A stretch of DNA of 64,000 nucleotides from Terriglobus saanensis SP1PR4. GTDB lineage: Bacteria; Acidobacteriota; Terriglobia; Terriglobales; Acidobacteriaceae. Positions 1 to 64,000 of this stretch are shown one piece after another. The translations under genes and the position numbers were made by a program. Within the stretch, counting starts at the first letter, position 1. Each line of letters opens with the position of its first letter. The stretch spans positions 3,720,001-3,784,000 of the forward strand of contig NC_014963.1 of NCBI RefSeq assembly GCF_000179915.2. The letters run 5' to 3'. Below the pieces are notes generated by a model. The model made no database searches, had not been told where the DNA came from, and saw only the letters and a program-made list of their open reading frames with translations.

Positions 1-1
1 C

Positions 2-541
2 GAAGCTTTTGAACAGTATAGGAATCAGAAGTTTATTAAAGACGACTCGAAGTTGCTCGAACTCTTCGACCATCTCGATCCCGTCTCGTGCGACGAAATT
101 TATTCACGCTGGGCGGGAGAATGCTTCCAAACCGGCCACTGGGCCGTCAAGACTCTCACCGACATGAAGTGGTATGGGAAATGGTTTCAAACCAAGATGA
201 ATTGCGCTCCGCTCATCTGCTTCAACGAGGAGGGAGATTTATTTTCGAACCAGATTCTGGGCGGGGAGGGCATTCTCTGGACGGCAGAGTTTCGAGGTAA
301 AGTCTCTGCCACATTGAGCTATGACAGCCAGCCCATGTTCAACCACTTTAGAAGGGTGGACGAGAACACGCTCATGGGCATTATGCAGGAAAAAAGATTG
401 CTGACGGGGCTCGAAATCGTTCCGGCTACTCACTACCTCTACTTTTGCCTGCGGAGGGTGGCGGAGTTCCCCGCGAAGCTCGTTCCTCACAGCCAGGCAG
501 ATCTTTGGCCCGCACCTCGACGAGCCCACTATGGGGTTTAA
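2..541 (+). CDS. GXWXG/DUF4334 domain protein, 5' truncated by window edge
   Basis: The reading frame is open from base 2 and continues to a TAA at 539-541; the beginning of the gene lies outside the window. The first visible residues (EAFEQYRNQKFI) align with residues 9-20 of the next gene, so only a few residues are missing. The protein has the layout of the GXWXG + DUF4334 family: a Leu-Asp-Pro-Val segment, the GRW/SRW region, a WYGKWF block, and the EFRGKVSATLSYD and FRRVDENTLMG blocks. The function of the family is unknown and it is probably cytoplasmic. It is a tandem paralogue of the gene at 678. Its last residues diverge from that copy. Confidence 0.85.
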   Translation, partial: EAFEQYRNQKFIKDDSKLLELFDHLDPVSCDEIYSRWAGECFQTGHWAVKTLTDMKWYGKWFQTKMNCAPLICFNEEGDLFSNQILGGEGILWTAEFRGKVSATLSYDSQPMFNHFRRVDENTLMGIMQEKRLLTGLEIVPATHYLYFCLRRVAEFPAKLVPHSQADLWPAPRRAHYGV

Positions 542-677
542 TGGCTCCGGAAAAACAATCTGCCTTCTAACTTCATTCTTGTTCCAGAGGAGATTGCGAG
601 AATCACGGCAAACACGGACGTGATGGATAGGCGTTTTCAATAAGCAACGAGCAACGGCCAGGGATAGGGAGAGCAGA

Positions 678-1280
678 ATGGATTTAAAAAATGAATTAGC
701 CCAGGCTTTTGAAAAATACAAAAATCAGGAGTTTATTGAAGACGATTCAAAGTTGCTCGACCTCTTCGACCAGCTTGATCCCATCTCATGTGACGAAATT
801 TATTCACGCTGGGCGACAGGCCCCTTCAACACGGACCATTGGGCCACGAAGGCCGTCAGCAAGGTGAAGTGGTACGGACAATGGTTTCGCTCAAAGATGG
901 ATGCAACCCCACTCGTCTGCTTCGATGAGGAAGGAAATTTATTTCCCTATCAGGTCATAGGCGGTGAAGGAACGCTTTGGATGGCAGAGTTTCGAGGCAA
1001 AATCTCCGCCACGATGATGTGTGATCTTCAGCCTGTATTCAACTATTTCAGAAAAGTGGATGACAACACGCTCATGGGCATTATGAGCGAAAAAAAACTA
1101 TTGCCAGAGACCGATGCCGAGCCAACCGATCGGTACTTCTATTTTCATTCACGGAGAATTGCGGAGTTCCCCGTGGATTTTGTAATCAAGAACGAAATGG
1201 ATCTCTGGCCCGCATCTCAGCAGGCCCCCAAACCAGCAAGCCCCCAAGTACGGCAAAGAGCTGAAAGGAAGTCGTGCTGA
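678..1280 (+). CDS. GXWXG/DUF4334 domain protein (second tandem copy)
   Basis: 200 aa, complete, ATG preceded by a GGGAGAG ribosome binding site. It is strongly similar along its whole length to the truncated upstream protein, both in protein and in DNA (for example the segment encoding DEIYSRW is nearly identical), which indicates a tandem duplication. Conserved family blocks are LDPISCDEIYSRW (about residues 33-45), KWYGQWF, EFRGKISATM and FRKVDDNTLMGIM. No signal peptide or membrane segment is seen. The last about 20 residues are Pro/Ala/Lys-rich and not shared with the first copy. The biochemical role is not known; DUF4334 proteins are often single genes, so a tandem pair is slightly unusual. 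Confidence 0.9.
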   Translation: MDLKNELAQAFEKYKNQEFIEDDSKLLDLFDQLDPISCDEIYSRWATGPFNTDHWATKAVSKVKWYGQWFRSKMDATPLVCFDEEGNLFPYQVIGGEGTLWMAEFRGKISATMMCDLQPVFNYFRKVDDNTLMGIMSEKKLLPETDAEPTDRYFYFHSRRIAEFPVDFVIKNEMDLWPASQQAPKPASPQVRQRAERKSC

Positions 1281-1282
1281 CT

Positions 1283-1308
1283 CTGGTCCATACAATGGAC
1301 CAGTTTTG
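1283..1308 (+). terminator. Rho-independent terminator after DUF4334 gene
   Basis: Perfect 9-bp inverted repeat CTGGTCCAT / ATGGACCAG with a 3-nt loop (ACA), followed by TTTT. It starts 3 bases after the TGA of the DUF4334 gene. Confidence 0.8.
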
Positions 1309-1452
1309 CTAACACTCCTGCCCCGAACCCGCGTCTAATCAAGTGCGAACCCATTCGAAAGTCTTGGGTTCTCAGTTGGCGGAGAAACTGTTGTAATCGA
1401 CTTGACGCTCTTGTGCTGGTCCATGAGCAAAGAGTCTTTGGAGGAGATTGGT

Positions 1453-2535
1453 ATGAACCGTATCAACGCAACCCGGAACATCGGGGCAGTCGCAACCCTG
1501 GCACTGGCCCTCATCGCCACCGGTTGCAAGCCTAAACCTGTCACCGTCGACGATCCTACCCTGATGTCGAACATCCAACAGAAGATCGCCAGCGACGGCG
1601 CCCTTCACAATGAAGCCATCCAGGTCTACGTACAACAGGGCGCGGCTACCCTCAACGGCCAGGTCTCCAGCGAAGCAGCCCGCTCCCTCGCCGCCAATGA
1701 CGCCGCAGCCGTCGCTGGCGTAGCGAAGGTCATCAACAACCTCGTGGTAGGTCCTACACCCACCACAACCGCCACGGTAACGGCTCCGCCTCCCGTTGCG
1801 CCCGAGCCGGTTGCGCCAAAGGTGAAACACGAGAAAGTTGTTCGCGAGCCTGCACCGGTGCAGCGTTACACCCCGCCGCCGCCACCCCAGCCGCTCCCTG
1901 AGCAAGCGCGTGTCGTCGCTGCACCTCCACCACCACCGCCGCCGCCACGTGCTCCTGCGGGTCCGGTTTATCGCACGATTACGCTGGCGTCTGGCAGTAC
2001 CTTGCCAGTACGCGTCACCACGCCTTTGGATAGCGCCACCACGCAGACAGGCGATGCCTTCTCCGGTGTCATCGCCTCTGACGTCATCCAGGACGGCATG
2101 GTCGTTCTCGCCCACGGTACGCCGGTCACCGGTCGCGTCACGGAAGCCAAGGACGCGGGCCACTTCAGCGGTAACTCCGAACTGGCCGTCGAGCTTACTG
2201 GCCTGAACCGCCACGGAGAGCGCATCGCCCTCACCACGGAACCCTATGACGTCAAGGGCAAGGGCCGCGGCGCCAACACTGCCACCAAGGCTGGCGTGGG
2301 CGCTGCAGCAGGAGCTATCCTCGGAGGCATCTTCGGCGGCGGTAAAGGTGCAGCCATCGGCGCGGCAGCAGGCGGCGGTACCGGTGCCGGTATCAACGCT
2401 GTGACCCGCGGACAGCAGGTACAGATTCCCTCGGAATCGATTGTGCGTTTCCACCTCGCGAATTCGATCGCCATCCGTACCGCAACCGCGGCTGACTCCT
2501 CTACTCCTGGCGATCCCTCTCTACAAACTCACTAA
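1453..2535 (+). CDS. BON-domain lipoprotein with proline-rich linker and glycine-zipper C-terminus
   Basis: 360 aa from ATG 1453, chosen because GAGGAG stands just upstream and because it gives a clean lipoprotein signal (hydrophobic stretch then LIATGC at about residues 19-24). An ATG-less extension to 1402 is possible but unlikely. Domains: a BON domain at about 30-98 (known to bind phospholipid or act in periplasmic proteins), a proline-rich linker with PPPPPP runs at about 100-175, and a beta-rich domain with the TLASGSTLPVRV type start. A glycine-zipper stretch (GAAAGAILGGIFGGGKGAAIG, about 275-297) could insert in or associate with the outer membrane. Likely an envelope protein anchored to a membrane by the acylated cysteine. 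The precise role is unknown. Monocistronic, with its own terminator. Confidence 0.9.
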   Translation: MNRINATRNIGAVATLALALIATGCKPKPVTVDDPTLMSNIQQKIASDGALHNEAIQVYVQQGAATLNGQVSSEAARSLAANDAAAVAGVAKVINNLVVGPTPTTTATVTAPPPVAPEPVAPKVKHEKVVREPAPVQRYTPPPPPQPLPEQARVVAAPPPPPPPPRAPAGPVYRTITLASGSTLPVRVTTPLDSATTQTGDAFSGVIASDVIQDGMVVLAHGTPVTGRVTEAKDAGHFSGNSELAVELTGLNRHGERIALTTEPYDVKGKGRGANTATKAGVGAAAGAILGGIFGGGKGAAIGAAAGGGTGAGINAVTRGQQVQIPSESIVRFHLANSIAIRTATAADSSTPGDPSLQTH

Positions 2536-2551
2536 GCAAAAGCATCCGTTT

Positions 2552-2590
2552 AAAAGGACGAAGCGTCGTAACGCTTCGTCCTTTTCTTTT
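2552..2590 (+). terminator. Rho-independent terminator after BON lipoprotein
   Basis: 14-bp perfect stem AAAAGGACGAAGCG / CGCTTCGTCCTTTT (2552-2565, 2572-2585), 6-nt loop, then CTTTTTG. Confidence 0.9.
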
Positions 2591-2733
2591 TGCGGGCCGT
2601 CCTACGAACATGAACCTGCCGCGCCGCTGTCGGCATCTGAAGGCATGAAGATCCAGGTATAGACTGAGGGGGACGTCCACGCCGGCCAGTCCACCCCATC
2701 GCACCTCACAGCCCACAAGGAACGTTGAGACGA

Positions 2734-4506
2734 ATGAAGCAAGTGACCAAACCTGCAGGATTTCTTACTTTTACGCTGCACGCGCATCTACCCTACGTCG
2801 TGAATCACGGCACTTGGCCCCACGGTATGGAGTGGCTGCACGAAGCCGCGGCAGAGACCTACTTACCTCTACTTCGGGCACTCAAGCGTCTCGAAAAGGA
2901 TGGCATTGGGCTCTTTGCGAACATCAATCTGTCGCCCATTCTTTTAGAGCAGCTTTCCCACCCGAATTTCATCAAAGAGTTTCCGAAGTACGTTACTCGC
3001 AAAATCGTAGCCGCCAACGAGGATGAAGCGTTCTTCACACAGGGCGGCGAGAAGCATTACGCCGAGACAGCCCGCTTCTGGCGCGACTTCTTCCAGCAGG
3101 CGCTGGACGACTTCGAAGCTTTGAATAAAGACATTATCGCGGGCTTCCGTTATTTCGCCGAACGCGGCTTGATCGACATCATTACCTGCGGCGCAACCCA
3201 CGGTTACAACCCGCTTCTCGGTACCGACGAAAGTGTCCGGGCGCAGTTGCGCATGGCCGTCAAAACCCACCGCCGTCACATCGGCAAGCAGCCACGCGGC
3301 ATCTGGGTGCCTGAGTGCGGTTATCGTCCGGCTGGCTTCTGGAATTACCCCGTGGCGGCAGCAGGCGAAGAGTTCCCCTACCCCGGTTACGACCGTATTG
3401 GCACGGAACAGGCGCTCTCTGAAAGCGACATCGAATTCTTTTTTGTAGATACGCACCTCGTCGAAGAGTCGGAGCGTATTCCCTCCCCTTACGAGCTTCT
3501 CAATGGCACAGTGCCTCTCGATCCAAATTTGATCGCAATGACGGAAAAGGCCAGCCGCCGTCTTTATCAGCCGTATTACGTCAACGGCCCCTACGACAAG
3601 CGCCACGCCACTTCCGTCTTCCCGCGCGACCCGCGGACTGGCGTTCAGGTCTGGAGCGGTGAAGGCGGATACCCCGGCGACCCCGGCTATCTCGACTTCC
3701 ACAAAAAGCGCTGGCCTGGTGGGCACCGCTACTGGCGGGTCACCGGTTCCAAAGTCGACATGCAGTACAAAGAGCCCTACTGGCCGCAGGAAGCCCTGGC
3801 AAAGACCCGCGACCATGCGAAGAACTACGTACACCTCGTGCGCGAAGCTCTCGCAAACGACCGTGCCGACTCCATCCCTCCAATTCTTTGCTCGCCCTTC
3901 GACGCCGAGCTCTTCGGTCACTGGTGGTTTGAAGGCATTCATTTCCTGGAAAATGTAGCGCGCGAAGTTCACGCCTCGGCGGACATCAAACTCACGAGCT
4001 GCGCCACCTATCTCGACGAATACCCACGCGCGGGCTTCATTAACATGAAGGAAGGCTCCTGGGGAGCAAACGGCGACAACACCGTCTGGATGAATCCCGA
4101 TACGAGCTGGACCTACACGCATATCTATCCAGCCGAAATCTACACGCGCGAAGTCTGCACGGGTACGAAGTGGCGGGATGGCGGTATGGGCGAACGCATC
4201 GTCAACCAGCTCTGCCGCGAACTTCTTCTCCTTGAATCCTCTGACTGGCAGTTCCTCATCACCACCGGAGCGGCCCGCGACTACGCCGAGATGCGCTTCG
4301 CCAATCACAACAGCGATTTTCTCCTGGTGAAATCCATCTGGCAGATCTTCGAAAGGGACGGCGCGATTACCGAAGCGGAAGAAGCCCGTCTCGCGGAAAT
4401 TGAGCTGCGCGACAACATCTTCCCGGACATCGATCCTACCTTCTGGCGCGCAGGCGAAAAGGCTGCGCGCCGGGACGAGCTGGTTCTTTCGACCGAAGCC
4501 AAATAA
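2734..4506 (+). CDS. GH57 1,4-alpha-glucan branching enzyme
   Basis: 590 aa from ATG 2734; a TTG three codons upstream (2725) is the alternative start, and AAGGA at 2717-2721 could serve either. Glycoside hydrolase family 57: motif 1 HAHLPY (16-21), a TCGATHGYNP segment, the nucleophile motif WVPECGYRP with Glu194, and the acid/base motif FDAELFGHWWFEG with Asp390. This combination is that of GH57 glucan branching enzymes, which form alpha-1,6 branches in glycogen, rather than amylopullulanases. Cytoplasmic, with no signal peptide. Glycogen metabolism is supported by a glgC gene at the far end of the window, although the two are not linked in an operon. Confidence 0.93.
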   Translation: MKQVTKPAGFLTFTLHAHLPYVVNHGTWPHGMEWLHEAAAETYLPLLRALKRLEKDGIGLFANINLSPILLEQLSHPNFIKEFPKYVTRKIVAANEDEAFFTQGGEKHYAETARFWRDFFQQALDDFEALNKDIIAGFRYFAERGLIDIITCGATHGYNPLLGTDESVRAQLRMAVKTHRRHIGKQPRGIWVPECGYRPAGFWNYPVAAAGEEFPYPGYDRIGTEQALSESDIEFFFVDTHLVEESERIPSPYELLNGTVPLDPNLIAMTEKASRRLYQPYYVNGPYDKRHATSVFPRDPRTGVQVWSGEGGYPGDPGYLDFHKKRWPGGHRYWRVTGSKVDMQYKEPYWPQEALAKTRDHAKNYVHLVREALANDRADSIPPILCSPFDAELFGHWWFEGIHFLENVAREVHASADIKLTSCATYLDEYPRAGFINMKEGSWGANGDNTVWMNPDTSWTYTHIYPAEIYTREVCTGTKWRDGGMGERIVNQLCRELLLLESSDWQFLITTGAARDYAEMRFANHNSDFLLVKSIWQIFERDGAITEAEEARLAEIELRDNIFPDIDPTFWRAGEKAARRDELVLSTEAK

Positions 4507-4507
4507 T

Positions 4508-4545
4508 CTATAAGGGACAGGCCTATTTCAAGCCTGCCCCTATAG
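4508..4545 (+). repeat. Imperfect hairpin between GH57 gene and next ORF
   Basis: CTATAAGGGACAGGC (4508-4522) can pair with GCCTGCCCCTATAG (4532-4545) with one bulge and one mismatch. There is no T-tract, and the hairpin ends two bases before the ATG at 4548. It may therefore be a weak terminator or may influence translation of the following gene. Confidence 0.5.
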
Positions 4546-4547
4546 AA

Positions 4548-5453
4548 ATGCGTCCATTGCATTTTGGAGATGTTTTGGCCGAAAAAAGAGCCACTGCCCT
4601 ATCGCACTCCCTTCCGGAGATGTGGCACCTCCTCAGTCTCGATGCACCTCTCGTAGCTATCGTCTGGACCTGCCTTCTGAGCTGGAGCGTCGACGCGACT
4701 CCAACCTTGCCGGAGGTATGCGCCCTTGGTCTCGCAGTGTGGATGCTCTACGCACTTGATCGCCTGCTGGACAGTCTCCGCGGCAAGCATCCCCTGGAAG
4801 ACAGGCACCGCTTCCATCGCCTACATTGGCGTGGATTTGTCTTCACGCTGGCACTCGCTATCCCTCTCGAATCCTGGATCGTCCTCACGCTTCCGCATAA
4901 CATTCGCTTTGCGTGGATGCTCCTCGGTGTCCCGCTCGTGGCGTATCTGCTTCTCATCCACCTGACTTCTCTGCGCCCGCCGAAAGAGTTTATCGTCGCA
5001 CTCTTCTTCGCCGCCGCATGCATCATGCCCGCAGCCATCCGTGTTGGCGTGGCTCCCTTACTGGGCGGAGGATCGCTCTTTGCGCTACTCTGCTGGACCA
5101 ACTGCGTAGCCATCGCTCGTTGGGAAAAAGACGTGCAACCCCATCCGATGACCGAGTGGGCCGCATGCAATCTTCGGAGCCTGTGTGGCGCGATCGTTCT
5201 AGGGGCTGGCATTCTGTTCCTCGTGAATGGGTCTTCCGCTGTAGCAGGAGCTGCATCTGTATCGGCGCTCGCGCTCTGGGCCGCGGATGTCAGTTGGGGC
5301 GTCAAAGGTTCCCGCCTGCGCATGCGCGTCCTCGCAGACGCCGTTCTACTCACGCCGATCGCGTCGATCGCAGGCATGCCCGCGCTGCGGCAGCACACCT
5401 TCGCGCATCTCCTCACCATCCTTCCCCATCTTCACGCGGCGACACTACGGTGA
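4548..5453 (+). CDS. Polytopic membrane protein, unknown function (weakly UbiA-like)
   Basis: 301 aa, strongly hydrophobic with about seven to eight predicted membrane segments starting near residue 28. I do not recognise the family with certainty. The segment ALDRLLDSLRGKHPLEDRHRFHRLH after the second membrane span is polar, Asp/Arg/His-rich and placed where UbiA prenyltransferases carry their first Asp-rich motif, but the exact NDxxDxxxD motif is absent. The start is uncertain: ATG 4548 abuts a hairpin and has no clear ribosome binding site, whereas TTG 4575 has GGAG at 4566-4569. The stop overlaps the GTG of the following methyltransferase, so the two genes are probably translationally coupled and may act together. 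Confidence 0.8.
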   Translation: MRPLHFGDVLAEKRATALSHSLPEMWHLLSLDAPLVAIVWTCLLSWSVDATPTLPEVCALGLAVWMLYALDRLLDSLRGKHPLEDRHRFHRLHWRGFVFTLALAIPLESWIVLTLPHNIRFAWMLLGVPLVAYLLLIHLTSLRPPKEFIVALFFAAACIMPAAIRVGVAPLLGGGSLFALLCWTNCVAIARWEKDVQPHPMTEWAACNLRSLCGAIVLGAGILFLVNGSSAVAGAASVSALALWAADVSWGVKGSRLRMRVLADAVLLTPIASIAGMPALRQHTFAHLLTILPHLHAATLR

Positions 5454-6088
5454 AGGGGTTTGACCGCGTTGCGCGTCTCTATCGCTGGGCGGAGTACGCG
5501 ACGTTCGGCCCCATCCTGTCGCGATGCCGCCTCGAGTTCTTGTCCACTGCAACAGACGCACAGCTCGCCCTTGTGCTCGGAGATGGCGATGGGCGTTTCA
5601 CCGCAGCATTGATCGGCTCCTCACCCCAGATCGTCGTCGACGCGGTCGATCAGAGCACCGAGATGCTTCGTCTGCTCTCTGCCCGATGCGACTCCGAGCG
5701 TGTACACACCCACTGCATCGATGCCATGCGCTTTGACGTACGCGGCCCCTACGATCTCATCGCGACCCACTTCTTTCTCGACTGCCTGTCCACAAGCGAC
5801 GTCCATACGCTCTCTCTTCGGATAGCCGCCAGCAGTGCGCCAAAAGCCCTCTGGCTCATCTCGGACTTCAATATTCCTACAGGCGTCATGCACTGGCCAG
5901 CGCGTATGCTCATCCGCTTCCTCTATCTGGCGTTTCGCATCCTCGCAGGACTGCGCATTCAGCAGCTTCCTGCATGGCGTCGGGCGTTAGGAGAGGCCGG
6001 GTTCCAATGCCTGGGAAGCGTGCCTCGTCTTGGTGGAATCCTCATAGCGGAGATGTGGGAGCTACAGCCTCCGGTGCGCATTCGATAG
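5450..6088 (+). CDS. SAM-dependent methyltransferase (class I-like)
   Basis: 212 aa from GTG 5450, which overlaps the stop of the upstream membrane protein (GTGA). A longer in-frame extension upstream is only a shadow of that gene. The motif-I region ALVLGDGDGRF (about residues 40-50) has a Gly-rich loop, followed by VDAVDQSTEML, where the acidic residue would bind the ribose of S-adenosylmethionine, and by DLIATHFFLDCLS in the motif-IV position. The substrate is unknown. The C-terminal part includes a hydrophobic segment (RMLIRFLYLAFRILAGL) that could associate with the membrane or with the coupled membrane protein, suggesting a lipophilic substrate; that is inference. Confidence 0.85.
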   Translation: MKGFDRVARLYRWAEYATFGPILSRCRLEFLSTATDAQLALVLGDGDGRFTAALIGSSPQIVVDAVDQSTEMLRLLSARCDSERVHTHCIDAMRFDVRGPYDLIATHFFLDCLSTSDVHTLSLRIAASSAPKALWLISDFNIPTGVMHWPARMLIRFLYLAFRILAGLRIQQLPAWRRALGEAGFQCLGSVPRLGGILIAEMWELQPPVRIR

Positions 6089-6100
6089 ACTGGTAGAGCC

Positions 6101-6652
6101 ATGACTTTGTATATCCTTCGACATGCGAGCGCCGGGACGCGTCGCGCCAATCCCGTACTGGACGTAAGACGGCCCCTGGATAAAGACGGAAAGAGGCACT
6201 GCCTTCTGCTGGGTCACGCTCTGACGGCATTGAAGATCAACTTTGACGTCGTCATCTCCAGTCCGTTGAAGCGCGCCGTGCAGACGGCGTCCCTCGTGGG
6301 CACAGAGACCGGCTATGAGCAGCGCGTCGTCTTGTCGGAGGGTTTGTCGCCCGCCGCGGACTATGAAGCGTTTGAAAAGCTTCTCGCGACCTGCACGCAC
6401 GAAGAGAACGTTCTGCTGGTGGGTCACAATCCGAATCTTCCGGCCTTCATAGGTCGGCTGCTGACCGGCGGAGGTCGCATTGGCAAGCCCGCTGCCGTTC
6501 GCATGCGGAAGGGCTCCATCGCGAAGATCAGCACCGACCGCGCCGCGGGACAAAATGGGCCCACGCTGCAATGGTTGATGGAGCCACGTATGGTTCGCGC
6601 TCTTTATGCCACTTCGACCAAGAGTTCGCGACGGAATACTTCGCGAAAGTAA
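6101..6652 (+). CDS. sixA: SixA-like phosphohistidine phosphatase
   Basis: 183 aa histidine phosphatase superfamily protein. The phosphohistidine-accepting motif is LRHASAG at residues 5-11 (RHG-type), with the second catalytic His in VGHNPNLP near residue 107 and an intermediate SSPLKRAVQTA segment. Size and motif variant fit SixA, which dephosphorylates histidine-containing phosphotransfer proteins; a role in phosphotransferase or two-component signalling is therefore likely but not proven. Cytoplasmic. The gene follows the methyltransferase by 12 bases. Its last 49 bases overlap the 3' end of the convergent ppx-like gene. Confidence 0.9.
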   Translation: MTLYILRHASAGTRRANPVLDVRRPLDKDGKRHCLLLGHALTALKINFDVVISSPLKRAVQTASLVGTETGYEQRVVLSEGLSPAADYEAFEKLLATCTHEENVLLVGHNPNLPAFIGRLLTGGGRIGKPAAVRMRKGSIAKISTDRAAGQNGPTLQWLMEPRMVRALYATSTKSSRRNTSRK

Positions 6653-8202
6653 GCTGACTCCTTCCGCGCCGACCAGGACTCCAGTTCGGCGTTGCCACGC
6701 GTGGCGCGTAGCTCAAGCACCACCCGCTTTGGATAAATCTTCGCGGCAATCCGCAAGGTGTCATTTACACGATCCTGGTTTAAAGCCACCGCCAGCCGCA
6801 GAAGCACAATCGCGCGCCGCACATGCAGATGCTCCTCCGGTGGAACGAAGCGCATGGGACGGTCTTCGGCATCCGGGCGGCTCTTTCCCAGGTAGCGTGC
6901 GATGGCCGAAACAATCGCGCGCTGTACCGGAGAAAATCCAAAGATCTCGGAGTTCGCAATAATGTACTGTGTGTGCCGATGATGACCCTGGTGGTTCATG
7001 AACTTGCCCACATCATGCATCACCGCTGCAGAAGCCAGCCAGAAGCGATACTCGTCCGGCAGTTCATGCACGCGGACCAGCAGATCGAAGAGCTTCACTG
7101 CATCGGCGCGTACCGGTTCGTACTTCTTCGCATCCACTCCGTAGCGCTTGGCCACGCGCAGAACGCCGGACCAGCGTTCCTCTTCTACCGCGCGGTGCAC
7201 GGACGCTCGCATATCCGTATCGGCGAGCATCTGCGCAAGAATGCCGTCGCGCAGACCGAGCGTCGAATAACGAATCGAGGATAGGTTGAGGCGCTCCATG
7301 AGCGTGGCGAAAACAATGGCCCCACCCACGATGATGTCACCGCGCTTTGGTCCGATCCCAGGAACCGCAACGCGCTCCACATTCGTCATCTTCGCCAGTT
7401 TGTTGGCCACAGTGCGCACCTGTAGCACTGTGGCAGAGAGAGGCTGCAACTTCGAGGGCTTCTTCAACGCCTTCTTGAGAGAGGGCTTCTTCACCGCCGT
7501 TTTCTTCGGAGCGACCTTTGCACCGGGCACGAACTGCGGCGCGCCCACGGCTTCAGTCAAAGCCGCAGCCGTGCCCGAAGTCGCGATCACCAGCGCGACA
7601 TTTGGTTCGCCCAGCTTGCGCTGCGCGCGTGAGATCTCACGATCGATGAAGCTCTGCAGGCGATGAAGATCTTCGCGTGTCGGCGGATCGTTCCGCAAGA
7701 ACTCCTGCTGCAAACGAACCGCGCCAAGAGGAAGTGAGACGATCTCCCGAATACGGCCGTCTTCCGACAGTGTGACCTCGCAGGAACCGCCACCGAGATC
7801 GATCATCAGACATCGTCCGCGAGCCCCAGGCTCATGCGTCACCACGCCAAGATGAATCAAGCGCCCCTCTTCGAGGCCCGAGATGACGTCGATATCCCAT
7901 CCTGTGGAAGACTTCACCCACGCGATAAACGCCGCTGCGTTACGCGCATCGCGCATGGCAGAGGTCGCCACCACGCGCACGCGATCGACCACATGGGCCT
8001 GCACAGCCTTCTGGAATCGTTTGAGCGCGCGAATCGTGTTCGCCATCGCGTCGGGCGAGATCATACCCGTCTCGAAGACACTTTCGCCAAGCCGCACCAC
8101 TTCGCGGTCCTCGTGCAACGTATGTAATGTGTGGTTCTGAACACTGGCGATTGCGAGACGGCAGGAGTTGGAACCGATATCAATCGCTGCAAAGGTGGGC
8201 AC
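6604..8202 (-). CDS. Ppx/GppA family exopolyphosphatase / pppGpp phosphohydrolase with HD domain
   Basis: 532 aa, GTG start (8202). The N-terminal actin-like ASKHA fold starts FAAIDIGSNSCRLAI (phosphate-1 loop) with a second loop LMIDLGGGSCEVTL near residue 140. The C-terminal helical HD-type domain carries AAVMHDVGKFMNHQGHHRHTQYII. Exopolyphosphatases of this family release phosphate from polyphosphate and some hydrolyse pppGpp; which activity applies cannot be decided from sequence. A Lys/Pro-rich low-complexity insertion (about residues 224-262, with repeated KKA/KKP units) splits the second subdomain and is not a usual feature. Overlaps sixA tail to tail. Confidence 0.93.
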   Translation of the reverse strand: MPTFAAIDIGSNSCRLAIASVQNHTLHTLHEDREVVRLGESVFETGMISPDAMANTIRALKRFQKAVQAHVVDRVRVVATSAMRDARNAAAFIAWVKSSTGWDIDVISGLEEGRLIHLGVVTHEPGARGRCLMIDLGGGSCEVTLSEDGRIREIVSLPLGAVRLQQEFLRNDPPTREDLHRLQSFIDREISRAQRKLGEPNVALVIATSGTAAALTEAVGAPQFVPGAKVAPKKTAVKKPSLKKALKKPSKLQPLSATVLQVRTVANKLAKMTNVERVAVPGIGPKRGDIIVGGAIVFATLMERLNLSSIRYSTLGLRDGILAQMLADTDMRASVHRAVEEERWSGVLRVAKRYGVDAKKYEPVRADAVKLFDLLVRVHELPDEYRFWLASAAVMHDVGKFMNHQGHHRHTQYIIANSEIFGFSPVQRAIVSAIARYLGKSRPDAEDRPMRFVPPEEHLHVRRAIVLLRLAVALNQDRVNDTLRIAAKIYPKRVVLELRATRGNAELESWSARKESAYFREVFRRELLVEVA

Positions 8203-8339
8203 GGGAGCAAGTCCTCAGAGGCAGAAATTTGCGACCCGAATGGGCCACCTTGCATGGAGTCTACAAGAGTGGAAATAGAGGAGAATGAAGAAGGCGCATT
8301 TCTTTCGGAACTTCTGCGAATTTGGGGCGTCTAGTGAAT

Positions 8340-10253
8340 ATGAATATGACCACGGTCGCAACAGATCGCGAGCAGTCAAAAGCAGGAAAGAGACCCGTCT
8401 CGCGAACAAAAATTCAGAGTGGTCTTCGCGAAGCACACTGGTGGCCTCGACGCTCCCATCTGGTGTGGATTCTCGGCCTGTTCCTCGCTGTGTATGCGGG
8501 CTCGCTCTTTTCTCCGCCTCTGCTCGACGACGCCGATGCGACCCACGCCAATGCCTCCCGACACATGGCCGAGACCGGCGATTTTGTTACCCTGCGCGTC
8601 AACGGAATTCGCTATCTCGAAAAGGCCCCGCTGCCCTACTGGGTGGTCGCGGCTGGGTTCAAAGTTTTTGGATACGATACATTCGCGGTGCATCTCCCGC
8701 TGGCGCTGAGCGTCCTTGCCCTGGCGCTGCTGGCCTATCGATGGGGAATGCTCGCCTGGGGTGACCGCGCAGCCCTCTATGCCGCCTCCGCCGTGTTGAC
8801 CAGTGTCGGTGTGTTTCTCTTCACGCGCGTCTTCATTCCCGAGGTACTGCTCAGCCTCTTCATGGTGGGTACGCTGTACTGCGTCCTGCGTGGACTGGAG
8901 CTGCGGAAAAAGGCCTGGATTTACGCCGCGTGGACGATGCTTGCCTTTGCTGTCCTGACCAAGGGTCTCGTTGCCATCGTCTTTGTGGGGGCCGCTCTTC
9001 TGGCGTACGGCTTGTTTACGGGCGATCTGCGACGCTGGCGGGAACTGCGCCTGCTGACGGGCGGCCTTCTTTTTCTAGCATTCGCCGCGCCGTGGCACAT
9101 TTTGGCGGGGCTACGTAATACCGGTGGAGCGCAAGGCCACGGGTTCTTCTGGTTCTACTTTGTGAACGAGCATTGGCTGCGCTTCCTCGGCAAGCGAATG
9201 CCTCACGACTACAACAAGCTGCCCGGTTGGCTGTACTGGTCGCTGCATCTGGTGTGGCTGTTTCCGTGGAGCCTCCTCTGGCCCGCGGTCGCCATCGCAG
9301 CCTGGCGCGAACGGTCGACGCGGCGCGACTTCGCCTGGCGCACCTCCGTTCTGCTGGGCAGCTTCACCAGCATCGTCCTGATCTTCTTCGCAATGTCGAC
9401 CAATCAGGAGTACTACACCTATCCCGTCTACATGCCTCTGGCCCTGCTGACGATGGCGGGTGTGGTGATTGCAGAGCGGCGCTTTGCGTTGGACACCAAA
9501 GTGCGGCGATGGTTTATCGCGGGGCACGTTGTACTCACCGTCGTCGGCGCGGGCGTTGCTCTGGCACTGGCAGGCGGCCTATGGCAGAGCCGCAAGCTCC
9601 CTTACGTCTCCGATATCGGTGAGATGCTCGCGCACAGGGGCGTGGGCGATTACACGCTCTCCATGTCCCACTTCTTCGACCTCACAGGTCCATCCTTCGC
9701 TGCGCTGCGTCTGCCCGCCACGCTGGCCATGATTGCCTTCGCCGCCGGCCCCGGCATCTCCTGGTGGCTGCGCAAAAAAGGAGAGCATAAGGCGAGCACA
9801 CTCACCATGGCTTTGACCTCAGCCATCTTCCTGATCGCGGCCCATATCGCTCTGGTCCGCTTCGGTCCGATGTTGTCGTCGCAGAAGATCGAAGCGCGCT
9901 ATGAGGAGCTGATGGACTCCGGCGCCTTCGCGAAGGACAGCGAACTCATGCTCTACGGCGACCAATCCTATGGGTCTTCGATCCCCTTTTACGCAGGGGA
10001 GACGGTGCCTCTGGTCGAAGGAAGATCCACCTCAATGTGGTTTGGCTCGACCTTCCCGGATGCACCAAAGATCTTCTGGACGAAGCAGGAGTTGGAAGAC
10101 GTCTGGGGTATAGGGCGTCGGAAGGTTCTCTTCGTTCCACTAGAAAAACGAGACGAAGTCGATGCGCTCCTGGGCAAGCGTCAGGTCGTACTCATGGAGG
10201 TCAGCGGCAAGGCTCTGGTAACCGATCGTCCTCTCGGGGAGCCTGCACGTTGA
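8340..10253 (+). CDS. ArnT-like GT-C (GT39/GT83 type) glycosyltransferase, copy 1
   Basis: 637 aa from ATG 8340 (a second ATG at 8346 and GTG at 8334 are also possible). Multi-spanning membrane protein with about 12 predicted membrane segments. The LLDDADATHANASRHMAETGDF block after the first membrane span is the catalytic DD/DE motif of lipid-linked-sugar transferases of the dolichyl-phosphate-mannose mannosyltransferase/ArnT group, followed by LEKAPLPYWV. A soluble C-terminal domain follows (YGDQSYGSSIPFYAGE). The probable reaction transfers a polyprenyl-phosphate sugar to lipid A, a protein or another envelope acceptor on the periplasmic face. Forms an operon with the paralogue 13 bases downstream. 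Confidence 0.9.
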   Translation: MNMTTVATDREQSKAGKRPVSRTKIQSGLREAHWWPRRSHLVWILGLFLAVYAGSLFSPPLLDDADATHANASRHMAETGDFVTLRVNGIRYLEKAPLPYWVVAAGFKVFGYDTFAVHLPLALSVLALALLAYRWGMLAWGDRAALYAASAVLTSVGVFLFTRVFIPEVLLSLFMVGTLYCVLRGLELRKKAWIYAAWTMLAFAVLTKGLVAIVFVGAALLAYGLFTGDLRRWRELRLLTGGLLFLAFAAPWHILAGLRNTGGAQGHGFFWFYFVNEHWLRFLGKRMPHDYNKLPGWLYWSLHLVWLFPWSLLWPAVAIAAWRERSTRRDFAWRTSVLLGSFTSIVLIFFAMSTNQEYYTYPVYMPLALLTMAGVVIAERRFALDTKVRRWFIAGHVVLTVVGAGVALALAGGLWQSRKLPYVSDIGEMLAHRGVGDYTLSMSHFFDLTGPSFAALRLPATLAMIAFAAGPGISWWLRKKGEHKASTLTMALTSAIFLIAAHIALVRFGPMLSSQKIEARYEELMDSGAFAKDSELMLYGDQSYGSSIPFYAGETVPLVEGRSTSMWFGSTFPDAPKIFWTKQELEDVWGIGRRKVLFVPLEKRDEVDALLGKRQVVLMEVSGKALVTDRPLGEPAR

Positions 10254-10266
10254 CATCTGGCGCAAT

Positions 10267-12156
10267 GTGACGGACGATGATGAAACCCCTCACAGTCGAA
10301 ACGAAATAGCCTTGAACGCTCCTCCTGCTCTAACTCATCCCCGTCGTGCGCGCTCACGTTCTGTCGCCGGTCTGGTCATGATCTGGCTCATTCTGCATCT
10401 GGGCTGCCTCTTTTCACCGGGCCTGCTGGACGATGTCGACTCGGTCTACATCGAAGTGGCGCGCGAGATGATGCTGCGGCACGACTATGTGACGCCCTAC
10501 ATCGACGGTGTCCGTTTTTTTGATAAACCTCCCCTAATGTACTGGATGGCCGCGGGCAGCATGCAGATCTTCGGCGCGTATGACTGGGCCGCGCGCCTTC
10601 CGCTCTCGCTCATGGTGCTGGCGCTGTTCCTCACCGTCTACGCCCTGGGCGTTCGCTTCTTCGGCGAACGCGGCGGCTTCTACTCCGCACTCGCTATGGC
10701 GACCAGCCTGGGGCCGTATCTCTTCACACGCTTCTACATCCCGGACATCATGAACGCGCTCTGGATGACGATCGGCGTTCATCTTTTCCTGATGGCACTG
10801 GATCGGGTGAAGGAAGGCCGCAGCGCACGCTGGCCTGCCTGGGGATTCGCTGCAGCCATGGCGTTGAACCTTCTCACTAAGGGCCTCATCGGAATCGTTT
10901 TCCCCATCGGCTTCGTGGTCTTTTATCTCCTCGTCACGCGACAGGTTGCCGCGCTGAAGAAGATGTGGCCGGGCAGCGGTATGCTCCTGTTCCTGGCGAT
11001 TGCGCTGCCCTGGCATGTGCTGGCCGCCCTACGCAATCCCGCCATCGCGATGCCTGCGGGTCTCGGCTTACCGGCTCGCGCGGGATGGTTGTGGTTCTAC
11101 ATCGTGAATGAGCACTTCATGCGCTTCCGGGGTCTGCGCATCCCGCACGATTACGGACAAGTCCCGATCCCTCTCTTCTGGCTGATGTTTTTCCTCTGGC
11201 TCGCGCCGTGGACCGCGTTTCTCCCCTCGGCCCTGCTGCGGACGTGGCATGTGCTGCGGCGACGCGTCGTAGCGGACGCCATCGAGTACGAAAGCTCGCT
11301 GGCCCTTCTGCTCTGGGCAGGCATGGTGCTCGGCTTCTTCACCCTGTCGTCGCGGCAGGAGTACTATTCGCTGCCCGCATTGCCCGCACTGGCTCTCATG
11401 GCGGGCGGAGTGTTGAACGCAGCTGATCGCCGTGAAGAACCAGCCCGCAAAGGCGTGCTCCGCGGAGCGACCTGGGCGCTCCTGCCGTTGGCCACGCTGG
11501 TTGCCATCGCCTGCGCGCACTTTGCGATGGTCGCGCCAAAGCCACCAGCAGGCGCGGACCTCGCGGACCTCCTGACCATCAATCCAGACCAGTACAACCT
11601 CGCCCTGGGACACCTGTACGACCTGACCGGACGCGCGATGGGCTTCTTCCTCGGGCCGTTGTGGGGCGTCGCCGTATCGATGCTCGGCGTGGGCCTGGGA
11701 TCGTGGTGGCTGCGCCGCTCCGGTCGAACGCACGCGGCGAATCTCGTGCTCGGCATCAGCATGTGCGGCGTTCTGCTGTGCGTGCACTCCGGGCTGGATC
11801 GTTTTTACCCGATCCTTGGATCGAAGGGACTCGCCGAAGAGATCGCACGCGTACTGAAGCCCGGCGACCGCATCATGCTCGATGGCGAACTGACCTCAGG
11901 CTCCACACTGATCTTCTACACAAGGCAGCCGGTCTCCCTTGTGAACGGACACGTGAACGGGCCGTGGTTCGGGTCTTTCTGGCCTGACGCTCCCAGGATC
12001 TTCGAGACGGACGACTCGCTCCGCGCAGCCTGGGCTGGCAAGCAGAGAATCTTCCTCATGACCTACAACGACGTCCGAAGGGCCGATCTCGAACGGTTTG
12101 GCCCCGTGCATATCCTGGCGCAGAGGGGCGGTAAGACCGTCCTCAGCAACCAGTAA
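10267..12156 (+). CDS. ArnT-like GT-C glycosyltransferase, copy 2
   Basis: 629 aa with a GTG start at 10267. A paralogue of the preceding gene with the same architecture: first span, then LLDDVDSVYIEVAREM (catalytic Asp pair), FFDKPPLMYW, multiple spans, and a C-terminal periplasmic domain with LDGELTSGSTLIFYTRQPV. The N-terminus before the first span is short and Arg-rich, so the cytoplasmic side is consistent with the positive-inside rule. Two adjacent GT-C enzymes with different C-terminal sensor regions suggest stepwise or alternative glycosylation of envelope lipids. Donor and acceptor are unknown. Confidence 0.9.
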   Translation: MTDDDETPHSRNEIALNAPPALTHPRRARSRSVAGLVMIWLILHLGCLFSPGLLDDVDSVYIEVAREMMLRHDYVTPYIDGVRFFDKPPLMYWMAAGSMQIFGAYDWAARLPLSLMVLALFLTVYALGVRFFGERGGFYSALAMATSLGPYLFTRFYIPDIMNALWMTIGVHLFLMALDRVKEGRSARWPAWGFAAAMALNLLTKGLIGIVFPIGFVVFYLLVTRQVAALKKMWPGSGMLLFLAIALPWHVLAALRNPAIAMPAGLGLPARAGWLWFYIVNEHFMRFRGLRIPHDYGQVPIPLFWLMFFLWLAPWTAFLPSALLRTWHVLRRRVVADAIEYESSLALLLWAGMVLGFFTLSSRQEYYSLPALPALALMAGGVLNAADRREEPARKGVLRGATWALLPLATLVAIACAHFAMVAPKPPAGADLADLLTINPDQYNLALGHLYDLTGRAMGFFLGPLWGVAVSMLGVGLGSWWLRRSGRTHAANLVLGISMCGVLLCVHSGLDRFYPILGSKGLAEEIARVLKPGDRIMLDGELTSGSTLIFYTRQPVSLVNGHVNGPWFGSFWPDAPRIFETDDSLRAAWAGKQRIFLMTYNDVRRADLERFGPVHILAQRGGKTVLSNQ

Positions 12157-12162
12157 CGAGCG

Positions 12163-13350
12163 TTATCCCTTTGTGGTAGCGGGTACGACACGCCCGTCCG
12201 GCGTCAGTTCAAAGTTGGCGTCGTGATAAGTGAAGCCGCTACCGCAGTAAGAGCCTACCCACAGGATGCCTCCCATGAGATCGCGCAAAGGATAAAGCAG
12301 TGACTGTGTAAACCACTCCTGCTCTCCCAGCGTGTGCAGCGCGACCGCCGCCAGAAGGATCCGGTTCGCGCAGGCCGCCAGCAGGAACATCGCACCGTGG
12401 AGCGGTTGGCCAGCCAGCACTCCCCACAGAAGCCCAATCAGACCGAAGGGCACCGCGAAGGTCAGGCCCGAACCAAGGTGCCCCAGCGGACGCGAGCGCC
12501 GCGTGCTCTTCATCCATCGCACCTGGTTGCGGAACGACTCCGCAAAAGGAGTCTCCAGCACCACCAGGCGGATTACGTGCGAGGAGATGATGACCCGGCG
12601 GCCACTCTCAGCAAGACGATTCCCCAGGACGAAATCCTCTGCGAAGTACTGGCCGAGATCTTCATAGCCTCCCGCATCCAGAAACGACTGCCGTGGAAGG
12701 ATCATCGTGACGCCGAGGGCAAAGCGAGTTCCCCCCTCAACCATATCGGCGACCAGGCATCCCGACACCATCTCGACACTCTTGCCGATGGCATCCAGTC
12801 GCGGGCTGAGACCCGCGCCCGGTTCTACCGTCCCGATATACATGCAGGAAGCAAGCGCGGTCTTGCCATCGGCAAGCGACTGAATGCACTCCCGCAGGTA
12901 ACTCGGGACCACCCGCGCATCCGCATCGCTGGTGACAAGAAGATCGTGCGTCGCGGCCTGTGCCATGAACGCCAGCGACCACATCTTCGCATTGGGATAC
13001 TGCGGTTCCCCACAGGTGAGGAAGCGCGCATTCACCTCGGGATAACGCTGTGCGATGGTCTGAGCGATTTGCAGCCCCGCATCCGACGCGTGACGCGCGC
13101 AGAAGATCAGTTCGTAGTCTGGATAATCCTGCGTAAAGAACCGTTCGAGGTTCTCTGCCAATCCCGGCTCCGCACCATGCAGAGGCTTGAGAACGCTGAT
13201 CGGAGGCAGGAAATTGGCCCCAAGACGGGCATCGCGTCGCCTGCGTCGGCCAAAGCGCAGCGTGGCCATCACCACCATGCCGCAGTAGATCGTCGAGGTG
13301 GCCGTACCCAGAATCGCCAGCCCCAGAAGGATGTGTAGGAAAAGATTCAT
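12163..13350 (-). CDS. hpnI: HpnI-like ceramide-glucosyltransferase family (GT2/GT21) protein
   Basis: 395 aa. One N-terminal membrane helix (residues 4-28), a GT-A domain with PPISVLKPLHG, a VTSDADARV DxD-type motif, YFAEDFVLG, and the processive-type NQVRWMKSTRRSRP motif (Q/RxxRW), then a C-terminal pair of membrane helices. The KPLHG and D/D/ED/QxxRW set matches hopanoid-biosynthesis HpnI and ceramide glucosyltransferases. HpnI adds N-acetylglucosamine to bacteriohopanetetrol; whether hopanoid is the substrate here cannot be confirmed, since no other hpn gene is in the window. Convergent with the GT-C pair, separated by 6 bases. Confidence 0.85.
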   Translation of the reverse strand: MNLFLHILLGLAILGTATSTIYCGMVVMATLRFGRRRRRDARLGANFLPPISVLKPLHGAEPGLAENLERFFTQDYPDYELIFCARHASDAGLQIAQTIAQRYPEVNARFLTCGEPQYPNAKMWSLAFMAQAATHDLLVTSDADARVVPSYLRECIQSLADGKTALASCMYIGTVEPGAGLSPRLDAIGKSVEMVSGCLVADMVEGGTRFALGVTMILPRQSFLDAGGYEDLGQYFAEDFVLGNRLAESGRRVIISSHVIRLVVLETPFAESFRNQVRWMKSTRRSRPLGHLGSGLTFAVPFGLIGLLWGVLAGQPLHGAMFLLAACANRILLAAVALHTLGEQEWFTQSLLYPLRDLMGGILWVGSYCGSGFTYHDANFELTPDGRVVPATTKG

Positions 13351-13386
13351 GATGCAGTCTGTAGCCAGTTTAGAAGATGCTGGCTG

Positions 13387-13827
13387 CTACGGCTTTTTCG
13401 GCTTGGAGGCCGTCTTGCGCGGAGTGGGCATCACAATAGGGACGTCCACCCTCGGCACGACGAGCGGCCGACGCAGAGGCACCAGCCCCGACTGCGAAGC
13501 CGAGGCACGCTGGATGTGCGGCAGCATCTCCGACCGGACGTAGTCGACGAATCCCTGCATCTGCCGGTTCATCTCCTCCATCCGCTCCCGCATCTGGAGA
13601 ACGATGGCGATCCCGGCAATATTCACACCGAGATCCCGCGCGAGATTCAGGATGAACTCCAGGCGTTCAAGATCCTCTTCGGTATACAGTCGTGTATTGC
13701 CATCCGAACGCGAGGGACGCAGAAGGCCTTCGCGCTCATACATGCGAAGCGTCTGCGGATGAATCTCATACATCTCGGCCACGGCCGAGATCATGTAAGC
13801 ACCCTTCGATTTCCGTTTCGTCGCCAT
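13387..13827 (-). CDS. hspR: MerR-type heat-shock repressor HspR
   Basis: 146 aa. N-terminal MerR winged-helix domain: AYMISAVAEMYEIHPQTLRMYEREGLLRPSRSDGNTRLYTEEDLERL (about residues 10-56), with the exact wing pattern of HspR proteins, followed by a coiled-coil dimerisation helix (IVLQMRERMEEMNRQMQGFVDYV). The C-terminus (PLRRPLVVPRVDVP) is basic and Pro-rich. HspR represses dnaK-type operons at HAIR sites with DnaK as co-repressor; a HAIR-like site lies upstream of dnaK in this window. In many genomes hspR closes a dnaK-grpE-dnaJ operon; here it stands alone behind an opposite-strand SDR gene. Confidence 0.9.
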   Translation of the reverse strand: MATKRKSKGAYMISAVAEMYEIHPQTLRMYEREGLLRPSRSDGNTRLYTEEDLERLEFILNLARDLGVNIAGIAIVLQMRERMEEMNRQMQGFVDYVRSEMLPHIQRASASQSGLVPLRRPLVVPRVDVPIVMPTPRKTASKPKKP

Positions 13828-13933
13828 AACTACCTGATTTGATTATGGCGCAAGGTGACTGGTTGTGTAAGGTGCGATTTCAGGACCGTCAAAAATTACA
13901 ACCACCGTCGCGGTCGGCGGCGTCCTAGCCTGC

Positions 13934-14980
13934 ATGGGTCTTCTCAAACGCACGGTACAGGCAACAGGGATGGCGGCAGGAATTGCCGCAGGTTTAGGGA
14001 TGACCGCAGTGGCGCTTGTTCGATCCGTACGCGCCCGTTCGATGCGCGGCAAAGTCGTCGTCATTACCGGCGGTTCCCGGGGCCTTGGCCTGGAACTGGC
14101 ACGGCAGTTCGGCCGCGCCGGAGCCCATCTTGTCCTCGCAGCGCGCGATGAAGAAGAACTCCAGCGCGCCCGTGTCATCCTCGCCAGCGAAGGCGCCGCG
14201 CACAGCGCCTCCACCATTGAAATCGTCGTAGCCGACGTTACCCTGCGCGAAGACGCGACCCGCATCATCGAAGCCGCGCGGCAGCGCTTCGGACGCGTGG
14301 ATGTCCTCATCAACAACGCCGGTGTGATCCACGTGGGCCCCTTCGTCAGCCAGCCGGAAGACGCGTTCGAAGAAGCCATGGCGACGAACTTCTTTGGCGC
14401 GCTTTACACCGTCCAGGCCGTCGTGGAAGAAATGCGCGAGCGCGGCGAAGGCAAGATCGTGAACATCGCCTCCATCGGCGGCAAGGTAGCCGTTCCGCAC
14501 CTCCTGCCCTACGTCGCCTCCAAGTTCGCACTCGTCGGATTCAGCGAAGGCCTGCACGCCGAACTCGCCGCCGACGGAATTCAGGTGACTACCGTTTGCC
14601 CCGGCCTCATCCGCAGCGGATCGCATGTGCAAGCGAAGTTCTCCGGACGTCGTCAGGAAGAGTATCGCTGGTTCGCCGCTGGGGCGACCACCCCATTGGT
14701 TTCCATCGCAGTCCGTCGCGCCGCAGCCCAGATCTTTCGCGCCGTGGTCGCAGGGGCTGCGGAGATCACCCTGACGCCACAGGCGTGGCTCGCAGCACGA
14801 ACCGTAGGCATCGCTCCCGTAGGAGCACAGCGTCTCGCAGGAGTCGTGAATCGAACCATGCTCCCGAAACCCGGAGCGCAGGCCGTCACACGTGGCAGCA
14901 ATCTCCGTCAGCCCTCGCTCAAACTCGTAAAGGCCTGGAGCGAGCACCTGCAGACAGCCAATAATCAAACTGCAGAGTAG
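13934..14980 (+). CDS. SDR family oxidoreductase with N-terminal hydrophobic segment
   Basis: 348 aa. A short hydrophobic N-terminus (TGMAAGIAAGLGMTAVALV, residues 10-28) may anchor the protein. It is followed by a classical short-chain dehydrogenase fold: cofactor motif TGGSRGLGLELA, NNAGVIHVGP, catalytic Ser in NIASIGGKV and YxxxK in YVASK. The N-terminal Arg residues after the Gly-rich loop favour NADP(H), but this is inference. The C-terminal about 80 residues extend beyond the core (AQIFRAVVAGAAEITLTPQAWLAARTVG), as in membrane-associated SDRs acting on lipids. Divergent from hspR (106 bases apart) and convergent with dnaJ (3 bases between stops). Confidence 0.9.
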   Translation: MGLLKRTVQATGMAAGIAAGLGMTAVALVRSVRARSMRGKVVVITGGSRGLGLELARQFGRAGAHLVLAARDEEELQRARVILASEGAAHSASTIEIVVADVTLREDATRIIEAARQRFGRVDVLINNAGVIHVGPFVSQPEDAFEEAMATNFFGALYTVQAVVEEMRERGEGKIVNIASIGGKVAVPHLLPYVASKFALVGFSEGLHAELAADGIQVTTVCPGLIRSGSHVQAKFSGRRQEEYRWFAAGATTPLVSIAVRRAAAQIFRAVVAGAAEITLTPQAWLAARTVGIAPVGAQRLAGVVNRTMLPKPGAQAVTRGSNLRQPSLKLVKAWSEHLQTANNQTAE

Positions 14981-14983
14981 CTC

Positions 14984-16204
14984 TTAGACCTCGCGGAAGA
15001 GATCTTCGCGCGGGTCCATCGGATTCAGCTTGGCCAGCTCGCGCAGAATCTCCTTCGAGCGCTCGTCCTGAATCTTCGGTACAACGATCTTTACTTCCAC
15101 GATCTGATCGCCGCGCACGGCATCCGCAGTGGAAGAGACGACGCCCTTTTCCCTCAGGCGAAGCTTCTGCCCCGTCTGTGTTCCCGGCGTAATCTTCAGC
15201 TGCGCCCGACCATCGATCGTAGGCACATCGATCTTCGCCCCAAGCGCTGCTTCAAAGGCCATCACCGGAACCACAACGTGGATATCGTCCGCGTTGCGCG
15301 TGAAGACAGGGTGCGTCCCGGCCTTGATGATCAGGTAAAGATCCCCTGGAGCACCGCCGTGCAGGCCCGCATTGCCACGCCCAGCCAGACGAATACGCTG
15401 ACCGTTGCGTGTACCTGGCTTGATGCGCAACTCCAGCGGCTCACGGCGCGTGATGACACCATCGCCGTGGCACGTCGCGCACTCGTTCTGCACCACACCC
15501 GCGCCGTCGCAGCGCGGGCACTGGATGTTGAACTTCATGCGGCCACCCATCTGCGTGACCTGGCCAGAGCCATGGCACTCCGGGCACTCAATGCTTCCAC
15601 CCGAGGTCGACTGTCCCTTGCAAGTCGGGCACGTCTCAGCCCGCTGAATTTCAAGGCGAGTCACGCCTCCCCGGATCGCCGTCCAGAAGTCGATCTGCAC
15701 CTGGTATTCCAGGTCGGTACCGGGCTGCGGCCCACGGGCCGCCTGCTTGCCGCCGCCGTTGAACATGCTGCCGAAGATATCTTTAAACGACGAACCGCGG
15801 CTTCCGCTCTCCTGCTGCGGCCGACGTGGATTTCCCGTACCGCCTCCAAAGCCGGAGAAGTCGAAGCCGCCAAAGTCGAACGGCACCTCATCATTCTGCG
15901 CGGAGCCTCTCTGCTGTGCGCCTGCGCCATAACCGCCGCGGGACGCTGCCTCAGCAGCAGCCGGGTCGATGTTGTCCGAGTAGAAGCCAACCTGGTCATA
16001 GATCTTCCGCTTCTTCTCATCCGAAAGGACGTCGTTCGCCTCGGAGATCTCCTTGAACTTCTCTTCCGACTTCTTATCGCCCGGATTCACGTCCGGATGA
16101 TGTTTACGCGCAAGTTTGCGGAAGGCCTTCCGGATCTCGTCCGGGGTCGCTGTTTTCTTGACGCCGAGAGCGGCGTAATAATCTTTGTTTTGCGTGGGTG
16201 CCAT
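14984..16204 (-). CDS. dnaJ: DnaJ/Hsp40 co-chaperone
   Basis: 406 aa. J domain (about residues 7-72) with the HPD tripeptide in [13 protein letters not shown], Gly/Phe-rich linker ([13 protein letters not shown]), then four CxxCxGxG zinc motifs: CPTCKGQS (a variant), [16 protein letters not shown] and CATCHGDG. The C-terminal substrate-binding domains end with a short [11 protein letters not shown] tail. It stimulates DnaK ATPase and delivers unfolded clients. The first motif ends in Gln-Ser rather than Gly-x-Gly, a common variation. It is the last gene of the minus-strand run dnaK to dnaJ; no GrpE is present in the window. Confidence 0.95.
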
Positions 16205-16213
16205 CGTGTCTTT

Positions 16214-16834
16214 CTAAGAATTAGATGATGCAGCGACTAAAGCGTTGCGGCGGCGCAAACGTCGCATGCTGGAGCTCGATCCGCTGGCTTCGATCTCATA
16301 ACGATAATGCTCCGCGATACGATCGCGCGACCATAATTTGTATTGAGAGCTCTTTTGCTTCCGCATACGGTCTTTTTGAATTACATCCATCTCACGCACC
16401 AAGGAACGCAGGTCTGTGTAGTGATCGGACCACGGCGAATCCTTACTCTCCGTTATCGGCCGAAGATCCGCATAGACCGGCTGCACCCATTCATAGAAGG
16501 TGTGCCAGACATCGTAGGTCTCCAGATGGCCTTTTTTGATAAGAAGACCAAGATGCTCATAAAAATCCAGCACCTCAAACGCGCTTACCGGCGGGTCTTC
16601 AATATCAAGCGCAAGAAGCTCCCCTTGCGGGTCAATCCGCGCCTGTGCCAAAGTGCGGCGCGCGCTCACAAACTTGTCGGAGTGGAAGAAGGCAAGCTGC
16701 TTTTCGAGGTTCGAGACGGCGCGGTACCCGCGTTCATGCCGCAGCTGCAAACCGGCATAGCCAATGGCCGCCGCGGAGGTAACCACCAGAGCGACCGTAC
16801 CGATGGCCTGCGCCTCATTCCAATCAATGAACAT
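16214..16834 (-). CDS. DUF4760-like membrane-anchored protein
   Basis: 206 aa from ATG 16834, chosen because it overlaps the TAA of the upstream nei-like gene by one base (TAATG coupling); a longer frame runs inside that gene. One N-terminal membrane helix (AIGTVALVVTSAAAIGYAGL, residues 10-29), then a helical soluble domain with the FEVLDFYEHLGLLIKKGHLETYDVWHTFY block typical of DUF4760 proteins. The function is unknown. The C-terminus is Ser/Arg-rich. Being translationally coupled to a DNA glycosylase gene may only reflect compact organisation. Confidence 0.85.
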   Translation of the reverse strand: MFIDWNEAQAIGTVALVVTSAAAIGYAGLQLRHERGYRAVSNLEKQLAFFHSDKFVSARRTLAQARIDPQGELLALDIEDPPVSAFEVLDFYEHLGLLIKKGHLETYDVWHTFYEWVQPVYADLRPITESKDSPWSDHYTDLRSLVREMDVIQKDRMRKQKSSQYKLWSRDRIAEHYRYEIEASGSSSSMRRLRRRNALVAASSNS

Positions 16835-17751
16835 TATGCGGGCACCTTCATACTGTGAGATGCGGGCGCCTGACAATTGGGACACCAGAAGAGATTGCGT
16901 CCTGCCATCACCTGCGTCAGGATCTTCGTTCCGCAGATCAGGCAAGGTTTGCCCTGGCGACGATAGACGTAATGCGCCTCTTCTTTCAACGGTAGACCCG
17001 TCTTCTTCGTCGGCCTGTCCTTCGGCTTCGTCGTAATGATGCGCCGGTCCACCATACCCGCCTTCATCAGCGGAATCGCATCCTTCCAGATGGCTTCGAG
17101 CGTCTTTTCGCTCACCGCGTTTCCAGGAGTAAACGGATCGAGCTTCGCGCGGAAGAGTAGCTCGGCGCGATAGATATTGCCAACCCCGGCAGCAATGGTT
17201 TGATCCATCAGCAGCGCCGCAACCGCAGTCTTTCGCGCGCGCACCTTCTCGACGAACTTCGTCGCGGGATCGCCGTTCAAAGGATCAGGCCCGAGCCGCG
17301 CTTCCAGCGCCTCCCACTGCTGCTGCGAAAAGACAGAACAGTCCGTCGGTCCGCGAAGCTCTACCCAGGCCACCTTCGCGGCCTCAATATGCCCGGTGCC
17401 GTCGTCATTGGAGTACCACGCATGCCGCTTACTCTCGCCGGGCTCTACCGGCCCCTTGATCGCCTGCGCGTCGTAGAGGCGAACGCGGAGCGCGCCTTTC
17501 TCCGGCGGCAGAGGTCCAGTGCCCTCGGAGAAATCGCCGTACATACCGAGGTGAATATGCAGGATGCGGTCTTTACCGAAGTCATAGCCGAGATGCTTGC
17601 CTACTGCAATTACCTTTTCCAGCTTGCGGTTGTCCACGAGCGCTGCGTCCTGAAAGCGGCTGCCCTCGGGAGCGTCGACGCGAATCTTCTTTCCTGCAAA
17701 GGCGGCGTTGTGTCGCTCGGCCCAGCGATGGATCTCATTGCCTTCAGGCAT
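16834..17751 (-). CDS. Formamidopyrimidine-DNA glycosylase / endonuclease VIII (Fpg/Nei) family
   Basis: 305 aa beginning MPEGNEIHR: after Met removal Pro2 is the Schiff-base nucleophile and Glu3 the catalytic acid. The IHR continuation is closer to Nei2-type enzymes than to MutM (MPELPEV). VGKHLGYDF gives the beta-hairpin Lys. The H2TH domain contains LMDQTIAAGVGNIYRAELLF. A C-terminal zinc finger follows: CLICGTKILTQVMAGRNLFWCPNC. It removes oxidised bases and cleaves the abasic site. It lies downstream of higBA and upstream of the DUF4760-like gene on the same strand. Confidence 0.93.
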   Translation of the reverse strand: MPEGNEIHRWAERHNAAFAGKKIRVDAPEGSRFQDAALVDNRKLEKVIAVGKHLGYDFGKDRILHIHLGMYGDFSEGTGPLPPEKGALRVRLYDAQAIKGPVEPGESKRHAWYSNDDGTGHIEAAKVAWVELRGPTDCSVFSQQQWEALEARLGPDPLNGDPATKFVEKVRARKTAVAALLMDQTIAAGVGNIYRAELLFRAKLDPFTPGNAVSEKTLEAIWKDAIPLMKAGMVDRRIITTKPKDRPTKKTGLPLKEEAHYVYRRQGKPCLICGTKILTQVMAGRNLFWCPNCQAPASHSMKVPA

Positions 17752-17762
17752 TGTTTCTCCGG

Positions 17763-18077
17763 TTAAGCAACGCGGCGACGTACTTCTTTGTTGATGACAG
17801 AGACGGCCTGTTTATAAGTAATCGCGAGTTCATAATTGGCCTGGAGATTCATCCAGAACGACGCTGGCCCGCCAAAGTATGCGGCAAGCCGATAAGCAGT
17901 ATCTGCAGTAATTCCACGACGCTCGGCGACGATCTCGGTGATGCGCGTGGAAGGCACGCGGAGCGCGATCGACAATGCATTTGCGCTCAGATTCAGCGGC
18001 ACAAGGAAATCTTCACGCAGAATCGAACCTGGATGAACTGGGAAGCCGGGATGATTTGGATCTCTTGGAATCGACAT
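17763..18077 (-). CDS. higA: HigA-family antitoxin (XRE HTH)
   Basis: 104 aa. The start PNHPGFPVHPGSILREDFLVPLNLSANALSIALRVPSTRITEIVAERRGIT is the characteristic HigA/VapI N-terminus and helix-turn-helix. ASFWMNLQANYEL follows, as in HigA proteins encoded downstream of their toxin. It neutralises the RelE-type toxin and represses the operon by binding palindromes in the promoter. The gene is 8 bases downstream of higB, in the toxin-first order that defines higBA. The HTH should bind the palindrome at 18373-18409. Confidence 0.92.
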   Translation of the reverse strand: MSIPRDPNHPGFPVHPGSILREDFLVPLNLSANALSIALRVPSTRITEIVAERRGITADTAYRLAAYFGGPASFWMNLQANYELAITYKQAVSVINKEVRRRVA

Positions 18078-18085
18078 GAAGCACC

Positions 18086-18364
18086 TCAGTGATAATCCAC
18101 GATTTCAACGTCTTCTGCCCCGGCCTTCGTCCATCGGAAGCATATTCGGTACTGATCATTGATGCGAATACTATGCTGACCAGTACGGTCTCCACGAAGC
18201 ACTTCCAGACGATTCGCTGGAGGAAAACGAAGCGCCTCCAGATCAACTGCCGCATTAAGAGCAGCCAATCTGCGAAGCGCTGCCGAAGTAATAGAGCCAA
18301 ACTTCTTGTGACGACCTTCTTTGAACAGCGTCTCCACTGCACGGTCGCGAAAAGAGAGAATCAC
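18086..18364 (-). CDS. higB: HigB-type RelE/ParE family toxin
   Basis: 92 aa with a GTG start at 18364. MILSFRDRAVETLF at the N-terminus, LRFPPANRLEVLRGDRTGQHSIRINDQYRICFRW in the core and EDVEIVDYH at the C-terminus match HigB toxins, which are ribosome-dependent mRNA interferases of the RelE superfamily. The conserved basic residues (Arg in LRGDR, RINDQYRICFRW) and terminal YH are retained, so the toxin is probably functional. There is no good ribosome binding site before the GTG, but a 37-bp palindrome ends 9 bases upstream. Confidence 0.92.
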   Translation of the reverse strand: MILSFRDRAVETLFKEGRHKKFGSITSAALRRLAALNAAVDLEALRFPPANRLEVLRGDRTGQHSIRINDQYRICFRWTKAGAEDVEIVDYH

Positions 18365-18372
18365 GCGCCAAG

Positions 18373-18409
18373 CGTACCACGTTGAACGCTATGCGTTCAA
18401 CGTGGTACG
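18373..18409 (-). promoter_or_regulatory. 37-bp perfect palindrome: probable higBA operator
   Basis: CGTACCACGTTGAACGC (18373-18389) and its exact reverse complement (18393-18409) flank a TAT centre. The palindrome ends 9 bases before the higB start codon. No T-run follows on either strand, which argues against a terminator. Toxin-antitoxin operons are autoregulated by HTH antitoxins at palindromes in this position, so this is inferred to be the HigA operator. Confidence 0.75.
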
Positions 18410-18416
18410 AACTAGT

Positions 18417-18587
18417 TTAGTTCCAGACATTCTGAATCGGCATGGCTTCAATGCGCAGCATGATATCCGGGGAAACTCCGTTGAGCTTCCGGGCGAACTC
18501 GCGGGCCTGTTCCTCGCTATCGAAGACGCTCTTTTCTTTCAATTGGCCTGCGAGGTACTGCTCACACGTCCAGAGAATGGTTTGCAT
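18417..18587 (-). CDS. Small hypothetical protein, 56 aa
   Basis: ATG at 18587, TAA at 18417-18419, preceded by a perfect AAAGGAGG ribosome binding site 6-7 bases upstream. The protein begins MQTILWTCEQYLAGQLKEK and has no signal peptide. It is mixed alpha in character with an acidic middle (SEEQAREFARKLNG) and a C-terminus ending MPIQNVWN. I do not recognise a family. It lies between dnaK and higB on the same strand, after a strong hairpin (18619-18653), so it may be expressed from its own promoter or by read-through from dnaK. The near-ideal ribosome binding site is the main argument that it is real. Confidence 0.7.
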   Translation of the reverse strand: MQTILWTCEQYLAGQLKEKSVFDSEEQAREFARKLNGVSPDIMLRIEAMPIQNVWN

Positions 18588-18618
18588 AGTGGGCCTCCTT
18601 TCAGGCCTTTGATACAGT

Positions 18619-18653
18619 GAGGGCGCTCAGAGCATGATTGCTTGAGCGCCCTC
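18619..18653 (-). terminator. Strong hairpin downstream of dnaK
   Basis: 11-bp perfect stem GAGGGCGCTCA / TGAGCGCCCTC with a 13-nt loop. On the minus strand it follows the dnaK stop by about 70 bases but has no U-tract, so it could be a processing or weak termination structure rather than a classical terminator. Confidence 0.5.
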
Positions 18654-18723
18654 TACTTCTTAGACACAAGTTACGCAGATTCGATTCTGCCGGTTCCCTC
18701 GTATCCGTTACCGCGTGGTGCGT

Positions 18724-20640
18724 TTACTTCTTTTCGTCCGCGACATCGACATACTCCGCGTCGATGACGCCTTCATCCTTCTTCGGCTCTTCGGTCGTTC
18801 CCTCTGCGGCTGTTGCGCCGTCCGTGGGACCGCTTGCGTTGGCCTTGTACATCGCCTCGGCCAGCTTGTGGCTTACGGCGGTCAGGCGGTCATGCGCTGC
18901 CTTGAGCTCGGTGGAAGAAGGCGTTCCGGTCAGCGTGGTCTTCGCATCAGCAAGGGCAGTTTCTACCTCGCTGCGGTCGGACTCGGCTACCTTGTCGCCG
19001 CTCTCCTTGAACATCTTGTCCACGTTGTAGACGAGCGAGTCGAGCTGATTGCGTGCCTCAATCTCCTCACGCTTCTCCTTGTCCTCGCCTGCATGCGCTT
19101 CGGCTTCCTTCGCCATGCGCTCAATCTCTTCCTTCGAAAGACCCGAGGAGCTGGTGATGGTGATCTTCTGGTCCTTGCCCGTGGCATTGTCCTTCGCCGT
19201 CACATTCAGAATGCCGTTCGCGTCGATGTCAAAAGTGACTTCGATCTGCGGCACACCGCGCTGCGCGGGAGGAATACCGGCGAGCTTGAACTTGCCGAGC
19301 GTACGGTTCTGCGCGGCCAGCGGACGCTCGCCCTGGAGGACGTGTACCTCAACCTCAGTCTGCGAGTCCGCAGCCGTGGAGAAGGTCTCCGTCTTCTTCG
19401 TCGGGATGGTCGTGTTGCGCGGGATCATGCCCGTGGCAACGCCGCCCATGGTCTCGATCGAGAGCGTGAGAGGTGTGACGTCGAGGAGCAAAAGGTCCTT
19501 GACCTCGCCGCCCAGAACGCCGCCCTGTACCGCCGCGCCGATCGCGACAACTTCGTCAGGATTCACACCCTTATGCGGTTCCTTGCCGAAGAGCTCCTTC
19601 ACCAGGGCCTGCATGCGAGGCATACGTGTCTGTCCGCCCACGAGAACGACTTCGTCGATCTTGCTTGCGTCCACACCGGCATCGGACATCGCCTGCTTGC
19701 AGGGTCCGACCGAGCGCTGCAGAAGGTCCTCAACGAGAGACTCCAGCTTGGCGCGCGTCATCTTCTCTACGAGATGTTTCGGTCCACTCGCATCCGCCGT
19801 GATGAACGGCAGATTGATCTCCGTCTCCATCGTCGTGGAGAGCTCAATCTTGGCGCGTTCCGCCGCGTCACGCAGACGCTGCAGGGCCATTTCGTTACCC
19901 TTCGCGCGCAGGTCGAGGCCTTCCTTCTTCTTGAACTCGTCGATCAGGAAGTCCACGATGCGCTGATCCAGGTTGTCGCCGCCAAGGTGCGTGTCACCGT
20001 TGGTGGACTTTACTTCGATGACGCCGTCGCCCACTTCGAGAATCGAAACGTCGAACGTTCCGCCGCCGAAGTCATAGACCGCAATCGTCTCGTCCTTCTT
20101 CTTGTCGAGACCGTAAGCAAGTGCTGCCGCCGTGGGCTCGTTCACAATGCGCTTTACATCCAGACCGGCAATCTTGCCTGCGTCCTTGGTGGCCTGGCGC
20201 TGTGCGTCATTGAAGTACGCCGGAACCGTAATGACGGCTTCCGTGACGGACTGGCCGAGATAGTCCTCTGCCGCCTTCTTCAACTTCTGAAGAATCATGG
20301 CCGAAACTTCAGGAGCAGTAAACTCCTTGCCCTGCGCGGAGATAGCGATGTTGTCGCCATGCGCAACGACCTTGTACGGCACCATCTTCTGTTCTTCGCT
20401 GACTTCGTTGGGACGACGTCCCATGAAGCGCTTGATCGAGTAAACCGTATTCTCAGGGTTGGTGATCGCCTGACGCTTGGCGACCTGGCCGACGAGACGC
20501 TCGCCGCTCTTGGTAAACGCAACAATCGAGGGGGTCGTACGCCCGCCTTCTTCATTCGGAATAACTTTGGCCTCGCCGCCTTCCATCACGGCAACGCACG
20601 AGTTGGTGGTTCCGAGATCAATACCGATAATCTTGCCCAT
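18724..20640 (-). CDS. dnaK: Chaperone DnaK (Hsp70)
   Basis: 638 aa from ATG 20640 ([18 protein letters not shown]); the longer frame to 20733 would run over the promoter. The ATPase domain includes IDLGTTNS, the linker [14 protein letters not shown] and [12 protein letters not shown]. The substrate domain begins [19 protein letters not shown] helical lid and the C-terminal tail ([14 protein letters not shown]) are present, the latter close to the DnaK EEV-type acidic tail. It is a central ATP-driven folding chaperone. Regulated, on sequence evidence, by a HAIR operator at 20714-20734. GGAGGA lies upstream of the start. Confidence 0.97.
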
Positions 20641-20713
20641 AATGCTTTTGAATCCTCCGTGGCCGCGATGGGCCAGATGTGCAGCCGTCTCAGGGCTAGA
20701 TCCAAGATCGCAC

Positions 20714-20734
20714 CTTGAGTGTGTTGCTGTCAAG
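20714..20734 (-). promoter_or_regulatory. HAIR-like HspR operator overlapping dnaK -35 (TTGACA)
   Basis: CTTGAGT (20714-20720), 7-bp spacer, TGTCAAG (20728-20734). The HAIR consensus recalled from the literature is CTTGAGT-N7-ACTCAAG; the first half is exact and the second matches 5 of 7. Read on the minus strand the second half gives TTGACA, a perfect -35 for dnaK, so a repressor bound here would block it. No good -10 is seen at 17 bp. On the plus strand TTGCTG-17-AATTAT (20724-20752) could serve the divergent gene. Confidence 0.75.
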
Positions 20735-20791
20735 GTATCTGATGCAAATTATGCATACCAGGATGCAGGAAACCTCGGCTAAGATGTCGCC

Positions 20792-21868
20792 ATGCGCAAG
20801 CTCTTCTCCGTTGCCCTGCTTTGTGCCTCCGCTTTCTGTCAAACCCACCCCCTTTTCGCCCAATGGATCGAGCTGCACTCCGGCTCGACCGCCAGTCTCC
20901 GCGCCGTCGATGCTGCAAAAAGCGTCGTCTGGGCCAGCGGTACAGACGGAACAGTCCTCCGCTCCGTGGATGATGGTTCCACGTGGAACAAGTGCGCCGT
21001 ACCGCAGGGTGCCGCCAAGCTCGACTTTCGTGGAATCCAGGCCGCCGACGCAGAGACCGCCGTAATCATGTCCAGCGGAAAAGGCGACCTCTCCCGGCTC
21101 TATAAGACCGTCGACGGTTGCAAGACCTGGAAACTCGTCTTCACCAACCCCGACGCCACAGGCTTCTTCGACGCCATCCGGCATGTAACCGGACGGCAGT
21201 TCTACCTTCTCGGCGATCCGGTCGGCGGGAAGTTTGCCATGTTCTTCTCGCAGGACGGTGGCGACACCTGGTTTGCCACGGATGATCCTGGCCTCGACGC
21301 CCCTTCGGGGGCCTCGGCCTTCGCCGCCAGTAACAGCGTGCTCGCCAGCGTAGGCCCGTTCCTAGCCTTCGGCACCGGCGGAACCTCGGGTGGAGCTGTG
21401 TATACGACCTATGCCAAGTGCGCTACAGGAAAGAGCGATGAAACCTGTCCTCTGGCCTGGCGGCGAGTCGCTGTGCCCGTGGGCGTGGCAAACGCGAGCG
21501 GAGGCGTCTTCTCCATTGCCGGTCGGACAACGATGTCCATGAGCGGCAAACTCACAGTCATCTGGGTAGCCGTTGGCGGCGACTACTCCGCCCCGAACGC
21601 CACCACAACAAGCGCCGCATTCTCAACAGATGGGGGAGCAACCTGGACGGCTGCGGCTCAGGGGCCGCCGGGATACAGATCTGCCGTGGTCTACAACACA
21701 GCCAACTGGCTCACGCTCGGCCCCGGCGGGACAGATCTCAGCGTCGACAATGGAAAGACATGGATACCCGTGGCAGGGGAGGCTGGCGTATGGAACGCCG
21801 TCTCGATGCCCTTCGCCGTGGGACCGAACGGTCGAATTGGCCACTGGTCCGCGACCGCAACCCGTTAG
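20792..21868 (+). CDS. Secreted Ycf48/BNR-repeat beta-propeller protein
   Basis: 358 aa. Signal peptide at 1-24 (MRKLFSVALLCASAFCQTHPLFAQ). The mature protein is built of repeats of the type WASGTDGTVLRSVDDGSTW, LYKTVDGCKTWKLVF, FFSQDGGDTWFATDD and AFSTDGGATWTAAA: the SxDxGxTW Asp-box of BNR/Ycf48-like beta-propellers. These proteins usually act as assembly factors or glycan-binding domains; a specific role cannot be assigned. It is divergent from dnaK and shares the intergenic region with the HAIR site. Convergent with the pseudopilin gene, stops 11 bases apart. Confidence 0.88.
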   Translation: MRKLFSVALLCASAFCQTHPLFAQWIELHSGSTASLRAVDAAKSVVWASGTDGTVLRSVDDGSTWNKCAVPQGAAKLDFRGIQAADAETAVIMSSGKGDLSRLYKTVDGCKTWKLVFTNPDATGFFDAIRHVTGRQFYLLGDPVGGKFAMFFSQDGGDTWFATDDPGLDAPSGASAFAASNSVLASVGPFLAFGTGGTSGGAVYTTYAKCATGKSDETCPLAWRRVAVPVGVANASGGVFSIAGRTTMSMSGKLTVIWVAVGGDYSAPNATTTSAAFSTDGGATWTAAAQGPPGYRSAVVYNTANWLTLGPGGTDLSVDNGKTWIPVAGEAGVWNAVSMPFAVGPNGRIGHWSATATR

Positions 21869-21879
21869 AAGAAAGGGAA

Positions 21880-22899
21880 TTACTGAGGATTGTTCGGGCT
21901 GGTCGTCGGCGAGGTTGGAGTAGTTGGGGACGTAGTAGTAGTCGAAGATCCAGAGCCGCTTCCGAAACTGGAGCTACTTCCAAAACCACTGCCGAAGCTC
22001 GATCCGCTTGAGCCTGAGCTGCCCCCGAAGCTCGTCCCACTGGAACTGTTCCCCGTGCTCCCGCTGGCTCCGAACGAACTGGAACTGCTGCCGAGATTGG
22101 ATCCGCTGCTGGACGCGATGCCGCCACCCAGGATATTGGATTTCGCCTTCATCAGTTCAATGCGAGGGTCGTAGAAAAACTCCCACTTGGCGAAGTCCTC
22201 TTCGCCGTTCCAGGCAATGATCGCCTTCCCCGTCTTATTGGTGCCCACGCCAATAAAGGGGCCCGAGCCTCCCTTGAAGTCGGACGCGGAGGTTCCACCG
22301 ATCCCGCCGGTCGATCCGGAGGCACCTGTCGTGGAATTTGTCCCGAAGCTACTTGTAGAACCAAAGCTGGAAGAACCACTGGTTCCGGAGGAACTACCCG
22401 CCCCATACGAACCACTGGAACTCGAACTGGATCCAAAGCTCAATCCCCCGCTGCTGCTCGTTCCGGTGCCCGTTCCCGTCCCGGTGCCTGTACCCGATGG
22501 TGAGCCGATCCCGGCGCCCGCGCCGGTGGTGGCAAGTCCGGCAAGCGGCTCTCCGAAAAATCCCTTCAGTGTGGTCTGCTGCGTTCCCTGGCCGATCAGG
22601 CGGTACTCCTTGCCCGTCAGCGGATCGAGATAGTGCTGACGGAGATACCGGATGTTATTGGCCTTATCCAACTGGTCCATCGAGGTGGGAAACGCGCCGG
22701 ACTTCTTGTAATAAAGCTGGATCGCCCGGACATACTGCTGCGCGCGATGAGTAGATTCGATTTCGCGCTCGCGCTCCAGGTCCTTGGCAACCGAAGGCGC
22801 GGCGACAGCCAGCGCGAGGAGCAGCAAAAACACGGCAACCGTAAGACCGATCAGAAGATAACCCTCTTCCCCGGTTGCGTGTTGGCGCTGGTTCGTCAT
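21880..22899 (-). CDS. Type IV pilin/type II secretion pseudopilin-like protein with Ser/Gly-rich domain
   Basis: 339 aa. The N-terminus GEEGYLLIGLTVAVFLLLLALAVAAPSVAKDLEREREIES has the prepilin-peptidase site (Gly-Tyr rather than Gly-Phe) and the hydrophobic alpha-helix of pseudopilins. A conserved globular part follows (YYKKSGAFPTSMDQLDKANNIRYLRQHYLDPLTGKEY, then WNGEEDFAKWEFFYDPRIEL). From about residue 138 there are long low-complexity SSGGS/FGSS tracts, and the last about 90 residues are again Ser/Gly/Thr/Pro-rich. It ends the minus-strand pilus locus and is probably a minor pseudopilin. The low-complexity tracts could be a flexible surface tail. Confidence 0.85.
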   Translation of the reverse strand: MTNQRQHATGEEGYLLIGLTVAVFLLLLALAVAAPSVAKDLEREREIESTHRAQQYVRAIQLYYKKSGAFPTSMDQLDKANNIRYLRQHYLDPLTGKEYRLIGQGTQQTTLKGFFGEPLAGLATTGAGAGIGSPSGTGTGTGTGTGTSSSGGLSFGSSSSSSGSYGAGSSSGTSGSSSFGSTSSFGTNSTTGASGSTGGIGGTSASDFKGGSGPFIGVGTNKTGKAIIAWNGEEDFAKWEFFYDPRIELMKAKSNILGGGIASSSGSNLGSSSSSFGASGSTGNSSSGTSFGGSSGSSGSSFGSGFGSSSSFGSGSGSSTTTTSPTTPTSPTTSPNNPQ

Positions 22900-22908
22900 A
22901 TCTGTACT

Positions 22909-23508
22909 TTATTGGACGGTGAGAGGCAGCCGCTGGGTATTGTTGTTTTGCAAGTCCGTGACTTCGATCGAGTTCGGGCTGATGGATTTCAACTGGTAGC
23001 GGCGGCTTACGATGTCGCCCTGCGCCGCCAGAAAGACGTCGTCTCCCCGGAGCAGGAATGCCTGTCGCGAACCGTCCGCCTTGGTCGCGACTCCGAAAAA
23101 GCGCAGATCGATCGGTGGCGGTGGCGGCGGGCCGGTGAAGACGGGAGCACTTACAGCGGCTGCGCCGGTGCGGGCCGACGCAATAGCCTTCGGAATTACG
23201 GCCAGCGGCGCAGAGTTCGGGGAGAAGATATTGCGGCCATTCCCGGTATATTCCAGCGACTCCGTCAACAGCATGGCTTCCATGTGCAGGGTCGGGTCCA
23301 GCCGCGAAGAGGAAGCGACCACCTTCGCCGGACGTCCTGGTGTTCCAGGGGTGACCACGGGTGCATCCGCCACCACCGGAGTCGTGGGCGCGGGCGCTGA
23401 CGGCGAAGAAGCAAACTGCGACACCATATAGATCACGCAGACGACGGCGATCACGCCAACGACTGCGGCGAGGATGGTCTGCTTGCGGTTTTCCGCGGAG
23501 ATCTTCAT
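22909..23508 (-). CDS. PilP/GspC-like inner-membrane protein
   Basis: 199 aa. One N-terminal membrane helix (ILAAVVGVIAVVCVIYMVSQFA, about 12-33), a Pro/Ala-rich linker, a segment EYTGNGRNIFSPNSAPL typical of GspC/PilP-type alignment proteins, then a Pro run (GPPPPPPIDLRFFGVATKADGSRQAFLLRGDDVFLAAQGDIVSRRYQL), i.e. the homology-region beta-domain that contacts secretin. It should connect the inner-membrane platform to the secretin. Its start overlaps the stop of the pilO-like gene (ATGA), so it is translationally coupled. Confidence 0.82.
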   Translation of the reverse strand: MKISAENRKQTILAAVVGVIAVVCVIYMVSQFASSPSAPAPTTPVVADAPVVTPGTPGRPAKVVASSSRLDPTLHMEAMLLTESLEYTGNGRNIFSPNSAPLAVIPKAIASARTGAAAVSAPVFTGPPPPPPIDLRFFGVATKADGSRQAFLLRGDDVFLAAQGDIVSRRYQLKSISPNSIEVTDLQNNNTQRLPLTVQ

Positions 23509-24110
23509 TGCGCAGCTCCTTCACCGTTAGCAGCGGAAGGCGCAATCGGCATCGGCTCGCGCAGGTACGTCATCAGGCGCAGACGAAGATTCACAATCCC
23601 GGTCTGCTGTCCGGTAAGGCCGATGGCGGAGATCAGAAAGAAGCTGCGGTCGCGTTCGAGGCCATTCACAAATCCGGCGAGCGAGCGGTACTCCCCAGTC
23701 AGCGCCGCATCCATGACGACTTCAGTCACGCCATTGGCGGGAGGCCTCTGCAGATACTGAACACGTGACAGACGGACATTGTACTTGGTCTTCAACGCGC
23801 CCAGCTCCGCCGCAACGTTGGAGTACGCATACGGCAGGCGGCCTTCGTAGAACTTCGTCGCCTCGGCGTTCGAGACCTCGATCTTCGTATCCAGCCCACG
23901 CAGAGGACGCGCCGCCACTTCGGCAGCGACCTGTTCCGCCCGGGCAGAAGCGAGAGCATCGTCTCCCTGTGTTCCAGAGTTGCTCCAGACCAGGGCGATA
24001 TGAACCAGGAGATACAAGTTCACCAACGCAAGCAGAGCCGCTCCCGCGATATGTAGATTCAGTGGAGCCAGCCAGCTGATGGCCTGTTCGCGGCTTACGC
24101 TGATCTTCAT
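23505..24110 (-). CDS. pilO: PilO-like pilus assembly protein
   Basis: 201 aa. A single N-terminal membrane span (LHIAGAALLALVNLYLLVHIALVW, about 18-41), a short coiled-coil region (ASARAEQVAAEVAARP), then an alpha/beta domain (AAELGALKTKYNVRLSRVQYLQRPP ... EVVMDAALTGEYRSLAGFVNGLERDRSFFLISAIGLTGQQ). Size, topology and position right after pilN fit PilO of the PilMNOP alignment complex. The start overlaps the stop of pilN by 4 bases (ATGA). Confidence 0.82.
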   Translation of the reverse strand: MKISVSREQAISWLAPLNLHIAGAALLALVNLYLLVHIALVWSNSGTQGDDALASARAEQVAAEVAARPLRGLDTKIEVSNAEATKFYEGRLPYAYSNVAAELGALKTKYNVRLSRVQYLQRPPANGVTEVVMDAALTGEYRSLAGFVNGLERDRSFFLISAIGLTGQQTGIVNLRLRLMTYLREPMPIAPSAANGEGAAQ

Positions 24111-24778
24111 GGCTGCACCTGCTTTTCCTCGGCCGCTGCTTTAGCTTCACTTGCGCGAGCGCGTGGCTGCAGTGGGTTGTAGCCAGAGACGATCTCAAAC
24201 TCTACGCCGCCCGGAAGAACCGGCGGGCCGATGTTGAACTGCGGCCCTTGCTGCTGTCCGTTTTCCTTCTGTTGCTGCGCCGACTCACCGACGAGACGAG
24301 GGGAGATAAAGCGCTTCCCTTTTTCCAGATTGCGCACCAGATCGACGGCGCGGTCGCGATCGCCAGCCACACGCATCCGGATCAGAACATCGCCTGTCAC
24401 AGAGATCTGCGGTTCGATACTCAACACCTGCACACCCGCCGGAAGCACCTGCTCCAGATCCATTAGCACCGCCGTCCAGCTGAAGCTCTTGTGCGCAAAG
24501 AGGAGGTTCAGAAACTGCGCGCGATCGAGCACTGCGGCGTTCTGCGGCTGCTTCATGCGCGCTTCATTCTGGTGCCGTTCGTCCACAAGCTTTGCCGTCT
24601 GTGCGTGGATCGCGTCGAGCTTCTTCTGCTGCTCGCGCGACTTTGCCGTCAGCGTGTGCAGCCAAACCATTAGAGCGATGGCCACCACGGCCAGAGCGCC
24701 CATGGCGATGCGCAACCGCCGGAAGATCGGGCCGAGTTCAACATAGGGCCGCGTTGCGAGATTGATGGTGATGCGCAT
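24107..24778 (-). CDS. pilN: PilN-like fimbrial assembly protein
   Basis: 223 aa. The N-terminus MRITINLATRPYVE is the PilN INLL-type motif that contacts PilM. It is followed by one membrane helix (MGALAVVAIALMVWL), a coiled coil (KSREQQKKLDAIHAQTAKLVDERHQNEARMK) and a ferredoxin-like domain (LMDLEQVLPAGVQVLSIEPQISVTGDVLIRMRVAGDRDRAVDLVRNLEKG). The C-terminal tail is Gln/Pro-rich. The ATG at 24778 shares a base with the stop of pilM, i.e. strong coupling within the pilM-N-O-P unit. Confidence 0.88.
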   Translation of the reverse strand: MRITINLATRPYVELGPIFRRLRIAMGALAVVAIALMVWLHTLTAKSREQQKKLDAIHAQTAKLVDERHQNEARMKQPQNAAVLDRAQFLNLLFAHKSFSWTAVLMDLEQVLPAGVQVLSIEPQISVTGDVLIRMRVAGDRDRAVDLVRNLEKGKRFISPRLVGESAQQQKENGQQQGPQFNIGPPVLPGGVEFEIVSGYNPLQPRARASEAKAAAEEKQVQP

Positions 24779-25764
24779 TAGAAGGAGGTCGCTCCTCGAA
24801 CGCCCGCGAGATATGCTCGCGGAACCTGGGATGTCGCCGTGGCCAGCACGTCCTCCGAAGCCAGCACCGGCTTCGGCTCCAGATCAATCTCTTTGGCAAA
24901 CTGCGCCGCCTCAGCATCGCGCTCGCCCGCGATGAAGATCTCGCGCGGGCCGAATCCGAGAGAGTCCTCGAAGTACGCGGCCGCTACTGTGATGGCCTGC
25001 TGCATCTCGACGGCGACAAAGTCGCTCTTTTCAAGCGTTGTGTAGGGCACGAGCGGTGCCGGGGCTTCGCCCTCGCTCTCTGCGTTGACGGGTATCTCCA
25101 CACGGACGACACGCGCCAGATCCAGCGTCCGGTGCAGCAGTACTTCTCCACGACGCGTAATTGCTGTCGTGATCGAGTCGGTTCCGGCATTGACCAGAAG
25201 CACGGGCTCCGTGGCCTGTAGCGCGCCCACAGCCGCAAGGGTGCTGGGCAGAACGGAGCCGGGCTCAAAGCCGGCATCGCGCACGGCGCTCTCATACTCC
25301 GCAAGAATCGCACGCGGCATGGCAACGGCCAGCACCTGCAACGCACCACGGCCCTGCGAGATGACCTGATAGCTGACCGCAGCCGTCTCCGGTTCAAAGG
25401 AAAGAAGCTTCGTGAGGCGGAAGCGCACAACGGCCATCGCATCGGCAGCCTTGCTGGGCAGCGTATCGAAGTCGAGGAGGAGCACACGAGCGGTCGCGTC
25501 TGGAACAATCAGCGTGACATCGCGCGTGCGCATGCTGACGGATTCGAGCGCCTTGCGCAGGGCCGCGACCAGCGCGGGACGGTCCAGCACATTGCCCTCG
25601 CGCAAGGACGGCGCAAGCGTTCCATCCTGAAGTTCTGCAAACGCAACCTGTGCCAGCTTCCGCGTGGCATCGTCGGCGCGCGCGGCTGTGACGCTGCCGC
25701 TGCGAATTTCACAGACGAGACGCGGTCGCAAAGATCCTGACGAGATGGAGGAGAGAAATCGCAT
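24778..25764 (-). CDS. pilM: PilM-like actin-fold pilus assembly ATPase
   Basis: 328 aa with an actin-like fold: VSMRTRDVTLIVPDATARVLLLDFDTLPSK, then FRLTKLLSFEPETAAVSYQVI, and EPVLLVNAGTDSITTAITRRGEVLLHRTLDL (nucleotide-binding second subdomain). PilM lines the cytoplasmic face of the PilMNOP complex. The ATP-binding motifs are weaker than in canonical PilM (no classical DIGxxxT), so ATP binding is uncertain. The ORF is upstream of pilN and 37 bases downstream of the pilB-type ATPase gene. Confidence 0.83.
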   Translation of the reverse strand: MRFLSSISSGSLRPRLVCEIRSGSVTAARADDATRKLAQVAFAELQDGTLAPSLREGNVLDRPALVAALRKALESVSMRTRDVTLIVPDATARVLLLDFDTLPSKAADAMAVVRFRLTKLLSFEPETAAVSYQVISQGRGALQVLAVAMPRAILAEYESAVRDAGFEPGSVLPSTLAAVGALQATEPVLLVNAGTDSITTAITRRGEVLLHRTLDLARVVRVEIPVNAESEGEAPAPLVPYTTLEKSDFVAVEMQQAITVAAAYFEDSLGFGPREIFIAGERDAEAAQFAKEIDLEPKPVLASEDVLATATSQVPRAYLAGVRGATSF

Positions 25765-25801
25765 GGCGGGGCTTTCGCTAGTTTACTGACGGATTCCGTT
25801 T

Positions 25802-27436
25802 CTAGCGCATGGCCTCGATGAAGGTGACTTTGTTAATCTCTCGGAGCGTCGTAATCCCGGCACGGACACGTTGCAGAGCGGAGTCGCGCAGGAAGCTCAT
25901 GCCCTTCTCGCGTGCCTTCCTTCGGATCTCAGACCCCGGACGTTTCTCCAGAAGCATATCGCGAATCTCATCGTCGAGCTCCAGCAGCTCGTGGATCGCT
26001 GATCGGCCACGATAGCCCGTGCCGCCGCATTCGATGCAGCCGGTGCCCTCTCTGAACTTGAAGTCCTTCCACTCTTCAGGATTCAGGCCGCTCTCGACGA
26101 GCTGCTCGTCGTTGTACTCCACCAGCACAGAACAGAAGTCGCAGTTCTGACGCACCAGCCGCTGGGCCAGGATGCAGTTCAGTGCAGAGACGAAGTTATA
26201 TGGCTCGACGCCCATGTTCAGAAAGCGACCCAACACATCGACCACGTTATTTGCATGGACCGTCGTGAAGACAAGATGGCCCGTCAGTGCGGAGTTGATG
26301 GCGATCTGCGCCGTCTCCGCGTCACGGATCTCACCGACCAGGATCTTGTCCGGGTCATGGCGCAGGATGGAGCGCAAACCGCGAGCGAAGGTAAGACCTT
26401 TCTTCTCGTTGACCGGAATCTGCGTGATGCCGCGGATCTGGTACTCCACTGGGTCTTCGATGGTGATGATCTTGTCTTCTTCGCTCTTGATCTCGTTGAG
26501 CGCGGCATAGAGCGTCGTCGTCTTGCCGGAACCAGTCGGTCCGGTCACCAGCACCATGCCGTACGGCTCTTTAATATAGCGGCGAAAACGGGCGAGGTCC
26601 TCTTCGCCAAAGCCCACGACATCGAGCGAAAGCTTCTTGAACTTCTCCGACATCGACTCTTTATCGAGTACGCGGAGCACGGCGTTTTCACCATGCACCG
26701 TGGGCATGATGGAGACACGGAAATCGATCAGGCGGCCCTTGTAGCGCACGCGGAAACGTCCGTCCTGCGGAACGCGGCGTTCGGCGATGTCCAGCTCAGA
26801 CATGACCTTAATACGCGAAAGAATCGTCTGGTGATGCTCGCGAGCAATCGGCGCCATGGCGAGTTGCAGTACGCCATCGATGCGGTACTTTACCAGCAAC
26901 GAGTCGTCGTAGGTCTCAATATGCACGTCCGAAGCGCGGCGTTCGAGCGCGGAGAAGATCGTGGTATCCACCAGACGGATGATCGGCGAGATATCGTCTT
27001 CGCTGGTCAGCCGCTCGATGGAGATGTTCTCGTCCGGATTGTCGTCGGAGGAGAGAACGTCGAAGGTCAATCCCTCCGTGGCTTCCTCAAGAACGCGCTG
27101 CGACTGTTCCGTCTTCTTCAGAAGCTCATTGATCTGCGAGAGCGTGGCGACGCGCGTGACCAGTCGCTGTCCCAGCAGGCCGGAGATCTCGTCGAGCACC
27201 ATCAGCTTCGACGGATCGCTGACCGCGATGATCAGTCGTCCCTCGTGCTGCTCCAGCGGGACGAAGTTGTAGCGGAACATCAGTTCCACGGGCACGGCCT
27301 TGAAGAGCTCATGCTGGATCTTGAAGTTTTGCAGGTCGACGTACTCGCAGCGATAACGCTTCGCCAGAAGATGCGCGCGCTCTATCTCGCCAAGCTCGGG
27401 GTGCGGAATTGGGATTGCCAGCGGTGCTTGTGCCAT
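25802..27436 (-). CDS. PilB/GspE-type assembly ATPase
   Basis: 544 aa. GspE N-terminal domain (residues about 10-150), Walker A GPTGSGKTT at 299-307, an Asp box EDPVEYQIRGITQI, Walker B LVGEIRDAETAQIAI, the His box LTGHLVFTTVHANN and a CxxC...CxxC zinc motif (CDFC and CIECGG). This is the extension ATPase that powers type IV pilus assembly or type II secretion. Which of the two machines cannot be told from this protein alone; the linked pilM-N-O-P genes favour a pilus-like system. Confidence 0.95.
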   Translation of the reverse strand: MAQAPLAIPIPHPELGEIERAHLLAKRYRCEYVDLQNFKIQHELFKAVPVELMFRYNFVPLEQHEGRLIIAVSDPSKLMVLDEISGLLGQRLVTRVATLSQINELLKKTEQSQRVLEEATEGLTFDVLSSDDNPDENISIERLTSEDDISPIIRLVDTTIFSALERRASDVHIETYDDSLLVKYRIDGVLQLAMAPIAREHHQTILSRIKVMSELDIAERRVPQDGRFRVRYKGRLIDFRVSIMPTVHGENAVLRVLDKESMSEKFKKLSLDVVGFGEEDLARFRRYIKEPYGMVLVTGPTGSGKTTTLYAALNEIKSEEDKIITIEDPVEYQIRGITQIPVNEKKGLTFARGLRSILRHDPDKILVGEIRDAETAQIAINSALTGHLVFTTVHANNVVDVLGRFLNMGVEPYNFVSALNCILAQRLVRQNCDFCSVLVEYNDEQLVESGLNPEEWKDFKFREGTGCIECGGTGYRGRSAIHELLELDDEIRDMLLEKRPGSEIRRKAREKGMSFLRDSALQRVRAGITTLREINKVTFIEAMR

Positions 27437-27505
27437 ACGTGGGTTTGACTCCGAGGATACGGGAAGGGCTACCTGCTCTTCTGGAAATCTTTCGCGCTTG
27501 AAGTT

Positions 27506-28705
27506 CTAGTGATTGACTGCGCCTGCACCAAGTTGCAGGATCGGAAGGTAAAGCGCCATGAGAATGATGGCGACCGCAATGCCCATCACGATCAGAATCG
27601 TCGGTTCAATCAAGCTCATCGCCGCCGTCAGCGACGTTTCTACATCTTCTTCAAAAAATCCGGCGACCGAGTTGAGCATGGCGGGAAGAGCGCCGGTTGA
27701 CTCACCGACCTCCACCATCTCGATGGCCAATTCGGGAAATACTTTTGTCGTCTCCATGCTGAAGGACAGGTTCTTGCCCTCCCGCACGCTCGTAACCGAG
27801 TTGAACACCGCATTCGAGATCTGGCGCGAAGAGATCGAACGTGCAGCCGTTTCAAGCGACGGCACCAGCGGAAGTCCGCCCGTAAGCAGCGTCGAAAGTG
27901 TTCGCGAAAAGAGTGCCACCTGGTACTTCAGCCATACCGCGCCAAACAACGGAATCGCCAGGCGGAACCGGTCGACCATCAGGGCACCGGCGTCCGTCTT
28001 CGACCAGCGAAAGAGTAGAAAAACGGTGATGACGAGGACGACCGCGATGTAAATCCCATAATTCTGCGCGATGTTGCCCACATGCAGAAGGAAGACAGTA
28101 ATCGCAGGCAGAGGCGTGTTCAGCTGATCGTAAAGTGTGGCAAAACGTGGCACGACAAACGTAATCAGAAAGATAAAGAGCGAAAGCACCAGCGTGACCA
28201 GCAGCACCGGGTAGACCATCGAAGCCTTAAGCTTTTTCCTAAATGTCAGAGAAATTCGCTGAAAGTCGAGATAGCGCTGCAGCACCTCTTCCAGGTTTCC
28301 GGAGCGTTCACCGGCCAGAAGTGTCGTGGTGTAGACGAGCGGAAAGCCCCCTTGTGCATCGAAGGCGGCGGAGAGCGATTCTCCCGTCTTTACGCGCTCG
28401 GCAATATTTTCCAGCTGCGCCTTCAGGCGGAGGTCCTTCTGCCGCCGCCCCAGCAACTGCAGTGATCCCGGAATGGGCAAACCCGCCTTGATCAGGGTGA
28501 CAAACTGCTGGTTAAAGATCAAAAAGCTTTCGAGCTTGACCTTTTTGCGCTTGCTCGCCGAACCGACGCCACGCGGTTTGACCGAGTAAACGTAGTAACC
28601 CGCCTGCGTAAAACGGCTGCGTAACTCGTCCGCAGTCGCAGCCGGAAGGGTCTGCTCCTGTACTCGGCCACGTTCATCGGCAAGCTTGATGACAAATTCG
28701 GTCAT
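27506..28705 (-). CDS. GspF/PilC inner-membrane platform protein
   Basis: 399 aa. Two repeated T2SSF domains with the pattern LITFVVPRFATLY ... LPAITVFLLHVGN and EDVETSLTAAMSLIEPTILIVMGIAVAIILMALYLPILQLG. An N-terminal cytosolic region (EFVIKLADERGRVQEQTLPAATADELRSRFTQAGYYVYSVKP) is followed by four predicted membrane spans. It forms the core rotor of the pilus/T2SS platform together with the ATPase. It is the first gene of the minus-strand locus. Confidence 0.95.
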   Translation of the reverse strand: MTEFVIKLADERGRVQEQTLPAATADELRSRFTQAGYYVYSVKPRGVGSASKRKKVKLESFLIFNQQFVTLIKAGLPIPGSLQLLGRRQKDLRLKAQLENIAERVKTGESLSAAFDAQGGFPLVYTTTLLAGERSGNLEEVLQRYLDFQRISLTFRKKLKASMVYPVLLVTLVLSLFIFLITFVVPRFATLYDQLNTPLPAITVFLLHVGNIAQNYGIYIAVVLVITVFLLFRWSKTDAGALMVDRFRLAIPLFGAVWLKYQVALFSRTLSTLLTGGLPLVPSLETAARSISSRQISNAVFNSVTSVREGKNLSFSMETTKVFPELAIEMVEVGESTGALPAMLNSVAGFFEEDVETSLTAAMSLIEPTILIVMGIAVAIILMALYLPILQLGAGAVNH

Positions 28706-28732
28706 GAATGGAGTTGCAAAAGCACCTGTCTG

Positions 28733-28752
28733 ATTTTAGACGTCATAACGTC
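28733..28752 (-). promoter_or_regulatory. Candidate promoter -10 (TAAAAT) and adjacent GACGT-CATA-ACGTC palindrome upstream of gspF
   Basis: On the minus strand TAAAAT (28733-28738) lies 28 bases before the gspF start, immediately next to a 5-bp palindrome (28739-28752). The -35 position holds only a poor match (AACCTT), so a regulator binding the palindrome could assist or block RNA polymerase. This is a hypothesis from position and symmetry only. Confidence 0.35.
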
Positions 28753-28777
28753 GAGAAGGTTCGGAGGCCTGCAACAG

Positions 28778-28805
28778 AAAAGCCCTGCCGATGGGCAGGG
28801 CTTTT
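28778..28805 (-). terminator. Rho-independent terminator of erpA-like gene
   Basis: Perfect 12-bp stem AAAAGCCCTGCC / GGCAGGGCTTTT with a 4-nt loop. On the minus strand it is followed by T-rich sequence, 19 bases beyond the stop of the A-type carrier gene. Confidence 0.9.
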
Positions 28806-28823
28806 GCTTTCAAATACTTTGAC

Positions 28824-29204
28824 TTAGACCGAGAAGGAAGATCCGCAGCCACAGGTGCTCTTGACCTGGGGGTTCTCGAACTTGAAACCCGCGGCCTCAA
28901 GCGTCTCCACGTAATCGACCGTGCAACCGTTGAGGTACATGGCGCTGGTGGCGTCGACAAAGACCTTCAGGTCATCGAAACGGACGACCTTGTCCATCAT
29001 GCCCTGCTGGTTCTCAAAGGACATCGAGTATTGGAAGCCCGAACATCCACCGCCGACCACACCAATGCGAAGACCGGCGGGATGCGGATCCTGCGTCGCC
29101 ATGATTTCCTTCACCTTAACGATCGCAGAAGCCGTCAGATTGACCGGCTGGGTCGATACGGGAGGTGCGTTGACGACTTCGGGAGTAGTAATGGCAGTGG
29201 CCAT
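28824..29204 (-). CDS. erpA: A-type iron-sulfur cluster carrier (ErpA/IscA family)
   Basis: 126 aa from ATG 29204 (GGAG 9 bases upstream); the frame extends to 29312 but would run through the promoter. The conserved cysteines are Cys54 in VVGGGCSGFQY, and Cys118 and Cys120 in KSTCGCGSSFSV. The family transfers [4Fe-4S] or [2Fe-2S] clusters to target proteins. The N-terminal about 20 residues are Pro/Ala/Thr-rich and not part of the fold. A strong promoter (TTGCCG-17-TAAAAT) is at 29240-29268. Confidence 0.93.
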   Translation of the reverse strand: MATAITTPEVVNAPPVSTQPVNLTASAIVKVKEIMATQDPHPAGLRIGVVGGGCSGFQYSMSFENQQGMMDKVVRFDDLKVFVDATSAMYLNGCTVDYVETLEAAGFKFENPQVKSTCGCGSSFSV

Positions 29205-29239
29205 GTGGGTGTTCTCCTTTGCAAACTGCGCTTCGATCA

Positions 29240-29268
29240 ATTTTATGCCTGCTGGACCCTCGCGGCAA
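29240..29268 (-). promoter_or_regulatory. Sigma70-type promoter for erpA-like gene
   Basis: On the minus strand: -35 TTGCCG (29263-29268), 17 bp, -10 TAAAAT (29240-29245). It gives a transcript start about 30 bases upstream of the ATG at 29204. Confidence 0.6.
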
Positions 29269-29358
29269 GCCGCGATTTCGCCTGCAAGGAACACTACGGA
29301 AATTAGACGCAAAAAACGACCTCAGGATGCAGAGTTTGCCATGTACAGAGGTGCAGAA

Positions 29359-29457
29359 GTAGGCGTATGCTTGCCGCCGGGCGGCCCCGCCTACCCTCCG
29401 AGCCTGTGAACGTGAGCACAGACCCGCCCGGCAGAGGGACCGGTTCCACGGAACTGG
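29359..29457 (+). promoter_or_regulatory. GC-rich structured leader with alternative stems upstream of 88-aa membrane protein
   Basis: Four pairings are visible. (a) GTAGGCG (29359-29365) with CGCCTAC (29388-29394), enclosing a small GCCG/CGGC hairpin. (b) GCCGGGCGG (29376-29384) with CCGCCCGGC (29424-29432), which cannot form together with (a). (c) CTGTG/CACAG (29404-29408, 29417-29421), inside (b). (d) CCGGTTC/GAACTGG (29440-29446, 29451-29457), which covers the start of the GGAGG ribosome binding site (29456-29460). Such mutually exclusive stems are typical of regulatory leaders; no known riboswitch consensus was recognised. Confidence 0.45.
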
Positions 29458-29466
29458 AGGCTCATC

Positions 29467-29733
29467 ATGCGCATACTCTTGATTGTCTGGGCTGGCGTTA
29501 CGGCAGTGGCTGGATGCCTTCTGTTGTACCGCGCCATGCTCACACGTTATGAAGAAGATCAACTCTTTCTCGACGACGCGATCCTTTCAGAGGAACGCGA
29601 GCGCCAGAATAAGCTGCAACAGCGGCTCACACAGATTCAACCCTACCTCCGCGTTGCCGGAGGAGCGGCGGCCCTGATGTTTGTCGCCTTGATCGGTTCG
29701 CTCACCTGGCAGGCCTATCAGGCGCTTCGGTAG
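29467..29733 (+). CDS. Small two-span membrane protein, 88 aa, unknown
   Basis: ATG 29467 with GGAGG 6 bases upstream. Membrane helices at about 3-22 (LLIVWAGVTAVAGCLLLYRA) and 62-84. Between them lies a strongly charged helix (TRYEEDQLFLDDAILSEERERQNKLQQRLTQIQ) that would form a short coiled coil. No family is recognised. The gene sits alone downstream of a structured leader and before the M19 dipeptidase gene, 60 bases away. Confidence 0.8.
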   Translation: MRILLIVWAGVTAVAGCLLLYRAMLTRYEEDQLFLDDAILSEERERQNKLQQRLTQIQPYLRVAGGAAALMFVALIGSLTWQAYQALR

Positions 29734-29761
29734 CCGCGAAGATTAGAACTTAGCTTATAAA

Positions 29762-29793
29762 GGAGTCATCCCGTTTCCCATCTGGAGGACTCC
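29762..29793 (+). promoter_or_regulatory. Inverted repeat flanking the ribosome binding site of the M19 gene
   Basis: GGAGTC (29762-29767) can pair with GACTCC (29788-29793), which overlaps the GGAGG (29784-29788) and ends just before the TTG start at 29794. Could weaken translation initiation; short stem, so only a candidate. Confidence 0.35.
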
Positions 29794-31032
29794 TTGCACG
29801 ACTGCCTGCGCTTTGTCGCCCCCATCTGTCTGTTGTCCATGATTCCGCTTGCTCTTGCGGAACACACGCCTCGCCACAACGTCACAGACGCCGAGGTGAA
29901 CGCGATCACGCGCTCCGCCCTCCTGATGGACATGCACAACGACGTCACCTCCGAGACCGTGGAGGGCTTCGACATCGCCGGGACCAACACTCGCGGGCAG
30001 ACCGACCTGAAGCGCATGAAAGGCTTTCTGGGAGCAGAGTTCTTCGCCGTCTACGTCGGTGCAAACTACGTCAAGGACAATCACTCGGCAAACCGGGCCC
30101 TCCAGATGATCGACACGGTGCGTCACGACATCGTGGAAGGCCACCCCAAGGAGTTTGCCTTGGCAACCACGGCGGACGAGATACTCGCAGCCCGGCAACA
30201 GGGTAAGATCGCCGCCCTGATGGGCATCGAAGGCGGGCACGCCATTGAAGATTCACTGCGCCTGCTGCGCGACTTCTACACCCTCGGCGTCCGCTACATG
30301 ACCCTGACGCACTTCAACACCAACAACTGGGCCGACTCGCAGGGCGATATCGACGATCCCAAGATCATGCATCACAACGGCCTCACACCCTTTGGCAAAG
30401 ATGTCGTCCGCGAGATGAACCGCCTCGGCATGATGGTCGACATCTCGCACACGGCCGACAAGACCTTCGCCGATGCGCTCGAAGTCAGTACCGCTCCCGT
30501 AATCGCTTCGCACTCTTCCTGCCGCGCCCTCAGCGCACACACACGCAATCTCACCGACGACATGCTTCGCCAGCTTGCAGCCAAGGGCGGCGTGGCCAAC
30601 ATCAGCTTCGGCTGCGACTTCCTCTCCGACCGCTACTACAAAGCCGAAAAGCCTCTTGAGGCCGGGATGCGTGCACAGTACACGAAACTGATGGAATTGA
30701 AAGACCCGGCCGAGCGCGCGGAGAAGATGAAGGCCCTTCAGACCGAGATGGCTGCCAAGCTTCCTCCGGCAACGCTGGCCGACGCGGTCGCGCATATCGA
30801 CCACGCCGTCCAGATCGCAGGCGTCGACCACGTCGGCATCGGCACAGACTTCGACGGTGTAGGCTGCGTTCCCGAAGGGCTCGACTCTTACGCGAAGTTC
30901 CCCAACCTCACACGGGCCCTGCTGGAAAAGGGCTACACCGCGGAAGAGATCAAAAAAATCTACGGCGGTAACATGCTCCGCGTCATGCGCGAGGTAGAAG
31001 CCCAGGCAAAAACCCTCCAAGCGAAGAAATAA
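29794..31032 (+). CDS. Membrane dipeptidase (peptidase M19), secreted
   Basis: 412 aa with a TTG start at 29794 chosen for the GGAGG 5 bases upstream. Signal peptide at 1-22 (LRFVAPICLLSMIPLALA). The metal site of the renal-dipeptidase family is visible: DMHNDVTSE (first ligands), IEGGHAIEDSLRLL (Glu/His bridge), VDISHTADKTF and VIASHSSCRALSAHTRNLTDD (His ligands), and GIGTDFDG near the C-terminus. A di-zinc enzyme cleaving dipeptides, possibly D-containing peptides from cell wall turnover. The exported location follows from the signal peptide. Confidence 0.92.
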   Translation: MHDCLRFVAPICLLSMIPLALAEHTPRHNVTDAEVNAITRSALLMDMHNDVTSETVEGFDIAGTNTRGQTDLKRMKGFLGAEFFAVYVGANYVKDNHSANRALQMIDTVRHDIVEGHPKEFALATTADEILAARQQGKIAALMGIEGGHAIEDSLRLLRDFYTLGVRYMTLTHFNTNNWADSQGDIDDPKIMHHNGLTPFGKDVVREMNRLGMMVDISHTADKTFADALEVSTAPVIASHSSCRALSAHTRNLTDDMLRQLAAKGGVANISFGCDFLSDRYYKAEKPLEAGMRAQYTKLMELKDPAERAEKMKALQTEMAAKLPPATLADAVAHIDHAVQIAGVDHVGIGTDFDGVGCVPEGLDSYAKFPNLTRALLEKGYTAEEIKKIYGGNMLRVMREVEAQAKTLQAKK

Positions 31033-31034
31033 CG

Positions 31035-31109
31035 CCCGTGCCCCATTCTTCGCGGCTTCATCGCGAAGGGTGGGGTCGCGCGGAGCGCACAAACCAGATC
31101 TATCTGGGA
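31035..31109 (+). repeat. Intergenic repeat R, copy 1
   Basis: A 75-bp unit matching 33344-33418 at most positions. Hairpin I: arms 31041-31054 and 31062-31075 (14 bp, two T-G wobbles). Hairpin II: CCAGAT/ATCTGG near 31094-31107. Sits directly after the M19 gene. Differences from copy 2 in the stem are compensatory (see findings). Confidence 0.8.
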
Positions 31110-31114
31110 TTCAA

Positions 31115-31224
31115 AAAAGCAGATCCCTCCCCGCACATCGCAAAGAACGCGATGTACGGGGCACCCAAACTCTTGACCATCGAAAAATTTGTCATCCCGC
31201 AGCGAAGCGAAGGGATCTGCTTTT
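31115..31224 (+). repeat. 110-bp element with 14-bp terminal inverted repeats
   Basis: AAAAGCAGATCCCT (31115-31128) and AGGGATCTGCTTTT (31211-31224) are exact reverse complements. The right end, GTCATCCCGCAGCGAAGCGA followed by AGGGATCTGC, recurs in near-identical form at 50398-50430. It contains no ORF and resembles small non-autonomous intergenic repeats. The M19 and acyltransferase genes converge on it. Confidence 0.75.
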
Positions 31225-31227
31225 AAA

Positions 31228-32373
31228 CTACCCGCCGATGTTCGCAGGTTCCATCGGATGCGGCTTCCTATGCACCCACCGCGCCAGCAGATACCTTCGC
31301 GACGGCGTCTCCACAAAACGAAACGCAATATAAGCGACGCCGATAATGATGACGTATGAAAGCCAAGGATCCAGCGTCGCAAGGTGCAGCCGGTCCGGAA
31401 CATGGAAGAGATGCAGCAGAATCCATGTATTGAAGTGCAGCAGGTAGAGACAAAAGCTTGCCTCTCCCAGGATCGCAATCGGCCTCAGCGAAAGAAACCG
31501 CGTCATCCAATGCGAGCCGGTGAGCCCGAAGATCAGCGTTGCAAAGATCGGCGTCAACAAACCGCCATGCAGCATGACATAGGGCAACTTCTCAATCACC
31601 GTGTAGAAGATCGTCAGCACCGTACCCGCTGCGCTAACAGCCATCCACATCCGCACACGATCGCTCACATGGACGATGCTATGCAGACGTCCCAGCGTAA
31701 TCCCCGCAAGGAAGATCGGTACATACGGAATCGGCGTGTACTTCACCGCGCGAATCCAGAACCCGTACGAGTACCTGTCCATGTGGGCGAGCCCGTCCGG
31801 ATTGATCAAAAGATACGCCGTGGGTACGGTAAGCTCCAACAGCCAGAAACCGAAGAACAATGCGATGAGTCTGGAAGGAGACTTCGGCCACCAGTTTGCC
31901 CGATTGAGAAACGGAAACGCAAGGTAGAGCATCACCTCGGTCGACAGCGTCCACGCCACTGTGTTCCAGAAGGTCGCCAGCATTGGGTTCCATCCCTGCA
32001 GCAGCAGCGGCGTCAGGATGGTGCCTTCCCAGAAGTGCACATGCGTCTGGTAATGCCACTCCTGCGAATACATCTGGAGCGACACGATCAACGAAAGCAG
32101 GTAGACAGGATAGAGCCGCGCCATGCGCGCGAGGTAGAACTCGCGCACCTTCAGCGTAGCCGCACGTTCGCTGTAGTTATACGAAAGAATGAACCCCGAG
32201 ATCAGCAGAAAGAAGCTGATGTAGGTAAATCCACTTTCGATCACCGGTTTGATCCACTCAATATGGGGCGGTGTGAAATGAAACAACATAATACCCAGCG
32301 CCAGAAACGTCCGCACTCCCGTCAATCCCGGAAGAGGAGGTTTGCGCACGGGCTTCAAGGGTACTTCCGGCAT
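31228..32373 (-). CDS. Acyltransferase 3 family membrane protein
   Basis: 381 aa with about ten membrane spans. It starts LPGLTGVRTFLALGIMLFHFTPPH, i.e. the R/H motif of acyltransferase-3 (OafA/NodX type), followed by FFLLISGFILSYNYSERA and FYLARMARLYPVYLLSL. Members O-acetylate sugars of lipopolysaccharide, peptidoglycan or small molecules using a periplasmic active site. The substrate is unknown. It is 18 bases downstream of pyrH on the same strand, probably by chance. The first Met has no obvious strong ribosome binding site. Confidence 0.9.
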   Translation of the reverse strand: MPEVPLKPVRKPPLPGLTGVRTFLALGIMLFHFTPPHIEWIKPVIESGFTYISFFLLISGFILSYNYSERAATLKVREFYLARMARLYPVYLLSLIVSLQMYSQEWHYQTHVHFWEGTILTPLLLQGWNPMLATFWNTVAWTLSTEVMLYLAFPFLNRANWWPKSPSRLIALFFGFWLLELTVPTAYLLINPDGLAHMDRYSYGFWIRAVKYTPIPYVPIFLAGITLGRLHSIVHVSDRVRMWMAVSAAGTVLTIFYTVIEKLPYVMLHGGLLTPIFATLIFGLTGSHWMTRFLSLRPIAILGEASFCLYLLHFNTWILLHLFHVPDRLHLATLDPWLSYVIIIGVAYIAFRFVETPSRRYLLARWVHRKPHPMEPANIGG

Positions 32374-32391
32374 CTCTGAGTCCCGCTACAG

Positions 32392-33105
32392 CTAAGCCTT
32401 GTCCGAGATGACCAGGGAACCGATCTCTTCGCCCTGCACCGCCCGCAGAATATTTCCGCGCTCGCGCATGGAGAAGACCAGCATCGGCATGTTGTTATCG
32501 TGACAGAGCGAGACCGCAGCCGTATCCATGACCCGCAGCCCGCGCTGAATAATATCCATGTAAGTAATCCGGTCGAACTTCGTCGCATCCGGATCCTTCT
32601 TCGGATCGGCCGTATAGATACCGTCCACCGAAGTCGCCTTCAAGAGCACGTCGGCCTTGATCTCCATGGCGCGCAATGCAGCGGCAGTATCCGTCGAAAA
32701 GTAAGGATTCCCCGTGCCAGCACCGAAGATAACGATACGGTTCTTTTCCAGGTGACGCAGCGCGCGGCGACGAATATAAGGCTCCGCGACCTGGTGCATC
32801 GCAATGGCGGAGAGCACACGGCATTGGACGCCCTGCTTCTCAATGGCATCCTGCAACGCAATCGCATTGATCACGGTCGACAGCATGCCCATGTGATCCG
32901 CCGCGACGCGGTCCATGTGGATCGCCTGCTCCGCGACGCCACGGAAGAAGTTGCCGCCGCCCACAACGATGCCGACCTGGCAACCGCTGGCATGAAGCTC
33001 TGCAATCTCTTCCGCAATCCGGTGAACAAAAACGGCGTCAATGCCAAAACCACGGCCCGCAGCCAGCGCTTCTCCCGACAGTTTTAACAGGACTCTTTTG
33101 TACAT
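32392..33105 (-). CDS. pyrH: UMP kinase
   Basis: 237 aa from ATG 33105 ([15 protein letters not shown] is the canonical bacterial UMPK start); an upstream GTG at 33147 is in frame but adds a non-conserved extension. Amino-acid-kinase fold: [19 protein letters not shown], and [24 protein letters not shown]. It phosphorylates UMP to UDP and is the entry to pyrimidine nucleotides. It normally follows tsf; here a degraded gene and a repeat lie between. No frr gene follows. Confidence 0.96.
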
Positions 33106-33168
33106 TTCAAAATTGAGTATCGCACGAAGGCCTGCTTCCGGGCTCACTTTCAGACCGCCTGAAGCCCT

Positions 33169-33296
33169 TCAGGCCAGACGAACGAAGTCCTTGCGAAACC
33201 GCTCCCACCCTGCCTCCGCAAAGCAAATCAGCACTGTATCGCCAGGCACCTCCAGAACCTTGCCTCACCGAAGTGCGGGTGGCGCACGATGTCGCC
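33169..33296 (-). pseudogene. Frameshifted DUF3553-like remnant
   Basis: Minus-strand translation gives GDIVRHPHFGEA, then after a one-base deletion (between about 33258 and 33264) VLEVPGDTVLICFAEAGWERF and FRKDFVRLA, ending in TGA at 33169-33171. Joined, these form the short beta-barrel that binds as a PcrA/UvrD C-terminal or stand-alone DUF3553-type domain. There is no ATG in frame with the first part. It is therefore an inactivated gene rather than an ORF. A programmed shift is unlikely because no slippery site is present. Confidence 0.5.
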
Positions 33297-33343
33297 TGAG
33301 CAAATGGCATGTTATGCATTGAGTCGTCTCAATTGGGAAATAC

Positions 33344-33418
33344 CCCGTGCCCCATTCTTTCGCGGCTTCATGCGAAAGGGTGGGGTCGCGCAGAGCGCAC
33401 AAACCGGATTTGTCGGGA
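33344..33418 (+). repeat. Intergenic repeat R, copy 2
   Basis: Same unit as 31035-31109. Hairpin I arms 33350-33363 and 33372-33385 (CCCCATTCTTTCGC / GCGAAAGGGTGGGG). Relative to copy 1 it has one extra T in the left arm and one extra A in the right arm, so the stem is preserved. Confidence 0.8.
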
Positions 33419-33461
33419 AGCGAAAGAAGGAGATTCTCTCAAAAGATTTCAGAGACAATAA

Positions 33462-33489
33462 AAGAGCCCGGACCGAAGTCCGGGCTCTT
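33462..33489 (-). terminator. Rho-independent terminator after tsf
   Basis: Perfect 12-bp stem AAGAGCCCGGAC / GTCCGGGCTCTT with a CGAA loop. On the minus strand it is followed by TTTATT, 15 bases after the tsf stop. Confidence 0.92.
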
Positions 33490-33504
33490 CCAACTCAAAA
33501 CAAA

Positions 33505-34164
33505 TTACGCCTGAGGCTCTTCCGTAACAACCTTTGCCTGGGCGACGGTGAACGTCGGCTCACCCACCTTGAAGCGTGCGAAGCGGCGAACGGAGATATT
33601 CTCGCCGAGCTTTGCAATCTTCGTAGCGATGATCTGCTTCACCGACTGGCCCTGCTCCTTGATGAAGGGCTGCTCCAGGAGGCAGACTTCTTCGTAGAAC
33701 TTGCTCATCTTGCCTTCGACGATCTTCTCGACGAACTCAGGCTTCTTGCCGGTGGCCAGGGCCTGTGCGCGGAAAACATCCTTCTCGCGAGCGAGATCGG
33801 CTTCGGTGACTTCTTCCTTACCCACATAGCGGGGATCGGTTGCAGCGATGTGCATCGAGATGTCGCGGAGAAGCTCCTGGAAGTCTTCCGTGCGGGCAAC
33901 AAAATCGCTCTCGCAGTTCAGCTCCAGAAGAACGCCGATCTTGCCGCCTGCGTGGATGTACGTACCCACAGCACCTTCGTTGGTCGTGCGCGAAGCCTTC
34001 TTCGCCGCCGACGCCATGCCGCGCTTACGCAGAACGACGAACGCGTTCTCCATATCGCCCTGTGCTTCCTGCAGCGCCTTCAGGCAGTCGCCCATGGGAG
34101 CACCGCTCTTCTCGCGGAGTTCCTTCACCAGTTTCGCGTCAATCTTCGCTGTTTCGGTTGCCAT
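33505..34164 (-). CDS. tsf: Elongation factor Ts
   Basis: 219 aa, of the short EF-Ts type. N-terminal UBA-like domain with LREKSGAPMGDCLKALQEAQGDMENAFVVLRKRG, then the core ELNCESDFVARTEDFQELL (the TDFV motif that contacts EF-Tu), and a single core subdomain ending GENISVRRFARFKVGEP. Nucleotide-exchange factor for EF-Tu. Cotranscribed with rpsB unless the hairpin at 34229-34264 terminates transcription. Confidence 0.97.
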   Translation of the reverse strand: MATETAKIDAKLVKELREKSGAPMGDCLKALQEAQGDMENAFVVLRKRGMASAAKKASRTTNEGAVGTYIHAGGKIGVLLELNCESDFVARTEDFQELLRDISMHIAATDPRYVGKEEVTEADLAREKDVFRAQALATGKKPEFVEKIVEGKMSKFYEEVCLLEQPFIKEQGQSVKQIIATKIAKLGENISVRRFARFKVGEPTFTVAQAKVVTEEPQA

Positions 34165-34228
34165 GATGATTTCCTTTTCTAGGTTCAGATCTTATGTTTT
34201 GTGCGGCCAGCATGTGTGGACGCAAAAA

Positions 34229-34264
34229 GAGCGTGGCGCCATCTGGAAGCAGGCAGCCACGCTC
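34229..34264 (-). terminator. Internal terminator/attenuator between rpsB and tsf
   Basis: GAGCGTGGC (34229-34237) pairs exactly with GCCACGCTC (34256-34264); on the minus strand it is followed by TTTTTG. Located 26 bases after rpsB and 65 before tsf, so it may reduce tsf relative to rpsB. Confidence 0.75.
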
Positions 34265-34289
34265 TCAATGAGGAATCGTGAACAGCCTC

Positions 34290-35216
<927 letters not shown>

Positions 35217-35304
35217 ATCTTCAACTCTTTCTTGAGAGCATCCTCGGCAATGGCCGGGATTGGTCCCTGGTTCGGGAAATTTGACTCCGGTTGGTAGAAC
35301 GAAA

Positions 35305-35338
35305 CCGGAGCGCGAAGACCGAAGTCTCCGCGCCCCGG
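35305..35338 (-). terminator. Rho-independent terminator after rpsI
   Basis: 15-bp stem (35305-35319 with 35324-35338; two G-T wobbles) and a UUCG loop on the minus-strand RNA, then TTTCGTT. It lies just after the rpsI stop (35347). Confidence 0.85.
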
Positions 35339-35346
35339 CAGGAAGA

Positions 35347-35742
35347 TTACCGCTTCGAGAACTGGAAGCGCTTACGTGCGCCCTTCTGACCGTACTTCTT
35401 ACGCTCCTTGATGCGAGCGTCGCGGGTCAGGAGGCCGTCGGCCTTGAGCACCTTGCGGAGCTCGATGTTGAACTCAAGCAATGCACGAGCGATACCCATC
35501 TTCACAGCATCGGCCTGCGCCATGACGCCGCCGCCCTTGACTGTGGTGATGATGTCGAACTGGCCTTCGACCGAGGCAGTCTGCAGAGTCCGCTTGGCGG
35601 ACGCGCGCTGCTGCTCGGTCACGAAGTAGACCTCAGAGGCCTTGCCGTTGACCGTAAAGTTTCCGCCGCCAGGACGAAGAAATACGCGAGCGACCGCAGA
35701 CTTGCGACGCCCCGTGCCGTAGTACTGAACCAGATCTGCCAT
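35347..35742 (-). CDS. rpsI: 30S ribosomal protein S9
   Basis: 131 aa. [33 protein letters not shown] at the start and the basic C-terminal tail [16 protein letters not shown] (ending SKR, reaching the P-site tRNA) are diagnostic for S9. It follows rplM by 18 bases, the conserved rplM-rpsI arrangement. Cotranscribed from the promoter at 36512-36540. Confidence 0.97.
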
Positions 35743-35760
35743 AATCCCTCGAAACTCCCT

Positions 35761-36195
35761 TTATGCCGTTACTTCAAGCGGTTCTGGCTGCTGAGCCAGA
35801 TGCGGATGCTTGTCGCCGCGATAAACCTTTAGCTTCGTCGCCATCTGGCGGCCCATCTTGCTCTTGGGCAGCATGCCCTTGATCGCCTGCTCCAGAATCA
35901 TCTCCGGCTTGCGAACGAGCAGCTTGGAGAACTCTTCCTCACGCAGACCGCCGGGGAAACCCGTGTAGCGGCGATACATCTTCTGCTGGCTCTTGAGACC
36001 CGTCAGAACAATCTTCTCCGCATTGATCACAACAACATGGTCGCCCACATCGATGTAGGGGGTGTACTGGGTGCTGTTCTTGCCCGTCAGCACACGTGCT
36101 GCGCCGCTGGCGAAACGTCCCAGTGTCTTGCCGGTGGCGTCCAGGACGAACCACTTGCGCTTGATATCTTTCGAGCTCGGTACAAAAGTGCCCAT
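35761..36195 (-). CDS. rplM: 50S ribosomal protein L13
   Basis: 144 aa from ATG 36195, with GGAG about 8 bases upstream; a longer in-frame extension upstream (to 36450) is not conserved. Signature [54 protein letters not shown], with [19 protein letters not shown] and the [25 protein letters not shown] block. L13 is an early assembly protein of the large subunit. First gene of the operon and preceded by a 5' leader of about 310 bases if the promoter proposed here is used. Confidence 0.97.
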
Positions 36196-36511
36196 CGTGT
36201 TTCTCCGCTCTAAAACTCTTGAATCTAAAACCCTTGCAAACTCTTCGCCATGGGAAATCTCAACCTGCAGAACACAACATCCAGCCAACACGAGCCCAAA
36301 TTCCGGCCACATGCTTGGAGCAAATGGAGTGGGTGCTTTGGGGGCCCGACTTCTCTCTGGAAACAGCTTGCCGCAATCAAGCAGCCGAGCCACTCTCCGG
36401 AAGGTAGTCCGCTGACCAATAGCCAGCTTTGCCCCGGGTGGATCCACCACGCGTTCACGTTACAGTTCCAAAAGACACAGGAGGCCGTAGCGCGAATCTA
36501 CGCGAGTCCTA
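36196..36511 (-). other. Long untranslated leader of rplM-rpsI (no gene seen)
   Basis: The 36196-36572 stretch has no convincing ORF (only short non-conserved frames). The proposed promoter is at its far end (36512-36540). I recognise no known L13 leader motif by eye; folding would be needed to test for an autoregulatory structure. Confidence 0.5.
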
Positions 36512-36540
36512 AGAATAGCCGGAAGAGGCTGTAGAGTCAA
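36512..36540 (-). promoter_or_regulatory. Sigma70-type promoter for rplM-rpsI
   Basis: On the minus strand: TTGACT (36535-36540), 17-bp spacer, TATTCT (36512-36517). Transcription would start near 36505. Confidence 0.6.
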
Positions 36541-36572
36541 CCAAAACGGGGCGGAAAACCTCTCGCCAGCCG

Positions 36573-38165
36573 CTAAAGTTTACCCACCAGGGTGCCCTTT
36601 AGGGAATGGACCGCCGGCACGAGCTTTTTCTTCGGATCCAGGCGGTAAACAATCAGCAGATTGCGGTCCGGATCGTCCATCGCTGGAAACTCCGCCACCC
36701 GCGTCAACTGGTAAAACTGCGCGAGCGAGTCCATCTTGTCGTCTTCCACATAATTCCAGGCGATGAACCACCCCGGCTTGTACGCCGCAATCCGGTCCTG
36801 CAACTCCATCGTCCCGAAGTCGTCGCAGATGGAAGGCAGCCCCGTCATCAGGGTCAGGTCGCTTCCACTGATCGAAAGCACGGTGCGGCTATGACCGTGC
36901 TCCGCATCGACGACACCCTTCACCCTGGCTGCTGCATCCGCAAAGCTGTACTGAGGATGCCGGACAAAGTGCAGCGTCTCCCGCGCGTGTACCGCGCCCA
37001 CCGCCGCGAAAATGCACGCAAAGACTACAGCCGCAGGCTTCCATTCGCTGGACAAGTCCTCGGCCCCGCGCACCGCCAGGATCGTCAACGGGACCGCCAC
37101 CACCATGTAATACCGTGGCTGCAACGAGGCGTGATACGCCAGAAAAGCGAAGTAGCCCGCGATCCATAGTATGCAACCGGTAAACAACGGATCGCTCCAG
37201 ATCCGTCTGCGAAAAATCGCCACAACGACAACAAAGACCGCGATGACGCAGATCGCTGGGCTCGTCCAGGCCGCGTTGTGAATGGTGTCCGTCACGACAC
37301 TCCAGAAGGTCGCCCGCGTGATCCCCGTGTATTGGTTCGCCTGGAAAAGGTATTTGAAATCAGCGAGATAATAAGGCCGAATGGCCAGGACGAAGTACGT
37401 CCCAACGATCGCCGTCGCCGTCACACCCGCCATCACCGTTGAGAGGGCAAACCTTTTCCAGACCCGTCCCTCCCCGCACCATAGCATCCACAAGACTGCA
37501 GGCATCAGGCAGATAGCCGTCGTCTTTGTCCCGATCATCAGCGCCGCCAGGACGCCCAGACCAATCACTCTGGCCCATGACTTAATCCTGTTAGGAAAGG
37601 GGGTCCAAGCCAACCACATGGCCATCAGGGTTAACAGGATCAACATCGGTTCCAGGATTGCCATCCGTCCAAAAGCGTAAAGAAAGGGACTCACAGAAAG
37701 CATCGCCACGGCTACCGCCGGGGAGAGTTGTGCCACCAGCGCCGTTTCCCTTCCCGTGCCCCGTTTTCGCATCAGGACATAGACTGCCATCACGATGCCC
37801 ACAAACACCGCGACCGCCAGCGATCTGGCCGGAACGATACCTACCCCCGTCACGCTGAAGAGCATGCCTTCCAGAAGAGGCCAAACCGGAAGCGCTGCTG
37901 CAGGATTGAAGTCCCCCGGAACTTGCCACGCCCCACGCAGGTAGTAGCGGATGGCGGCGTCTCCGTACCAACCCTCATCCGTGTATTTGGCCCAGTCCAC
38001 CCAGGGAGAGTGATTGGGAAAGTCGGCCCGCAGATGCAGCGTGTGCAGAAAAAGAAAAACCCCGGCGATCGCAAAAAGGGTGACCTGGCCCAGACGGTTC
38101 TTCAAATCTTTTCCTCCACCAAACACGGAGATATCTGAACAGGAAGGACTTTTGCTTGCCGACAT
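36573..38165 (-). CDS. GT-C family (GT39-like) membrane glycosyltransferase
   Basis: 530 aa with about eleven membrane spans. After the first span the segment WAKYTDEGWYGDAAIRYYLRG carries the acidic residues of GT-C transferases (DEGW type, as in GT83/PMT-like proteins), then a large hydrophobic core (FLYAFGRMAILEPMLILLTLMAMWLAW) and a C-terminal soluble domain (VDAEHGHSRTVLSISGSDLTLMTGLPSICDDFG). It transfers a sugar from a polyprenyl-phosphate donor to an envelope acceptor; details unknown. Unlike the pair at 8-12 kb it is not in an operon with other transferases. Confidence 0.85.
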   Translation of the reverse strand: MSASKSPSCSDISVFGGGKDLKNRLGQVTLFAIAGVFLFLHTLHLRADFPNHSPWVDWAKYTDEGWYGDAAIRYYLRGAWQVPGDFNPAAALPVWPLLEGMLFSVTGVGIVPARSLAVAVFVGIVMAVYVLMRKRGTGRETALVAQLSPAVAVAMLSVSPFLYAFGRMAILEPMLILLTLMAMWLAWTPFPNRIKSWARVIGLGVLAALMIGTKTTAICLMPAVLWMLWCGEGRVWKRFALSTVMAGVTATAIVGTYFVLAIRPYYLADFKYLFQANQYTGITRATFWSVVTDTIHNAAWTSPAICVIAVFVVVVAIFRRRIWSDPLFTGCILWIAGYFAFLAYHASLQPRYYMVVAVPLTILAVRGAEDLSSEWKPAAVVFACIFAAVGAVHARETLHFVRHPQYSFADAAARVKGVVDAEHGHSRTVLSISGSDLTLMTGLPSICDDFGTMELQDRIAAYKPGWFIAWNYVEDDKMDSLAQFYQLTRVAEFPAMDDPDRNLLIVYRLDPKKKLVPAVHSLKGTLVGKL

Positions 38166-38203
38166 GTTAAACGGGAAAATCCGGATTCAGTTCCCAAAAT
38201 TGC

Positions 38204-39310
38204 TCATTCGTAGGAGAGCGCGTCGATGGGATCTTTCCGTGAAGCCTTCCAGGCGGGATACAGCGCGCCTAACAGAGCTCCCACAAAGGCGATGAGAACG
38301 GAGCGGAGTACCCAGGCGGGTGTGACCGCAAACTCCATCGTCGGAAACTTGACGTGAAAAATGGAGCGCATCAGATACGTCACGCCTACGCCCAGAGCGA
38401 TCCCGCAGACAGCCAGCATTCCCGTTTCACGCAGCACCACCGAGAGAATATAAAACCGCGATGCGCCCAGAGATTTCAGAATGCCGATCTCGCGCGTCCG
38501 CTCCATGACCGCCGTATACATCGACTGGAAGATCACGATGAAGCCGATGATGATGGCGATCCCAATGACCACGTTCAACGCAATGTTGAATCCCGGAAAC
38601 TTCTCGGGCGTCAATGCTGAAAGAAATTCATCCAGCGTCTGTACGTCGTACTGCTCCATACCGTCCGTGTGTTTAATCGCCTGGCGGATCTCTTCCTGGT
38701 ACTTCGGCGAGTCTTCCGTTTTGAGGTAGAACATGCTCGCCCGGCCCTCGGAATGCTCGATCGAGTTCATCGTGTCGATCGGAACGAACTTGCGTCCGCC
38801 TTTGCCATGTTCCACAATCCCGCTGACGCGGAAGGTGTGATGCATCACGTCCATGGGATCGCCTATATGAAGGCCCTTGCCGGAGTTCGCCGTAAAGTCG
38901 TCAATGATAATGTCATCCGGTCCCTGGAACGGGCCACCCTGCAGAAAAACAAAGGGCTTCAGGGCATTGAAGCTGGCATAGTCGATGCCATAGATGTTCT
39001 CGATCGACGCGCCCGCGGTCAGCTGAATATAGACAGGCGAGGCCACCAGAACGTGCGGGATCTTCTCGAAGATCGCCGATGCCTTCGCAGGCGCTGCCGC
39101 TCCACTGACGCCGATGAGGTTGCTGGTCGTTCCGGGGCGGGCAATCATGTCCATGCCGATGCCGCTATTGCGCGTCTTCTGTCCGTTCAACATACCCAGC
39201 ATGATCGCCGCAATGGAGAGGATCATGATGACCTCAATCGCAACGGCAAGCGCGCTGATGATGGAGCGGAGGGGACGATATACCAGATTGCCAAGTACAA
39301 GCCTGTTCAT
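38204..39310 (-). CDS. ABC transporter permease, FtsX/MacB-like (DevC type)
   Basis: 368 aa. N-terminal span (PLRSIISALAVAIEVIMILSIAAIMLGML), a periplasmic MacB-like domain (RPGTTSNLIGVSGAAAPAKA ... ENIYGIDYASFNALKPFVFLQGGPFQGPDDIIIDD), then three C-terminal spans with the FtsX signature MERTREIGILKSLGASRFYILSVVLRETGML. It needs an ATPase partner, which is not adjacent here. The class exports lipoproteins, macrolides or peptides, or regulates envelope stress. Downstream (38 bases) is the GT-C gene. Confidence 0.9.
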   Translation of the reverse strand: MNRLVLGNLVYRPLRSIISALAVAIEVIMILSIAAIMLGMLNGQKTRNSGIGMDMIARPGTTSNLIGVSGAAAPAKASAIFEKIPHVLVASPVYIQLTAGASIENIYGIDYASFNALKPFVFLQGGPFQGPDDIIIDDFTANSGKGLHIGDPMDVMHHTFRVSGIVEHGKGGRKFVPIDTMNSIEHSEGRASMFYLKTEDSPKYQEEIRQAIKHTDGMEQYDVQTLDEFLSALTPEKFPGFNIALNVVIGIAIIIGFIVIFQSMYTAVMERTREIGILKSLGASRFYILSVVLRETGMLAVCGIALGVGVTYLMRSIFHVKFPTMEFAVTPAWVLRSVLIAFVGALLGALYPAWKASRKDPIDALSYE

Positions 39311-39357
39311 GTCTGTCCATTGTACTGTTGGCAGACTTTGAGACAGGCGATGGAGGG

Positions 39358-40260
39358 CTAAGCCCCCACCACAGGAGCCGTAATCGGAGCCAAAGGGTCG
39401 CCTACTTTTACTGGCAAAGGAACCGCAACGCCATTCTTGTCCACTTCATTCGATTCGACATAGAAATGGGTGAGATTGGCCTGTCCGAACGACGTCGTAA
39501 TCGCAACATCGGCGGCATCGCGTCCGGCAGCCATTAACAACCGTCCCATTCTGGGCTGATTGTGGCGCGCATCCATATCCCACCAGCGTCCACTCAGCCA
39601 GACCTGATACCAGGCACTGAAATCTCCCGCGCCCGCATACGGCACGCGAATGTCACCCAGATATCCGGTCACATAACGCGCCGGAATGTTCATCGCACGG
39701 CTCAGCGTGACCGCAAGATGTTGGAAGTCCCGGCAGACGCCTTCTCGCTCGGTGAAGACATCCATTGCCGTCTTCGTCGAGCGGGCTTTCTTGTAATCAA
39801 ACGCAACCTTGTCGTGGACCCAGTCACGGATCGCCGATGCCCTGCTCCATCCTGGAAGCGTCCATTGGAAGAGATCGCTCGCAATCGCACCGAAGCGGTC
39901 CACCTCGCAGTAACGGCTGGAGAGTAGGAACTGCAGGGTATGATCCGGAAGATCCTGGATGGGGTGCTGGATCGCGTTGTATCCCTGCAGGTCCGGCTCT
40001 CCGCCGATCTCAACAAGATTCTTCCCACACAGACGCAGTGCTCCTGGGGGCGCCGTAAAGCGTGAGCACCTGTTTCCGAAGGAGTCCAGGTAATCGAAGG
40101 GCGTGAGTTCCGTCCGCGAGTTCATGTTGATATATTCCACGTTCAGATCGTCGCTGCTCCGCAACGCACCATCCAGCGACGGATGCAGGTGCAACATCGT
40201 CACCATCGGTGTCTCAACCGGCAGGTGGAACTGAATATCGAACTCCGATCGGATCAACAT
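39358..40260 (-). CDS. Transglutaminase-like family protein with atypical active site
   Basis: 300 aa. N-terminal beta-domain (MLIRSEFDIQFHLPVETPMV), then the papain-like core: REGVCRDFQHLAVTLSRAMNIPARYVTGY (Cys176), FSAWYQVWLSGRWWDMDARHNQPRMGRLLMAAGRDAADVAITTSFG. The Asp of the triad is at 230 (DMDARH). Position 215, where homologues I know have His (FHAW), is Ser (FSAW; codon AGT). The family includes cysteine proteases and cell-wall enzymes. With this substitution activity is uncertain. The gene lies in the metK-adjacent region; regulation unknown. Confidence 0.87.
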   Translation of the reverse strand: MLIRSEFDIQFHLPVETPMVTMLHLHPSLDGALRSSDDLNVEYINMNSRTELTPFDYLDSFGNRCSRFTAPPGALRLCGKNLVEIGGEPDLQGYNAIQHPIQDLPDHTLQFLLSSRYCEVDRFGAIASDLFQWTLPGWSRASAIRDWVHDKVAFDYKKARSTKTAMDVFTEREGVCRDFQHLAVTLSRAMNIPARYVTGYLGDIRVPYAGAGDFSAWYQVWLSGRWWDMDARHNQPRMGRLLMAAGRDAADVAITTSFGQANLTHFYVESNEVDKNGVAVPLPVKVGDPLAPITAPVVGA

Positions 40261-40329
40261 AGTCTTAATTTTATGCAGATTGCAGCATTTTCGTTGCTTG
40301 CAACTACTATTGCGGGCTTAAAACGACAA

Positions 40330-40358
40330 CAGGCGAAGGTGGTATGGACCCTCGCCTG
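40330..40358 (-). terminator. Weak hairpin terminator downstream of metK
   Basis: CAGGCGAAGGT (40330-40340) and ACCCTCGCCTG (40348-40358) pair with one mismatch; on the minus strand it is followed by TTGTCGTTTT. Sits 37 bases past the metK stop. Confidence 0.45.
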
Positions 40359-40394
40359 CTCTCATTCTTTCGCACCCCTATGCCTGACTTCAGG

Positions 40395-41570
40395 CTAACG
40401 GCTGGCGACAACCTCGCCCACACCAGCGCCGACGCGCAAGGCTTCAGCCTTGTCCGTCTTCTCCCAAGTAAACGTGTCGCCCGAACGTCCAAAGTGGCCG
40501 TAAGCAGCTGTCAGCTTGAAGATCGGGCGACGCAGATCCAGCGTTTCGATGATGCCCTTGGGCGTCAGCTTGAAGTTTTTGCGGACCAGATCTTCCAGCT
40601 TGTCTTCGGCAACCGTTCCGGTACCGAAGGTGTCCACCAGAACGCTGACCGGTTCGGCCACGCCGATTGCGTAAGCCAACTGCACTTCGCAGCGATCCGC
40701 CAGACCCGCCGCGACGATGTTCTTCGCCACATAACGCGCCATATACGCCGCAGAACGATCCACCTTGGTGGAGTCCTTGCCGCTGAACGCTCCGCCGCCG
40801 TGGCGTCCCATGCCACCATAGGTGTCCACGATGATCTTGCGACCCGTGAGACCCGTATCACCCATAGGTCCACCGATAACGAAGCGTCCCGTCGGATTGA
40901 TGTGATATTTCGTGTCCGCATCCAGGAGCTCCGCGGGAATCACGGCCTGAATCACATTCTTCAGGATGTCCGCGCGCAGCGTCTCATTGGTGACTTCTTC
41001 CGCATGCTGTGTCGAGATAACGACCGCATCCACACGGACAGGCTTGTGGTTCGAGTCATACTCGACCGTCACCTGGCTCTTGCCATCGGGACGGAGGTAC
41101 GACATCAGACCGGACTTTCGCACTTCGCTGAGCTTGGAAGCCAGCTTGTGCGCGAGCGAGATCGGCGTCGGCATGAGCTCAGGCGTCTCGTTGGTTGCAT
41201 AGCCGAACATCATTCCCTGGTCGCCAGCGCCGCCGGTGTCCACACCCTGCGCAATGTCAGGAGACTGCTTGTTGATCGTCGAAATCACCGCGCAGGTGTT
41301 CGAATCGAAGCCATAGGCGGCGTTGTTGTACCCGATATCGGAGACGGTATCACGCACCAGCTTCTGAAAGTCGACATACGCTTCGGTCGTGATCTCACCG
41401 GCGATGACGACCAGGCCTGTGCAGGTCAGCGTCTCGCATGCAACACGGCTCATCGGGTCCTGCGCCAGGCAGGCATCCAGGATGGCATCGGAGATCTGGT
41501 CGGCGATCTTGTCGGGATGGCCTTCGGTAACGGACTCGGACGTAAATAGGAAACGATCGCGCTTAGACAA
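40395..41570 (-). CDS. metK: S-adenosylmethionine synthetase
   Basis: 391 aa with TTG start at 41570, preceded by GGAGGAG. Signature [69 protein letters not shown] and [29 protein letters not shown]. It makes S-adenosylmethionine from Met and ATP. The leader (41571-41700) contains a stem GGCGGG/CCCGCC (41670-41695) but no SAM riboswitch consensus that I recognise. Its product feeds the methylation cycle completed by ahcY in this window. Confidence 0.96.
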
Positions 41571-41725
41571 AACTTCTCCTCCACCTGCAAAACCTTTGAA
41601 TTAACTCATATCAGTTTACCGTAAAGGCAAAATCGACTCTACCAGACTGATTCTGGGGAATTTCAACTGGGCGGGTTTTCAGACGAGTTCCCGCCTAATG
41701 AGCGGTCTAAACTAATAGCCCTTTT

Positions 41726-41742
41726 ATGCAAGGCCCTTGCAT
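41726..41742 (+). promoter_or_regulatory. 17-bp palindrome upstream of SDR gene
   Basis: ATGCAAGG (41726-41733), central C, CCTTGCAT (41735-41742): a perfect 8-bp inverted repeat 46 bases upstream of the SDR start at 41788 and in the shared divergent region with metK. Candidate operator; no regulator gene is adjacent. Confidence 0.4.
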
Positions 41743-41787
41743 AGAGCGTTCCGTCCAAGCTCTCAGTCAGATAGAGGAAGACAAACT

Positions 41788-42780
41788 ATGCCAACGAAGC
41801 AACAACCGATCCACTCCGGTTTCGGATCGAACACCACCGCTGCGGAGACGTTGAAAGGCATGAACCTCAGCGGCAAGGTAGCCATTGTCACGGGAGGATA
41901 TGCCGGGATCGGTCTCGAAACTACGCGTGCCCTCGCTGAAGCCGGTGCCACGGTGCTCGTCCCGAGCCGCACCCCTGAGAAAGCACGCCGGGCCTTGCAC
42001 GGCATTTCCCATGTAGAACAGGGCCGTCTCGAACTCTTCGATCCAACTTCTATTGATGCCTTCGCCAGCGAGTTCCTTGCAAGTGGCCGCCCACTGCATA
42101 TTTTGATCAACAACGCCGGCATTATGGCGTCGCCCCTGGAACGGGATACGCGAGGGTACGAATCGCAGTTTGCCATCAATCATCTAGGCCACTTTCAACT
42201 CACAGCGCGCCTTTGGCCGGCTCTCCGCAAAGCAAACGGCGCACGGATCGTATCGCTTTCCTCCCGCGGTCATCAGATCACCGGAGTCGACTTTGGCGAT
42301 CCCAATTTCAATCGTCGCCCCTATGACAGATGGTCTGCTTATGGCCAATCAAAAACAGCGAACATTCTGTTCGCCGTGGAACTTGACCGGCGTGGCGAAG
42401 CGAGTGGAGTGCGTGCCTTTTCGGTTCACCCTGGGGCAATCTATACAGACCTCGCTCGTCATATGACAGACGAGGAACTCAAAGGCCGAGGATTTACCCG
42501 CAACGATCGCCACGGATCCAGTCCGGCAGGCCAATCAGTTGAGGAAGGAGGCGAATTTAAGACTCTTGAACAGGGTGCGGCGACATCGACCTGGTGCGGG
42601 ACCAGCCCTCAACTCGCAGGAGTGGGCGGCGTTTACTGCGAGGACGTTGAAATCGCCCAGATCTCGGAATCGAACATTCCACTCAAGCCCGGCTTGAGAC
42701 CTTACGCTATCGATTCAAAGGCAGCGAAAGGCTTGTGGACCCTCAGTGAAGGACTCACAGGAGTGAAGTTCCACGCTTAA
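41788..42780 (+). CDS. SDR family oxidoreductase (WW-domain oxidoreductase/retinol-dehydrogenase-like)
   Basis: 330 aa from ATG 41788 with GAGGAAG upstream; a longer frame to 41737 would run into the palindrome. Cofactor motif TGGYAGIGLETT, then NNAGIMASPLE, SLSSRGHQITGVDF and catalytic YGQSK. The insert FGDPNFNRRPYDRW and the long C-terminal part (RGFTRNDRHGSSPAGQSVEEGGEFKTLEQGAATSTWC) match the retinol dehydrogenase/WWOX-like SDR branch. Substrate unknown. The adjacent GT1 gene may belong to the same pathway. Confidence 0.92.
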   Translation: MPTKQQPIHSGFGSNTTAAETLKGMNLSGKVAIVTGGYAGIGLETTRALAEAGATVLVPSRTPEKARRALHGISHVEQGRLELFDPTSIDAFASEFLASGRPLHILINNAGIMASPLERDTRGYESQFAINHLGHFQLTARLWPALRKANGARIVSLSSRGHQITGVDFGDPNFNRRPYDRWSAYGQSKTANILFAVELDRRGEASGVRAFSVHPGAIYTDLARHMTDEELKGRGFTRNDRHGSSPAGQSVEEGGEFKTLEQGAATSTWCGTSPQLAGVGGVYCEDVEIAQISESNIPLKPGLRPYAIDSKAAKGLWTLSEGLTGVKFHA

Positions 42781-42850
42781 CTTGGGTCAATCTCAAAAAG
42801 AAGCACGAATTGACACAGGTCGATCACGCGTTTGCTCTGTAATCATTCTT

Positions 42851-44122
42851 ATGAAAATTTCTTTCATCACTCTTCCCGTATTCGGCCATTTGAATCCCAT
42901 GATCGCGTTAGCGCGGAAAGTTCAATCGCTCGGCCACGATGTTTCTTTAATCTCCGCAGTCGACGCGGAGCCGTTCGCCCGAACTGCCAACCTGCGCTTC
43001 ATCCCTGTGGGTGAGAACGAATTTCCAATCGGGTCCCACGTCTACGTGGAGAAACTTCACAGTGAGCTGACCGCAGGTGAGGAAGGCCTTCGCACCGTCT
43101 TCTCGCTTCTGGGCCACGTAGCCGGGTCACTGTTACGGCCTTTGGAACAAGCTCTCGTAAAAGAGGGGAGCGAAGCAGTCGTGCTCGATACGTATCAGAA
43201 ATATATGGAACTGGTCCCGATCCATCTGGGTCTGCCTTATATCCATGTGTCGAACGCATTGCATTTCGATGTTTCCGGAGAAACTCCGCTCTGCTTTTTC
43301 GATTGGCCGCACAGCACCGATCCGGAAGCAAAGAAGAGAAATCTGGAAGGAGTAGAAGTTTTCAGATCGCTTCTGGAGCCATCTCTCGAAGCAGCAAAAA
43401 AATATGCCGAGGAAGTCGGTCTCAGCGTGGATTGGAAGGACTTATCCACGACCACTTCGAAGCTCGCCTGGATCACACAAATCCCTAAAGACCTGGATTT
43501 TAGTGGCCCGGAGCCATCGCCTTACACCAACACCGGTTCTTTTCAGGACGACTCCGCGCGGCCTGAAGTGGCTTTTCCCTGGGAAGAACTCTCCGATGCG
43601 CCGCTTGTGTACGCCTCCATGGGAACGCTGCAAACTGGTCTGCGCCATGTATTCGAAATCATCAGGAATGTGGCAGCGGACCATAGCCAATACCAATTCG
43701 TGATCGCGATTGGTGGTGTTCTTGATCCTGCGCAGTTCGACCCGCTGCCGAGTAACGTCATTCTGGTTCGTCGCGCGCCACAACTGGAGCTTCTCAAGCG
43801 GGCCCACCTGTGCATCACCCATGCGGGCCTGAATACTGTCCTTGAGGCATTGTCGCAGGGCGTTCCGTTGGTTGCTATCCCTGTAACCAACGACCAACCC
43901 GGCGTAGCAGCAAGACTTGTGGCGAAAAAGGTCGGTCTGGCGACTTCGCTGGAAGAGCTGACCCAGCCACGGCTATCGGAGTTGGTCACTGAAGTTCTAG
44001 AGAATCCTCTTTATCGGAAGAATGCGCAAAAGATGCAGGCAGCGATCTTTTCCAGAGATGGTCTCTCGCTCGCTGCGAACCTGATTGATAAAGCGTTCAG
44101 TCAGGCTCAGAAGAGTCAGTAA
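42851..44122 (+). CDS. GT1 family (MGT/UGT-like) glycosyltransferase
   Basis: 423 aa from ATG 42851 (MKISFITLPVFGHLNPMIALARKVQSLGH is a textbook GT-B N-terminus). The C-terminal donor domain contains LVYASMGTLQTG and the signature HAGLNTVLEALSQGVPLVAIPVTNDQPGVAARL. Family members transfer sugars to lipophilic small molecules, e.g. macrolides and carotenoids (CrtX). Acceptor unknown. The gene follows the SDR by 70 bases and could be cotranscribed. Confidence 0.9.
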   Translation: MKISFITLPVFGHLNPMIALARKVQSLGHDVSLISAVDAEPFARTANLRFIPVGENEFPIGSHVYVEKLHSELTAGEEGLRTVFSLLGHVAGSLLRPLEQALVKEGSEAVVLDTYQKYMELVPIHLGLPYIHVSNALHFDVSGETPLCFFDWPHSTDPEAKKRNLEGVEVFRSLLEPSLEAAKKYAEEVGLSVDWKDLSTTTSKLAWITQIPKDLDFSGPEPSPYTNTGSFQDDSARPEVAFPWEELSDAPLVYASMGTLQTGLRHVFEIIRNVAADHSQYQFVIAIGGVLDPAQFDPLPSNVILVRRAPQLELLKRAHLCITHAGLNTVLEALSQGVPLVAIPVTNDQPGVAARLVAKKVGLATSLEELTQPRLSELVTEVLENPLYRKNAQKMQAAIFSRDGLSLAANLIDKAFSQAQKSQ

Positions 44123-44204
44123 GCGAGTAAGTAGAACCCCGAGTCAAGCTGTCATCAACGTATGGGGTGGTCACTCTGAGACGGACTGACCATCGCTACT
44201 TCCG

Positions 44205-44627
44205 CTATCGCGCCACAATCTTGTAGTGCCGTATCCACCACCAGACGCCAAAGGCCAGCGCACCAAGCACCAGCACCATCAACACCACGCCTGCCCACTT
44301 CCACAGGTCGCTGTTGCGCCGCTTGCCTCGCTGATTGCTGACATTTTCGGCAAACTCGCTCCACTCCTGCTCTTCATGGCTGCGCACACCGGACCGCCGA
44401 CAGGCATCCATAAACGCGGAGACGGTCGCGTGCTCATCCAGATTGAGAAAGCGTGCGTAACTCCGAACGATTCCTTTATTGAAGACCCCACCCGGCAGCT
44501 CTCCAAACGCCTCTTCTTCCAGGGCGCGCAGGTGCCGTACGGTAATACGGGTCGCAGCGGAGATATCCTCTAACTGGATGCCCTGCCAGTTCCGTTGCTG
44601 CTTCAGTTCGCTTCCGAAATTCGCCAT
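44205..44627 (-). CDS. RodZ-like HTH membrane protein
   Basis: 140 aa from ATG 44627 (a GTG four codons upstream is also possible). N-terminal HTH_25 domain: FGSELKQQRNWQGIQLEDISAATRITVRHLRALEEEAFGELPGGVFNKGIVRSYARFLNLDE, with a basic stretch (GKRRNSDLWKW) and one C-terminal membrane helix (AGVVLMVLVLGALAFGVWWWI). This is the RodZ arrangement (HTH in the cytoplasm, membrane anchor), but the periplasmic domain is missing. A role in shape or curvature is only an analogy. Confidence 0.87.
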   Translation of the reverse strand: MANFGSELKQQRNWQGIQLEDISAATRITVRHLRALEEEAFGELPGGVFNKGIVRSYARFLNLDEHATVSAFMDACRRSGVRSHEEQEWSEFAENVSNQRGKRRNSDLWKWAGVVLMVLVLGALAFGVWWWIRHYKIVAR

Positions 44628-44773
44628 AGGATATGACACAGATGACCCAGTTCTGAAGACTTTATAAGATGTAAAGCGGGCCCGAAGTCTATATACGCCA
44701 TCATCGGAAGAATAGTGGACACCTTTAGGTGGGTCAAAAGAATCCGCACAAAAGTAACCTATTTAGCTTTTCT

Positions 44774-44790
44774 AATTTGAGCGCAAGATT
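44774..44790 (+). promoter_or_regulatory. Candidate Ada box upstream of ada
   Basis: AATTTGAGCGCAAGATT resembles the E. coli ada operator as I recall it (AATTAAAGCGCAAGATT), with only two differences in 17. It lies 40-56 bases upstream of the ada start. No good -10 is visible, so the transcription start is uncertain. Confidence 0.4.
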
Positions 44791-44829
44791 CGGAGTGCTC
44801 CCCCATTCCTTCCGCTCGAAGATACTTTT

Positions 44830-45915
44830 ATGTCAGATCTCATGTTCAACCCGCCCACTACCGCACAGGTCTTCCCAACGCTTCTGCAGGATCCCCGCTG
44901 GCGCATGGTGCTGCAACGGGAACCCAGCAATGACTTTGTCTACGGCGTGACCACAACGGGAATCTTCTGCCGATCGACCTGCCCGAGCCGCCGCCCCGAG
45001 CCCGCAAACGTCCGCTTCTACAACAACGGAGCGCAAGCCCGGTCTGCTGGATTACGCCCCTGCAAACGGTGCCAGCCGGAAGATGACTCCCTTGCCCCAT
45101 CCGCTAAGACAGCTGGGTTGGTCGCGAAGGCCTGCGCCTATCTCGACCTGCAGAGCGACCGGACGGTGCCGCTCTCCAAACTCGCCGAGCATGTCGGTCT
45201 TTCGCCCTTCCATCTGCAGAAGCTCTTCCGCGCAACAGTTGGGGTCACACCGCGCCAATATGTCCACGCGCAGCGCATGAAGCACTTCGCGGAACAGATC
45301 GAAGCCCACTCCATCACCGATGCCCTCTATCAGGCAGGTTTCCAGTCCTCCAGCAGGCTCTATGAAAACGCCGCGCGCGACCTCGGCATGCATCCAGGCG
45401 ATCTCCGTCGCAAGGCCGCTGGATTGGAGATTCTCTACAGCATTGCAGCCTGCCCGCTGGGACGCGTCCTCGTAGCCACTACCGAGAAGGGCATCTGCGC
45501 CATAGCGCTCGGAGACACAGACGAAGAACTCCTCGCGGATCTCCAGAGACGCTTTGCCAAGGCCGACTTAGTTCCCGCTGACGACCAGGTAGCTCTCCAG
45601 CAGGTCATCGCCCTGATCGCCGAACCACAGGCGGCCCTGGCTCTCCCCCTGGACCTTCGCGCCACGGCTTTCCAGCTTCGTGTCTGGCAGCAGCTTCAAC
45701 TGATCCCACGTGGCGAGACACGCTCGTATGCCCAGGTTGCCGTTGCTCTCGGAAAACCGACCGCCGCGCGAGCCGTCGCACGGGCCTGCGCCTCCAACCC
45801 GGTTGCTCTCGCCATTCCCTGCCATCGTGTCGTCGGATCTTCCGGCGCCATCACCGGATATCGCTGGGGTGTTGACCGCAAGGAAAAACTGCTCGCTATG
45901 GAGCAGGCTCATTGA
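44830..45915 (+). CDS. ada: Ada: methylated-DNA-repair regulator and O6-methylguanine-DNA methyltransferase
   Basis: 361 aa. N-terminal methyl-phosphotriester domain with zinc cysteines Cys47, Cys51, Cys78 and Cys81 (FCRSTCPSRRP, PCKRCQP), then an AraC-type HTH (LSKLAEHVGLSPFHLQKLFRATVGVTPRQYV), and a C-terminal MGMT domain with the active-site PCHRVVGSSGAITGYRWG. It repairs methylated DNA and, once methylated, activates its own operon. The start may alternatively be ATG 44842. It is not followed by alkB, and the ada-alkB order is not kept. Confidence 0.93.
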   Translation: MSDLMFNPPTTAQVFPTLLQDPRWRMVLQREPSNDFVYGVTTTGIFCRSTCPSRRPEPANVRFYNNGAQARSAGLRPCKRCQPEDDSLAPSAKTAGLVAKACAYLDLQSDRTVPLSKLAEHVGLSPFHLQKLFRATVGVTPRQYVHAQRMKHFAEQIEAHSITDALYQAGFQSSSRLYENAARDLGMHPGDLRRKAAGLEILYSIAACPLGRVLVATTEKGICAIALGDTDEELLADLQRRFAKADLVPADDQVALQQVIALIAEPQAALALPLDLRATAFQLRVWQQLQLIPRGETRSYAQVAVALGKPTAARAVARACASNPVALAIPCHRVVGSSGAITGYRWGVDRKEKLLAMEQAH

Positions 45916-45972
45916 TCGAGCCCTGCTATCCTTAACCGTCAATCCAGGACGATCAACGAGGTTATACCGAAT

Positions 45973-47403
45973 ATGGCAACTGCAGCTCCCGCTACCACCC
46001 TTCCCTACAAAGTCGCAGACATCGCCCTCGCCGACTGGGGCCGTAAAGAGATCACCGTCGCCGAGCAGGAGATGCCCGGCCTCATGAGCATCCGCGCCAA
46101 GCATGCCGCCGCCAAGCCTCTCGCTGGCGTCCGCATCACCGGTTCACTGCACATGACCATCCAGACCGCCGTTCTTATCGAGACTCTCGTCGATCTCGGC
46201 GCGGATGTCCGTTGGGCTTCCTGCAACATCTTCTCCACACAGGACCACGCCGCCGCCGCGATCGCGAAGACCGGCGTTCCCGTCTTCGCCTGGAAGGGCG
46301 AGACGCTCGAAGAGTACTGGTGGTGTACCGATCAGGCGCTCAGCTTCCCCGGCGGCCTCGGACCACAGCTCGTCGTCGATGACGGCGGAGATGTCACCCT
46401 CCTCATCCACAAGGGCGTAGAGCTCGAGAATGGCGACCGCACCTTCGTGGACAATCCTGAAGGCAGCGAAGAAGAAGCCGTCATCAAGGCGATGCTGAAG
46501 CGCATCCTTGCGGAAGAACCGAAGCGTTGGAACAACGTCGCCAAGGAATGGCGCGGCGTCTCCGAAGAGACCACCACTGGCGTGCATCGCCTCTACGACA
46601 TGATGCGCGCGGGCAAACTGCTCATCCCCGCCATCAACGTCAACGACTCTGTCACCAAAAGCAAGTTCGACAACCTCTATGGCTGCCGCGAGTCGCTCGC
46701 GGACGGTATCAAGCGCGCGACCGATGTCATGATGGGCGGCAAGATCGCCGTCGTCTGCGGCTACGGTGACGTAGGCAAAGGCTCCGCACAGTCTCTCCGG
46801 GGCATGGGAGCTCGCGTCGTCATTACGGAGATCGATCCGATCAACGCCCTGCAGGCTGCGATGGAAGGCTACGAAGTTACGACGCTCGAAGACACGCTCG
46901 GCCGCGGCGATATCTACGTCACCTGCACCGGCAACGTGGACATCATCACCTTCGAGCATATGCAGAAGATGAAGGACCAGGCCATCGTCTGCAACATCGG
47001 CCACTTCGACAACGAGATCCAGATGGAGCGCCTCAACTCCGCTAAGGATGTAGAGAAGCTCAACATCAAGCCCCAGGTGGACAAGTACACCTTCCCCTCC
47101 GGTAACCAGATCTTCATTCTCGCCGAAGGCCGCCTCGTCAACCTCGGTTGCGCGACCGGCCATCCGTCCTTCGTGATGTCCAACAGCTTCTCCAACCAGA
47201 CCCTCGCGCAGCTGGATCTCTGGAAGAACAAGGACACCTACAAAGTCGGTGTCTATGTTCTGCCGAAGCTTCTGGATGAGGAAGTCGCTCGCCTCCATCT
47301 CGAAAAGATCGGTGTCAAGCTTTCCACCCTCTCCAAGAAGCAGGCCGACTACATCGGCGTGCCGGTCGAAGGTCCCTACAAGGCTGAGACCTACCGCTAC
47401 TAG
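45973..47403 (+). CDS. ahcY: Adenosylhomocysteinase
   Basis: 476 aa. Substrate part with [47 protein letters not shown], the [32 protein letters not shown]-binding loop, and [21 protein letters not shown]. The C-terminus ends with AETYRY, the conserved tail that caps the NAD site. It hydrolyses S-adenosylhomocysteine to homocysteine and adenosine, recycling the product of methyltransferases. No SAH riboswitch was seen upstream. Has its own strong terminator. Confidence 0.97.
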
Positions 47404-47420
47404 CCCCACCGCATCAACGC

Positions 47421-47452
47421 AGAAGAGGCCCTCCGGATGGAGGGCCTCTTCT
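47421..47452 (+). terminator. Rho-independent terminator after ahcY
   Basis: 14-bp perfect stem AGAAGAGGCCCTCC / GGAGGGCCTCTTCT with GGAT loop; starts 17 bases after the stop. T-tract is weak. Confidence 0.85.
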
Positions 47453-47496
47453 GATTACAGACATCAATTCTGTTCGCGCCACTTCCTCATCCACTC

Positions 47497-47629
47497 GTCA
47501 TCTCGACCGGAGCGACAGCTTTATCGTCGCGTAGCGGAGAGATCTGCTTCCTGCCTGTGCCCTGTAAAAAATTCAAACAATAAAATTCCCTGAACAGCAG
47601 GTTCCTCCGCTGCGCTGCGGAATGACAAA
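47497..47629 (+). repeat. Acidobacterial-type intergenic repeat fragments
   Basis: Between ahcY and the DUF4397 gene (about 250 bases without a gene) two repeat-like fragments are seen: TCATCTCGACCGGAGC ... GCGGAGAGATCTGC (47498-47547) and GCAGGTTCCTCCGCTGCGC ... GGAATGAC (47597-47626). The GCGGAGAGATCTGC end relates to GGAGGGATCTGC at 31211 and 50417. No ORF is present. Confidence 0.5.
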
Positions 47630-47706
47630 GTGTAGCGGATAACAAAACATTGGAATGACAAGTCTGCGGCATGACAAAATGGTGCAAATAAAACCCGCCT
47701 TGCGGC

Positions 47707-48453
47707 CTAACTCGTAGCCGTTGCCGAATCGTAGTCGTTCGCAGTAATCACCTGCACCGCAGGAGCTGTCGTAACCTGTGTATCCAGTAGCACGATCGTT
47801 CGCGCGCTTCCCTGCGGATAGGTGACGCTTGAGCCTGTGTACGTGGGTACCGTATCTGCTGAGACAACGGTTCCCGTCGGCAGGATATAGAGCTTGTAGG
47901 TCCCCACGGGCACGTTCAGGTAGCCCGTGTTGGTATCGAAGACGACGCCCGTGGCGATCGCGCTCGTCGTCAACAGAGTAGCGGAACTGGGCACAAGGTA
48001 AATATCCAGTGCGCCGATCTTGGTCGCCTCATTGAGAAAGCGAAGAGCAATCTGGCCCGAAGGTGCAGGTCCGCTCTGGTCCGCGAGCACCAAGCCTTCA
48101 AGACCCGCATTCACATTGCCCACCAGCAGCGTGAACTGCTTGCTGGCCGGAAGCGTCGCTTTGGTCGAGAGGACGGCCGTGGCCGATCCCGCTGGCTTGA
48201 CCTGCACTGTGTAGGTTCCCGGAGTGATCGCTACGTACGAGGTAATCGTCCCGAAGCCAAGGTTATATGCCAGGGCAGTCCCACTGGCATAAATGTCCAG
48301 GCCACCGGAGTCGGGACTCGCGTCGATGACCCGCAACTGCGAGAAGGTTGTGCTTCCGGTCACGGATCCGCAGCCCGTCATTGCGAGTGACGAGGCCGCC
48401 ATCACGGCAAGGCCGAGCGCTCGTACAACGGTCTGTCCCATTCTGGAAATCAT
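47707..48453 (-). CDS. DUF4397 domain lipoprotein
   Basis: 248 aa from ATG 48453 (a TTG at 48480 and an ATG at 48441 are alternatives). N-terminal lipoprotein signal: RALGLAVMAASSLAMTGCGS, lipobox before the Cys at residue 29. Two DUF4397 beta-domains follow: FSQLRVIDASPDSGGLDIYASGTALAYNLGFGTITSYVAITPGTYTVQVKPAG and ALRFLNEATKIGALDIYLVPSSATLLTTSAIATGVVF. Envelope-anchored protein of unknown function; family members are often surface-exposed and carbohydrate-related by context, which is not visible here. Confidence 0.87.
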   Translation of the reverse strand: MISRMGQTVVRALGLAVMAASSLAMTGCGSVTGSTTFSQLRVIDASPDSGGLDIYASGTALAYNLGFGTITSYVAITPGTYTVQVKPAGSATAVLSTKATLPASKQFTLLVGNVNAGLEGLVLADQSGPAPSGQIALRFLNEATKIGALDIYLVPSSATLLTTSAIATGVVFDTNTGYLNVPVGTYKLYILPTGTVVSADTVPTYTGSSVTYPQGSARTIVLLDTQVTTAPAVQVITANDYDSATATS

Positions 48454-48588
48454 CTGGAGGAAGCACCAGCCAGTGTGCAACGGTGCCTCTTCACTCTATC
48501 CGAATCTATCTGGCCCCACTACCGGAAAACGCTGAAACAGTACTGAAGGTACCTAAAGAAAGCGCCATTTGATATCACGAACGACCTG

Positions 48589-48855
48589 TTACGGCTTCGC
48601 AACACGATGCGCCACGATCCTGTCCTTGATCTTGTCGTAGGCTGTCTGCGGCAAAATGCCCTTCTGCACCAGCTGGTTCTTCATCGTATAAGGCCGTCCC
48701 TCCACAACGCGCCTCACGTAGGCGTCGCCCATGCCCGGCAGCGTCTTCAACTGCGCCGCCGTCGCCGTATTCAGATCCAGTAGCGCGTCGGTCGTCTGCG
48801 CCGCACTCCAAAAGCCCGCCAATGCCAGCACGCACACTGCAAACTGTTTCCTCAT
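48589..48855 (-). CDS. Secreted helix-hairpin-helix (ComEA-like) protein
   Basis: 88 aa. Signal peptide at 1-20 (RKQFAVCVLALAGFWSAAQ). The mature part LLDLNTATAAQLKTLPGMGDAYVRRVVEGRPYTMKNQLVQKGILPQTAYDKIKDRIVAHR is a HhH motif with the LNTA.AEQL..LPGIG pattern of ComEA. ComEA binds DNA during uptake and anchors it at the cell surface. Here the protein lacks a membrane anchor and is short, so a role in DNA binding is plausible but unproven. Divergent from the his leader, 86 bases apart. Confidence 0.85.
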   Translation of the reverse strand: MRKQFAVCVLALAGFWSAAQTTDALLDLNTATAAQLKTLPGMGDAYVRRVVEGRPYTMKNQLVQKGILPQTAYDKIKDRIVAHRVAKP

Positions 48856-48900
48856 CGGCCGTTCCTCCGCTTACATTGTCGCCAAAAATACGGGCCCACG

Positions 48901-48928
48901 TTGACACCCCAGAGAACCCCAAGATAAC
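48901..48928 (+). promoter_or_regulatory. Promoter of the his operon leader
   Basis: TTGACA (48901-48906), 16-bp spacer, GATAAC (48923-48928). A start near 48935 would put the leader peptide ATG (48941) very close to the 5' end. Confidence 0.5.
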
Positions 48929-48940
48929 CTTGAAGACAGA

Positions 48941-49018
48941 ATGAGCACACGCTTCCATCATCACGGACACCATACCCACGCTCTCAGCGTGCCGGCGTCC
49001 GTTGCTGTGAAGGCGTAA
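48941..49018 (+). CDS. hisL: Histidine operon leader peptide (attenuator), 25 aa
   Basis: ATG 48941 to TAA 49016-49018, too short to be noticed among long ORFs. Residues 6-13 are HHHGHHTH: six His in eight codons (48956-48979). Such a run is the hallmark of attenuator peptides: when charged tRNA-His is scarce the ribosome stalls there. The first pairing segment (CACGCT, 48977-48982) begins with the last His codon, so a stalled ribosome would cover it. No strong ribosome binding site is seen. The hisI gene follows after the terminator. Confidence 0.85.
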   Translation: MSTRFHHHGHHTHALSVPASVAVKA

Positions 49019-49092
49019 CACCGCTCACACAGATTCAACGTAACAAGACCCAGGCCCGCTGAAGCGCATAACCGCTGGCGGGCTTTGTTGTG
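48977..49092 (+). promoter_or_regulatory. his operon transcription attenuator with three alternative pairings
   Basis: Pause hairpin 1:2 is CACGCT/AGCGTG (48977-48982, 48986-48991). Antiterminator 2:3 is CAGCGTGCC (48985-48993) with GGCCCGCTG (49053-49061), 8 of 9 pairs. Terminator 3:4 is GCCCGC/GCGGGC (49054-49059, 49078-49083) with an inner AGCG/CGCT stem, then TTTGTTGTG. 2:3 excludes both 1:2 and 3:4, as required by the leader-peptide attenuation mechanism. The structure comes from manual pairing; no folding program was run. Confidence 0.8.
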
Positions 49093-49148
49093 TCCGCCGC
49101 AGAATGAAACCTAGCTTCGGCCACAACCACCAAAGGACACGGAAAGCA

Positions 49149-49490
49149 ATGTCAGACGCAATCAAGATCGACTTCGCCAAGATGGACGGCCTCGTCCCCG
49201 GCATCGTGCAGGACGCCACGACCGGCCAGGTCCTCATGCTTGGCTTCCTCAACGAAGTCAGCTACGCCAAATCCCTCGAATCCGGCTTCGTCACCTTCTG
49301 GTCGCGCACGCGCTCGAAGCTCTGGATGAAAGGCGAGACCTCAGGCAACCGCCTGAAGATCGTCTCCGTCGCAACGGACTGCGACACCGACGCCCTTCTC
49401 TTCCGTGTAAACGTGGAAGGCGACGGCCTCACCTGCCACGAAGGCACCGTATCCTGCTTCACCAAAAATATTCCTCTGGAGACCCTCTAA
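49149..49490 (+). CDS. hisI: Phosphoribosyl-AMP cyclohydrolase
   Basis: 113 aa from ATG 49149. [89 protein letters not shown] includes the conserved [10 protein letters not shown] loop and the CDxDxxxxxV/CHEG/SCF zinc ligands. It opens the purine ring of phosphoribosyl-AMP (third step). There is no HisE domain, and no hisE is seen in the window. First structural gene of the operon, about 60 bases past the attenuator terminator, with hisG 5 bases downstream. Confidence 0.96.
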
Positions 49491-49495
49491 ACGTC

Positions 49496-50371
49496 ATGGC
49501 AAACAAACTTAAACTCGGCATCCCCAAGGGCTCCCTCCAGGACGCTACCCTCGACCTCTTCAAGCGCGCAGGCTGGGAGATCTATGCCTCCGGACGCAGC
49601 TACTTCCCGACCATCAACGATCCTGAGATCGAGTGCATGCTCGTCCGCGCGCAGGAGATGGCCCGCTACGTAGAGACAGGCGCGCTCGATGCCGGACTCA
49701 CAGGCAACGACTGGATCCTCGAGAACAACTCCGACGTCGAGCGCGTTACTTCGCTTACTTATTCCAAGGCTTCGCGCCAGAAGGTGAAGTGGGTCCTTGC
49801 CGTTCCGGAGAACTCCACCTTCCAGAAGCCGGAAGATCTCGCAGGCAAAGTCATCGCGACCGAGCTTGTGGAGTACACCAAGCGCTACTTCGCCGAGAAG
49901 AACATCCCGGTGAAAGTTGAGTTCTCCTGGGGCGCAACCGAAGTGAAGCCGCCCATGCTCTGCGACGCCATCGTGGAAGTCACCGAGACCGGCAGCTCGC
50001 TCCGCGCGAACCGCCTCCGCATCATCGAAACCCTCATGGAGTCGGAGACGCAGCTGATCGCGAACAAGGCCTCCTACACCGACGAGTGGAAGAAGAAGAA
50101 GATCGGCAACCTTTCCATGATGCTCAACGGCGCGATCGCTGCTCTCTCGCAGGTTGGCCTGATGCTGAATGTGCCTAAAGCAAACCTGGACGCGGTGCTC
50201 AATGTGCTTCCAGCGCTCTCGTCGCCCACCGTCTCGCATCTGCGCGACAGCGACTGGGTCGCCGTAAATACGATCCTGGAAGAGGCTGTCGTGCGCGAAG
50301 TCATCCCCAGGCTGAAGGCAGCAGGTGGCAGCGGCATCGTCGAATACCCGCTGAGCAAAGTCGTCCTCTAG
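49496..50371 (+). CDS. hisG: ATP phosphoribosyltransferase (long form)
   Basis: 291 aa. [28 protein letters not shown], then [19 protein letters not shown] and an HisG C-terminal regulatory domain ([31 protein letters not shown] ... [19 protein letters not shown]). The length (>280) identifies the long, homo-hexameric form with its own ACT-like domain for histidine feedback inhibition, so no hisZ is needed. It commits ATP and PRPP to the pathway. A repeat of the GGAGGGATCTGC family lies between it and hisD. Confidence 0.96.
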
Positions 50372-50397
50372 CTCTTGTCACCCATTGCCCCTTTTTT

Positions 50398-50430
50398 TCA
50401 TCCCGTAGCGCAGCGGAGGGATCTGCTTTT
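50398..50430 (+). repeat. Intergenic repeat fragment inside the his operon
   Basis: TCATCCCGTAGCGCAGCGG followed by AGGGATCTGCTTTT (50417-50430) matches the right end of the element at 31191-31224 (GTCATCCCGCAGCGAAGCGA, AGGGATCTGCTTTT). It occupies most of the 120-bp gap between hisG and hisD. Confidence 0.75.
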
Positions 50431-50491
50431 CCCCTTAGCTGCGCTATAAGAACCACCGAAAGCAAATGGGGCCCAGCCCCGAGGTAAAGCA

Positions 50492-51814
50492 ATGAAGCTC
50501 ATCCACACCTTCGGCGAATCCAAAGAGCGCGCAGACAAACTGCTTGCCGAGCTCGAAATCCGCGGGGCCTCCAACACCGCCAAGGTGGACACGACCGTCC
50601 GCACCATACTGGCCGACATCCGCCATGGCGGCGACGCCTCTCTCATCGAGTACGCCGGCCGCCTCGACGGCCTTCGCCTCGGCTGTCCCGAGAAAGGCGA
50701 GCCCGACCAGTCCTTCCGTGTCACGCGTGAAGAGATGCTGGCCGCATGGAACGACACCGAGCCCGCGCTGCAGGCCGCCATGCGTCTCGCGCAGGCGAAC
50801 ATTCTTGCCTTCGCCGAGCGTCAGCTTCCCAAACCCTTCAGCTTCCGCCCCGTCGAAGGCATGGAGGTCGGACAGATCGTCCGTCCTCTCTCCTCGGTCG
50901 GCTGTTACGTCCCCGGCGGACGCTATCCGCTGCCTTCGACCCTGCTGATGACGGCCACCCCCGCGCAGGTCGCTGGTGTGAAACGCATCGTCGTCTGTTC
51001 GCCCAAGCCCGCGAAAGAGACCCTCGCCGCCGCGCATCTCGCAGGCATCACCGAGTTCTATCGCATCGGCGGAGCGCAGGCCATCGCCGCGATGGCCTAT
51101 GGCACCGAAACCATCAAGCCTGTAGACAAGATCGTCGGCCCCGGCAATCTCTACGTCACCGCCGCCAAGATCGCTGTCTCGCACGAGTGCGGCATCGACA
51201 TGCCTGCTGGCCCTACGGAGATCGTCTACACCTCGGAGATCGGTAACCCTGCAGGCATCGCCGCTGATCTCGTTGCGCAGGCCGAGCACGACCCTGAAGC
51301 CCTCGCCATCCTCATCACCACGCGCGAAGACCTCGCCAAGCAGGTCATCGCCGAAGCCGAGCGTCAGTCCGCAGACAACGAGATCGCCAAGCAGTCGCTC
51401 GCAGCGCAGGGCTACGCCTTCGTCACCGACACCATCGAAGAAGCGCGCACGCTCACCAACCGCCTTGCGCCCGAACACCTCACCGTGGACACCGGAGCGG
51501 ATCTGCGCTGGGTGCAGAACGCGGGTTCCGTCTTCATCGGCCATCACACGCCGCAGTCCATGGGCGACTACATCTCCGGCCCCAACCACGTTCTTCCTAC
51601 CGGACGCGTCGGTCGCATGCGCGCCGGTCTCTCCGTGCTGGACTTCGTGAAGATCATCACCGTGCAACAGTACACACGCGCGGCGCTGCACGAGATTGGC
51701 CCGCACACCATCACCCTTGCCGAAGCTGAAGGCCTGACCGCCCACGCTGAGTCCGTGCGTGTCCGCATGTTGCTCGACGACCAGGGCCAGGACCCCGAAG
51801 GGAAGATCCAATGA
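50492..51814 (+). CDS. hisD: Histidinol dehydrogenase
   Basis: 440 aa. VGCYVPGGRYPLPSTLLMTATPAQVAGVKRIVVCSPK, GPGNLYVTAAKIAVSHECGIDMPAGPTEIV, and the active-site GSVFIGHHTPQSMGDYISGPNHVLPTGRVGRMRAGLSVLDFVKI are the HisD signature, with the zinc-binding and catalytic His/Glu residues retained. NAD-dependent oxidation of histidinol to histidine (last two steps). The stop overlaps the hisC start by 4 bases. Confidence 0.97.
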   Translation: MKLIHTFGESKERADKLLAELEIRGASNTAKVDTTVRTILADIRHGGDASLIEYAGRLDGLRLGCPEKGEPDQSFRVTREEMLAAWNDTEPALQAAMRLAQANILAFAERQLPKPFSFRPVEGMEVGQIVRPLSSVGCYVPGGRYPLPSTLLMTATPAQVAGVKRIVVCSPKPAKETLAAAHLAGITEFYRIGGAQAIAAMAYGTETIKPVDKIVGPGNLYVTAAKIAVSHECGIDMPAGPTEIVYTSEIGNPAGIAADLVAQAEHDPEALAILITTREDLAKQVIAEAERQSADNEIAKQSLAAQGYAFVTDTIEEARTLTNRLAPEHLTVDTGADLRWVQNAGSVFIGHHTPQSMGDYISGPNHVLPTGRVGRMRAGLSVLDFVKIITVQQYTRAALHEIGPHTITLAEAEGLTAHAESVRVRMLLDDQGQDPEGKIQ

Positions 51815-52929
51815 GCGTTAATCCGCGCAAAGGCATTCTCAGCATGCCGGAGTACCACCCGCCACTCGCGGGCCGGAACGCCATGCGTCTCGACTTCAAC
51901 GAGAACACCTTTGCCCCTTCACCGAAGGTGCTCGAGGTTTTGCAGAGCACCACGCTCGAAGACCTCACCATCTACCCGGAGCGCGAGCCGCGCGAACGCA
52001 TCGCCGCAGCACACCTCGGGCTTGCGCCGGAGCATGTGCTGCTCACTAACGCCGTCGATGAAGCCATTCACCTCGTCACCTACACCTTCCTCAATGAAGG
52101 CGATGAGGTGATCTTCGCCGTACCCAGCTTCTTCATGTACGACGTGAACTGCATGGCCATGGGAGCGAACGTGATCCGGGTGCAGGCAGAGGATACGCTG
52201 GCCTTCCCCTACGAGCGCCTCCTCGCAGCCATCACGCCGAAGACGAAGCTCATCATCCTCTGCACGCCGAACAATCCCACGGGCACCACGATTCCGAGCG
52301 CGCAGATCAAGACCATCGCCGCAACCGCCCCGCATGCAGTGGTTCTTCTCGATGAAGCGTACTTCCACTTCTTCGGCGAGACGATGATGCCCGAGATCGA
52401 CACCATTCCGAATCTCGTCATCGCGCGCACCTTCTCCAAGGCCTACGGCCTGGCGAACCTGCGCATCGGTCTGCTCGCAACCAACACTGGACTAATGAAG
52501 CATCTGCGTAAAGCTGCGTCGCCCTACAACGTGAACGGTATCGCCCTCCGCGCGCTGGAAGCCGCGATGGAAGACACGACTTATCTCGACTGGTACTGCG
52601 CACAGGTCACCACGGGGCGAGACAAACTCGCAACAGCTTTGAAGGAGATGCAGATTCCCTTCTGGCCGTCGCACGCTAACTTCCTTCTCACGCGCATCGG
52701 GCCGAAGCATAAGCAGCTTATCGCCGCCATGCGCACGCGCGGCATCCTTCTGCGCGATCGCTCCTCCGACCCCGGCCTGCAGGGATGCGTGCGCATCACC
52801 ATCGGCGTGGAGGAGCAGTTAGAGAAGTGCATCGTTGCGCTCAGAGAATCATTAAGTGAAATCAACTGGACACCTGCCGACGCAAAAATTGTCGACACCG
52901 AAACCGAACCAGCGAGGGAATATGAGTAA
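51811..52929 (+). CDS. hisC: Histidinol-phosphate aminotransferase
   Basis: 372 aa. [20 protein letters not shown] at the start, [30 protein letters not shown], and the PLP-lysine motif [18 protein letters not shown]. Type I aminotransferase fold. It converts imidazole-acetol phosphate to histidinol phosphate. The C-terminus overlaps the hisB start by 8 bases, so translation is coupled. The histidinol-phosphate phosphatase is not in the window. Confidence 0.96.
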
Positions 52930-53587
52930 GTCCGCAAGCAAGACCGTGAAGAATACAGCCGCTCTACCCGAAGTCGTTGCCGTACCGAAGGCGCTCAAGC
53001 CCCGCACCGGCAGCGTAAAGCGCGACACCACTGAGACGCAGATTGCGTTGAAGCTGATCATCGATGGCCAGGGCGTCTACAAGGTCTCCACCGGCATCCG
53101 CTTCTTCGACCACATGCTGGAGCTCTTCACGCGCCACGGCGGCTTCGACCTCACGCTCACCTGCACCGGCGACCTCGACGTCGACCAGCACCACACCGTG
53201 GAAGACGTGGGCATCGCGCTTGGCGAAGCCTTCGACAAGGCCCTGGGCAACAAGAAGGGCATTCTTCGCGCGGGCTACTTTGTCATGGCCATGGACGAGA
53301 CGCTTGCCGTCGCCGCCGTCGATCTCTCAGGCCGCGTCGCTTACATCGTCGACGACAAGGTCAAGACCCGCCTCGTAGGCGACTTCCAGACCGAACTGCT
53401 CGCAGACTTCTTCGATGGCTTTGCCCGCGGCGCTCGTGCCAACGTTCACGTCAAGACGATGTACGGACGCTCGAACCATCACAAGATCGAAGCCATCTTC
53501 AAAGCATTCGCGCGGGCACTGCGTGGAGCCTGCTCACGCGATGAGCGCATGAAGGATTTGCTGCCCAGCACCAAAGGCTTGCTCTAA
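52922..53587 (+). CDS. hisB: Imidazoleglycerol-phosphate dehydratase
   Basis: 221 aa from ATG 52922 (overlap with hisC). An Ala/Lys-rich N-terminal extension precedes the fold. It has the manganese-site motifs [19 protein letters not shown] and [19 protein letters not shown], and the second repeat [27 protein letters not shown]. Monofunctional: no HAD-type histidinol-phosphatase domain. Catalyses the sixth step. The stop is followed by 13 bases and an unknown membrane-protein gene. Confidence 0.96.
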
Positions 53588-53600
53588 AAATCGAAACTGA

Positions 53601-53873
53601 ATGTTAAAAAACAAGACATTACGACTGGTTTGCCATGCGCTCAGCGCATTCAGTCTTTTGTATTTTTGCGATCTCCTTCTGGCGATCTGTTCAGTCAATG
53701 TTCCTACCCCATCGATGTCACCTTCTCTGTGGGTTTGGTCGTTCTTGTTTTTCGCGGTTGTTCCATTGCTTTCTGGATTCTTGGCATCGCGGTGGTGGTT
53801 CATTCTTGCAGCAGCGTATTTCATAGCCATCGTTTTCGTATTCAAGCAAACGTTTCTCCCGAGACCCCTATGA
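53601..53873 (+). CDS. Unknown small membrane protein inside the his operon, 90 aa
   Basis: ATG 53601 to TGA 53871-53873, which overlaps the ATG of hisH by 3 bases (ATGA). Three predicted membrane helices: LVCHALSAFSLLYFCDLLLAICS, LWVWSFLFFAVVPLLSGFLA, and WFILAAAYFIAIVFVF. It has no recognisable domain. Base composition is lower in GC than its neighbours (many TTT/TTG/ATT codons), which may indicate a later insertion. Overlap with hisH suggests its translation could help hisH initiation. A function in histidine synthesis is not expected from the sequence. Confidence 0.75.
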   Translation: MLKNKTLRLVCHALSAFSLLYFCDLLLAICSVNVPTPSMSPSLWVWSFLFFAVVPLLSGFLASRWWFILAAAYFIAIVFVFKQTFLPRPL

Positions 53874-54478
53874 TCGAAGTCATCGACTACAAAGCCGGAA
53901 ACCTTACCTCCGTAGTGAAAGCTCTCAATTTTCTCGGAGCGGAGACACACGTCACTCAGTCCCCCGACGACGTGCGGAATGCCACAAAGATCGTCCTCCC
54001 CGGCGTAGGACACTTCCGCGCCACGCAGCTCCTCCACGATCTCCAGCTCACCGTAGCTACACGCGAAGCCATCGCCAACGGCGTTCCCTTCCTCGGCATC
54101 TGTGTCGGCCTGCAGTGGCTCTACGACGGCTCCACGGAAGCTGACACTACCGACGGCCTAGGCCACTTCAACGCCACCGTCGAGCGCTTCCCCACACACT
54201 TCCAGGACGCCGAGCTCAAGAGCCCGCACGTAGGCTGGAACTCCCTCGAAGCGATCCGTGAAGATTCGCGTCTCCTGCGTGGCATCGCCCCCGGTTCGTT
54301 CGTCTACTACACCCACTCCTGGCGCGCGCCCGTCAGCACAGACACCGCCGCGGCCACGGAGTACGGCGGTCTGTTTACCGCCGCCGTCGAACGCAACAAC
54401 GTCATGGGCGTCCAGTTCCATCCAGAAAAATCCGGCGAGACCGGCCTCCAAATCCTTCGCAATTTTTTAGAACTGTAA
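53870..54478 (+). CDS. hisH: Imidazole glycerol phosphate synthase, glutaminase subunit
   Basis: 202 aa. [28 protein letters not shown] at the start. The nucleophile loop is [13 protein letters not shown] (Cys), and the His/Glu of the triad are in [13 protein letters not shown]. It releases ammonia from Gln for HisF. YTHSW and HVGWNSLE segments are typical. The start overlaps the upstream membrane protein stop (ATGA). Confidence 0.96.
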
Positions 54479-54512
54479 TGACCATGGCATCGCAAGACCG
54501 GATAGAAAAATC

Positions 54513-55289
54513 ATGCTGACCAAACGCATCATCGCCTGCCTCGACGTCCGTGACGGACGCGTCGTCAAAGGCATCCAGTTCCTCGACATCATCGACGCCG
54601 GTGACCCTGCCGAACTCGCCCACCGTCACGCTGCTCTTGGTGCGGACGAGATCGTGCTCCTCGACATCACCGCCACGCACGAGGGCCGAGGCACACTCCT
54701 CGAAACCGTGAAGCGCGCCGCCTCGCAGCTCTTTATCCCCTTCACCGTCGGCGGAGGCATCCGCTCCGCAGCGGACGCCGAAGCCGTCTTTACCGCAGGC
54801 GCAGACAAGGTATCCATCAACTCCTCCGCCATCGCGCGGCCAGAGCTCATAGGCGAGATCGGAGCGAGCTTCGGAGCCCAGGCCGTCATCGTTGCGATTG
54901 ACGCACGCCGCTCCACCACCGGCAACGCCATCACCGACGCCGAGGTCTACGTCTCCGGAGGCCGCAAGCCCACCGGGCGCAAGGTCATCGACTGGGCGCG
55001 CGAGGCCGAAGATCGTGGCGCAGGCGAGATCCTTCTCACGTCCATGGACTCTGACGGCACACGCTCCGGCTTCGATGACGAACTCACCGCCGCCGTCTCC
55101 AGCGCCGTGCAGATCCCCGTCATCGCCAGCGGAGGCGCGGGAAACGCGCAGCACTTCGCCGATGTTTTCAAGGCAGGCCGCGCCGACGCCGCTCTCGCCG
55201 CCAGCATATTTCACTTCGGCGTCACCAGCAGCCGTGCCCTGAAAGAAGAACTCGCAGCGCAGGGAATCCCCATGCGCTTGCCGTGCTAA
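54513..55289 (+). CDS. hisF: Imidazole glycerol phosphate synthase, cyclase subunit
   Basis: 258 aa (beta/alpha)8 barrel: [84 protein letters not shown], and [17 protein letters not shown], with catalytic Asp11 and the second Asp in MDSDGT. Forms a complex with HisH and produces IGP and AICAR. Slightly short C-terminus but otherwise canonical. Confidence 0.96.
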
Positions 55290-55324
55290 TCGAATATCCA
55301 GCTAAGAAATAAAGAAGAGGCAGA

Positions 55325-56026
55325 ATGCTTATCCCCTCCATTGACCTTATGAACGGCCAGATCGTCCAGCTTGTCCAGGGCGAAAAACTTAAGCTCGCCT
55401 TTGACGACTTCGATTACTGGATCGACCGCTTCAGCAAATATCCGCTTGTGCAACTCATCGACCTCGACGCCGCCATGCGCCAGGGCTCGAATGCCTCGCT
55501 CATCTCGCGCTTTACGGACAAGCTTCCCTGCCAGATCGGCGGAGGTCTCAAGAGCGCCGAAGACGGCCAGCGTCTCCTCGATCTCGGCGCCAAGCGCGTG
55601 ATCTATGGCTCATCGCTCTTCGGTGGCGACAACGAGGCCGACCGCAAGCGCCACGCGATCCTCAATCTCCCCTTTGCCGAGAATCTGAAGAAGCAACTGG
55701 GCGAAGAGCAGCTAGTCTTCTCCGTGGATACCAAAAACGGCAAGGTTGCCGTCAAGGGTTGGAAGGAATCTGTCGACCTCACGCCGGAAGAGGCCGTCAC
55801 CTGGCTCGAAGACTCCTGCGCCGCCTTCCTCTACACCCACGTCGATACGGAAGGCACCATGAGTGGCTTCCCCATCGAAGTCGCGGCGATCCTTCGCGCC
55901 TGCACCGCCAAGCAGCTCATCGTCGCCGGTGGCATCAAGTCCGCGGACGAGATCACCGAACTCGACAACATGGGCGTAGATGCCGTCGCGGGCATGGCCG
56001 TATACTCGGGGGCGATGGAGGCCTAG
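55325..56026 (+). CDS. hisA: HisA-type ProFAR isomerase
   Basis: 233 aa barrel. MLIPSIDLMNGQIVQLVQGEKLKLAFDDFDYW at the start: the catalytic Asp is kept in IDLMNG, but the usual VRL is VQL. CQIGGGLKSAEDGQRLLDLGAKRVIYGSS and VFSVDTKNGKVAVKGWKES carry the second catalytic Asp. TEGTMSGFPIEVAAILRAC closes the barrel. Somewhat divergent from proteobacterial HisA. Catalyses the fourth step. It is the last his gene; the next ORF starts 4 bases after the stop. Confidence 0.93.
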   Translation: MLIPSIDLMNGQIVQLVQGEKLKLAFDDFDYWIDRFSKYPLVQLIDLDAAMRQGSNASLISRFTDKLPCQIGGGLKSAEDGQRLLDLGAKRVIYGSSLFGGDNEADRKRHAILNLPFAENLKKQLGEEQLVFSVDTKNGKVAVKGWKESVDLTPEEAVTWLEDSCAAFLYTHVDTEGTMSGFPIEVAAILRACTAKQLIVAGGIKSADEITELDNMGVDAVAGMAVYSGAMEA

Positions 56027-56030
56027 CCCC

Positions 56031-57302
56031 TTGCGCGTTCTCGCCCTCGCTGTACTTCTGCTGACGACCAACATCCCCGCACAGGAGCCAGCGCCGACGG
56101 CAGAGCAACTCCACGGCCAGCTTCCGCCCAGCAGTATCTACGACGAGATCATGCGCCCACTCGACGCCACACGCGCCGATGTGGGCAACTGGTCCGATAC
56201 CGAACTCATGGCTCTCACCTCGGCCATGAACCTCTCGCACACAGAGTGCGAACGCCTCGATCCTGCTCCACACGTCGGCGAAGAGCTCTACTCGTATGCG
56301 CGCCTATGCTCACTTGGCCGCGACTGGAAGCGCACCTATAAGGCAGCCACAGAGTACGTCCTGGACGACAAGGCCCCACATCGGCCGTCCGCGTACTACC
56401 TCGCCGTGCAGGCCGACCTCAACATGCACCACGTGGAAGACGTTCTCCTTCTTCTGAAGGACATGGACACACGCCTTCCGCTTACACCGGAGACGAACGC
56501 CGTCTACGATTACGTCCTTGGACTCGTCGAGTTTGCCGTCCCCTCCGCGGGCATCGACGCCGCACTCATCCGTCAGCCCAAACTCCTTGAAGCTGTCAGC
56601 GGTCACAATCCGCTTCTCACGCCCGGCGTTGCGGAAGTCTCCGCCTGGCATCTGCAGGAGTTGCTCCGCTTCGACAACCGCGTCCCTGCCGAGATCGCCG
56701 GAGCACTCAACGATCTCCAACTCGCCATCGCCGCTCGCACAGCACCGCTCACCGCAACGGACGCGTACGCCGCAGCTGTTGCGCAGCGACGCTATGAAGC
56801 CATCGGCAAACCGATGCCTGCCTTCGACGTAAGCCGGACCGCCGGTCCAAAGACCTACGGGGCACACCTCTCCGACGTGAATCTTTACGTCCTCTATCCC
56901 GAGGACTGCGCCAGTTGTGCCAGCATCCCGGAGGCGGTGGCTGTCCTTCGCAAAGGCCTTAACATCCGCGCCCAGGCGTGGCCTCTTGTGGAGGTACGGC
57001 CAACGGAGATCAAACCTTCGCCAGCATCCACACCCAATCCGAAGACCGATCCACCAACGCTCTACACCCACGCGGAACTTCTCAAGCAGCTTGGCGCGAC
57101 GGCGGTCCCGTTCTTTGTCCTGACCGACGGAAAGGGCAACGTCCGCCTGCTTACGAATGGCTCACGAGGCTGGCTCTACTCCGACGGCAACGGAGATATC
57201 CTCGCGCAGACCATGATGGAGCGCATCGTTGCTCACGACGACAATGAACGAGGCGCCGCTATGGACAAAGCCGCGCACGAAAAGCTGACCCAGCCGCAAT
57301 AG
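56031..57302 (+). CDS. Secreted protein with C-terminal CxxC segment, unknown
   Basis: 423 aa from TTG 56031 with GGAGG 9 bases upstream; no ATG lies near. N-terminal signal (LRVLALAVLLLTTNIPAQ). Residues about 30-250 are helical (SYARLCSLGRDWKRTYKAATEYVLDDKAPHRPSAYYLAVQADLNMHHV), suggesting TPR-like repeats. From about 275 a thioredoxin-like fold is suggested by LYVLYPEDCASCASIPEAVAVLRKG (CASC) and VPFFVLTDGKGNVRLL. A periplasmic redox or reductase partner function is possible. Located directly after hisA, probably cotranscribed. Confidence 0.8.
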   Translation: MRVLALAVLLLTTNIPAQEPAPTAEQLHGQLPPSSIYDEIMRPLDATRADVGNWSDTELMALTSAMNLSHTECERLDPAPHVGEELYSYARLCSLGRDWKRTYKAATEYVLDDKAPHRPSAYYLAVQADLNMHHVEDVLLLLKDMDTRLPLTPETNAVYDYVLGLVEFAVPSAGIDAALIRQPKLLEAVSGHNPLLTPGVAEVSAWHLQELLRFDNRVPAEIAGALNDLQLAIAARTAPLTATDAYAAAVAQRRYEAIGKPMPAFDVSRTAGPKTYGAHLSDVNLYVLYPEDCASCASIPEAVAVLRKGLNIRAQAWPLVEVRPTEIKPSPASTPNPKTDPPTLYTHAELLKQLGATAVPFFVLTDGKGNVRLLTNGSRGWLYSDGNGDILAQTMMERIVAHDDNERGAAMDKAAHEKLTQPQ

Positions 57303-57305
57303 TCC

Positions 57306-58334
57306 TTATTCGGTGTTGGCATCCGCCACGGCATAGTAGCCCTTGCGCGCCTGTACCTTGGCATCTTTGCCGCAAGTGATCTTGATGTTGCGGAAGGTAC
57401 CATCCAGTTCAGCATTCTGCGGCGTATAGCTCACCAGGTACTGCGTCCGCAACTCGTCAGAGATCTGCGCAAACGCATCTTCCAGCTTTTTCCCGTTGTT
57501 GCCGACGTTGATCATGCGGCCGCCCGTCTCACGAGAAAGCCTGTCCATATCGCCCGACCCGCCAAAGCTGAAGTTGCCAAAGCCCCCCCGGTCGGCGATT
57601 AGAATCACGTAGATGATGGCGTTCGCCTTCTGCGCCGCCTCAATGGCATCCTGGAGCTTCAACTGACTGCCCTGGTCGCCGCCGTCCGTCAGAACGACCA
57701 GCACCTTCCGGCCAGCCTCCTGCCGCAGCTTGTCGTGTGCGCCGAGATAAACCGCGTCGTACAGCAGCGTGCCGCGTGGAGTTCCGTTTCCCGTAACCGA
57801 CCCGGTCCCAGCGCCCGTGTTGATCTCTGCCTTGTCCAAGGCCCGCTTCAACTCGCGCGGGCTGTTGGTGTAGTCCGCCAGCATGTCCACGTTGATGTCG
57901 AATTTGATCAGAAACGCCTCGTCCTTCGGCTGTAGGACGTCCTTTAGAAACTGCGCGCCCGCGTCTTTTTCCAGCGGCAACACATTCATCTGGCTTCCGC
58001 TGGTATCCAGCAGAATGCCGATCGTCAGGGGGAGCGTCTTTTCCTGGGTAAAGTTCTTGATCTTCTGCGGGATCTTGTTCTCTTCGATCGAACAATCCTC
58101 TTTGTGCAGCCCCGTCAGAAAACCCTGTTTGTCGCGCACGCTGAAGTAGGTGTTCACCAGGTTCACGCGCACCTTGAGAGTACCGGCGCTCGAAAGCTGC
58201 GAATCGTCCTGCAAAGGAGCGGCGTCACTTGGTGGTGGAGGTCCACCCGGGCTCGGCGCTTCCTGCGACCACGCCCCACACGACAGAAGACCAAAACCCA
58301 GAACCGCAACCGAAGTGACTCGAAACATACGCAT
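57306..58334 (-). CDS. VWFA-related Acidobacterial-domain protein, secreted
   Basis: 342 aa. N-terminal signal (FRVTSVAVLGFGLLSCGAWSQ). Then KVRVNLVNTYFSVRDKQGFLTGLHKEDCSIEENKIPQKIKNFTQE, the family-specific N-terminal region, and a VWA domain with MIDAS DTSGSQ (110-115), LTDGGDQGS and RLSRETGGRM. C-terminus ARKGYYAV is typical. The family is expanded in Acidobacteriota, secreted and of unknown function. Convergent with the CxxC protein and divergent from the paralogue at 58531. Confidence 0.9.
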   Translation of the reverse strand: MRMFRVTSVAVLGFGLLSCGAWSQEAPSPGGPPPPSDAAPLQDDSQLSSAGTLKVRVNLVNTYFSVRDKQGFLTGLHKEDCSIEENKIPQKIKNFTQEKTLPLTIGILLDTSGSQMNVLPLEKDAGAQFLKDVLQPKDEAFLIKFDINVDMLADYTNSPRELKRALDKAEINTGAGTGSVTGNGTPRGTLLYDAVYLGAHDKLRQEAGRKVLVVLTDGGDQGSQLKLQDAIEAAQKANAIIYVILIADRGGFGNFSFGGSGDMDRLSRETGGRMINVGNNGKKLEDAFAQISDELRTQYLVSYTPQNAELDGTFRNIKITCGKDAKVQARKGYYAVADANTE

Positions 58335-58530
58335 ACTTCAGTTTGACGGAAAAACCTGCTTCTTTGTCTACACCTGTCCCAGAATGATCCCAGAGACACC
58401 CTAATCTTCACCAAGTCGTAGCCGATCTGGGTTCCTACCGCTCCTCGGCACAACACGCTGCGCCCTCCCGCGCGTCCAACCGAGTGACACTGATAGTCTT
58501 ATTGAGCAGTTAAAGCACGGGGGTTCGCAG

Positions 58531-59841
58531 GTGAAGTTCAGTATTCTCGCAGTTGCCATGTCCATGATGTTCGTCGGCCAGCAGGGCCCAGAGGCCCAAC
58601 AGCAGCTGCCCGACAGCCCCGCCCCCCAAATGACGGGGGTCAGCAACGTCGCGCCCGGCAAAGGCACACCACAGAACCTGCCCTCCACCTCGAGTTCGCC
58701 TGATGAGCAGGCCCCTCACCCCACTGCCCCCTCCGGCAAGAACGGCAGCGCCACCACTGCCGCCGCGGATCAGCAGGCCGAACCGGAAGGCACGACTCCT
58801 GGCGAAGGCCTCAAGGCCTTTACCCTTGCCCGTGTTCAGGTTAATTATGTAGAACTCCCCTTCACGGTGAAGGACAACAAGGGCCAACTCGTTCCGGGCG
58901 TGGATTGGCGCGAAGTACGCGTCTTCGAAAATGGCGTCCGCCAACATATCGCTTACTGGACCGTCGACGCTTTCCCCATCTCGGCGGCGTTTGTGATCGA
59001 CCAGTCGCTGCCTTTTAACGTCATGGAGCGCGTCAATAACTCTCTTGCCGCCGTGCAGGGCGCCTTCGCTCCTTACGATGAGCTCGCCATCTTCACCTAC
59101 AACAACGGCCCCACCATGCGCACAGACTTTACCGGAGCGCAGTCGGCCCGCGTAGCCGCTGTCCTGGAGCGCTCCAAGACCCCAGGCCGTGAGGCGCCGA
59201 TGTATTACAACTCCGGCCCGCTCTCGCAGACGACCAATATTAACGGCCATCAGTTCGATCCCAACACCGCGCCCGTTCGCAACTCGAACTCCAACACCAT
59301 CACCATTCCTAAAGAGATCCATACCTTGAATGACGCTATCTTCATGGCTGCGCGCTCACTTGCCGACCGTCCAGTCGGCCGCCGCCGCGTGATTTACGTC
59401 ATCTCCGACGGCAAGGAACAGGGTTCCAAGGCCAAGTACAAGGAAGTCGTCCAGTATCTTCAGACGCACAACATCACCCTCTATGCCACACTGGTGGGAG
59501 ATTCGGCGACGTGGGGCATCGGCTTTCTTGACCGCTATCATCTGCCGTTCATGATGCGCGACAACATCCTTCCCAGATATGTCGCAGAGACCGGCGGACA
59601 GGCTGTCTCCGAGTATCGTCAGCGCGGCATTGAACAGAGCTTCCAGAAGATCGCCGAGCAGGTCCGAACCCAATACACCATCGGCTACTACTCGCACGAA
59701 CCGTTCATCGACGGAAAGTACCGCTCTACCGAAGTGACGGTTTCGCGTCCCAATTTGGATGTCATTACCAAAAAGGGATACTTCCCAACGCCCTATGACA
59801 TCCGTCCCAAGACGCCCACCCCCCCTGCAGCCAAGCAATAA
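58531..59841 (+). CDS. VWFA-related Acidobacterial-domain protein, degenerate MIDAS
   Basis: 436 aa, GTG start 58531. A signal-like hydrophobic start (FSILAVAMSMMFVGQ), then a long Pro/Ala/Gln/Ser linker to about residue 100, then VQVNYVELPFTVKDNKGQLVPGVDWREVRVFENGVRQHIAYWTVDAFPI and a VWA fold with YVISDGKEQGSKAKY and YKEV. The metal motif is DQSLP (157-161), lacking the second Ser of DxSxS. Ends ITKKGYFPTPYDIRP. Divergent from the homologue at 57306, sharing a 196-bp region with no clear promoter. Confidence 0.88.
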   Translation: MKFSILAVAMSMMFVGQQGPEAQQQLPDSPAPQMTGVSNVAPGKGTPQNLPSTSSSPDEQAPHPTAPSGKNGSATTAAADQQAEPEGTTPGEGLKAFTLARVQVNYVELPFTVKDNKGQLVPGVDWREVRVFENGVRQHIAYWTVDAFPISAAFVIDQSLPFNVMERVNNSLAAVQGAFAPYDELAIFTYNNGPTMRTDFTGAQSARVAAVLERSKTPGREAPMYYNSGPLSQTTNINGHQFDPNTAPVRNSNSNTITIPKEIHTLNDAIFMAARSLADRPVGRRRVIYVISDGKEQGSKAKYKEVVQYLQTHNITLYATLVGDSATWGIGFLDRYHLPFMMRDNILPRYVAETGGQAVSEYRQRGIEQSFQKIAEQVRTQYTIGYYSHEPFIDGKYRSTEVTVSRPNLDVITKKGYFPTPYDIRPKTPTPPAAKQ

Positions 59842-59875
59842 GAACCATAAGCGCTAGGGAAGGCTAAGATCTGGA

Positions 59876-60805
59876 ATGCCCTTCGCTACCAATGCGATCC
59901 TGAGCCTCGGTGCCGCGCTGTGCTGGGGCGGCGGGGACTTCGGCGGAGGCATGGGCGTCAAGCGCCTCGGCGGTTCGGTCCGTGGCGCTCTCCTGGTCGT
60001 TCTTCTAGGACATTCACTTTCGCTGGCCATCGTGGGATCCAGTGCGTGGTTCCACGGAGATCCCTTCCCCCACGGCGCTCCGCTCTATTGGGGACTCGCC
60101 GGTGGCGTGGTCGCCGCTCTCTCGTTGATGGCTTTTTACATCGCCCTGTCGGCGGGACATATGGGCTCCGCCGCCGCGATCAGTGGCTTGCTCTGCGCCG
60201 CTGTGCCAGCCATTGTGTCCGCCTTTACGGAAGGCGCACCCGGCATCCTGCGCGTCATAGGCTTTGCCCTGGCGGCGATCGCAATCTGGCGGATTGCCGC
60301 GCCTGGAGCGGAAGACGCGGCGAAGCACACCAGCGATCCTCTCTTCGAACCCGGGGACCTCGATCAAAGCAGCTACCACCGCTCTTCCCTGCTCGCCCTG
60401 CTTGGCGGCCTGGGCTTCGGCTTCTACTTTGTCTCGCTGAAATACGCTGGAAATGCGGGCATTCTGTGGCCCCTGGGAACCGCCCGCATCGGCTCGACGA
60501 TTACCTGCGCGCTCTCGCTTCTGTTTCTCTACGCAACGAAATCTGCAGCTCCCACGGAGACCCCAGGCCTCACCCGCAAGACGCTGCTTTGGATCGCGGC
60601 CGGAGCAGGCCTGGACACTACGGGCAATCTGCTTTTCATCGCCGCCACACGCTTCGGACGTCTGGATGTCGCGGCAGTCATCTCTTCGCTCTATCCGGCG
60701 TCCACGATCCTGCTAGCCGCATGGCTTCTGCGCGAACGCACCACGCGTCGTCAGATGATCGGCATGTTCCTGGCGCTTCCCGCAGTGGTCTTGATTACGC
60801 TTTAA
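59876..60805 (+). CDS. EamA/DMT-family transporter
   Basis: 309 aa with about ten membrane spans in two EamA repeats: LSLGAALCWGGGDFGGGMGVKRLG and TRKTLLWIAAGAGLDTTGNLLFIAATRFGRLDVAAVISSLYPASTILLAAWLLRERTTRRQMIGMFLALPAVVLITL, the classical EamA end. Drug/metabolite exporter superfamily; substrate unknown. A soluble loop (WRIAAPGAEDAAKHTSDPLFEPGDLDQSSYHR) lies between the halves. Not cotranscribed with the opposite-strand ppk2. Confidence 0.92.
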   Translation: MPFATNAILSLGAALCWGGGDFGGGMGVKRLGGSVRGALLVVLLGHSLSLAIVGSSAWFHGDPFPHGAPLYWGLAGGVVAALSLMAFYIALSAGHMGSAAAISGLLCAAVPAIVSAFTEGAPGILRVIGFALAAIAIWRIAAPGAEDAAKHTSDPLFEPGDLDQSSYHRSSLLALLGGLGFGFYFVSLKYAGNAGILWPLGTARIGSTITCALSLLFLYATKSAAPTETPGLTRKTLLWIAAGAGLDTTGNLLFIAATRFGRLDVAAVISSLYPASTILLAAWLLRERTTRRQMIGMFLALPAVVLITL

Positions 60806-60832
60806 CCGGGTTCAGGCGAAACGCGCTGCGTC

Positions 60833-61654
60833 TCAAGCCTTCAGCTTGGAGATATCCACAGTACTCACGGGATATTGCAGATCCATCCCATCCAGAGCAT
60901 CCACAAGGATCCTGGAGATCGCAACATTCCGGTGCCACTTGTGGTCGGACGGAATCACAAACCAGGGGGCATGTTTTTTACTCGTGTTTTCCAGAATGCT
61001 TTCGTATGCCGAAACATATTTGGGCCAGAACTTTCGCTCTGCGAAATCGGCTGGACTGATCTTCCAATGCTTTGAAGGATCGTCGAGGCGCGATTGCAGA
61101 CGTCTGCCCTGTTCCGCATGGGAGATATGCAGGAAGAACTTCAACACCACGACATCGTTTCGCACCAGCATCTCTTCGAAAGCGTTGATCTCCGCAAAGC
61201 GTTCCTTGGCAGCCTTGTCGCTGACCATGCCATGGACACGTGGAGACAAAACATCTTCATAGTGCGAACGGTTGAAGATACCGATCATTCCACGCGGTGG
61301 GACTGCGGCATGGGCGCGCCAGAGAAAATCATGACGAGCTTCCAGCGGCGTCGGCACTTTGAAGGGTGTGACGTCACATCCCTGCGGATTGATGCCGGTA
61401 AAGATATGGCTGATCGTGCCGTCTTTGCCCGCAGTATCCATTCCCTGCAGAACGATCAGCAGACTCTTCTGGGCACCGGCATAGAGCTTTTCCTGCAGTG
61501 GGGCCATCTTGACGCGATGCTTTTCCAGTTCCTTCTTGGCGGCATCTTCGTCGTGAAAGTTCCCGCGTGTGGCCGTCGATAACTTTTCGAGGCGCACTTT
61601 TGTGTCCGGCTCAATGAGCCAGGGCGAACGAATTTTAGGAAAAGCGATTTTCAT
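60833..61654 (-). CDS. ppk2: Polyphosphate kinase 2 family protein
   Basis: 273 aa from ATG 61654 (GGAG upstream). Walker A IVLQGMDTAGKDGTISHIFTGINPQGCDVTPFKVPT, the lid/Walker B region GMIGIFNRSHYEDVLSPRVHG, and FFLHISHAEQGRRLQSRLDDPSKHWKISPADF. This matches PPK2 enzymes that transfer phosphate between polyphosphate and nucleoside (di)phosphates. Class I versus class III cannot be decided. It complements the Ppx-type enzyme elsewhere in the window. Confidence 0.92.
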   Translation of the reverse strand: MKIAFPKIRSPWLIEPDTKVRLEKLSTATRGNFHDEDAAKKELEKHRVKMAPLQEKLYAGAQKSLLIVLQGMDTAGKDGTISHIFTGINPQGCDVTPFKVPTPLEARHDFLWRAHAAVPPRGMIGIFNRSHYEDVLSPRVHGMVSDKAAKERFAEINAFEEMLVRNDVVVLKFFLHISHAEQGRRLQSRLDDPSKHWKISPADFAERKFWPKYVSAYESILENTSKKHAPWFVIPSDHKWHRNVAISRILVDALDGMDLQYPVSTVDISKLKA

Positions 61655-61702
61655 CCAAGCTCCACCCACTGGCCAGCAGAAGAACGCTGACCCGCGCCCT
61701 GC

Positions 61703-61906
61703 CTATTTAGGCTGCTCGTCCGGCTTCGGCGTCACAATGTGGGCTGCATCCTTGGGGTCATCGCTGATGCCCTTCATGCCGTCCTTGAAACCACGCAAAC
61801 CTTCGCCCAGACCTTTTCCCAGTTCAGGCAGCTTGCGACCACCAAACAAAACCAGCAGAACAACGCCGATCACCAGCAAATGTGTCGGCTGAAACAGTTC
61901 ACCCAT
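61703..61906 (-). CDS. tatA: Twin-arginine translocase TatA/E component
   Basis: 67 aa, ATG 61906 with GGGAGGAAG upstream. One membrane helix (HLLVIGVVLLVLF), an FGGRKLPELGKGLGEGLRGFKDGMKG amphipathic helix with the conserved FGxxxLP motif, and a short charged tail. A Tat pore component. TatC and TatB are not in the window. Downstream and on the same strand as ppk2 with 48 bases between. Confidence 0.92.
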   Translation of the reverse strand: MGELFQPTHLLVIGVVLLVLFGGRKLPELGKGLGEGLRGFKDGMKGISDDPKDAAHIVTPKPDEQPK

Positions 61907-62070
61907 GACTTCCTCCCGCGACGTACCCAGCCCGCTTGCGCAGGCTGTCCGTGCGCCTCCATTGTCGCACAATGGAATCACTGCTTTCTCTGCGTGTCTG
62001 CACGCGAACCGCCACCTTCCTGCCCCAAACGGTATATCTTTAGAGGGACGCACCATCGATCCGGAGGAAC

Positions 62071-62772
62071 ATGCGACACATATCCGCCCGGCCAGCTTTT
62101 GCCGGGAATACCCTGCTCCAGCCAGCCCACACCAAACGTACCCGCAGTGCATCCAGGATTCTTCTCGGTTTCGCGCTTCTCGCCTCCTTTTCATTCGCCG
62201 CCAAGGCGCAGGATGTGTTCAAACCGGCAGCGCCCGTCACCTATACGGAGAAGTACGAGATCTATGGCGGCGCCAGCTTCCTGAACGGCCAAGCCGGACA
62301 GAACATCCCCAAGCGCATCAACATGGGTGGCGGTGAGGTCATGGCGACTTACTTCATCACCCCGCGCATCGGACCTGCGGTCGACTTCCGCTACGAGTGG
62401 GGCACAACCCCTGTTTTCCCGAACAGCTTCTCGATTCCGACGCGTCCGGTCGTTTACCAGACCATCGGTTTGGTCGGCCTTCAGTATCACGCCTTCGGTA
62501 ATCAGCACTTCGGCATCAACTATCACGCCTTCGGTGGCGTGTCGGCTGGCAAGTTCGACTCCGACCTCAAGGGCATTCCGCCTGCAGAAGTTGGCCTCTA
62601 TACCAACCGCGTCAAGCCAATGGCTGCCCTTGGTGGATCGCTGGACATCAACCGCTCCGCCCACCTGGCGGTTCGGCTGTCGCCGGACATCATCATCGAG
62701 CACTTCGGAACGGAGACACGCGAGTTTTTCTCGATCTCCGCTGGCGTGATCTATCGCTTCGGACACCGCTAA
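62071..62772 (+). CDS. Outer-membrane beta-barrel protein
   Basis: 233 aa, ATG 62071 with GGAGGAAC upstream. N-terminal signal (SRILLGFALLASFSFAAKAQ, about 27-46; a rather long positive n-region precedes). The mature part has alternating beta strands of an OmpA-like/Opacity-type barrel: YEIYGGASFLNG, GGEVMATYFITPRIGPAVDFRYEW, TIGLVGLQYHAF, LGGSLDINRSAHLAVRLSPDIIIEHF, and SAGVIYRF, with a C-terminal aromatic residue near the end (IYRFGHR). The function is unknown. Confidence 0.88.
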   Translation: MRHISARPAFAGNTLLQPAHTKRTRSASRILLGFALLASFSFAAKAQDVFKPAAPVTYTEKYEIYGGASFLNGQAGQNIPKRINMGGGEVMATYFITPRIGPAVDFRYEWGTTPVFPNSFSIPTRPVVYQTIGLVGLQYHAFGNQHFGINYHAFGGVSAGKFDSDLKGIPPAEVGLYTNRVKPMAALGGSLDINRSAHLAVRLSPDIIIEHFGTETREFFSISAGVIYRFGHR

Positions 62773-62780
62773 ACGGCTTA

Positions 62781-62821
62781 AAAGAAAACGGCGGAGGCCT
62801 AAGGCCTCCGCCGTTTTCTTT
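62781..62821 (+). terminator. Bidirectional terminator between beta-barrel gene and glgC
   Basis: Perfect 19-bp stem (62781-62799 with 62803-62821), 3-nt loop TAA. The A-rich outer ends give T-runs on both strands (TTTTCTTT). Serves the two convergent genes. Confidence 0.93.
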
Positions 62822-62830
62822 GCCCTGAAA

Positions 62831-64000
62831 CTAGAACCCGTCGTGCCGGGTTTCGATAAAGTCCGTCGATACAGGGTTTTCGTAGATGGAATAGTCCCGC
62901 GTCACCACGGTAAGACCCTCCGGCGTGACAAAGTACTTCTTCCGGTCTTCCTGCGAATCATAGCCAATCACCGTCCCGTCGGGGATCTGTACGTCGCGAT
63001 CGATGATCGCTCGACGGATGCGGCAGTGGCGGCCGATGTTAACGTGCGTGAAGATGATGCTGGAATCCACATCGGAGTACGAGTTCACGCGTACGTCCTG
63101 CGAAAGCACGCTCTCCCGAACGACTGAACCGGAGATGATGCAGCCCGGCGAGACTACCGAGTTGATCGCCATGCCCGTCCGTCCCGGCTCGCCGAAGACG
63201 AACTTCGCCGGCGGATACTGCGTCGGGCGCGTACGCATCGGCCACGACTTGTCGTAGAGGTTGAACGTAGGCGAGATGGAGCACATGTCCATATTTGCCT
63301 CGTAGTAGGCCTCAAGTGTGCCCACATCGCGCCAGTAAAGAGCTTCCTGACGGTTCTCGTCCACGAAGTTATAGGCGTTCATCTTGTGACGACCCAGCAA
63401 CTTGGGCAGGATGTTGTGCCCGAAGTCATGTTTCGAGTCCGGATCTTCCGCGTCTGCGATCAGCTCCTGCAGAAGCACGTCGGTATTGAAGAGATAGATG
63501 CCCATCGAAGCATCCACCTTGTCCGGATTGAAGGGGGAGCGCATGGTGGTCGACTTCGGCTTCTCCTGGAAGCCTGTAATTTCACCATTCTTCGCCACTT
63601 CCACCACACCGAATCGTGAAACCTCGTCGGGATTGATGGGCAGCGTAGCGAGGGTTACGGCGGCGCCGGAGTTGCAATGCGCCTCCATCATCAAGCCGTA
63701 GTTCATCTTGTAGATGTGATCGCCGGAGAGGATCAGACAGTACTTCGGCTCCTCGGAACCGATCGAGTAGATGTTCTGGTAGACCGCGTCCGCAGTCCCC
63801 TCGTACCAGTTCTTATTAACGCGCTGCATCGGCGGCAGAATCTCGCAGAACTCGCCGAGCTCGCTGGCGACAACCGTTCCCCAACCTTCGCGAATATGAC
63901 GGTTGAGGCTGAGCGCCTTGTACTGCGTCATGATGTAAACCTTGCGCAGGCCGCTATTGATGCAGTTCGAGAGCGTGATGTCGATGATGCGATATTGTCC
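62831..64000 (-). CDS. glgC: Glucose-1-phosphate adenylyltransferase, N-terminus outside window
   Basis: 389 aa visible; the frame stays open to base 64000. At the visible N-terminal end GQYRIIDITLSNCINSGLRKVYIMTQYKALSLNRHI is the first part of the nucleotidyltransferase fold, followed by SGDHIYKMNYGLMMEAH, FQEKP, SMGIYLFNTDVLLQ, and the C-terminal left-handed beta-helix (SVVSPGCIISGSVVRESVLSQDVRVNSYSDVDSSIIFTHVNIGRHCRIRRAIIDRDVQIPDGTVIGYD). It makes ADP-glucose for glycogen. Cut at the N-terminus only by the window edge. Confidence 0.96.
   Translation of the reverse strand, partial: GQYRIIDITLSNCINSGLRKVYIMTQYKALSLNRHIREGWGTVVASELGEFCEILPPMQRVNKNWYEGTADAVYQNIYSIGSEEPKYCLILSGDHIYKMNYGLMMEAHCNSGAAVTLATLPINPDEVSRFGVVEVAKNGEITGFQEKPKSTTMRSPFNPDKVDASMGIYLFNTDVLLQELIADAEDPDSKHDFGHNILPKLLGRHKMNAYNFVDENRQEALYWRDVGTLEAYYEANMDMCSISPTFNLYDKSWPMRTRPTQYPPAKFVFGEPGRTGMAINSVVSPGCIISGSVVRESVLSQDVRVNSYSDVDSSIIFTHVNIGRHCRIRRAIIDRDVQIPDGTVIGYDSQEDRKKYFVTPEGLTVVTRDYSIYENPVSTDFIETRHDGF

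Follow-up and report, generated by a model that had tools for sequence, protein, structure and literature searches.

The window, a stretch of 64,000 nucleotides from Terriglobus saanensis SP1PR4, contains a histidine operon preceded by a short leader, Table 1. A preliminary description of this DNA had claimed a 25-codon reading frame with HHHGHHTH at residues 6-13, followed by competing hairpins, a terminator and hisI. The reading frame, hisL, was found exactly as given, and a PRA-CH gene follows the leader and terminator at 49149, with the remainder of the operon behind it (49496..56026, all in one direction). A short frame with consecutive His codons ahead of histidine biosynthesis genes also characterises a classical his attenuator. 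In E. coli the operon starts with hisG, while here it starts with hisI. A 90-codon frame for a hydrophobic, membrane-like protein (53601-53873) lies between hisB and hisH inside the operon. On the other side of the leader, a small divergent helix-hairpin-helix gene (HHH_3, ComEA-like, 48589-48855, minus strand) shares its promoter gap with hisL.

Table 1. Features of the leader and the histidine operon, in coordinates of the window.
Feature	Position	Strand	Basis and remarks
Predicted promoter	48901..48930	+	TTGACA 48901-48906, 18-nt spacer, TAACCT 48925-48930
hisL leader peptide ORF	48941..49018	+	MSTRFHHHGHHTHALSVPASVAVKA, 25 codons, stop TAA 49016-49018
Regulatory His codons 6-8, 10-11, 13	48956..48979	+	Six His in eight codons; sequence and stall scan
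1:2 hairpin (anti-antiterminator or pause type)	48963..49002	+	Folding, -18.1 kcal/mol; apical part 48977-48991
Arm 2, antiterminator 5' arm	48979..48993	+	Overlaps 3' side of 1:2 hairpin; encodes conserved tail residues after the His run
Arm 3, antiterminator 3' arm and terminator 5' arm	49053..49066	+	Folding, arm pairing
Intrinsic terminator	49053..49094	+	Hairpin 49053-49084, -18.9 kcal/mol, then U-rich tail TTGTTGTGT
hisI, first operon gene	49149..49490	+	Pfam PRA-CH, 2.2e-28
hisG	49496-50371	+	Pfam HisG with HisG_C
hisD	50492-51814	+	Pfam histidinol dehydrogenase
hisC-like aminotransferase	51811-52929	+	Pfam class I/II aminotransferase; hisC by position
hisB	52856-53587	+	Pfam IGPD
hisH	within ORF 53630-54478	+	Pfam GATase; hisH by position
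hisF	54513-55289	+	Pfam His_biosynth; F/A assignment by class and order
hisA	55325-56026	+	Pfam His_biosynth; F/A assignment by class and order

Across relatives the leader peptide is kept as a His-rich 19-31-mer, and its tail after the His run tracks the RNA arms and varies widely between branches. Among 48 related, non-independent pairs, hisL carries 125, 142 and 282 substitutions at codon positions 1, 2 and 3. In the same pairs, codons with a single difference are synonymous in 146 cases and not synonymous in 114, and differing His codons show 64 CAT/CAC swaps and 63 other changes.

The hisL stop lies 34 nt from the terminator hairpin and 130 nt from hisI. An RGATT motif, often CAGGATTC or AAGGATT, recurs between the stop and the terminator (the interval 49019-49052 in the window). 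Of 52 distinct family intervals 28 contain it, where shuffles predict 5.2, a comparison that does not correct for kinship; outside the family it occurs in 6 of 42 intervals, with 3.7 expected. The motif may be a pause or protein site.

Competing structures in the leader RNA

Folding and arm pairing confirm that an anti-antiterminator, an antiterminator and a terminator compete for the same bases, as had been proposed. The first hairpin, placed earlier at 48977-48991, is present as the tip of a larger one; its stem CACGCT/AGCGTG (48977-48982/48986-48991, -6.3 kcal/mol) does begin at the last His codon, and pausing might be expected at this 1:2 hairpin. For the antiterminator, the pairing given before (48985-48993 with 49053-49061) was borne out, but its extent was too short: arms 2 and 3 pair over 48979-48993/49053-49066 with 13 pairs and two mismatches, and the duplex has an energy of -22.2 kcal/mol. 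The terminator, previously set at 49054-49083, agrees within a few bases with the hairpin that we find, which ends 64 nt before the hisI ATG. A T-rich run does follow it, though a modest one, and the U tail is modest in the genus. Arm 3 is common to antiterminator and terminator, as in classical his attenuators, and when the whole leader with the complete terminator is folded, the 1:2 hairpin and the terminator form. Generic scanners detected 0 promoters and 0 terminators in the window leader, because the terminator stem is bulged with a long loop and the -10 hexamer is poor.

To relate structure to translation, the RNA left free with each codon in the ribosomal A site was folded, and the probability that arm 3 is sequestered was read out. 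In these folds, which represent equilibrium without kinetics or pausing, the mean sequestration over 58 representatives falls from 0.81 on the first His codon to 0.78 after five codons, 0.47 after nine and 0.25 after twelve, and stands at 0.22 with the ribosome on the stop codon. The window gives 0.92 on His 6-8, then 0.68 on His 10, 0.63 on His 11 and 0.21 on His 13; past the run it is 0.08 at codons 15-16, about 0.5 at codons 21-23 (0.51 at 22-23) and 0.27 at the stop. In the model, therefore, stalls on the His codons leave the terminator 5' arm sequestered, and it is largely released once the ribosome has passed the run.

The preliminary description had proposed folding the leader with and without the first hairpin arm. 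Over 100 leaders the mean is 0.78 when stalled at the first His, 0.61 without a ribosome and 0.18 with the ribosome at the stop. Control leaders with shuffled middles give 0.60 stalled and 0.58 without a ribosome. Ribosome position on the His codons thus selects the structure in silico, as in the classical system, with five of the 100 leaders behaving in the opposite way (L010, L011, L018, L021, L023), i.e. stalled well below released. Further, 22 of the 100 stay above 0.3 with the ribosome at the stop, and stalled exceeds released by 0.2 in only 38. Folded up to arm 3 without a ribosome, the window favours the antiterminator at 0.92, equal to the stalled value, so the switch there would rest on the ribosome moving over arm 2. 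This value and the no-ribosome mean also imply that, in the model, the 1:2 hairpin alone gives no guarantee of termination.

Covariation of the stems in relatives had been suggested as a check. Since the stretch from leader to terminator aligns unreliably, column-wise covariation (MAFFT) was replaced by a permutation, in which the duplex energy of each leader's own arms 2 and 3 is compared with that of swapped arms. Over 58 representatives the own arms sum to -1127 kcal/mol. Permuted arms average -949 (sd 21), and 0 of 20000 permutations reach the own-arm value; the representatives are less than 0.80 similar yet related, so this count is no clean probability. The family alone gives 0 of 20000 (21 representatives) and the other branches 85 of 20000 (11 representatives). 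In 8 of the 58 no other arm 2 pairs better than the leader's own, and for one representative all 57 others do better. The antiterminator arms coevolve.

A hairpin with a T-rich tail was accepted as a terminator in 100 of 102 leaders; the other two, L131 and L139, have weak hairpins only and no credible terminator. Of 60 representatives, 54 have a terminator score below the 1% point of shuffled sequence. In a few leaders (e.g. L134, L138, L145) the hairpin lies less than 10 nt from the estimated hisI start.

Distribution in the phylum and predicted promoter

Among 61 relatives, 51 have hisI. The best 30 of these 51 loci all have a short His-rich ORF, with at least 5 His in 8 residues, 135-249 nt upstream of hisI. 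Further loci were examined with a stricter test (at least 4 His in 8 residues), which is passed by 21 out of 3760 Markov shuffles and by a single one out of 188 antisense regions. From the remaining 21 loci 20 were taken (G057 was left out), one belonging to the family and 19 to different genera and families within the order or class. The ORF precedes hisI in 16 of them, and no leader was found at the other four (L039, L040, L049, L050), L040 having a weak RHHRIH ORF. A second set of 20 family loci all have the leader. The search of relatives for a His-rich frame before hisI, which had been proposed as a check, was thus positive at 30/30 and 20/20 family loci, and the case named as speaking against the attenuator, absence of the His run or of the competing stems in relatives, did not arise within the family.

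In the phylum, 162 of 257 genomes have hisI, and the 20 best-scoring loci outside the class all have the leader. The leader therefore recurs in deep branches of the phylum, which goes beyond the earlier account. At 20 lower-scoring loci picked across the list (L151-L170) no leader was found; there, hisI is often inside a longer open frame, which suggests a fused or internal hisI.

Of 80 named loci, 16 have a leader. It is present in 13 of 15 loci labelled Acidobacteria or groups of it (Acidobacteriaceae, Bryobacterales, Vicinamibacterales, Terriglobia), and in 3 of 65 with other labels. The best HisI matches among the named loci (L051-L054, 78-79% identity) are labelled Acidobacteriaceae or Acidobacteria. 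The three exceptions (L057, L069, L089) are MAG contigs labelled Cyanobacteria, Armatimonadetes and Ferrithrix. The label of L057 is probably wrong, because its leader peptide is identical to that of L148 from the phylum of the window; the leaders of L069 and L089 may be on mislabelled contigs or transferred.

For 29 genomes (those of L151-L170, L039, L049 and L050, and six family genomes without hisI) we searched for hisG, which was found in 23. Three of the 25 loci scanned, out of 27 hisG loci, have a His-rich leader ORF, all three in other branches of the phylum. In L277 (1331) it lies ahead of hisG; in L276 (178) and L286 (393) it precedes a gene upstream of hisG whose translation resembles HisZ, and terminator-like hairpins follow the leader. 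Leaders at hisG-first and apparently hisZ-first operons mean that the element is not tied to hisI. In L286 a TTGACA promoter-like site is close to the leader ATG. The six family genomes without a hisI match (G019, G022, G025, G028, G029, G032) also have no hisG match, and may be histidine auxotrophs or incomplete genomes.

In 16 genomes including T. saanensis, short ORFs rich in the cognate amino acid were sought upstream of ilvB (13 loci), leuA (16), trpE (15) and pheS (15), genes that may not head their operons, and 0, 1, 1 and 0 were found. The single leuA and trpE matches are not common to relatives, and under the thresholds used there is no sign of parallel attenuators.

The divergent gene upstream confines the promoter to a short gap before hisL. 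In the window the predicted -10 element ends 10 nt before the ATG, and transcription is predicted to start at about 48937, some 4 nt before hisL. The comparison covered 100 leaders that differ in their upstream sequence. In 76 of these, TTGACA with no more than one mismatch is followed, after a spacer of 16-19 nt, by a TAnnnT whose end lies 4-13 nt from the ATG, against 5 of 2000 shuffles; some promoter model fits 81 and none fits 19. With the median gap of 9 nt the 5' UTR would measure about 3 nt, and gaps of 6-13 would give 0-7 nt, i.e. hisL is predicted from sequence to be near-leaderless in most leaders, an aspect absent from the earlier interpretation that takes the system beyond it. The anti-Shine-Dalgarno energy averages -1.5 kcal/mol for hisL versus -5.3 for 83 hisI starts. 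Classical attenuation requires synchronised transcription and translation. The near-leaderless start is a puzzle in that the ribosome would have to load on an AUG practically at the 5' end of the RNA, and the hisL leader would lend itself naturally to reporting on leaderless initiation in this group. In three Acidobacteria genomes, the cited part of one study estimates 13.3% leaderless genes (PMC3160421).

Mechanism, alternatives and known systems

The leader ORF, the terminator in 100 of 102 leaders, the coevolving arms and the folding by ribosome position support the classical layout claimed before, and the leader is very probably a ribosome-mediated transcription attenuator of the his operon. 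For the cell we infer a start of transcription, stalling, termination and a response to histidine as follows. RNA polymerase would start near 48937, and translation would have to be initiated at an AUG very close to the 5' terminus. Under a shortage of His-tRNA, the ribosome would stall on His codons 6-11 and the 1:2 hairpin would form incompletely; arm 2 would then pair with arm 3, no terminator would arise and the operon would be transcribed. When His-tRNA is plentiful, the ribosome would run over arm 2 to the stop and leave arm 3 free, so that the terminator could form and transcription would end 64 nt before hisI.

The last hairpin could instead hide the ribosome-binding site of hisI rather than terminate transcription. 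Such translational attenuation is described for some attenuators in the cited part of PMC9413887, and it would suit L134, L138 and L145, with the hairpin close to hisI, as well as L131 and L139, which have no credible terminator. The window hairpin, however, ends far upstream of the hisI ATG (64 nt), and a hairpin with a T tail in 100/102 leaders, scoring beyond shuffles in 54/60, argues for termination; we regard translational attenuation as improbable. The leader might also mainly supply ribosomes to hisI by reinitiation or coupling, in line with the peaks of leader genes near structural genes, Acidobacteria included, reported in the part of PMC4833913 consulted. That peak is at 10-16 nt, while hisL stops 130 nt from hisI, and hisI has its own Shine-Dalgarno potential, as the energies above show, which makes a main role of this kind very improbable.

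That hisL is a functional His-rich small protein, e.g. a metal-binding one, with its position before hisI being secondary, would fit a conserved 19-31-mer with a codon-position bias. Against this, the His run always occurs with His biosynthesis, the tail residues follow the RNA arms and differ between branches, and terminator and antiterminator are conserved along with the peptide; such a protein is hardly to be expected. The shortness of the ORF is all that favours a chance His-rich frame beside an ordinary terminator. Its conservation and the null tests for ORF, arms, promoter and terminator leave this with a negligible probability, and a chance origin of the His-rich ORF is refuted by the relatives.

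The attenuator reading can be extended, tentatively and with considerable doubt, to a his attenuator of ancient origin that is common among Acidobacteriota and unites promoter and leader peptide in a single module. Its transcript would start 0-7 nt before hisL, so that a 70S-type, Shine-Dalgarno-independent start would be built into the sensor. The module would head hisI-first, hisG-first and probably hisZ-first operons, and the terminated leaderless RNA could act in trans as a small mRNA, as reported for rnTrpL of S. meliloti. The attenuator itself carries ribosome-mediated his attenuation, reported in the literature consulted for Proteobacteria and for Firmicutes, into numerous lineages of a major soil phylum, and gives Acidobacteriota genomes a testable regulatory element that is missing from Rfam.

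The his leader-peptide switch is well known from E. coli, and the kind of mechanism is textbook knowledge; what sets this leader apart is the phylum, the absence from Rfam and the predicted near-leaderless start. Against Rfam the window leader gave 0 matches at the gathering threshold and 0 at E up to 10. With stricter filters, a search of 60 family genomes for RF00514 (E <= 0.001) found it in none, and among the controls E. coli and C. glutamicum were positive. Twenty selected loci matched no Rfam family, and a His T-box riboswitch had no Rfam match in the window or in 20 other loci. In agreement with the preliminary description, which was aware of no such report, the literature searched, with subscription papers largely outside it, yielded no description of a his leader-peptide attenuator in Acidobacteriota, and an earlier one is possible. 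The cited passages of PMC2965389 state that leader-peptide systems outside Proteobacteria and Actinobacteria were unknown until then and add Firmicutes; they assign a function to almost none of the Acidobacteria attenuators of 2010. For histidine operons of Actinobacteria, no conserved upstream RNA element was found in the part of PMC1262725 cited here. Leader genes near structural genes have been counted with Acidobacteria included, his attenuation not being named in the passages cited (PMC4833913).

The classical enterobacterial and proteobacterial his attenuator (hisL, RF00514 His_leader) is alike in its run of cognate His codons, alternative hairpins, intrinsic terminator and downstream his operon, but it differs in that the element described here has no Rfam match and a hisL predicted to be near-leaderless. 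According to the parts cited, his attenuators of some Firmicutes (hisS/hisZ, PMC2965389; his operons of the B. cereus group, Eubacteriales and Erysipelotrichales, PMC9413887) also combine a His-run peptide with a terminator and antiterminator outside Proteobacteria, likewise without an RF00514 match. They belong to another phylum, with 17 genomes in PMC9413887, and are set apart here by description and not by sequence comparison. Mycobacterial Cys-rich upstream ORFs resemble hisL as short amino-acid-rich frames that precede genes for the matching metabolism, in a phylum with many leaderless transcripts, but concern cysteine and another phylum, and attenuation is still speculative in the passages cited (PMC4633059). 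For the start, there is a likeness to trpL of Sinorhizobium meliloti (rnTrpL/peTrpL), an attenuator leader peptide whose RNA starts at the AUG (PMC7298713, as cited in part); it differs in sensing Trp, in belonging to Alphaproteobacteria and in having a start that was mapped experimentally, whereas the start of hisL is predicted.
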